Source: a virus. From it: 25,384 nt of DNA. Under the pieces are notes generated by a model that worked only from the letters and a program-made list of their open reading frames with translations, was not told the DNA's origin and searched no databases. The stretch covers positions 1 through 25,384 of IMG/VR virus record IMGVR_UViG_3300009703_000095; one strand, given 5' to 3'. Below, piece by piece: positions 1-25,384 of this stretch (the first letter of the stretch is position 1; the number at the start of each line of letters is the position of its first letter). The position numbers and the translations under genes are program-made.

Positions 1-2
1 AT

Positions 3-2612
3 TCAATACAGTATGTAAACAAATCTGAAGACCCTGGTAATTTAAGTTACATTCTTTTGTCTGAAGATCAGTTTAAAGCTTCTAGTTCATTTACATTTAC
101 TTCTGGTGTAAATGCTATAAAGGATGCTAGGATTGCATCAGAAAGTCCATCTAAAAACCTTCCAATAATGAAGAAGATTAATGATGCATCTAAGGAGCAG
201 GGATTTAACACAAGAAAAGCCCAAGGAAAAATAACACAAGCAATAAAAACTTTGCAAAGAGCTGTTGAGCCTTTGATGACTCTTGAAGGATACGATGAAT
301 TAGAGACTCAAAGAATGCTTACCAAAGGTGAGATAGGTAAATGGCATAATCAAGGCAGAGTTATATTTGATGTTATATTCCAAGCTACCCCCGAAGAAAA
401 GAAAGAGATAATAAAATACTTTGAAACAAGGGATGCATCTCCGGATAAACTGCCAAATAGAAAAGTTAATGTGGCTAAACTTCCTACTGTTCTTAGCGGA
501 ACCAAGGGAACAGGAAGGTTATCAGAAGAAAAATCTATTAGGGATTCAGTTGTTGAGGCTAAGAAACAAATTGAAAAACTTGGGGCTGACTTAGTTGCTG
601 CTGGCCTTATCACACAAGACCAGTATTCTCAGTGGAGGGGTAAGTATCTTCCTCGCGTATACTTTGAGTATCTTGATAAAGGCGACAGAATACCTATGGG
701 TATAGGCACTAGCCAAATGAATTACACAAAGGTTAGGTCTGCTCATGAAAACTTTTTAAAGGATGTTGTTGAGGGTAGAATAGAAGACCCTGCTTTCTTG
801 GCGGGAAGATACGTATCTATGGCGGGAGCTGACTTAGCTACTATCAATTACCTTTCTTTTTTGGCTGCTGACACAGGGAATAATGGCTGGGTTCTTCCAA
901 ATCAAATAGTTAAGTACGATAATATGGAAGGTACTGTTGGATTTTGGAATGAAAAGATTGATGCAATTAGAAGGAATGCAGCAAGAGAGAGAGGTCTAAA
1001 TAATTCTGCAAAAGCTGACTCATATGAAAAAATTGCTAATCAAATTCAAAAAGAAGTTGACAAGGTAACTGCTAATAAAATTGTATCTGATCCTAAAAAG
1101 TATAAACAAGTTCCTGACAATCCTCGTTATGGCGCTATGCGTGGATTGTATGTTAGAAAAGAAATTATTAATGATGTTCTAGGAACACAACAGTTGTATA
1201 CTAATAATGAATTTCTTAACGGTGCATTGTCTTATACTGCGAAAGCGCAAAAAGTATTTAAGTATACAAAAGTTCCAATGAACATTCCTACACAGGCAAG
1301 GAATGTTATATCAAATATAGTTTTGATGGATGTATCTGGAACAAACTTTTTTAGGATACCTGGATTAATAAGCAGGGCTATCACAGATATTGCAAGTGAT
1401 GGCAAGTATGCTCAGCTTGCTAGAAAGTATGGAATAGAGAGTACTACATTTACCGCTGAAGAACTTGTTAATATTGATGCTCAACTTAGTAAGATAAAAG
1501 CTAAGGAAGATAGTTGGGGAGGAATGTGGGCAAAGACTAAAGTCTTCTTTAATGATTATGTGGATGTATTTGGTAGGACTTACCAGAAAACTGAGGTTAT
1601 GTTTAAGGTAGCTAAGATGATTGACTTTATGGAGAATCATGGAAAGTCTGAGTCTGAAGCAGCAAAGCTAGCTAACGAAGCTCTTCTGGATTATAGCAAT
1701 GTATCTCAAGCCGTAAGGGTTATAAGAACAATGCCTTTGGGTTCTCCATTTATTACGTTTAATCTTAAAGCAGCCTCTCAGATGGTTAGAAATATCAAGA
1801 ACCATCCTATTGCTGTTGCTAAGTACGCTGCTATTCCATATGTAGTTGCTCAGATGTTGCTTGAAAATAATTCTGAACTTGAAGAAGATGATATTCCTGA
1901 GATGAAAAAACTTGTTGCTGAATACATGGAGGATAATGCAACATCTTTTATACTTCCTTGGAAAGATCAGGAAGGAAGGCTTAGAGTATTTGATATGGGT
2001 TACTTCTTGCCTTGGGGTGCTCATCTAAATATGATGAAGAACCTTTATCAGGGTGAGTTTGGAAAAGCTTCTAGTGTTCCAGGATTTTTTGGTGGTTGGA
2101 TTGGTGCTCCGATTGGAATGATCACAAATGTCGATCCATTTACTAAGCAAGAAATTACTAATGATGCTGATCCTCCAATGCAGCAGTATCAAGATATGAC
2201 CGCATTTCTTCTTAGCTATATGATGCCTCCTATGATTATGCCTAGAAATAAATCAGGTGATGTTATAAGTAATGGTGGTCAATTAATAAAAACAGGTATG
2301 GCTATGGGCTTTATTGATGGTAATGTAGATGCTGATGGTCTTCCTAAATATACCATACCAGAATCTCTTATGTCTTGGGCTGGCGTTAACTTTTCTAAAT
2401 TTGATAAAAATACTGCACAAAGAAAAATTTATTTTAAAGCTTTGGATGTTAAAAATACTTATAAAAGACTTAAGAAGTTCTTGAAAGACCCTAACATAAG
2501 CGAAGAACAAAGACAAAGATTAATATCTGAGTATACAGCTAATGCTCTAAGACTTCAAACTGAATTGCAAGAAATGCAGAATGCTTATGCAAAGGTAAGA
2601 GATGTCTTATAA
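3..2612 (+). CDS. Large polyvalent-type phage protein, C-terminal part (LPD38-like), 5' truncated
   Basis: The reading frame is open to the left edge, so the true start lies outside the window; the TTG at 57 is only the first start-like codon in view. About 869 residues are visible. Numbering from 57, residues about 405-425 (PTQARNVISNIV) and 557-575 (RTMPLGSPFITFNLKAAS), with the YQKTEVMFKVAKMIDFM stretch between them, resemble the LPD38 domain of phage polyvalent proteins. Those are very long, multidomain proteins thought to be carried in the virion and delivered with the DNA. Residues near 586-600 form a short hydrophobic stretch, and the last 60 residues are helical and charged (possible coiled coil). 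No enzyme motif is visible in this part. It overlaps the next gene by 11 bases, as in a late rightward operon. The LPD38 assignment is from memory of the family; the ejection role is inference. Confidence 0.8.
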   Translation, partial: SIQYVNKSEDPGNLSYILLSEDQFKASSSFTFTSGVNAIKDARIASESPSKNLPIMKKINDASKEQGFNTRKAQGKITQAIKTLQRAVEPLMTLEGYDELETQRMLTKGEIGKWHNQGRVIFDVIFQATPEEKKEIIKYFETRDASPDKLPNRKVNVAKLPTVLSGTKGTGRLSEEKSIRDSVVEAKKQIEKLGADLVAAGLITQDQYSQWRGKYLPRVYFEYLDKGDRIPMGIGTSQMNYTKVRSAHENFLKDVVEGRIEDPAFLAGRYVSMAGADLATINYLSFLAADTGNNGWVLPNQIVKYDNMEGTVGFWNEKIDAIRRNAARERGLNNSAKADSYEKIANQIQKEVDKVTANKIVSDPKKYKQVPDNPRYGAMRGLYVRKEIINDVLGTQQLYTNNEFLNGALSYTAKAQKVFKYTKVPMNIPTQARNVISNIVLMDVSGTNFFRIPGLISRAITDIASDGKYAQLARKYGIESTTFTAEELVNIDAQLSKIKAKEDSWGGMWAKTKVFFNDYVDVFGRTYQKTEVMFKVAKMIDFMENHGKSESEAAKLANEALLDYSNVSQAVRVIRTMPLGSPFITFNLKAASQMVRNIKNHPIAVAKYAAIPYVVAQMLLENNSELEEDDIPEMKKLVAEYMEDNATSFILPWKDQEGRLRVFDMGYFLPWGAHLNMMKNLYQGEFGKASSVPGFFGGWIGAPIGMITNVDPFTKQEITNDADPPMQQYQDMTAFLLSYMMPPMIMPRNKSGDVISNGGQLIKTGMAMGFIDGNVDADGLPKYTIPESLMSWAGVNFSKFDKNTAQRKIYFKALDVKNTYKRLKKFLKDPNISEEQRQRLISEYTANALRLQTELQEMQNAYAKVRDVL

Positions 2613-2871
2613 GTATGTAGAGGTAAAGTGGTTGGATATTATTTCTACGGCTGGGTGGGAAAAGTCAGAGGAAACTAAGATGCCAGTGTTCTGGTCATAC
2701 GGATACCTTATTAATCATGATGATGAAGAGGTGCGTATAGCAACAACAAAGGATGAGAAGGGGGATTGGTTTAGTTTTACTGTGATACCGGCTGGATGTG
2801 TTAAAAAAATAACCCCCCTAACTAAAGGGGGGCTTTTAAATAAATCAAATAAACAACATAATAAGACATGA
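2602..2871 (+). CDS. Small phage protein with a VKWLDI...GW N-terminus
   Basis: This 89-residue protein has its ATG 11 bases inside the preceding gene, with AAAGG just upstream. The N-terminus (YVEVKWLDIISTAGW) and a central beta-rich segment (EEVRIATTKDEKGDWFSFTVIPAGCVKKI) resemble short phage proteins of unknown function that start with a V-x-W-x-D-I motif. No signal peptide or membrane segment is visible. The last 20 or so codons run through the terminator hairpin at 2813-2832, so the conserved protein may end near residue 72 and the tail may be read-through coding. Function unknown. Confidence 0.7.
   Translation: MSYKYVEVKWLDIISTAGWEKSEETKMPVFWSYGYLINHDDEEVRIATTKDEKGDWFSFTVIPAGCVKKITPLTKGGLLNKSNKQHNKT
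2801..2837. terminator. Bidirectional intrinsic terminator between convergent operons
   Basis: CCCCCCT (2813-2819) pairs with AGGGGGG (2826-2832) around a 6-base loop, a 7-bp stem. On the + strand it is followed by CTTTTAAAT. On the - strand it is followed by TTATTTTTTTAA (complement of 2801-2812), an even better U tract. It lies between the rightward late genes and the end of the leftward operon, the right place to stop both. It sits inside the 3' end of the 2602-2871 reading frame. Confidence 0.85.
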
Positions 2872-2921
2872 TGAGAAAAATATATAACTTGCGTACCATA
2901 GTATTAAGTATATAGTATCTT

Positions 2922-3068
2922 TTAACATCTGTTATTCCACTTCTTAATGGCGGATTCTTTTTGTGCTTCTACCTTGGGATGAAAGCTAAAGAACACAGAA
3001 CACTTTGCGCACCCTAGCAAGAACTTTCCTATTGATGGTTTCGATCCACAAAAAGGACATGGCTTCAT
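2922..3068 (-). CDS. Lar-like zinc-finger peptide
   Basis: A 48-residue protein. Cys4 and Cys7 (CPFCG) pair with Cys20 and Cys23 (CAKC), and the C-terminus is AIKKWNNRC. The order CPFCG ... CxxC ... AI..WN.R is the signature of the small restriction-alleviation (Lar-like) zinc proteins common in phages; in the Rac prophage, Lar modulates type I restriction. The ATG at 3068 overlaps the TGA of the metallophosphoesterase gene as ATGA, so it is the last, translationally coupled gene of the leftward operon before the terminator. Family resemblance is clear, but many such proteins have no tested role, so an anti-restriction function is only a possibility. Confidence 0.8.
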   Translation of the reverse strand: MKPCPFCGSKPSIGKFLLGCAKCSVFFSFHPKVEAQKESAIKKWNNRC

Positions 3069-3859
3069 GTGTAATCCCTCAGTAGTTTTCGCTGAGTTAC
3101 AGCGTGAATGTCATCGTAATACCCCTCCCCATCTAGTCCGTTTAAAGTAACAACTCCCCTCCACCAATTGTATTCAGTATCTCTACACCAACTCTCTGAG
3201 TAGTGAGGGTGTGAGAAGCATCCAGCGCTTAGCCCGAATATTTTTTGACCATCTGGTCGTGTTTGTTCTGCGTGATTATACAAGTGAGAATGTCCTTGCA
3301 CCGCTGAGCAGTGCAGTTTAGAAACTAATTGATGGCCGATATGTGCTGAGCTAATAGGTCTTCCTGCTACTCCAGATGTAAAGTAATGGGAGAAGTTTAT
3401 TCCCTCCAGGGATAGACATCCCTTAAATGGAGTGATCTTCCATCCATTCTTTTCATAGTGTAGGTCCTTCATTGAGATAGCGCCGTCAAGCTCAGGAGCA
3501 GAGTTAATTGCTCTGTCTATTCTATCTTCATGATTTCCTAGACACATATGCATTTTAGGTTTGTATTGTTTCTCCTTTCTTTTTCTTTTGTTCTCATTGA
3601 ACTTTCTAATAGGAGCGAACAATTTATCCTGGGCATCTAGTATAGAGTCTACGTCCTTCTTGTATCTCCTACCTTCAAACCCTTTAGTTCCCTTATCGTA
3701 TGATGAGAGACTAGGCATATCACCAAAGTCTCCCAAGCATACAATAATATCTGGCTGCTCATCTACTATGAACTTACCTAATGCTGTGAACCTATCGTTG
3801 TCATACTCAGGTGCTGCGTGACAATCCGGTATCACTAGTAGATTTTTCTTTCCCTTCAT
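3065..3859 (-). CDS. Calcineurin-like metallophosphoesterase
   Basis: This 264-residue protein carries the five metal-binding blocks of the family in order: D12-x-H14 (IPDCHA), GDFGD around residues 43-47, GNHED at 108-112, His158 (SHYF) and GHSH at 189-192. Such enzymes hydrolyse phosphomono- or diesters with two metal ions. Phage members include DNA or RNA phosphatases and nucleases, but the substrate cannot be told from sequence. Start ATG at 3859 follows GGGAGAAATTAA. It overlaps the coiled-coil gene upstream by 53 bases and the Lar-like gene by 4 bases. A Lys/Arg-rich insert lies at residues 86-102. Its place beside nucleotide genes fits a role in nucleic-acid or nucleotide turnover. Confidence 0.88.
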   Translation of the reverse strand: MKGKKNLLVIPDCHAAPEYDNDRFTALGKFIVDEQPDIIVCLGDFGDMPSLSSYDKGTKGFEGRRYKKDVDSILDAQDKLFAPIRKFNENKRKRKEKQYKPKMHMCLGNHEDRIDRAINSAPELDGAISMKDLHYEKNGWKITPFKGCLSLEGINFSHYFTSGVAGRPISSAHIGHQLVSKLHCSAVQGHSHLYNHAEQTRPDGQKIFGLSAGCFSHPHYSESWCRDTEYNWWRGVVTLNGLDGEGYYDDIHAVTQRKLLRDYT

Positions 3860-4037
3860 TTAATTTCTCCCATTCTTTAGGTAACACATTGTTTTTAAAG
3901 TTCTCGTTAGCTAAGTATGTAATTACCTCTTTAATTTTTTCATACTCAGCTTCTAAATTACCTATCTTTTTTTGAAGTTCTTTTAAATGTATACCATTCT
4001 TTGGTGTATTATATCCATCTAGGTTAGCTCCGCTCAT
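3807..4037 (-). CDS. Small coiled-coil protein
   Basis: A 76-residue protein starting MSGANLDGYNT. I place the start at 4037 because this ATG overlaps the TGA of the ribonucleotide reductase gene as ATGA; an in-frame ATG at 4061 lies further inside that gene. Residues about 16-45 (LKELQKKIGNLEAEYEKIKEVI) have the heptad pattern of a short coiled coil. The last 18 codons overlap the start of the metallophosphoesterase gene. Such LxxLxxKIxxLExEY proteins are frequent in phages and of unknown function. Confidence 0.65.
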   Translation of the reverse strand: MSGANLDGYNTPKNGIHLKELQKKIGNLEAEYEKIKEVITYLANENFKNNVLPKEWEKLNEGKEKSTSDTGLSRST

Positions 4038-5671
4038 ATTCCACACACTCCGCTTAAACATTGTTCTTCACTGTTGTCTTCATAGATAACACCACGCTTA
4101 GCATGGGCTTCCTCGTAAGGTACTGATGTAATTGGTTGACCGCCTCTAGCTCCATCAGGGTACACAGTCAGACCGCGTAGTCCGCTAGCATACTTAGCAA
4201 TAGTAGTAGCATATTTATCCACAGTATGTTCTCCATTTAGTTCTGTTCCCCATGCTGGCAGGTTAATGGTGCTGCTAATAGCGTGATCCACATATTTCTG
4301 TAGCTCATATTGAAATTTAATTCTACGCTCTGGATCAGATGCCAAGTCAACAGCAGACTCAATCTTATCTGGATTAATACCTCCGTCGATTAAGGCTTGG
4401 GCCGTACCGTCAACGACAAATTGATGCTTCCATCTTGTTCCATCTGTAAGGTAGCGTCTGCGGTATGCCACGGCGTAGATTGGTTCCACACCAGAGGTCG
4501 TCCCGGCGAGGATGCTAATAGTCCCTGTCGGAGCAATTGCTCTGTAGCCTTTAGGACGTTTGAGAAAAAGTCTGTCGCAATGCTGGTCAGCGGATCGTTT
4601 GCTTTCTCGTTCATATACTTTCATCCATTGTTTTAGTTCGTCAGTCATTTCATATCGAGAGTCACGCTTAAGTAACCACTCATGCATTCCCATAAGGCCG
4701 AGTCCTATACGGCTATTCTGTCTGCGTACCTTTGCTATTTTTTCATACGGTACTTGAGCTCTAATAAGCCCGCATACCAAGAACTTACTAGCGAGGTTAA
4801 CGACATCGCTAAACTCTTCGATTGTTTCAATGTTTGCCAGGTTAACAGAGCCAAGGTTACAGACATCACTGTCATCTTCACTTGTAATTTCTGTGCAAGC
4901 ATTCCTAAGTGTTTCATTTTGTTTATCTCCAAAGTTAAATGAGAACCCAGGTTCACCTGTCATCATTGCTTGTTTAACATTCTCAATGAATACAGGGTTC
5001 ATCTGATCCTTTAACCATGAGTCATCATAGTTAAGAGATATATTCATCATGTCTAATGGAGCAGGAAAATTAAAGTTTGATTTCTTTAACTCTGCTATTG
5101 TTGTATCTCCTGCAGGAATATTGTGCCAGTTCTTTGCCTTAAGAAGTTCTGGTGCATCCTCATGCTGCCAGTTCATGCTTCCGTATAGCGCAGACCTTCG
5201 GCTACCTCCCTGCATTACGTTCCTACCAACTTCGTTTAAAGTGTATAGCAGAGGAATAGGTCCAGATGCTACACCACCTGTTCTTTTTAGCCTCCGGCCA
5301 GATGGTCTTGCTCTGGATATATCTACACCTATCCCTCCTCCTGTCATAAGACATGACATTGCTCGTTGTGTAACTCCAGCCCATTCTTCTCTTGAATCCT
5401 CCTCAAGTCTTAGAAGGTAGCAGTTGTTATAGAACCTAGCATCTCTCCCTGCATACCATAGATAGCGACCACCTGGAACAAACTTAAAGTCTGCAATGTA
5501 CTGAGCTAACTGATCTCTCTCAGTCTTCTCCATAAGATTGTTCTTTGATCCATTGAAGTCACCGCATACACTGTTAACTACAGCATGCGCTTTATCGCTC
5601 CAGGTTTCATACTCAGTAGATGCATATTTGTTTTTAAATATATCTTCACCAAGTTGTGTTTTAAATTTCAT
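4034..5671 (-). CDS. nrdJ: Class II (adenosylcobalamin-dependent) ribonucleotide reductase
   Basis: This 545-residue enzyme converts ribonucleotides to deoxyribonucleotides for phage DNA synthesis. Visible core: PGGRYLWYAGR (66-76), Cys84 in NNCYLLR, GGGIGVDISRARPSGR (111-126), GGSRRSALYG, and the radical site N257-A-C259-T-E261. The second redox cysteine is Cys271 in CNLGSVNL, and the APTGTISILAGTTSGVEP loop follows. The C-terminal shuttle pair is Cys538/Cys543 (CLSGVC). There is no N-terminal ATP-cone and no small (radical-generating) subunit or NrdG activase nearby, as expected for a B12-dependent class II enzyme. The length fits compact phage forms. It overlaps dut by 11 bases and the coiled-coil gene by 4. 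No cobalamin riboswitch precedes it; it lies deep in an operon. Class II over class I is supported by gene content and motifs, not biochemistry. Confidence 0.9.
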   Translation of the reverse strand: MKFKTQLGEDIFKNKYASTEYETWSDKAHAVVNSVCGDFNGSKNNLMEKTERDQLAQYIADFKFVPGGRYLWYAGRDARFYNNCYLLRLEEDSREEWAGVTQRAMSCLMTGGGIGVDISRARPSGRRLKRTGGVASGPIPLLYTLNEVGRNVMQGGSRRSALYGSMNWQHEDAPELLKAKNWHNIPAGDTTIAELKKSNFNFPAPLDMMNISLNYDDSWLKDQMNPVFIENVKQAMMTGEPGFSFNFGDKQNETLRNACTEITSEDDSDVCNLGSVNLANIETIEEFSDVVNLASKFLVCGLIRAQVPYEKIAKVRRQNSRIGLGLMGMHEWLLKRDSRYEMTDELKQWMKVYERESKRSADQHCDRLFLKRPKGYRAIAPTGTISILAGTTSGVEPIYAVAYRRRYLTDGTRWKHQFVVDGTAQALIDGGINPDKIESAVDLASDPERRIKFQYELQKYVDHAISSTINLPAWGTELNGEHTVDKYATTIAKYASGLRGLTVYPDGARGGQPITSVPYEEAHAKRGVIYEDNSEEQCLSGVCGI

Positions 5672-6125
5672 TCACTTTTTCCATATTAATATCGTTGATA
5701 CCTGTACTACCAAAACCACCTTCACCTCTTATGTAACTTACTGCAGAGCTCGGGCTAAGAACTGGAGATAGATAACTATTGAATACTAGCTGTGCAATCC
5801 TATCCCCTTTCTCAATATCAAAAGGCGTAACACCAGAGTTAAACAGTAACACTTTTATTTCTCCCCTATAATCAGGATCAATAGTTCCTGGAGAGTTTAA
5901 CACAAATACTCCATGCTTGCTAGCTAACCCACTACGAGTCCTGATCTGCCCTTCAATGCCAACTGGCATGCTTAACTTAATACCTGTTCGGATAAGTTTT
6001 CTATCCAGTGGCCTGATCACTTCATCTTCTGCAGAATATATATCATACCCAACAGAAAATTCTGTTGCTCTTTTGGGTGCTGCATGAGCGCAATCCATTA
6101 ACTCAACTTTTATTTTGTCTTGCAT
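5661..6125 (-). CDS. dut: dUTP diphosphatase (trimeric dUTPase)
   Basis: A 154-residue protein that hydrolyses dUTP to dUMP and PPi, lowering uracil in DNA and feeding dTMP synthesis. All five motifs are present: GYDIYSAED (26-34), RSGLA (64-68), GTIDPDYRGEI (80-90), GDRIAQLV (107-114) and the glycine-rich RGEGGFGSTG (133-142). Start ATG at 6125 follows AAAGG with 7-base spacing. It overlaps its neighbours on both sides and is co-transcribed with the reductase, forming a nucleotide supply pair. Confidence 0.96.
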   Translation of the reverse strand: MQDKIKVELMDCAHAAPKRATEFSVGYDIYSAEDEVIRPLDRKLIRTGIKLSMPVGIEGQIRTRSGLASKHGVFVLNSPGTIDPDYRGEIKVLLFNSGVTPFDIEKGDRIAQLVFNSYLSPVLSPSSAVSYIRGEGGFGSTGINDINMEKVNEI

Positions 6126-6318
6126 CTAGATACCTTTTCTTTAGATTATTTTCTTTAGCATATTCCATATACTCATATATGGTGCAGCCTGCATGATGTT
6201 TAAAACATTCTTCCCAAGAGCTAAACTTAAAAGATGGTTTCTTTTTGTTAGAGTATATATCTCTTGCAAGAAAGTATATGATCTCATCTATTGGCTCACC
6301 CTTAGAACGGTATGTCAT
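6103..6318 (-). CDS. Small hypothetical protein between ssb and dut
   Basis: A 71-residue, strongly basic and aromatic protein (SWEECFKHHAGCTIYEYMEYAK). I do not recognise the family. Its ATG lies 17 bases inside the end of ssb, and its tail overlaps dut by 23 bases, so the packing supports a real gene. The two cysteines and two adjacent histidines (C..HH..C) could bind metal, but the spacing is not a known finger. Confidence 0.6.
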   Translation of the reverse strand: MTYRSKGEPIDEIIYFLARDIYSNKKKPSFKFSSWEECFKHHAGCTIYEYMEYAKENNLKKRYLDARQNKS

Positions 6319-6736
6319 CAGCAGAAACTTCCTTAGCGATGGATGCCATCTCTGCTTTAGCGCTACCAGATATCTCTCTTTTACCTTCTGGCGCTGATCC
6401 CTCTACTTCTTTGTATGCATCGGGACTGTTGATCATCTGTAAGATATATCCTTTGATGTCAGTTGTGTACTTTTCTACACCACTCTTATCGGTATACTTT
6501 CTATAATCAATCGACCCTTCTACATAAAGGTTTGTTCCTTTGGTTACGTAGTTATCCACTACCTCAGCAGACTTGCCAAAGAATACTACGTTGTGCCAGT
6601 CAGCCTTCTTGTATTCTCCGTACCCTGATTCAGTTACCATAGAAACTTGAGCAACCTTGCTATCGTTCTTAGTGGTACGAACTACAGGGTCTTTCCATAC
6701 ATTACCAACAAGAATAACTTTATTAATTCCCTTCAT
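6302..6736 (-). CDS. ssb: Single-stranded DNA-binding protein
   Basis: A 144-residue OB-fold SSB that coats single strands during replication and recombination. Residues 1-105 match the bacterial SSB fold (MKGINKVILVGNVWKDPVVR, WHNVVFFGKSAEVVDNYV, GTNLYVEGSIDYRKY). A flexible linker follows, ending in the acidic tip DDIPF, the peptide that recruits partner proteins in host-type SSBs. The start is preceded by ACGGAGAAAGTA. The gene sits among recombination and nucleotide genes. The tip being kept suggests it can dock host or phage repair enzymes. Confidence 0.95.
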   Translation of the reverse strand: MKGINKVILVGNVWKDPVVRTTKNDSKVAQVSMVTESGYGEYKKADWHNVVFFGKSAEVVDNYVTKGTNLYVEGSIDYRKYTDKSGVEKYTTDIKGYILQMINSPDAYKEVEGSAPEGKREISGSAKAEMASIAKEVSADDIPF

Positions 6737-6824
6737 TACTTTCTCCGTGTTTACTTTTTCGTTTATACATCTTTCCAGATGGGATAACTATATGCTTATT
6801 AAATTTATAAGCATGCTTAGCCAC
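6723..6824 (-). CDS. Possible 33-aa basic peptide, GTG start
   Basis: A short frame beginning GTGGCTAAG, whose GTG lies within the last codons of the nuclease gene, and ending 14 bases inside ssb. The product is basic (about 10 Lys/Arg) with no recognisable domain. It fills the only 80-base gap in this part of the operon, and the overlaps at both ends fit local style. The ribosome site (GAAGAACCCA) is weak. It could equally be an untranslated gap. Confidence 0.3.
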   Translation of the reverse strand: MAKHAYKFNKHIVIPSGKMYKRKSKHGESNEGN

Positions 6825-7581
6825 TGGGTTCTTCGTTTTCTCCGTGTTTTTCTGGCCAGTATTTTTTGACATTCTTCCATACCTCTAATGCAGAACTAAA
6901 TATAGTCCAGTATCTATCTAACTCCTCCTTTCCCCACTCATGGAACACTACTGTTCCAGGATTGTTTGCGCTAATGAATACGTTTGCAATCCGTTTAGCA
7001 GGAGCCGGGAGCGCTCGCTCATAAGCAATCAACTGATAGGCCATAGACTCGTAGGCTAGCTGCTTGCTACCAGTAACAAACTCTTTGGTCTTAAAGTCAA
7101 TGACCCATTCATCTGATACCAAGTCTATCATACCTCCATAACCTTTCTGAAGATTACATACTATCTCTTCTGATCTCCACTTCTGATCGCCACAGTTTAT
7201 TTTTAATAGTGCATCTACCGCATTAAAGATATCAGCATCTGCACCGGAAGGCTCTAACTGTTTCTTGAAACAAGACTCTAACATATTGTGTATCCTGCTT
7301 CCCCTCTCTGAAGCCTCAACAGTTTCTCTCTTGCTCTCTTCTATTACCTTAGCCTTCCATTCGTCTATAGCAGCAAAGCTTCTGTCTACTTTAGATGCTG
7401 CCTCAATAGTCTTGTTGATCTTCCATGTATCAAGGCCTGGTTTTGCTAAAATATCTAGGACAGATGTAACAGATGGCATCCATCCATGCTTCCTAGCATC
7501 TCTCAGTGTTGATGCTCTTGTCTTTCCGTTTTTTCCTTTAACAAAATGACAAGGTTCTCCATCTCTATTATACCAATGCAT
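6817..7581 (-). CDS. PD-(D/E)XK nuclease, Cas4/RecB type
   Basis: A 254-residue protein with the order typical of RecB/Cas4-like phage exonucleases: an upstream His (GSRIHNMLE, His98), Asp153 in GYGGMIDLV, D162-F-K164 in WVIDFKTK, and the downstream helix MAYQLIAYE with Gln183. This active site uses divalent metal to cut DNA. The four-cysteine iron-sulphur cluster of true Cas4 is not evident. Start ATG follows AGGAGTATCTA and shares one base with the upstream stop (TAATG). With the Rad52-type annealing protein and SSB close upstream and downstream, it is a good candidate for the resecting exonuclease of a phage recombination pair; that pairing is inference. Confidence 0.85.
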   Translation of the reverse strand: MHWYNRDGEPCHFVKGKNGKTRASTLRDARKHGWMPSVTSVLDILAKPGLDTWKINKTIEAASKVDRSFAAIDEWKAKVIEESKRETVEASERGSRIHNMLESCFKKQLEPSGADADIFNAVDALLKINCGDQKWRSEEIVCNLQKGYGGMIDLVSDEWVIDFKTKEFVTGSKQLAYESMAYQLIAYERALPAPAKRIANVFISANNPGTVVFHEWGKEELDRYWTIFSSALEVWKNVKKYWPEKHGENEEPSG

Positions 7582-7850
7582 TAGATACTCCTATATCTAA
7601 ACTCTCCCACTACCCCATTCTGCCAGTCCCAATTCTCTGAAACCTTTGGCATATCTGCTATCTCTTTTTCTCTTTCATAATGCATCACTGCACCTGAGAA
7701 GTCTCGGTACATACTATAGTATACATCACCTTCACATTCTGAAAACATATTCTCAAATGAGACCGCTTCCTTGATTAGTTTATTTTTAGCCTCCTCTACT
7801 TGCAGGTTGTCATACTCTTTTTCCTTTTTGTTTTTACTTCTTGGTTTCAT
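7581..7850 (-). CDS. Hypothetical protein between annealase and nuclease genes
   Basis: An 89-residue protein, basic at the N-terminus (MKPRSKNKKEK) and acidic and aromatic in the middle (SECEGDVYYSMYRDFSGAV). I see no known motif. GGAGAAGAGAA precedes the ATG. It overlaps the Rad52-type gene by 17 bases and joins the nuclease gene through TAATG. Its position between annealase and exonuclease suggests an accessory role in recombination, unproven. Confidence 0.65.
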   Translation of the reverse strand: MKPRSKNKKEKEYDNLQVEEAKNKLIKEAVSFENMFSECEGDVYYSMYRDFSGAVMHYEREKEIADMPKVSENWDWQNGVVGEFRYRSI

Positions 7851-8259
7851 TTCTCTTCTCCATTAGTTCATCGAAACCTTCCGGCGTAGCCCACACAGCA
7901 GCCTTCTTATTGCGATCAAATGCATTGGGATGGTATAGGTATCTTCCAATTCCAAAGAGCACTGCTGCCCGTTTGAGAGCGTCTGAGATGCCTCCCTTGG
8001 CACCCTCGATATTGGAATCATCAGCACCATCTGATTTAGTTATCCATTCCCCATCAATTCTAACCGATAGTCTACAGATCATACGATCTCCAATCCATCG
8101 GTAACTTGTTTGCCAGTTAGCAACCCCAACAGTATCATCAAACCTATCCATTACATCTCGAGCTGTGATGTACGCTAAATCAGCGCCACCTCCACCCTTA
8201 CGCCAACGAATCTTTGACTCAGGGAACGGTCTCTTTAATGCCATCTCTATCTTATTCAT
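7834..8259 (-). CDS. Rad52/Rad22-type single-strand annealing protein
   Basis: A 141-residue protein matching the Rad52/Rad22 core seen in phage annealases. Visible features are the YITARDVMDRFDDTVG and ANWQTSYRW blocks, a beta segment (ICRLSVRIDGEWITKSDG), and the conserved AKGGISDALKRAAVLFGIGRYLY helix-turn that ends the core. Such proteins pair complementary single strands, working with an exonuclease. It is close to the Cas4/RecB-like nuclease and SSB. At 141 residues it is the core alone, with almost no C-terminal partner-binding tail. Confidence 0.9.
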   Translation of the reverse strand: MNKIEMALKRPFPESKIRWRKGGGGADLAYITARDVMDRFDDTVGVANWQTSYRWIGDRMICRLSVRIDGEWITKSDGADDSNIEGAKGGISDALKRAAVLFGIGRYLYHPNAFDRNKKAAVWATPEGFDELMEKRNETKK

Positions 8260-8401
8260 GCTTATCTTTTTCCTTTTTAAGTGAATCTAGATACTCACGG
8301 TAATGATCTTCTTCATCGTCCTTTTGCATCTTATCTAACCACTCTTCATATTCCTCCTTGAATTGTTCTTCTTCTGTTACTTGCTGCTGTCTCCAACTCA
8401 T
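8252..8401 (-). CDS. Acidic 49-aa protein
   Basis: A short gene starting MSWRQQQVTEEEQF and ending KKEKDKHE. About half of its residues are charged, and it is mostly Glu/Asp/Lys with a helical pattern. Its ATG (8401) overlaps the TGA of ninB as ATGA, and its stop lies 8 bases inside the Rad52-type gene, so both joins support it as a real coupled gene. No family recognised. Confidence 0.7.
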   Translation of the reverse strand: MSWRQQQVTEEEQFKEEYEEWLDKMQKDDEEDHYREYLDSLKKEKDKHE

Positions 8402-8808
8402 AACTGATTGACCTCTCTGCTCATGGTTGTTGGGTTATAGAATCCAGCCTCAATCAAAACAGATTCAACTCTTTCCATATACTCAGCAAACTTTTCGACG
8501 CTAAGCCCTGATGTTTGTACTGCTACCTCTACTGCATCTCCTTCTAGGTTTGTTACTGTGTTAGTCCCCAGGATTTGCACAGACATAATGGAGTGCAACT
8601 CGTTTGCTGTGTATCCTATTTCATTTGCAGCCTCTCTAATGATATGCCAATACCTATTGTTCTGGTCAATAGACCTCTGGTTCTTTTTATTATATGGTCT
8701 TATCAGAACTTCATAAGGTTCTTGAGAACTATTCTTTAGTTCTTTTATATAGTCAACACATTTATTCTTCTGATGTAGATCATATAACTTAAACCGTTGT
8801 GTCTTCAT
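8398..8808 (-). CDS. ninB: NinB-like recombination protein
   Basis: A 136-residue protein with the NinB/Orf signature QRSIDQNNRYWHIIREAAN (44-62) followed by GYTANELHSIM. In lambda, NinB (Orf) binds single-stranded DNA and SSB and supplies a RecFOR-like function that helps recombination. The ATG overlaps the TGA of the HNH gene. It is flanked by HNH, Rad52-type and SSB genes, which fits the same job here. Confidence 0.85.
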   Translation of the reverse strand: MKTQRFKLYDLHQKNKCVDYIKELKNSSQEPYEVLIRPYNKKNQRSIDQNNRYWHIIREAANEIGYTANELHSIMSVQILGTNTVTNLEGDAVEVAVQTSGLSVEKFAEYMERVESVLIEAGFYNPTTMSREVNQL

Positions 8809-9071
8809 TTTTTACTCCATTCTATTATACCATACTCAAATGCTCGACCTATTGTTTGTAAGCACCACCTCATCTGCGTTTCCTTATCTATCTCACCGCT
8901 ATGACATTCAGCATGGTGAGTATAACATACTGGTAACGTAAAATAATCTGGCGCTTTCTTACCCATCCCTGCACCAAGAGCCTGGACTCTTAGATGGTGA
9001 GCCTGTGAATCTTGACCGCAGTATATACATGGTTGTTCTGCCACCCATTGAAGGTACTTCTTATTCTTCAC
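8805..9071 (-). CDS. HNH-type nuclease, Ref/DUF968-like
   Basis: An 88-residue protein when started at the GTG at 9071. That GTG overlaps the upstream TGA as GTGA and has GGAGGGTCAA in front, far better than the in-frame ATG at 9119. It also places KYLQWVAEQPCIYCG at the N-terminus, as in the family. Motif: Cys15/Cys18, His25-His26, then CYTHHAECH (Cys49, His52-His53, His57). This is the metal-and-catalytic layout of the RecA-dependent Ref nuclease and DUF968 relatives. The neighbourhood (NinB, Q-like protein) resembles a lambdoid nin region. Confidence 0.8.
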   Translation of the reverse strand: MKNKKYLQWVAEQPCIYCGQDSQAHHLRVQALGAGMGKKAPDYFTLPVCYTHHAECHSGEIDKETQMRWCLQTIGRAFEYGIIEWSKK

Positions 9072-9598
9072 TTGACCCTCCGGTATGGATTGAATACCCT
9101 TTGTAATTCTAACTCCCATTCTTCTATCATAGGTATTATATTATTAAAATAATTATATTTAATATGCCTATAAAATATATTTCTTTCATTCTTTATATAA
9201 ATACCTCTTGTTCTGTCAGACATAGCCTTTCTTCCTAAGCCGAAACATAAGTCACACTTATATAGTTTGTCCATTATTATAACCTCTTTTCTTCCGTTAC
9301 ACTTAGGGCATATGGACGGGTTAGTCATCTCTTCTAATGCTAGCCTTACTGTATTGAATATATCTTCTGGCGTTATTGTTTTATTCCATTTAAGTTTCAT
9401 TGCTTCATCAAACAACGGCCTTAATAATTTCTTACGCCATTTCTTTTCAAGACAATACTTATACCTGCCATAGGATGCGGCTATATCACTGGCTCTTGCT
9501 AGTGTAGAAGCAATGTCTTCCCAAGCTGGGCCACTACGAGTCTCAAGAACAGAGCTAGATTTAATTGTTAAATACTTAAGTGCTTCTAATCCCGACAT
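9068..9598 (-). CDS. Zinc-finger protein, possibly antitermination protein Q-like
   Basis: A 176-residue protein. Two CxxC pairs, Cys97/Cys100 (CPKCNG) and Cys115/Cys118 (CDLCFGLG), make a DnaJ-like zinc ribbon as found in phage Q-type antiterminators. A long helical region precedes it (residues 25-90) and a basic, aromatic tail follows (RHIKYNYFNN). I use the ATG at 9598, which has AAAGG eight bases upstream; a TTG lies just before it. The position among nin-type genes supports a Q-like regulator of late transcription, but the N-terminal part is not one I can match, so another DNA-binding role is possible. Confidence 0.6.
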   Translation of the reverse strand: MSGLEALKYLTIKSSSVLETRSGPAWEDIASTLARASDIAASYGRYKYCLEKKWRKKLLRPLFDEAMKLKWNKTITPEDIFNTVRLALEEMTNPSICPKCNGRKEVIIMDKLYKCDLCFGLGRKAMSDRTRGIYIKNERNIFYRHIKYNYFNNIIPMIEEWELELQRVFNPYRRVK

Positions 9599-9785
9599 CA
9601 AATATACCTTTATAAATTGTTTTAGTTGGCTCTCTTGTTCCCATTATTTCTCCTGTTTCATAATAGTTTTCATATGATTCGCATGCAAGTTTACTCTCTG
9701 CGCACCTTTTGTATTGGACACAAGGAACACATGGGGTAGGCCCACTTGCTATTGCCCTTGCTAGATTAAAGTACTCACGTTTTAT
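9576..9785 (-). CDS. Four-cysteine protein, probable AUA start
   Basis: A 69-residue protein, KREYFNLARAIASGPTPC onward, with Cys19, Cys22, Cys28 and Cys35 (CX2CX5CX6C), then ESYENYYETGEI and PTKTIYKGIF. The pattern matches a family of short phage proteins that I recall with the same cysteine spacing and the following aromatic helix. The cysteines could hold zinc or an iron-sulphur cluster. No ATG, GTG or TTG exists in frame before the conserved part. AAGGAG followed by 8 bases leads to ATA at 9785, which overlaps the upstream stop as ATAA, exactly like the ATGA joins elsewhere. Its tail overlaps the Q-like gene by 23 bases. The frame is convincing; the start codon is inferred. Confidence 0.75.
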   Translation of the reverse strand: MKREYFNLARAIASGPTPCVPCVQYKRCAESKLACESYENYYETGEIMGTREPTKTIYKGIFDVGIRST

Positions 9786-10093
9786 TTTAATTTCTCCTTG
9801 AAATCCTTAGCCCTAAAGACTATAAGTGTATCACCAAACGATGCGCCATTCTCTTTAATAAAAACTACAGGAGTTTTACCATCTCTGGATGACGCTACCG
9901 CTTGTTCCATTGCTTCCTTTATCCATCCAGGTATAGACTTTCGGTACTTGCATTCGATGGACAGGCACTCACTTGTCACATCAGGAGCGCTACCTCTAGT
10001 CCTGCCTGTTATAGGAACTCTTGCCGAGGTGTCTCCTAGTTCAGTAAGGAACTCACCAACCCAACGCTCAAACTTCTTCCATGTCTTATCCAT
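9782..10093 (-). CDS. Small PD-(D/E)XK nuclease, Holliday-junction-resolvase-like
   Basis: A 103-residue protein with Glu9, Asp38 (SAPDV) and the E47-C-K49 pair in LSIECKYRK, the core of a small PD-(D/E)XK fold, followed by a helix (IKEAMEQAVASS) and a strand (TPVVFIKENG). Size and layout resemble archaeal Hjc-type resolvases and phage proteins annotated as resolvase or endonuclease. It lies directly after the primase-helicase, with an 8-base overlap, where a junction-resolving or branch-trimming enzyme would be useful before packaging. The exact substrate is not visible. Confidence 0.75.
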   Translation of the reverse strand: MDKTWKKFERWVGEFLTELGDTSARVPITGRTRGSAPDVTSECLSIECKYRKSIPGWIKEAMEQAVASSRDGKTPVVFIKENGASFGDTLIVFRAKDFKEKLK

Positions 10094-11849
10094 TTAATAC
10101 TATCGCCGGAACTTCTCTTGCTGCATTTTTTGGAAGGTGGTATGTTCCAGTCCTCCAGTTATAAGTTAGTTCACCAGTCCCAATCTTACCATCTTGCTTG
10201 AACCTAACCTTCTGAACATGAATCTCAATGATGCTACCTCCCTCGGCAGAGAGGTCACGCCATACAGTAATACAATTATCAGACTTGTCCCTCCATCTAG
10301 CAGAGCCACTAATATCGTACGGAGTTGGGATAGGAATCTTTCCGTTCTTATCTCTGTATAACTTAGCGGGATGAGCAACAATCCATAGATGTATACCATA
10401 TTTCCTTGCGAACTGTCGTATCCTTTTGAGTGCTACAGAAATATATTCTGTCTCTGACTGCCCATCCCTACGCAAGTGTTCAAGTTCATTCCATGGGTCA
10501 ATAACTAACCCACGGATACCCTTGGTAAGTACCAATCTTTTAGCAGCCTCTAAGATTACATCGACTGACCACTCTCTATCATCGTCAGGAAGAATCCATG
10601 TGAAGTGCTTAGTAAGCCAACGCTTTCCGTCTTCCAATTCCTCCCTCGACATACAAGGAGTAGGCCCATCGAAGAAAGGATGACCAACATATTTCTCTAG
10701 CACCCTAGCCATATGATCCTCAAGTGGTTGATTTTCTGGGGAAAATATACCGAAGTTCCAACCATGATTCTTTGCTACGTTCACCATCATCGCATCCAAC
10801 CAGTTAGATTTACCACTGCTGGGTATACCTGTTACTACTGTGAATGCCCCTGGTCTTACTAAATAGTACGGGTCAACAGTGTCCCAACCAGTGCTTACAC
10901 CCTTCTCAATGTCTCCTTCATATAGCCTATCAATAGAGTCTGACATATTAGAAGCGTCATATGTACCCATGATTGGGTATGGTTTAGCGTGTTCAATACA
11001 CTCAGACAAAACTGTCTTGCCATACTTAACCAACACATCGTTTGCATCCTTGCATCCTTCTGGCCACACAACTCTGTAACATTTATCCTTGCCTAGTCTG
11101 CGGGATAATTCATTCTCTAACTTAGCACCTGGCTCATCGTTATCAACAGCGATGACAAACCTTGAAACATTATTAAACTTCTCTGCGTGTAGCCAAGGAT
11201 CATTTAAGTAATCAAACTTGGAAGAGTAATCAGAACTGTTAACAGGCGGGGCACCATCAGGCACACTTACACAAGTTCTAATCCCTGCCTCCCATAAAGA
11301 TAACTTATCTATTTCTCCTTCAACTATAACACAATGAACATCGCTACCTTCAATGTCATCAACGCCATAGAAACCACGCTGTGCACCAGCCTCTAAACGA
11401 AAGTTCTTCTTAGCATCTCTATACTTTACATTGATTAACTCACCATTCTTATAGTAAGGAAAAGCAATAGAGTTAGATAGCGCCTCTATCTGTGGCATAT
11501 ATACCTTGCGCTCATTGATCTTGTTTTCTTCTAGGGTTGTCTCGCTTATCCCTCTATCAGAGAACCACTTAACAACTTCAGGACTTAGCGCGGTAATAGG
11601 CAGTGGCTCAGGCTTAGTAAACTTAGGCTTCCTCCAGTGCAACGACACGCTGTTACCATTAGTTCCATTGCTTAGTGTACCTGACCAACCACAGTGGTGG
11701 CAAAGCCATATCCCCTCATCTATATTAACAGACAAGCACGGAGCTTTCTTCTTCCTTCGTTGAGAAGAACATTCTGGACATTGAGTGTTAACCTGCCCTG
11801 AATTAGCACGGGCTGGTATTGTTATATTAAAATCACTAAATGTTTTCAT
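10086..11849 (-). CDS. Bifunctional DNA primase-helicase (T7 gp4-like)
   Basis: A 587-residue replication enzyme that makes RNA primers and unwinds the fork. Domains in order: a zinc-binding domain with Cys24/Cys27 (CPEC) and Cys50/Cys53 (CHHC); a TOPRIM primase core with VIVEGEIDKLSLWE (174-186) and the acidic VDNDEPG (235-241); and a RecA-like DnaB-type helicase. The helicase shows Walker A GIPSSGKS (341-348), Walker B GLVIDPWNE (447-455) and the AHP motif near 492. CAGGAAAATAA precedes the ATG. It overlaps neighbours on both sides. No DNA polymerase is in the window. Confidence 0.95.
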   Translation of the reverse strand: MKTFSDFNITIPARANSGQVNTQCPECSSQRRKKKAPCLSVNIDEGIWLCHHCGWSGTLSNGTNGNSVSLHWRKPKFTKPEPLPITALSPEVVKWFSDRGISETTLEENKINERKVYMPQIEALSNSIAFPYYKNGELINVKYRDAKKNFRLEAGAQRGFYGVDDIEGSDVHCVIVEGEIDKLSLWEAGIRTCVSVPDGAPPVNSSDYSSKFDYLNDPWLHAEKFNNVSRFVIAVDNDEPGAKLENELSRRLGKDKCYRVVWPEGCKDANDVLVKYGKTVLSECIEHAKPYPIMGTYDASNMSDSIDRLYEGDIEKGVSTGWDTVDPYYLVRPGAFTVVTGIPSSGKSNWLDAMMVNVAKNHGWNFGIFSPENQPLEDHMARVLEKYVGHPFFDGPTPCMSREELEDGKRWLTKHFTWILPDDDREWSVDVILEAAKRLVLTKGIRGLVIDPWNELEHLRRDGQSETEYISVALKRIRQFARKYGIHLWIVAHPAKLYRDKNGKIPIPTPYDISGSARWRDKSDNCITVWRDLSAEGGSIIEIHVQKVRFKQDGKIGTGELTYNWRTGTYHLPKNAAREVPAIVLNG

Positions 11850-12063
11850 TTATTTTCCTGTTCTTTATCCATTCATATACCGCTGATTCAAGTTCTTCTT
11901 TGGTATGGAATTCTCTATCATCTACATATCTATACGTGATGCTGTCTGATACCATGAACTTCCATCTCTTACCATCAGCGGTACGGTTTCTCTCTATCCT
12001 ATGGGTTTCCCCATCTATTCTACCAAACATAAAGGCTGATCCCTTTCCCCATTTAATGAACAT
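11836..12063 (-). CDS. Small hypothetical protein
   Basis: A 75-residue protein with a beta-rich first half (GKGSAFMFGRIDGETHRIER) and a helical C-terminus (TKEELESAVYEWIKNRK). It overlaps the primase-helicase start by 14 bases and the preceding gene by 11. A second in-frame ATG at residue 12 is possible. No family recognised. Confidence 0.6.
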   Translation of the reverse strand: MFIKWGKGSAFMFGRIDGETHRIERNRTADGKRWKFMVSDSITYRYVDDREFHTKEELESAVYEWIKNRKINENI

Positions 12064-12304
12064 CTTCTGGACGCTCTACCCCAGGTGGTGTCATCGCAGG
12101 AACTCTTCCTAACCTTTCTTTAGCATCCATCATTTCTCTATGGGCAATCATAACAGAGACCAATGCATTTGCTTTTTCCCAAGTAAGATATATTTCAACC
12201 TTATCTTGCGATAAAAGAACACAACAATTTTCATCATGCTCAGCACTCAACAATAAACCTTTAGACAAATCATGCTTATCAATATACTCTAAATCTAAAG
12301 ACAT
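12053..12304 (-). CDS. Small hypothetical protein
   Basis: An 83-residue protein, acidic and probably soluble (SLDLEYIDKHDLSKGLLLSA; LTWEKANALVSVMIAHREMM). Excellent ribosome site AGGAGAAATTAA before the ATG, itself just downstream of a candidate extended -10 promoter. No motif recognised; the central V/L-E-I-Y-L-T-W strand-helix resembles several unassigned phage proteins. Confidence 0.65.
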   Translation of the reverse strand: MSLDLEYIDKHDLSKGLLLSAEHDENCCVLLSQDKVEIYLTWEKANALVSVMIAHREMMDAKERLGRVPAMTPPGVERPEDVH

Positions 12305-12322
12305 TTAATTTCTCCTATATAT

Positions 12323-12331
12323 ATTATAACA
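12323..12331 (-). promoter_or_regulatory. Candidate extended -10 promoter inside the leftward operon
   Basis: On the - strand TGTTATAAT forms a perfect extended -10 (TGnTATAAT) in one of the few short gaps of the operon, 19 bases ahead of the ATG at 12304. The -35 region (TCGGTT) is poor, as is usual with extended -10 elements. It could give extra expression of the primase-helicase and downstream genes. A chance match in A+T-rich DNA is possible. Confidence 0.4.
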
Positions 12332-12334
12332 TAC

Positions 12335-12556
12335 TTACATTACATAACCGAAAGGATTATTATCCGTGCTATCCATTATATCATAGCACTGAATCACATC
12401 GAACCCTCTCATTCTTAGGCGTGTCATATCAATCATGATCGTATCATCCTTACCATCATCAACACTGCATGATGTTTCATCTAGTAAGAACATAAGTATA
12501 TCATGATCCTCGTTGGTAAGTTCTACTGTATTATCAAACAGTTGCGACTGTGTCAT
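12335..12556 (-). CDS. Small acidic hypothetical protein
   Basis: A 73-residue protein rich in Asp/Glu (about 20 acidic residues), including ELTNEDHDILMFLLDETS and IDMTRLRMRGFDVIQCYD. It overlaps the gene upstream by 23 bases. No known domain. The strong negative charge could indicate a DNA-mimic or protein-binding role, but nothing in the sequence proves it. Confidence 0.6.
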   Translation of the reverse strand: MTQSQLFDNTVELTNEDHDILMFLLDETSCSVDDGKDDTIMIDMTRLRMRGFDVIQCYDIMDSTDNNPFGYVM

Positions 12557-13412
12557 GTCTTTCTTTCAACCTCTTTAAGTTATGTCCAAAACAACTATCA
12601 GGAATGTCGTCAATAATACTTAGCGCCAACTTCTCTGCCTTCACTAGATCTTGAGGGCTTTTAATAAACCTAGCAACATGTATCCTACGAATCATACCAG
12701 AGTTTGGAGCAGCGCCATAAGCCTCCAACTGAGATGGTCGATACATCTCTAAAGCCATATGATAAAGGCCTGTCTTTATACCCCTAAAGGTAGCATACAA
12801 TTGGTTATACTCAATCATAAAATCACTATCCAACCTGGCCTTAGTCAACTCTTTAAGGTGCTTTGCATCAAGGTGCTCGGCCAATCTCTTATCCTCAGCA
12901 AATTTTGTAGGACCTCTATTTATAACTTTAGCGCCCTTGACCTCGCCATTTTTACAGAACTTAATGATGTTATCTTTCTTTTCAAACACTCTTGTAACAT
13001 CGTAATGCATACGCCTTACATCTGATTCATTCGTGTCATATATAAAGTATCGTTTATCTCTGCAATCATAGTAGTGTATATTGGATGGTAAGACGCTTTG
13101 AATCTGACGATCCTGATTATAAACCCAATACCTATTCTTTTTCTTAGATGAAAAATCAACCTCAACATCACCGTTATCAAAGTATTTGATCTTAGTTTCG
13201 GCAGTCATTGGGTCATCATCTTCTGGCGATTGTTCGTTGTAATGATTGCTCTTCATGTCTGCCTTGAAAGCAAACCCGTCAGGCTCCCTAACAATAAATA
13301 AAGCCTGATGCTCAAGCCTTGCTATCTGAATCTCATAATCATAGTGCTTCTTTACGGCTTCCAATCCTCCAACAAAGTCCGAACCTGTATAATCATCATG
13401 CATTAAAGACAT
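12534..13412 (-). CDS. Hypothetical phage protein, 292 aa
   Basis: Starts MSLMHDDYTGSDFVGGLEA after AGGAGAAACAAT; an in-frame ATG at 13430 has no such site and lies inside the VWA gene. The protein has a beta-rich first half with many Tyr/Phe/Asp (RYWVYNQDRQ, NIHYYDCRDKRYFIYD) and a helical, basic second half. No catalytic or binding motif is visible. It lies directly after the VWA gene and may belong to the AAA+/VWA set. Confidence 0.65.
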   Translation of the reverse strand: MSLMHDDYTGSDFVGGLEAVKKHYDYEIQIARLEHQALFIVREPDGFAFKADMKSNHYNEQSPEDDDPMTAETKIKYFDNGDVEVDFSSKKKNRYWVYNQDRQIQSVLPSNIHYYDCRDKRYFIYDTNESDVRRMHYDVTRVFEKKDNIIKFCKNGEVKGAKVINRGPTKFAEDKRLAEHLDAKHLKELTKARLDSDFMIEYNQLYATFRGIKTGLYHMALEMYRPSQLEAYGAAPNSGMIRRIHVARFIKSPQDLVKAEKLALSIIDDIPDSCFGHNLKRLKERHDTVATV

Positions 13413-13422
13413 ATTGTTTCTC

Positions 13423-14547
13423 CTATTCAATGTCTATTACTTCACCAAAAGGACACAGAGTATCCTTCATACCATAGTTCACCCATATCACTGGATGGTC
13501 TGGTTCATACTGAGGAAACGAACCGTACAAATCTGTAAAATATATAAGCACGGCTGGGTCCTCATCATTCTCAATGACCCAATCAAACGCAGGCTCAAAG
13601 GCAGTGCCACCTCTACCTACTATCTCTAGTGCATCAGGTAGGTCATCCTTTGAGAACCTTCGTATATGATTAACGTCAGTATCCACATCCATAATGATAA
13701 GCTCATCGACATCACAGTCCTCCACTACTGATACTATCTCAGACCAAGCATCAATCAATAGATCAGTGTTCATTGATCCACTCGTATCAACCGCAAAGAT
13801 AATCTTACGCAGTCCATCAATCTTTGTGATGGATGGTAGGTATAAATCCTTACCTATAAACCTACGATTGGGTCGTCTCCAAGAGTGCTCATCTCTCATA
13901 GGTTCAGTAGCGAGGGTATATAACTTATCTCTCCAGTCTACCTTTGGATTACGTATCTGATTGATCAGTTCTTTGAAGTGACCTGGGATAGTACCTCTGT
14001 TCTTACTGCAAGCATTGGCTGCTGCAATAATCTTAGTCTTCCACCTGTTCTCAGTCTCTGACTTGTCTGCCTCACTCTGACTCTCACCATCTTTGAAGTG
14101 ACCAGTGCTAGGCATATCTGCAAGGCATTGGATTGTAATCTGCTTTGCGTTCTTGATCAGGTCATCATAAACGATGTCAGTATTCCAGGTCTTGTCATAC
14201 TTCTTATCAAGAAGAACATCAGCAGGAGGCTTCATATCATTATCAACAAGCAACCTATTGATAACATAATCACCCGCCATATTCCATATAGTGTGATCAC
14301 GAGCACCCTTTCTTGTTAGATGAAAGAAAGCAGGGTGCATGGTCTCATGCATCAAAATAAATTTAAGATCATCCATGCCTAACGTCTGAATAAACTCACT
14401 GTTGTAATAGATAAACTTACCATCGACAGCAAACGTAGGTATACTATTGTCTTCTTTGATTGGCATAGACAAAAGCAAATGCCCAAAGAAAGGGAAGTCC
14501 ATCAAGCATTGCGCTCTTGCTATCTGTAACTTGCGTTCAATATCCAT
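13423..14547 (-). CDS. VWA-like protein with N-terminal HExxH metallopeptidase-like domain
   Basis: A 374-residue protein when started at the ATG at 14547, which overlaps the upstream gene by 11 bases. Residues 67-71 are HETMH, an HExxH zinc site, followed by DHTIWNMAGDYVIN. This resembles the putative metallopeptidase domain paired with VWA-like (DUF2201) domains. The C-terminal part is a VWA domain with a near-complete MIDAS: DTSGS at about 254-258, a Thr in GRGGTAFEPA, and an Asp in YFTDLYG. VWA proteins of this kind work with MoxR/CobS-type AAA+ ATPases, one of which is encoded two genes upstream. Whether the zinc site is catalytic is unknown. Confidence 0.85.
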   Translation of the reverse strand: MDIERKLQIARAQCLMDFPFFGHLLLSMPIKEDNSIPTFAVDGKFIYYNSEFIQTLGMDDLKFILMHETMHPAFFHLTRKGARDHTIWNMAGDYVINRLLVDNDMKPPADVLLDKKYDKTWNTDIVYDDLIKNAKQITIQCLADMPSTGHFKDGESQSEADKSETENRWKTKIIAAANACSKNRGTIPGHFKELINQIRNPKVDWRDKLYTLATEPMRDEHSWRRPNRRFIGKDLYLPSITKIDGLRKIIFAVDTSGSMNTDLLIDAWSEIVSVVEDCDVDELIIMDVDTDVNHIRRFSKDDLPDALEIVGRGGTAFEPAFDWVIENDEDPAVLIYFTDLYGSFPQYEPDHPVIWVNYGMKDTLCPFGEVIDIE

Positions 14548-15466
14548 ATGTTCCGTCCAGTTTAGACATCGTTTGTTCAAAGGTTTCTTCGCTACAAATA
14601 TAACCTATCACTTTATTGATGTGTCGATAAGCCTCCTTCTGTTTTGTTTCATTGCCTCTAAGATCATGAGCATAGAGGTACAGATTTTCTTTCATATACT
14701 TCTCTAATTCTCTTAGAAAATAGTCATCAGTAAAATTCAACCCGCTTAGTGAGTCGATTAGATTTCTAAGACCTTCCATCCTGCTCTCATATACTGTCAC
14801 CCTATCAGATGAAAGTATATGTTTAAGACTGTGCATCTCACTACTAATCCTGGATGTTAGAAGTTCCTTCATCTTTTCCATGCTCTTGGCAACGCTATCA
14901 TATACCTCTTTGCGTATACGTTCAGCCTCAAGTTCACCAACTGAAGCCCGCAAGTCCAGGTTCTGTTCCTCTGGTATAGGCCTGAGATACTGATCCATCT
15001 TGAACCTGTCAGTGAACTCATCAACTGTTAGATAGTCCGCACGATTAAACATACCACCTTTCTTGTTGAGCCTTACCTCTGCCTCATCAAGAGCCTCCTG
15101 ATACTTGCCATCCTTCAGCGATTGTATCTCAGAATCCCACAAAGATTTCTGCTTACGCCAAATCCCTGCAAAATCAAGGAGTTTCTTGTTAGGTAGTATG
15201 AATACACCACCACTCTCATGCAACCAAGGCAACGTCATAGTTTTAATCGTTGAACTTGGTGACTCAACCATATTAGATTTAATATTTCTAAAAGGCTGAA
15301 GATATTTAGATGAGATTGTTATCTTATTAAAGTTACCAGAGTCACGACTACCCCCCTTCACGTTGTAATCACTCGCAACCTTCTCCGATATGCCTCTGTC
15401 AACCTTGCGCCCTGAAGGTATAGACATTGACACACTTAACAACATACCCTTCTTAGATAAAGACAT
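14537..15466 (-). CDS. Hypothetical protein between AAA+ and VWA genes (DUF3150-like?)
   Basis: A 309-residue, largely helical and charged protein with GGAGATCATT before the ATG. The N-terminus (MSLSKKGMLLSVSMSIPSGRK) is a strand-like segment; the rest is predicted helix (ELEAERIRKEVYDSVAKSMEKMKELL). Position and build resemble the DUF3150-type proteins encoded between MoxR ATPase and VWA genes in phages and integrative elements. I match it by context more than by motif. It probably forms a complex with the two neighbours. Confidence 0.65.
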   Translation of the reverse strand: MSLSKKGMLLSVSMSIPSGRKVDRGISEKVASDYNVKGGSRDSGNFNKITISSKYLQPFRNIKSNMVESPSSTIKTMTLPWLHESGGVFILPNKKLLDFAGIWRKQKSLWDSEIQSLKDGKYQEALDEAEVRLNKKGGMFNRADYLTVDEFTDRFKMDQYLRPIPEEQNLDLRASVGELEAERIRKEVYDSVAKSMEKMKELLTSRISSEMHSLKHILSSDRVTVYESRMEGLRNLIDSLSGLNFTDDYFLRELEKYMKENLYLYAHDLRGNETKQKEAYRHINKVIGYICSEETFEQTMSKLDGTYGY

Positions 15467-15482
15467 AATGATCTCCTTTTAA

Positions 15483-16496
15483 TTAAGCCACACCTAATAC
15501 ATCAAGGTTTTTGACTGCCCACTCTACAAACTCAGGTGCTTCCTCAATCTCAGGAGTAATCTTCCTGGCCTCAGTCACACTTGTTACAGCATACTCAGCA
15601 GGTAACCTATCAAGATAAGCCATGATGTTCTTCATGTTATCAGGCTTCATCCAGTACGCAAGAGAGTAAGCGATAGCATACTGAGCACTAGGATTCTCAG
15701 GAAGCATTGCTTTCTTAGGGTCTTTGATTACCTGTTCTGGATCAGGCACCTGATCTGCTACCTCCTCATGACTCATGAACTCAGCAGCAGCACCCTCTCC
15801 CACCAATGCAGAGTAAAGCTGGCGCTTGATAGAACTAGATGGATTAGTTCCTCTAACTTGTGCTAACTTCTCCCATGTTCTAGGCGTTGGGTAAGCCCAT
15901 GATCCACCCTTATCAGGTCTCTTATGTGCAAGATTACCATGCTGTTTAAGGAAGGAGGTTACAATTGAATCAACCCCCTTAGAAGTGAAGTGAGTCAACA
16001 ACTCAGGAACATCCAACACAACCATGCAATGCATGAACCTATTTTGCAGTGGGTAAGGAAGCCCTCGGTTAACCCCGCCGTGCTCCTTCTTGTTCATCAT
16101 GGCTACAATATGCCAACCCTCTGGGAACACATAACTTCCCACCCTTTTCTCAAGAATCAACTGCTGTGTTGCTACGATTGTTGCCTGTGATCCGTCACCG
16201 AACTCATCAAGAATGAACAAACCTTGTTCACCATCACGTTCTACGTTAGGTAACAGAGCAGGCGTAGCAAAATAAGTAAACCCATCGCGTACTGTAGGCA
16301 CACCGCTCAAGTCTACTGGATCAAGTTGAGATGACCTAACATCTTTTGTTGCTCCGTACTCATCATTGCCGTACTTGGTTACAATCTCAGTCTTACCAAT
16401 GCCTGGCTCGCTAGTAAACAGGGTTGATATACCAAGGCTAGTCGCAACCCTTAGAATTTCTGGTATCTGACTAGGTGTGATAGTAACTTCAGACAT
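15483..16496 (-). CDS. MoxR/CobS-like AAA+ ATPase
   Basis: A 337-residue ATPase; the ATG at 16496 follows GAGGAT with good spacing. Walker A SEPGIGKT (29-36), Walker B LFILDEFGD (93-101), sensor 1 around AMMNKKE (132-138) and an arginine-finger candidate Arg153 (LQNRF) are visible, then a helical lid domain. Such ATPases act as ring-shaped remodellers with VWA partners: MoxR in protein maturation, CobS with CobT in cobalt insertion into the corrin ring. Here the VWA partner lies two genes downstream. A cobaltochelatase role is conceivable given the B12-dependent reductase, but the HExxH domain of the partner argues for a protein-remodelling role. Confidence 0.88.
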   Translation of the reverse strand: MSEVTITPSQIPEILRVATSLGISTLFTSEPGIGKTEIVTKYGNDEYGATKDVRSSQLDPVDLSGVPTVRDGFTYFATPALLPNVERDGEQGLFILDEFGDGSQATIVATQQLILEKRVGSYVFPEGWHIVAMMNKKEHGGVNRGLPYPLQNRFMHCMVVLDVPELLTHFTSKGVDSIVTSFLKQHGNLAHKRPDKGGSWAYPTPRTWEKLAQVRGTNPSSSIKRQLYSALVGEGAAAEFMSHEEVADQVPDPEQVIKDPKKAMLPENPSAQYAIAYSLAYWMKPDNMKNIMAYLDRLPAEYAVTSVTEARKITPEIEEAPEFVEWAVKNLDVLGVA

Positions 16497-16506
16497 AATA
16501 TTATCC

Positions 16507-16722
16507 TCAGTGTATTGAAAGTGAAGGCCCATAGGATGCGATGACAAGCAATGAAGCACACTTATCCTTCGCTACGTTGCATGATATGTGGGGGCTAGCG
16601 TCATCGGGGCCTAGTCGATAGACAGTAACCTCTTTCCCATCATGCATCTCTTTTACTGGCATAGCACTACCTATAAGGTCATCAAATGAGATGACAATAT
16701 CTTCATCATCATACGCATTCAT
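16507..16722 (-). CDS. Small hypothetical protein
   Basis: A 71-residue protein (MNAYDDEDIVISFDDLIGSAMPV...) with an acidic N-terminus and a beta-rich middle (GKEVTVYRLGPDDASPHISC). GGGAGG lies 9 bases before the ATG. It overlaps the upstream gene by 14 bases and ends 10 bases before the AAA+ start. Unrecognised; possibly a regulator or partner of the AAA+ set by position only. Confidence 0.6.
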   Translation of the reverse strand: MNAYDDEDIVISFDDLIGSAMPVKEMHDGKEVTVYRLGPDDASPHISCNVAKDKCASLLVIASYGPSLSIH

Positions 16723-16954
16723 TCTTGATGTCCTCCCAGGTTTTACCTATATCATTATAAGCCTGCTCCATCTCCTCATCGCTCATAAGAATCTCAACAC
16801 ACCCATCCTTAAAGCGACAACGTGGATGAGTTACGGATGGCTTAGGTTTAGAGATACTTCTACCCTCTCTACCACGCCTCATATGCTCAAAGGCTTCTCT
16901 AAGTTCACCTTCTTCTTCACCATCATACAACTTACCATTAAAATGGAATACCAT
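16709..16954 (-). CDS. Small basic hypothetical protein
   Basis: An 81-residue protein starting MVFHFNGKLYDGEEEGELREAF, with an Arg-rich stretch (HMRRGREGRS) and the pair RCRFKDGC. Strong GGAGGG site before the ATG. First gene after a 176-base gap with hairpins. No family recognised. Confidence 0.6.
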   Translation of the reverse strand: MVFHFNGKLYDGEEEGELREAFEHMRRGREGRSISKPKPSVTHPRCRFKDGCVEILMSDEEMEQAYNDIGKTWEDIKNECV

Positions 16955-17130
16955 TACAGCCCTCCATCTGCACCATAAGGTTGGTGCGTTACCTATCCGT
17001 GGGAATCACGGAATTTTATACGGACAAACCACCTGTTTACCAATAAAATGAGCCTATAAATACAGGGGTTTTTGAACAGTAACCCCCAATACCATGTAGG
17101 GTAGTACCACAACACCTAGGTTACATCATT
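16955..17130 (-). promoter_or_regulatory. Non-coding gap with two hairpins
   Basis: No gene is visible in these 176 bases. TCCGTG (16996-17001) pairs with CACGGA (17007-17012) around a 5-base loop. GGGGTT (17065-17070) pairs with AACCCC (17081-17086) around 10 bases. Neither is followed by a U tract on the - strand, so they look like leader or processing structures rather than terminators. The gap separates the glycosylase-like gene from the AAA+/VWA group and may hold a promoter I cannot define. Confidence 0.45.
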
Positions 17131-17628
17131 CTATATCTGCACCTTGAACCAGTCAGGCCTGATCGAAGGCCACTTCCAAGATGCAATGTGTGCTTTGCCA
17201 CCACAGTAGTAATTTCTGTACGCTTTGACCGTATCACTGTGCTTGTACTCGTCAGGCATACACTGAGGGGGCGGGATAAAGCCGTCATCAGGCATATTAT
17301 CTGGTACTTTACGCAGTGCGTCAAGCAATTCACCTGATTTATGCGGTGGTCTGTGCGGATATCGGCGCAATTTCTCAGCAAGTAGCGCCTCAAAGTGGGA
17401 AATTAACCACTCATAGTGTGATTTTGAGGACCGTGCCCACACTGTAGAGGGGTGATTAAGGTGTGCAACCTTGTACAAATCGTGCTGATCTGCGTAGCCG
17501 TCACCATCCAAGTGCCTATGCGCTGTGCACAATATCTGTGCAGTCTCCAACGGCATCTTAACTACGTGCTTGTTGACCTGACACACAGCAGATACAGCAG
17601 GGTCAGTATGTAAGAAAAAGATATTCAT
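17131..17628 (-). CDS. Phage protein resembling pyrimidine-dimer DNA glycosylase family
   Basis: A 165-residue protein. The start MNIFFLHTDPAVSAVCQVNKHVVKM, the block HPSTVWARSSKSHYEWL and the end KAYRNYYCGGKAHIASWKW...PDWF match a phage family that I recall annotated as pyrimidine-dimer glycosylase/AP lyase or as hypothetical. If correct it repairs UV damage in phage DNA. The KHVVKM...ETAQ helix and the C-terminal aromatic-rich YRNYY segment are the most conserved parts. It is coupled to the upstream gene by ATGA. A catalytic residue cannot be assigned with confidence from sequence alone. Confidence 0.6.
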   Translation of the reverse strand: MNIFFLHTDPAVSAVCQVNKHVVKMPLETAQILCTAHRHLDGDGYADQHDLYKVAHLNHPSTVWARSSKSHYEWLISHFEALLAEKLRRYPHRPPHKSGELLDALRKVPDNMPDDGFIPPPQCMPDEYKHSDTVKAYRNYYCGGKAHIASWKWPSIRPDWFKVQI

Positions 17629-17870
17629 CTAACTGGTCTAACTCCTTTGCCCATATTGCGAGCAAGATATCCATACAAATCAGACTGCATCTTAGAGAGA
17701 AGATGATTCTTATAGCACAATGCATTCTTCTTGTCAGCGCAATGCACCATCTCAACCTCCGAACCATCAGGATTGATACGAACTATCATGTACCTACCCT
17801 TGTACCAACCCTCTCCATCCCTGATCTCGACTTGTGTATTGAGGGCGCGTTCTTTATCAGTCCATTTCAT
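17625..17870 (-). CDS. Small hypothetical protein
   Basis: An 81-residue protein (MKWTDKERALNTQVEIRDGEGWYKGRYMIV...) with an SH3-like beta pattern in the middle and a basic tail ending RNMGKGVRPVR. Its stop overlaps the next ATG as ATGA. AGGAAAAATAATTT precedes its own ATG. No family recognised. Confidence 0.65.
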   Translation of the reverse strand: MKWTDKERALNTQVEIRDGEGWYKGRYMIVRINPDGSEVEMVHCADKKNALCYKNHLLSKMQSDLYGYLARNMGKGVRPVR

Positions 17871-17873
17871 AAA

Positions 17874-18005
17874 TTATTTTTCCTCTTTCTTTGGGGGTGA
17901 TGGAAAGTACCTTACAATTCTCCATGTTTTATTTACTGGTTTACGTGATACACGCCACCCCTCCGGCACAACATAAGAGCCAATTTTACGCTCATCAGTC
18001 ATCAT
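17874..18005 (-). CDS. 43-aa hypothetical protein
   Basis: A short gene starting MMTDERKIGSYVVPEGWRVS and ending FPSPPKKEEK. GGAGATA precedes the ATG pair (18005 or 18002). The start shares a base with the stop of the 30-aa membrane peptide gene (TAATG) and the stop is 3 bases before the next ATG. The compact joins support a real gene; function unknown. Confidence 0.65.
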   Translation of the reverse strand: MMTDERKIGSYVVPEGWRVSRKPVNKTWRIVRYFPSPPKKEEK

Positions 18006-18097
18006 TATCTCCACAGTTTCATAAGTTTATACTGACCAAATACCAATGCACCAAAGCCCACAAAGTAGGCCAAGAACAACACAATATCTACAAACAT
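18005..18097 (-). CDS. 30-aa single-span membrane peptide
   Basis: The peptide starts MFVDIVLFLAYFVGFGALVF and ends GQYKLMKLWR: about 18 hydrophobic residues followed by a basic end, so an N-out, C-in membrane span is likely. The ribosome site AGGAGGTGTACA is the best in the whole leftward block, suggesting high translation. It is the first gene after the 831-base non-coding tract. Small phage membrane peptides of this type can act on host envelope, lysis timing or superinfection, but nothing here tells which. Confidence 0.7.
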   Translation of the reverse strand: MFVDIVLFLAYFVGFGALVFGQYKLMKLWR

Positions 18098-18304
18098 TGT
18101 ACACCTCCTAAGTTTATGCCCATGAGACGCTCTGTAAGCACCGTCACGAGCCGTTAAGACATGACCCTATACCACCCTAGTGGGTAGGCTATGTTGTTCA
18201 CTCACCCAGCCATCCCCGCAATACCCCAGGTGAGCAGTTTTACATTCATCGTGAGCCGTCAACTTGGTGTGCGTCCTTGCCACCTGCAACCCTGACCTAA
18301 ATGT

Positions 18305-18322
18305 CCGTCATACTCAGGACGG
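18305..18322. repeat. Stem-loop copy 1, loop ATACTCAG
   Basis: CCGTC pairs with GACGG around the 8-base loop ATACTCAG. The loop and the inner GTC/GAC pairs are shared with copies at 18487-18506 and 18922-18935. On the transcribed - strand the loop reads CTGAGTAT. Confidence 0.7.
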
Positions 18323-18486
18323 TATAGTGCGTATCCATTCGGCCATACCTCAGTTTTTATCCCTCGGATCACAGAACCCCGACGATTACAGGCTCGACGG
18401 TCACCAGAAGTGGGGGAATCGACTACCCAATACTCTTGGCATACTGTTTACTGGTACGCACTGAAGAAATCGGTGAGCAGTTATTG

Positions 18487-18506
18487 ACAGTCATACTCAG
18501 GACTGT
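18487..18506. repeat. Stem-loop copy 2, loop ATACTCAG
   Basis: ACAGTC pairs with GACTGT around the same ATACTCAG loop. Compared with copy 1 the fourth pair has changed from C-G to A-T and a sixth pair is added, so pairing is kept while sequence differs. Confidence 0.7.
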
Positions 18507-18755
18507 AGGAGCAGTGCCGTCGCACAAGGGTAAACAATGGTCGCCACATATGGACGCTGACACCCTATGACATGACGAGACGCTGTAGATTCAATCGAAT
18601 ATTTTGTATGACGATGTAGTTCGCCATTATCGGCTACGATACTATTCGATAACCTACAGAACTTACACTACCAGACTCATGCCACCCCTAAATTAGCCGA
18701 TAAGTGCAGGGTATCCCTATACGGCCATCAAATACCCCGAAGTCAGTTCATTTTA

Positions 18756-18774
18756 CCACCATGACTCAGGGTGG
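18756..18774. repeat. Related stem-loop, loop ATGACTCAG
   Basis: CCACC pairs with GGTGG around ATGACTCAG, one base longer than the loop of copies 1 and 2 and otherwise alike. The stem sequence is unrelated, so only the loop is shared. Confidence 0.5.
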
Positions 18775-18921
18775 ATTCACTGGGGCCAACATCATCCCCT
18801 TACCGGAATTCGGTGAACCGTTGCACATCTGACGGGTAAATCGACCCTTCACCCACGGTTCCACAAGCATCTGGGTAGTTGGCAGTTTATCGCCGTACCT
18901 AGGCGGAGTAGTTTAACTCTA

Positions 18922-18935
18922 GTCATACTCAGGAC
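18922..18935. repeat. Third GTCATACTCAGGAC copy, overlapping a stop codon
   Basis: The 14-base core is identical to copies 1 and 2, but only 3 base pairs (GTC/GAC) form. On the - strand the TGA stop of the 54-aa gene (18931-18929) lies inside the loop sequence CTGAGTAT. Confidence 0.6.
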
Positions 18936-19093
18936 GACTCATCTTTCTCGTAGACAGACAAGTAACTATCCAACCCTCTCTTGACCTTTCTCAAGGCGTC
19001 AAGATCAGGGCAAATACGAATCAGCATCGACACAATACTGCTTACATCTCTAGAATCAAAAGGATATTCTTTCCAGTTCCGATTATCGTACAT
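18929..19093 (-). CDS. 54-aa hypothetical protein
   Basis: A short gene, MYDNRNWKEYPFDSRDVSS onward, ending VYEKDESS. GCAGGAGAGATC gives a clear ribosome site before the ATG at 19093. The middle (IVSMLIRICPDLDALRKVKRGLDSYL) is an amphipathic helix pair. It ends inside a copy of the repeated loop element. No family recognised; it shares the early region with the 186-aa gene upstream. Confidence 0.65.
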   Translation of the reverse strand: MYDNRNWKEYPFDSRDVSSIVSMLIRICPDLDALRKVKRGLDSYLSVYEKDESS

Positions 19094-19112
19094 GATCTCT
19101 CCTGCATTGGCT

Positions 19113-19130
19113 GACTGCTTGAGGGATTAC
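19113..19130 (+). repeat. Left arm of 18-base inverted repeat flanking the 186-aa gene
   Basis: GACTGCTTGAGGGATTAC here and its inverted partner at 19753-19770 match at 17 of 18 positions. The arms bracket the gene at 19155-19715. The match does not extend beyond 18 bases. Confidence 0.8.
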
Positions 19131-19149
19131 CCTATCGCTAGGGTAACCC
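19123..19149 (-). terminator. Strong hairpin after the 186-aa gene, no U tract
   Basis: TTACCCTA (19127-19134) pairs with TAGGGTAA (19139-19146) around TCGC; after a single bulged A, GGG (19123-19125) pairs with CCC (19147-19149): 11 pairs in all. On the - strand it lies 5 bases after the stop codon and before the ribosome site of the 54-aa gene. No U run follows, so it may be a stabiliser, processing site or weak terminator. Confidence 0.55.
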
Positions 19150-19154
19150 GCAAC

Positions 19155-19715
19155 TCAGGCTGCTTTATGCAACCAATCTGGAGTATCGTCAGAGAAAGAT
19201 TCCTGACTTGCACCAAGACCCACATCCTTCATGGTGGATTCGAGCGCTACAAACTCGTCATAGGCATCCTCAATCTGACTCTTAGCCTCATCGCTATGAC
19301 TGGCTATCTGAGTGTTCAACTGACGGAGCGCCTTCTTGAGCATCCACGAAGGCATCTCTGAGTCTAACTCAAACTCATACCAACGCTGAGCCTCAAGTTG
19401 GTCAATCGGGAATTCCTCCTGACCGCTGTCCTTAGTGAACGTAGAATTCTTCGCCTTCTTGAAGCGATTATTCTTAACGTCCCAGTTAAGGCCACAAGTC
19501 TCGGAAACATACCCGATAAACTTCTGCTTGTTTACACCGTTACATTTGGTGATACCAGACCCAAGATTGGTCAGATACGTGCTATCGCCGTGAAGCCAGT
19601 AGTGATACATCGAACTGACTGCCAACTCATGCACACGATCCTGCATAGTCATGATCGCTTTTACAGCACGTTTGATCGCCGTAGCGAGAGTCTTGCCATC
19701 TTTGATGATTTCCAT
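19155..19715 (-). CDS. 186-aa hypothetical early protein flanked by inverted repeats
   Basis: Starts MEIIKDGKTLATAIKRAVKA; AGAGGAACTGTAACG precedes the ATG at 19715. Residues about 18-50 form a helix-rich segment (MTMQDRVHELAVSSMYHYWLHGDS). The region TNLGSGITKCNGVNKQKFIGYVSETCGLNWD carries two cysteines, a basic patch FKKAKN follows, and the C-terminal third is an acidic helix (DEAKSQIEDAYDEFVALE). It is not a family I can name with certainty. It lies early in the leftward transcript with long structured gaps on both sides and 18-base inverted arms, so it may be specially controlled. Confidence 0.75.
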   Translation of the reverse strand: MEIIKDGKTLATAIKRAVKAIMTMQDRVHELAVSSMYHYWLHGDSTYLTNLGSGITKCNGVNKQKFIGYVSETCGLNWDVKNNRFKKAKNSTFTKDSGQEEFPIDQLEAQRWYEFELDSEMPSWMLKKALRQLNTQIASHSDEAKSQIEDAYDEFVALESTMKDVGLGASQESFSDDTPDWLHKAA

Positions 19716-19752
19716 CGTTACAGTTCCTCTGTTTAAGTTACGGACTACGGAT

Positions 19753-19770
19753 GTAATCCCTCAAACAGTC
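19753..19770 (-). repeat. Right arm of 18-base inverted repeat
   Basis: On the - strand it reads GACTGTTTGAGGGATTAC, one base different from the left arm at 19113-19130. It lies 38 bases upstream of the ATG of the 186-aa gene, in its leader. Confidence 0.8.
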
Positions 19771-20182
19771 TCCCTATCAGGCTTGGAGGGTCTGGTGCCC
19801 AACTATCCTTAACTCCCACGCCCCTACACCTGAAGTGCCTGCATTGCTGACCCCGTCCCTAGCGTTAACCACCGGCAATACTAGTTTTTCTGACCAGCCA
19901 CAAGTCGCCCCAGTCCAACCCCGGTTCCCCGGTGCGCTACCATTCGCTCAGCAGAACCAGTCTAGACGTTTAATCACTCCCTAGTGATCGCGTAGGCGCG
20001 TACTTACGGGGCGAACCCCTGACCGTATCGGGCGATAACTCCCGAAACCTACTCCCGCTAAGACCCTGAGCACAAGTAACACAAGGCGCATGAGTTTAGT
20101 ACAACTTGGAAGGGCACAGTCTTATAGTCGTCCCAACCCGACCTGAGCGTTCAACCCGCTCGCAGTAGACTCTTTGAGATTA

Positions 20183-20198
20183 TGCCCCCGAAGGGGCA
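20183..20198 (-). terminator. UUCG-tetraloop hairpin after the first leftward gene
   Basis: On the - strand TGCCCC pairs with GGGGCA around TTCG; C(UUCG)G is an exceptionally stable RNA loop. It starts 5 bases after the TGA stop of the 20204-20452 gene. ATAATCTC follows, not a U tract, so it may attenuate, pause or protect the RNA rather than fully terminate. Confidence 0.65.
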
Positions 20199-20203
20199 CA
20201 ATG

Positions 20204-20452
20204 TCAACCAGTCTTTCTGGCTTCACGCATCCAGATGCGTATCCGACGGTTCATCTCGCTGTCCTGAAGGCGAGGCAGTCTGTGGCTAGGCTTGCGCGTG
20301 TCGCGTTTCGCCTTGCATACCTGTCGTTCTGCCTTCGTACCTGCAATCCGTCCAATCGCTTGGGTGCCGATCTTACCGCCGTCAGCACTCCGAACAACCG
20401 TACACTCTGCCGGTACTTCGTAGCGAGTCCCGTCGCTCATGGTAATAAACAT
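20204..20452 (-). CDS. Basic early protein, first gene of the leftward operon
   Basis: An 82-residue protein, MFITMSDGTRYEVPAECTVV onward. AAGGAG lies 8 bases before the ATG and a promoter candidate lies about 50 bases upstream. The first 25 residues are beta-like; the rest is rich in Arg/Lys (AERQVCKAKRDTRKPSHRLPR; MNRRIRIWMREARKTG), about 20 positive charges, suggesting nucleic-acid binding. As the promoter-proximal gene followed by a strong hairpin it has the position of an N-like antiterminator, but I see no proof and no boxA/boxB set. The opposite-strand 127-codon frame (20174-20557) has no ribosome site. Confidence 0.6.
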   Translation of the reverse strand: MFITMSDGTRYEVPAECTVVRSADGGKIGTQAIGRIAGTKAERQVCKAKRDTRKPSHRLPRLQDSEMNRRIRIWMREARKTG

Positions 20453-20503
20453 AAGCGCGACTCCTTATTGTGGCTTCAGCCCGTCGCCTCAGCCAGTGAC
20501 TAC

Positions 20504-20531
20504 ACTTTAGCACAACCACCAGAAAATGCAA
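20504..20531 (-). promoter_or_regulatory. Candidate leftward early promoter
   Basis: On the - strand TTGCAT (20531-20526), a 16-base spacer and TGCTAAAGT, an extended -10 with hexamer TAAAGT (20509-20504). It would start RNA about 45 bases before the ATG at 20452. Matches to consensus are partial (3 of 6 and 4 of 6, plus TGn). Confidence 0.45.
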
Positions 20532-20853
20532 GTCCGCCCAACTTTTCTGCTCAATAAGAAACGACTAATATAGTCCTACGGCCCAGAAAGTAACCTTAAA
20601 AATTAAAAGGTTATGTTTTGAAAGGTACTCCGGCGGGCGTCCGAGGGCGATCCAGGCCTGGGAATCCTGATCCGCACCCCCATACATATAAATAAAAAAA
20701 GAACACTAACAACACATTAGCGTTTTACTAAGAATATGTCTGGTGTATCTCTATATAGGGTGTTTTGGTATATAGGTAATGGAATAACCGTTGGCTTAGC
20801 GGCCAAATATAGGGTTCCAAAATTTTTTTGGGGGTATATTTTTTATACAGAAG

Positions 20854-21045
20854 TTATCCACAGACTTATCCACAGGTAAATATTAGGTTAAATCTATGAT
20901 TATATAGGAGAATTGGAAAGTTATCCACAGGTAAGGGGTTCCCTTATTATAATATATATATTAATACTTCTATATAATATATATAATATATATATAATAT
21001 TAATATATCTTTATCTGTCTCTTTATCTATGTCTATATCTAGTTG
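20854..21045. other. Putative replication origin: three DnaA boxes and A+T-rich unwinding tract
   Basis: TTATCCACA, the strong DnaA box, occurs at 20854-20862, 20866-20874 and 20921-20929, all in the same direction. Directly after them, 20941-21012 is nearly pure A/T (TATA, ATAATAT runs), then TATCT repeats at about 21006-21040. Boxes beside an A+T-rich element on one side is the layout of bacterial and plasmid oriC-type origins. It sits between the divergent early and late units. Use of host DnaA is inference from the boxes. Confidence 0.7.
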
Positions 21046-21110
21046 CGTTTAGCAGAATGTTGTGTAGAAATGCTTAAATATTTGCTAAATAATTGATATC
21101 TTTAAAAAGT

Positions 21111-21141
21111 GAGACACGAAAACCCCTTAATATGGTATAAT
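21111..21141 (+). promoter_or_regulatory. Candidate rightward promoter for packaging genes
   Basis: TGGTATAAT (21133-21141) is a perfect extended -10. A partial -35 (GAGACA, 21111-21116) lies 19 bases before it. The predicted RNA start near 21148 is only 8 bases before the base of the leader hairpin. Confidence 0.6.
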
Positions 21142-21155
21142 GGTAGTATGAATTC

Positions 21156-21221
21156 GGGGCACGTGTCGGCACATCTCTCCCCTCGATAGAGGGTTCTTCT
21201 CCCTTCTGCTGACACGGCCCC
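21156..21221 (+). promoter_or_regulatory. Long structured 5' leader of the rightward operon
   Basis: GGGGC (21156-21160), a bulged A, CGTGTC (21162-21167) and GGC (21168-21170) pair with GCT (21208-21210), GACACG (21211-21216) and GCCCC (21217-21221): 14 pairs with one bulge. Inside, CCCTC (21180-21184) pairs with GAGGG (21189-21193) around GATA. No U tract follows, so it is not a normal terminator. It lies at the predicted 5' end, 25 bases before the ATG at 21247. Confidence 0.7.
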
Positions 21222-21246
21222 ACCTTTAAACTATGGAGAATATAAA

Positions 21247-21561
21247 ATGGCAGGAATGAGATCGGGAAACCGAAGTGCAGCTAAAGGCAACAGAAGTAAA
21301 GGTCAGAGATCTGCGTCTTTAGGGCAAAGGTCTAAGGGCGCAAGAGGCAAAGGCGGAGCTGTAGATGCAAAGAATATTACAGGTGGCTCAGGCGGTCCCA
21401 AAAAGAAGAACTCTTCTGTAATGCGTGAGGCTGCCTGGAATAGCATGCCCAAAGGTCAAAGAATGAAAGAGCATGGAACTACATCTTACGCAAAATACAA
21501 AGCTGGTAAAGCAAAAGTGAGGGCTAACGCAGCTTCAGCCAGTTCTCAGCGAAGCAGGTAA
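21247..21561 (+). CDS. Basic low-complexity protein (Gly/Ser/Arg/Lys-rich)
   Basis: A 104-residue protein; GGAGAATATAAA precedes the ATG. The first 40 residues repeat short N-R-S and Q-R-S units (GNRSAAKGNRSKGQRS, LGQRSKGARGKGG), and the C-terminus is KAGKAKVRANAASASSQRSR. Only the middle (SSVMREAAWNSMPKGQRMKEHGTTSYAKYK) looks folded. The strong positive charge suggests binding to DNA or RNA. It is the first gene of the packaging operon, 7 bases before the small terminase gene. Possibly a packaged or condensing protein; not a known family to me. Confidence 0.75.
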   Translation: MAGMRSGNRSAAKGNRSKGQRSASLGQRSKGARGKGGAVDAKNITGGSGGPKKKNSSVMREAAWNSMPKGQRMKEHGTTSYAKYKAGKAKVRANAASASSQRSR

Positions 21562-21568
21562 TAATAAT

Positions 21569-22027
21569 ATGGCAGTAAATCCTGTAAAGCGTAGGGGCGG
21601 CTCTGTCGTACACAACAGTGTATGGAACACCCACAACAAGAAAAAGGTTATTGAAATGTTTGCCGGAGGCGCTACCGTTGTTGAGGTGTGCAGGTTCCTT
21701 GGCATTCATAAAGCTACGTTCTACAGGTGGCTCAAGGACGAAAGGAAAGGAGATTTCCAGCGTACTGTTGAGTTAGGTATACAGGCTTCGGAAGCTCACT
21801 GGATTCAGGTAGGCAGAGACAATCTAGAGAACAAATCTTTTAATACCTCTCTGTATGCCTTTATGATGGTCAACAAGTTTAACTATCGTTCCACTTATTC
21901 CAAACAGGAAGTAGATAAAACTGAAACTAAAAAGACTACAGTAGAAGTTAAGAAGGCTGTAGATGTTGAATCTATTATTGATAAACTAAACGAAAGTATG
22001 GAGGAGAAGCCAGAGCTTCTAAATTAA
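21569..22027 (+). CDS. terS: Terminase small subunit
   Basis: A 152-residue protein with a helix-turn-helix near residues 35-57 (GATVVEVCRFLGIHKATFYRWLKD), a helical middle (VELGIQASEAHWIQVGRDNLENK) and an acidic tail (SIIDKLNESMEEKPELLN). This is the build of phage small terminase subunits, which recognise the genome for packaging and recruit the large subunit, encoded about 1.2 kb downstream. The N-terminus is basic (NPVKRRGG). The ribosome site is weak. A general HTH regulator is the alternative, but the context favours terminase. Confidence 0.8.
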   Translation: MAVNPVKRRGGSVVHNSVWNTHNKKKVIEMFAGGATVVEVCRFLGIHKATFYRWLKDERKGDFQRTVELGIQASEAHWIQVGRDNLENKSFNTSLYAFMMVNKFNYRSTYSKQEVDKTETKKTTVEVKKAVDVESIIDKLNESMEEKPELLN

Positions 22028-22028
22028 T

Positions 22029-22145
22029 ATGCCTAAAGTCGGAACTAAAAAATTTCCCTACACTAAATCTGGTATGAAAAAAGCTAAAGTCTACGCTAAA
22101 TCAACCGGAAAAAAAGTAAAGAAAAAACCCTCTAAGGGGTACTGA
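22029..22145 (+). CDS. 38-aa lysine-rich phage peptide
   Basis: Begins MPKVGTKKFPYTKSGMKKAK and ends KKKPSKGY, with about 15 lysines. The MPKVGxKKFPYTxxGM opening recurs in phages near packaging genes as I recall. Its ATG is 1 base after the terS stop, and its TGA is 1 base before the next ATG, so it is tightly packed in the operon. Probably nucleic-acid binding; role unknown. Confidence 0.75.
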   Translation: MPKVGTKKFPYTKSGMKKAKVYAKSTGKKVKKKPSKGY

Positions 22146-22146
22146 T

Positions 22147-23193
22147 ATGGAAGTTGGAGCTGGCCCAGGACAGGGTGACGCTAGCGGTTTAGCGCAAGGA
22201 CCTGATCAACAAGGAACCGAAAGCGCAAGCGGGGGAATGATAGGAGCAAGTCCAGGAGCATCTAGTTCAGACATGTCAATAGCCGGTTTTAGGTCTGCTA
22301 TTGCTAGAGCTTTAGGCGTTCAGGACTTAAGCGGTGGTGTAGGTACTATTGGTGGCCCACAAGCTCAGCCTGGATCACCAGCTCTTGAAGCGCATGATAT
22401 GGATACAGATGCTGTAAGAAATGCATTAGAAGCAGCAGGAATGTTTGATGATCCATCTAACACTGATTATTCTGACGACTCTCCAGCCTACGATCCAGAT
22501 GCTGTAAACAGGCAAGTTTATGGAGCGCCACAAGCTCTAGATGATCCTCAAGGAACCCAAGAAGGCCTTAACGCCGCGATAGCAGCTAACACTGCCAATT
22601 TTAATCCTTCCTATAATGAGAGAGAAGTAAACAAACAAGTTTATGGAGAAACGGATGTTGTCCATAATGTTCCTAAAGGAGCTAGGGGTTTTGAAGTTGT
22701 AACAGAAACAGAGAAAACAGCTCTACCATATAGCCAAATGGATCAGGAAGAAAGAAGAAACTTTTATGGAAAATTAAATCAAATAAGGCAGGCAACAAGA
22801 GAAAGGCAAACTCCTTTTGGAAAAGCTGTGCATGCAGCATTTTCAACGGCTCTTGGTTTTAGCACTTTAAATAATATTGGAAAAGCAGTGAAGGCTGCGC
22901 TAGATCACTTAGGATTTAACGTTAATCCAAATGAAGTTGAGCAAGCTGCTAGACATGCGTTTGAGGTTTCTACGCAAGGACCTTTAGGTGCTGGCGGAAC
23001 TTCAATAGGAGCAAGGAATGATTCTTTTATTGAAGAGTTTCTTAATAATCTGCCAGCTTCTGCATATGATGAGCCTTGGATGAAAGGCCTTAACGAAAGA
23101 CAAATTAAATACTATCTTGATAGACCATCAGAATTAGAATGGGTTAGGAATCTTTATAATCAAATGAATCCTGACAGTATGATGACTCGCTAA
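22147..23193 (+). CDS. Gly/Gln/Ala-rich protein between terminase genes
   Basis: A 348-residue protein. The first 80 residues are low-complexity Gly/Ala/Ser/Gln. Two copies of VN(R/K)QVYG occur at 120-126 and 161-167, each followed by an acidic or Pro segment. Residues about 210-275 are a folded helical segment (TPFGKAVHAAFSTALGFSTLNNIGKAVKAALDHL). The end is GLNERQIKYYLDRPSELEWVRNLYNQM. No known domain. Its place between small and large terminase genes suggests a virion or packaging function, perhaps an internal or scaffold-like protein. Confidence 0.7.
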   Translation: MEVGAGPGQGDASGLAQGPDQQGTESASGGMIGASPGASSSDMSIAGFRSAIARALGVQDLSGGVGTIGGPQAQPGSPALEAHDMDTDAVRNALEAAGMFDDPSNTDYSDDSPAYDPDAVNRQVYGAPQALDDPQGTQEGLNAAIAANTANFNPSYNEREVNKQVYGETDVVHNVPKGARGFEVVTETEKTALPYSQMDQEERRNFYGKLNQIRQATRERQTPFGKAVHAAFSTALGFSTLNNIGKAVKAALDHLGFNVNPNEVEQAARHAFEVSTQGPLGAGGTSIGARNDSFIEEFLNNLPASAYDEPWMKGLNERQIKYYLDRPSELEWVRNLYNQMNPDSMMTR

Positions 23194-23197
23194 GAAA

Positions 23198-24862
23198 GTG
23201 AGTTTACCAGAGATAGTTAAGGATGCGTACATTGATTCCAAAAATTCAGAAGCTGCATATGCTTTCGCTCATTGGGCGAGGTCTGCTGATTACGATCAAG
23301 TTGTCTCTGCATACGCTAACTGTCACAATGATCCTAATATTGATGATTCCTTTATTCGCACTCTTGGGCAGCTTGACAGGTATTATCTTGGCGTTTTTCT
23401 ATGCAATCGCCATGACATGTTGCATCCATGGATATATGAAAGATGCCGTGAAGTCGAAAGTGACAAAGATAGAAGACTCGATCTTTGGGCACGTTTTCAC
23501 TATAAAAGTTCTATAATAACTTATCTTGGTTGTATTCAGGAAATACTATGTAATCCAGATATAACAATAGGAATATTATCTTATTCTGCAAAACAGGCTA
23601 AGCCATTCCTTAGACAGATAATGCAAGAGCTTGAGTCTAACGAAAAGCTTAAAGGTTTGTATCCTGATATACTTTACGAAAAGCCAAAACAGTACGCTCC
23701 TAAATGGGCAGAGAACGAGGGGCTTTGTGTTAAAAGAAAATCAAACCCTAAAGAACAAACAGTAGAGGCGCACGGCCTTGTAGATGGACAGCCAACAGGT
23801 AGACACTTTGGTTTGATTATCTATGATGATGTTGTTGTGCAAGAGAGTGTATCAACTCCAGAACAGATAGCAAAGACAACTACTCAGTGGGAGCTGTCAT
23901 TAAACCTTGGCTCTACACACGATCCAAGGTATCAGTATGCTGGGACAAGATACTCTTACGGGGACACATACGGAACCATCCTTCAAAGAGCAGCGGTAAA
24001 ACCAAGAATACATACAGCTACTCACAATGGTCAAATGGATGGAATACCAATCTTCCTCACAGAGGAGAGATGGGAAGAAATAAAAAAGACCACATCTACT
24101 TATACTGTAGCTTGTCAACAACTACTTAACCCCATTGCCGGAAGTGACGTATCGTTTAAGTCCGAATGGTGGAGAGAGTGGGAAGTTAGGCCTTACACAA
24201 TGAACGTGTATATTATGGTTGACCCTGCTAGCTCAAAAAAGAAAGAGTCAAACAGAACTGCTATGTGTGTAGTTGGTGTAGATGCCAACTATAATAAGTT
24301 TCTTTTGGATGGAGTTTGTCATAGAATGACCCTCTCCGAAAGGTGGGACTTTTTAAAGAAGCTAAGAGCTAAATGGAAAAGAGCGCCCGGGGTTAGAGAA
24401 GTAAAAGTTGGGTATGAAAGATACGGCGCACAAAGTGACATAGAACACTTTAACGAAATGATGAGAATAGAGGGAAGCAACTTTCCTGTATACGAATTAA
24501 ACTGGGTTGGCGGCGGCGGATCACAATCTAAAAAAGATAGAATACAAAGATTAGAGCCAGACCTTAAAGACGGATCGTTTTACTGGCCTTATCCAACAGA
24601 TAAAAAAATGCTTACATCTTTGCAGATGGACATAATTGATAGAAAGCAAGACTTTCTTCTTTCTAAAAAAATTATGTGCAAAGATGAAAATGGAAGCTTG
24701 TATGATCTTACTAAGTGGGTAAGAGATAATGAGTATAATCTTTTTCCAACTATACATCCAGATTTCTTAGATGCTTTATCTAGAATTTACGATATGGATG
24801 CTACACCTCCAATTTCTAGATCATATAGAAAACTGGAGCCTGAAGCTGAGGCAGCATACTAA
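23198..24862 (+). CDS. terL: Terminase large subunit
   Basis: A 554-residue packaging motor. The N-terminal ATPase has an atypical Walker A, RLDLWARFHYKSSI (93-106), with the Lys-Ser kept but no GxGK, as in T7-like and related terminases. Walker B is FGLIIYDDVV (204-213), with D210-D211. The C-terminal RNase H-like nuclease has the Asp of IMVDPAS near 342 and the Asp-rich HPDFLDALSR near 521. It drives DNA into the prohead with ATP and cuts the concatemer. I use the GTG at 23198, 4 bases after the upstream stop; the ribosome site is weak, so coupling is likely. The stop overlaps the next ATG as TAATG. Confidence 0.93.
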   Translation: MSLPEIVKDAYIDSKNSEAAYAFAHWARSADYDQVVSAYANCHNDPNIDDSFIRTLGQLDRYYLGVFLCNRHDMLHPWIYERCREVESDKDRRLDLWARFHYKSSIITYLGCIQEILCNPDITIGILSYSAKQAKPFLRQIMQELESNEKLKGLYPDILYEKPKQYAPKWAENEGLCVKRKSNPKEQTVEAHGLVDGQPTGRHFGLIIYDDVVVQESVSTPEQIAKTTTQWELSLNLGSTHDPRYQYAGTRYSYGDTYGTILQRAAVKPRIHTATHNGQMDGIPIFLTEERWEEIKKTTSTYTVACQQLLNPIAGSDVSFKSEWWREWEVRPYTMNVYIMVDPASSKKKESNRTAMCVVGVDANYNKFLLDGVCHRMTLSERWDFLKKLRAKWKRAPGVREVKVGYERYGAQSDIEHFNEMMRIEGSNFPVYELNWVGGGGSQSKKDRIQRLEPDLKDGSFYWPYPTDKKMLTSLQMDIIDRKQDFLLSKKIMCKDENGSLYDLTKWVRDNEYNLFPTIHPDFLDALSRIYDMDATPPISRSYRKLEPEAEAAY

Positions 24863-25035
24863 TGGCAAGAACTAGAAGGATAGGCAGGAAAACATACAAG
24901 CCTAGGCGCGTAGCCTATCAAATGACGAACTCTAGAAAGTTCTATGAGAAACAGCCAAGAGATTTTCCTTACGGAATTCTTCCTTATGTACAACCAGGAT
25001 ACTGGACTGCAGGATATTGCGAGAACGAATTATGA
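24862..25035 (+). CDS. 57-aa basic peptide downstream of terL
   Basis: Begins MARTRRIGRKTYKPRRVAYQ with nine Arg/Lys in the first 16 residues, then an aromatic C-terminus (FYEKQPRDFPYGILPYVQPGYW). TAATG joins it to terL and ATGA to the next gene, so it is translationally coupled on both sides. No family recognised; a small structural or DNA-binding protein is possible. Confidence 0.7.
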   Translation: MARTRRIGRKTYKPRRVAYQMTNSRKFYEKQPRDFPYGILPYVQPGYWTAGYCENEL

Positions 25036-25384
25036 AAAAAATATTGTTAGCATTAGCTTTCGTTATATCTCCTGCTATGGCACAAAGCCCGCCAGAAGGT
25101 ATCAGACCTGTCATGGTAAAGATGCAGCTGTTCTGTGCTGATTCATTTGATTTCTTAATGAATGTGTTAGCAATAGATTTCCAAGAGGCTCCTATAATGA
25201 TGGGATATCTTAAAGAAGGAGATGACCCTAACACATTGGTATACTTTGTTAACAAAGACAGAACACAATCTACTCTAGTAATAACTAAAAAAAATAAAGT
25301 TAGAGAGGAGGCGTGTATAATCTGGTCAGGTAAAAGCCCTAGCGGTATGTCTTTTAGTGTTAATCCTGAACCATATTACCCAGA
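25032..25384 (+). CDS. Exported protein with signal peptide, 3' truncated
   Basis: The frame runs off the right edge; 117 codons are visible. MKKILLALAFVISPAMAQSP is a textbook signal peptide with an AMA-QS cleavage site. The mature part (MVKMQLFCADSFDFLMNVLAIDF..., REEACIIWSG) has two cysteines that could form a disulphide in the periplasm. Similar short exported proteins occur in marine phage structural operons as I recall, function unknown. The ATG overlaps the upstream TGA as ATGA. Confidence 0.8.
   Translation, partial: MKKILLALAFVISPAMAQSPPEGIRPVMVKMQLFCADSFDFLMNVLAIDFQEAPIMMGYLKEGDDPNTLVYFVNKDRTQSTLVITKKNKVREEACIIWSGKSPSGMSFSVNPEPYYP

Follow-up and report, generated by a model that had tools for sequence, protein, structure and literature searches.

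Phages often lack classical terminators between their genes, and the tuning of decay within their long transcripts is a largely open field. Stable RNA structures located behind stop codons in polycistronic transcripts are known from the intercistronic CUUCGG hairpins of T4 and from bacterial 3' stabilisers of the REP or terminator type, which are thought to shield the RNA upstream of them. In eukaryotes, the xrRNAs of RNA viruses stop the 5'-3' exonuclease Xrn1. Small H-type pseudoknots are also found in other settings: readthrough in murine leukaemia virus involves a recoding pseudoknot of this type, and the type III antitoxin RNAs (ToxI) are short H-type pseudoknots present several times per transcript. 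In phage mRNA, the leader of gene 32 of T2 and T4 contains a pseudoknot 67 nt upstream of the gene that is bound by gp32 and acts as a gene-specific translational operator (PMC3014915).

The locus analyzed here belongs to an IMG/VR virus record, the whole 25,384 bases of which are called the window. It encodes a B12-type ribonucleotide reductase, a primase-helicase, a dUTPase, an Erf-like recombinase, a pyrimidine-dimer glycosylase-like gene product and both terminase subunits. Adjoining genes (13423-16559, minus strand), whose products are a DUF2201 metallopeptidase/VWA-like protein and a phrog_1297 ATPase, resemble a MoxR-VWA pair within a phage replication module, and an 851-aa ORF (57-2612, plus strand) has no Pfam or PHROGs match. 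The genes flanking the non-coding tract under study are read leftward. A first-pass annotation had described in this tract three exact copies of GTCATACTCAGGAC, which an exact-match scan of the contig locates at 18307-18320, 18490-18503 and 18922-18935, spanning 629 bases. The stems it had drawn around two of them (CCGTC/GACGG for the copy at 18307, ACAGTC/GACTGT for that at 18490) and its fourth hairpin, CCACC-CTGAGTCAT-GGTGG at 18756-18774, were found as described. When up to three mismatches are allowed, GTCATACTCAGGAC has 8 matches in place of the 1.75 expected, and none of 100 shuffles reaches 8.

Each repeated hairpin is half of an H-type pseudoknot of about 27 nt. The conserved eight bases had been taken for a free, protein-binding loop, which is wrong, since six of them (URRRYA) pair with URYYYA downstream of AAAC. 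The TGAGTA of the supposed loop is complementary to TRCTCA, and among the listed viral-contig matches to the leftward-strand 14-mer GTCCTGAGTATGAC, most of the intergenic ones have AAACTGCTCAC or AAACTACTCAC within a few bases downstream. The consensus reads NNN-C-URRRYA-W-NNN-L3-AAAC-URYYYA, often with a further C: a helix S1 of 3-5 bp, a C, a helix S2 of 6 bp and a loop L3, either short or expanded, that ends in AAAC. The unpaired C and the AAAC core are invariant. The element thus has the two helices, with a hairpin loop pairing downstream, that define an H-type pseudoknot.

Both S1 and S2 show strong covariation. In a scan that fixed the loop and the downstream motif and left the stem free, the stems among the matches listed were almost any three Watson-Crick pairs. 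S1 forms three Watson-Crick pairs in 66 of 70 unique copies chosen blind to S1 (mean 15 and maximum 26 in 1000 shuffles), and in the remaining four a loop extended by 1-2 bases appears to allow pairing. At least five of the six S2 pairs are formed in 54 of 62 copies chosen blind to S2, that is by S1, C, AAAC and an upstream stop codon with no S2 condition and with the fetched motif excluded. S2 variants include TGGACA/TGTCCA, TGGGCA/TGCCCA, TAAGCA/TGCTTA, CAAGCA/TGCTTG and TGAACA/TGTTCA, the frequency of variants being underestimated as most loci were fetched via the canonical motif; a loop class CTAGGTA/TGCC(T) is present in other phages (e.g. G018), and in the DW2 copy only four S2 pairs form. 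In an alignment of 59 sequences, 95.8% of cells are paired and 8 of 10 pairs show double-sided changes, with at most 43% for slid controls, the copies being related and the statistics not phylogeny-weighted. A descriptor scan returned 259 matches and, with permuted anchors, 2-11. The earlier idea, a leftward-read RNA whose structure combines a conserved core with paired changes, therefore stands, and the covariation it called for is present. On the other hand, the whole tract (863 nt, either strand) folds no better than shuffles (z 0.48), so that overall stability gives no evidence of structure and the evidence is the covariation.

The window contains four copies, and doubtfully a fifth, which separate non-coding modules (Table 1).

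Table 1. Elements, modules and neighbouring open reading frames of the tract, listed in the leftward direction of reading.
Feature	Positions	Strand	Details
54-aa ORF	18929..19093	-	Shine-Dalgarno GCAGGAGAG; stop inside copy 3
Pseudoknot copy 3	18905..18935	-	S1 GTC/GAC, L1 C, S2 TGAGTA, L2 T, L3 TAGAGTTA+AAC, S2' TACTC(C)
Possible degenerate fifth copy	18881..18906	-	CCG-CCTAGGTA-CGG-CGAT-AAACTGCC; by eye and pattern, weak
Non-coding module A, between copies 3 and 4	18775..18904	-	about 98% identity to L006
Divergent pseudoknot copy 4	18739..18774	-	S1 CCACC/GGTGG, loop CTGAGTCAT
Non-coding module B, between copies 4 and 2	18507..18738	-	absent from L006
Pseudoknot copy 2	18474..18506	-	S1 ACAGTC/GACTGT, S2 TGAGTA (18499-18494), AAC TGCTCA (18479-18474)
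Non-coding module C, between copies 2 and 1	18323..18473	-	
Pseudoknot copy 1	18231..18322	-	S1 CCGTC/GACGG, AAC TGCTCA (18236-18231)
Non-coding module D, copy 1 to next gene	18098..18230	-	includes Shine-Dalgarno AGGAGG
30-aa hydrophobic peptide ORF (MFVDIVLFLAYFVGFGALVFGQYKLMKLWR)	18005..18097	-	next gene

Copies 3 and 2, which have a short L3, are matched by the covariance model R1 (E 6e-4 and 6.5e-5, respectively). The L3 of copy 1 is 67 nt long and closed by a stem of its own, ACATTTA (18304-18298)/TGAATGT (18248-18242). In the divergent copy 4, GAGTCA (18767-18762) can pair with TGACTT (18745-18740) after AAC, so that the longer loop goes with a matching downstream change. The related contigs L004, L005 and L006 keep copies of the element, as the first pass had asked of relatives, with one module missing from L006. 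In the latter, copy 1 has CTGTC/GACAG and GCATTTA/TAAATGC, which are compensatory changes in both stems, and the S2' strand of copy 3 is TGCTC, with pairing retained through U-G. Since it is the module carrying copy 4 that L006 drops, the tract has the make-up of a modular array, composed of pseudoknots and non-coding modules. The conservation of the modules retained in L006 is about that of the flanking genes. Homologues of the modules were found only in three close relatives, with no match to an Rfam family, and an exact 20-mer of module A occurs only in three related contigs.

The tract is indeed devoid of coding sequence from 18928 leftward to 18098, where an ORF for a membrane peptide with a strong Shine-Dalgarno sequence follows. 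It had been presented as a single 5' leader, which it is not necessarily: the 54-aa ORF stops on a TGA (18931-18929) within the copy at 18922, which makes the tract intercistronic. Neither this ORF, which is replaced by other sequence in L006, nor the 30-aa ORF has a Pfam match. A strong hairpin, GGGTTACCCTAGCGATAGGGTAATCCC (19110-19166, minus strand; local fold z about -4), lies directly 3' of a 186-aa gene; it is kept in L006 and has no U-tract.

No named family accounts for the element, as previously suspected. No Rfam 15 family, ribozymes included, matched it at or above the curated cut-off, tRNAs alone reaching gathering scores, and gathering and permissive thresholds together gave only chance matches besides tRNAs. 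ARAGORN detected no tRNA array in the window, and neither the tract nor the contig's right half had a BLAST match among phages. In open papers the motif strings retrieved only unrelated primers or sequence strings, and topic searches of the open literature, several of them narrow, yielded related reading and no description of the element.

The family is not confined to this tract or phage and is widespread in other phages. It is present in at least 169 loci, 56 of which contain two copies or more, and reaches nine copies per phage in the 53 kb genome around L058, with several different, internally matching S2 helices. Synechococcus phage S-EIVl has seven copies. Named carriers (S-SM2, S-EIVl, S-CRM01, S-H35, S-RIM4, NMeng1, Labelle, the Corynebacterium phage phi673, D6E, GR1, KC5a, phig1e, StB12, DW2, Javan407, SIO1, ParKuw1, PM1, the crAss-like cr7_1 and Moorella MTATph1) infect Cyanobacteria, Firmicutes, Actinobacteria, Proteobacteria and Bacteroidota. 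Besides dsDNA phages, at least one ssDNA microvirus carries the element. When 84,980 genomes of bacteria and archaea were scanned with a strict pattern, four matches were obtained. With the covariance model, 30 of 195 genomes of the Saccharibacteria class, to which one of these belongs, had matches, but the 190 genomes from the class containing the Altererythrobacter match gave none beyond the seed genome itself. In Saccharibacteria, the gene before the pseudoknot often belongs to DUF7249/phrog_871, a family also known from phages, and one locus is chromosomal according to its neighbours DnaB and RecR. Matches in the Rheinheimera phage Barba were rejected, being within coding sequence and without the 5' part of the element. 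Some loci have further repeated RNA features. In L177, L186 and L198 a conserved hairpin RNA, TCTCTGCTAAGCCC...GGTATGCCTGAGAT, adjoins the pseudoknots, with no Rfam match in L177 and L198. In L036, L087, L090 and L112 a repeated segment of the GGTGGAAGTCCTNAAAA type and tandem partial pseudoknots lie just upstream of the pseudoknots, which suggests duplication of the element.

The element is usually found shortly after a stop codon. In all, 140 of 276 unique copies start 5-20 nt after a same-strand stop, versus 16 of 276 in the mirror test (ORFs of at least 60 codons), the distances in the IMG/VR loci resting on simple open frames as gene calls. The spacer is never 0-4 nt and has its mode at 6 nt (30 cases), and it can reach 20-30 nt with an intervening hairpin. 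Open frames of 100 codons or more on the same strand enclose only 26 of the 276 copies, versus 53% of random 30-mers. The same position is seen in the annotated phage S-EIVl, where five of six pseudoknots lie 6-12 nt past annotated stops (spacers of 6, 12, 7, 6 and 6 nt) with the next start 20-26 nt downstream. It is seen again in the Saccharibacteria copies, which the covariance model supplied as a separate set that had no part in establishing the rule, and most of which lie 6-13 nt past a stop; several are between convergent genes, with no same-strand gene closely downstream. In L254-L265 from this class, the DUF7249/phrog_871 stop is repeatedly followed by the pseudoknot 6-10 nt on, with a convergent gene opposite in several. 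Structure exceeds that of shuffles in the 45-70 nt upstream of the element (mean z -1.42), often through a hairpin containing the stop codon, and not in the downstream sequence (-0.26). Just behind stops and on the transcript strand, the element thus occupies the position of a 3'-end stabiliser, and we infer from its placement that it serves the upstream side more than the downstream side. As its main link is to the stop of the gene upstream, it does not favour the simple reading of the tract as the 5' UTR of the membrane peptide.

The tight spacer of 6-8 nt would suit a ribosome-linked role as well. According to the main rival explanation, the pseudoknot would contact the terminating ribosome, so that 70S ribosomes neither slide on after termination nor read through into the following gene or tRNA, which would uncouple neighbours. 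Pseudoknots that contact ribosomes have a spacer similar to the sharp minimum of about 6 nt observed here between stop and S1, and the preference for UAA described below and the occupation of both gene-gene and gene-tRNA junctions would also be expected. Such an insulator is less easily reconciled with the 20-30 nt spacers that hold a hairpin, with the copies between the non-coding modules of the window and with those in leaders devoid of an upstream gene, and we consider it unlikely.

The stops ahead of the element are enriched in UAA (99 of 139, versus 415 of 817) and depleted in UGA, which argues that ribosomes should not run into it. This speaks against a recoding signal, by which the pseudoknot would stimulate stop-codon readthrough or frameshifting. 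Known recoding stimulators lie at a similar distance from the A-site codon, 6-8 nt, as the element does. In-frame extensions are, however, mostly shorter than 35 codons and often end within the pseudoknot, tRNAs can lie directly downstream, and it is the leaky UGA that is depleted. Readthrough was rejected, there being neither an open extension nor a leaky stop, and recoding as a whole is the least probable of all the explanations considered.

The relation to tRNAs is equally asymmetric. The element often ends 3 nt ahead of a tRNA, and it lies just ahead of 24 of the 88 tRNAs that have no tRNA upstream; it occupies one of 41 tRNA-tRNA junctions and is found behind one of 127 tRNAs. S-CRM01 has one copy just behind a tRNA. 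Because tRNAs have their own end protection, they would rarely need a pseudoknot on their 3' side. Since the tRNAs 3 nt downstream would have no promoter of their own, the pseudoknot is presumably transcribed through. An element acting at the DNA level (promoter, packaging or replication site) or as a transcription terminator would agree with the intergenic, repeated and strand-biased copies and with the terminator-like hairpin that lies nearby in a few cases, such as L231 and L013. Such roles are very improbable, considering that complementarity is maintained despite variable L3 inserts with stems of their own, that no U-tract follows the element and that 3 nt leave no space for a new promoter. 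We rejected an intrinsic terminator on account of the missing U-tract and of the tRNAs starting 3 nt downstream, and a promoter on account of the latter distance.

Boundaries between mRNAs, tRNAs and non-coding modules could also be sites of processing, at which a self-cleaving ribozyme or the substrate of a universal host nuclease would cut precursors into units. The invariant unpaired C and AAAC core would suit such a site, and the wide host range would call for a host-independent or universal factor. RNase P has been reported to cleave a pseudoknot in vitro, a substrate that needed a 3' RCCA motif (PMC12710915); this motif is not conserved in the element. Moreover, RNase P already supplies cuts beside tRNAs, the element is nearly absent from tRNA-tRNA and post-tRNA junctions, and convergent gene ends are occupied where no same-strand sequence follows closely. 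Processing at the element therefore appears distinctly unlikely.

The neighbouring genes were searched for a shared function, and no dominant family emerged either upstream or downstream; such diversity is what would be expected of a general punctuation. One recurrent setting is found in siphophages of Staphylococcus, Lactobacillus, Streptococcus and Geobacillus, where the element has a constant spot ahead of the scaffold and major capsid genes. Six loci (L228, L229, L230, L231, L272 and L275; Lactobacillus, Staphylococcus, Geobacillus-type and Streptococcus siphophages) have it between the portal/MuF block and the scaffold-major capsid genes. Some copies lie in leaders about 20 nt ahead of a start codon with no gene just upstream. 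In L134, L135, L143, L153 and L192 the order is a promoter-like TATAAT, two hairpins, the pseudoknot, 20 nt and a small gene of zinc-ribbon-like type; this could be a leader or a small RNA of its own. The scaffold and capsid setting could mean a role for the downstream gene, and together with the leader copies and the S-CRM01 copy behind a tRNA it speaks against a 3'-end role. One could thus think of a 5' element, be it an mRNA stabiliser, a translation enhancer or a protein-binding operator resembling the T4 gene 32 pseudoknot, all the more as many copies lie 19-30 nt ahead of a start codon. Yet distances to the following start codon vary widely (median 87) and those to the stop are sharp, convergent cases have no close same-strand downstream gene, and the position 3 nt ahead of tRNAs does not suit such a role, which we regard as quite improbable. 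A gene 32-type operator, with one unique leader of one autoregulated gene, is not what was found either, with up to nine copies per genome beside diverse genes.

We propose that the pseudoknot is a 3'-end element protecting the RNA upstream of it against 3'-5' decay and also dividing transcripts, a reading to which we give an even chance. Phages would close an RNA unit at its 3' end with the pseudoknot, usually positioned at the nearest site left free by the terminating ribosome (about 6 nt), and it would be transcribed within a longer precursor. Cleavage downstream, whether by RNase P where a tRNA adjoins or by another endonuclease, would let 3'-5' exonucleases advance as far as the pseudoknot and stop there. 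The upstream mRNA or non-coding RNA would then retain its stop codon and have a stability separate from that of what follows. In the window, the pseudoknots would split the 54-aa ORF and several non-coding modules within one leftward transcript. An exonuclease barrier accounts for the placement, the clearance from the stop, the strong stops and the use between non-coding modules. A broader and somewhat more tentative hypothesis is that of a phage-wide RNA punctuation mark which, with no dedicated phage protein and across many phyla, would define and protect mRNA 3' ends behind stops, as a bacterial 3'-5' counterpart of the exonuclease-resistant viral RNAs. If this is true, a broad family of regulatory RNAs of about 27 nt has been overlooked by annotation in dsDNA phages of five phyla and in at least one ssDNA microvirus. 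A simple descriptor could annotate the element, which marks gene ends in viral dark matter, and it could be used in synthetic operons as a compact part for stabilisation.

Compared with known systems, the proposed role of intercistronic 3' stabiliser is already known in kind from the T4 hairpins and the bacterial repeats. Like these, the element is a compact RNA structure just behind stop codons; unlike them, it is a sequence-conserved H-type pseudoknot found across many phage families, without a UUCG loop or a U-tract. It shares with the T2/T4 gene 32 leader a small H-type pseudoknot in phage mRNA, but it adjoins unrelated genes, mostly behind their stops. Recoding pseudoknots such as that of murine leukaemia virus are likewise of the H type and 6-8 nt behind a stop, whereas here a strong UAA is preferred and no open extension follows. 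The ToxI RNAs are also short H-type pseudoknots, several per transcript; the copies described here vary in sequence and sit between unrelated genes, with no toxin gene association seen and no Rfam match. The xrRNAs resemble it as small pseudoknotted folds proposed to halt an exonuclease, with the difference that the block proposed here is 3'-5' and in bacteria, and that no Rfam family matched. Once its mechanism is known, there is a fair chance that the element will form a class of its own.
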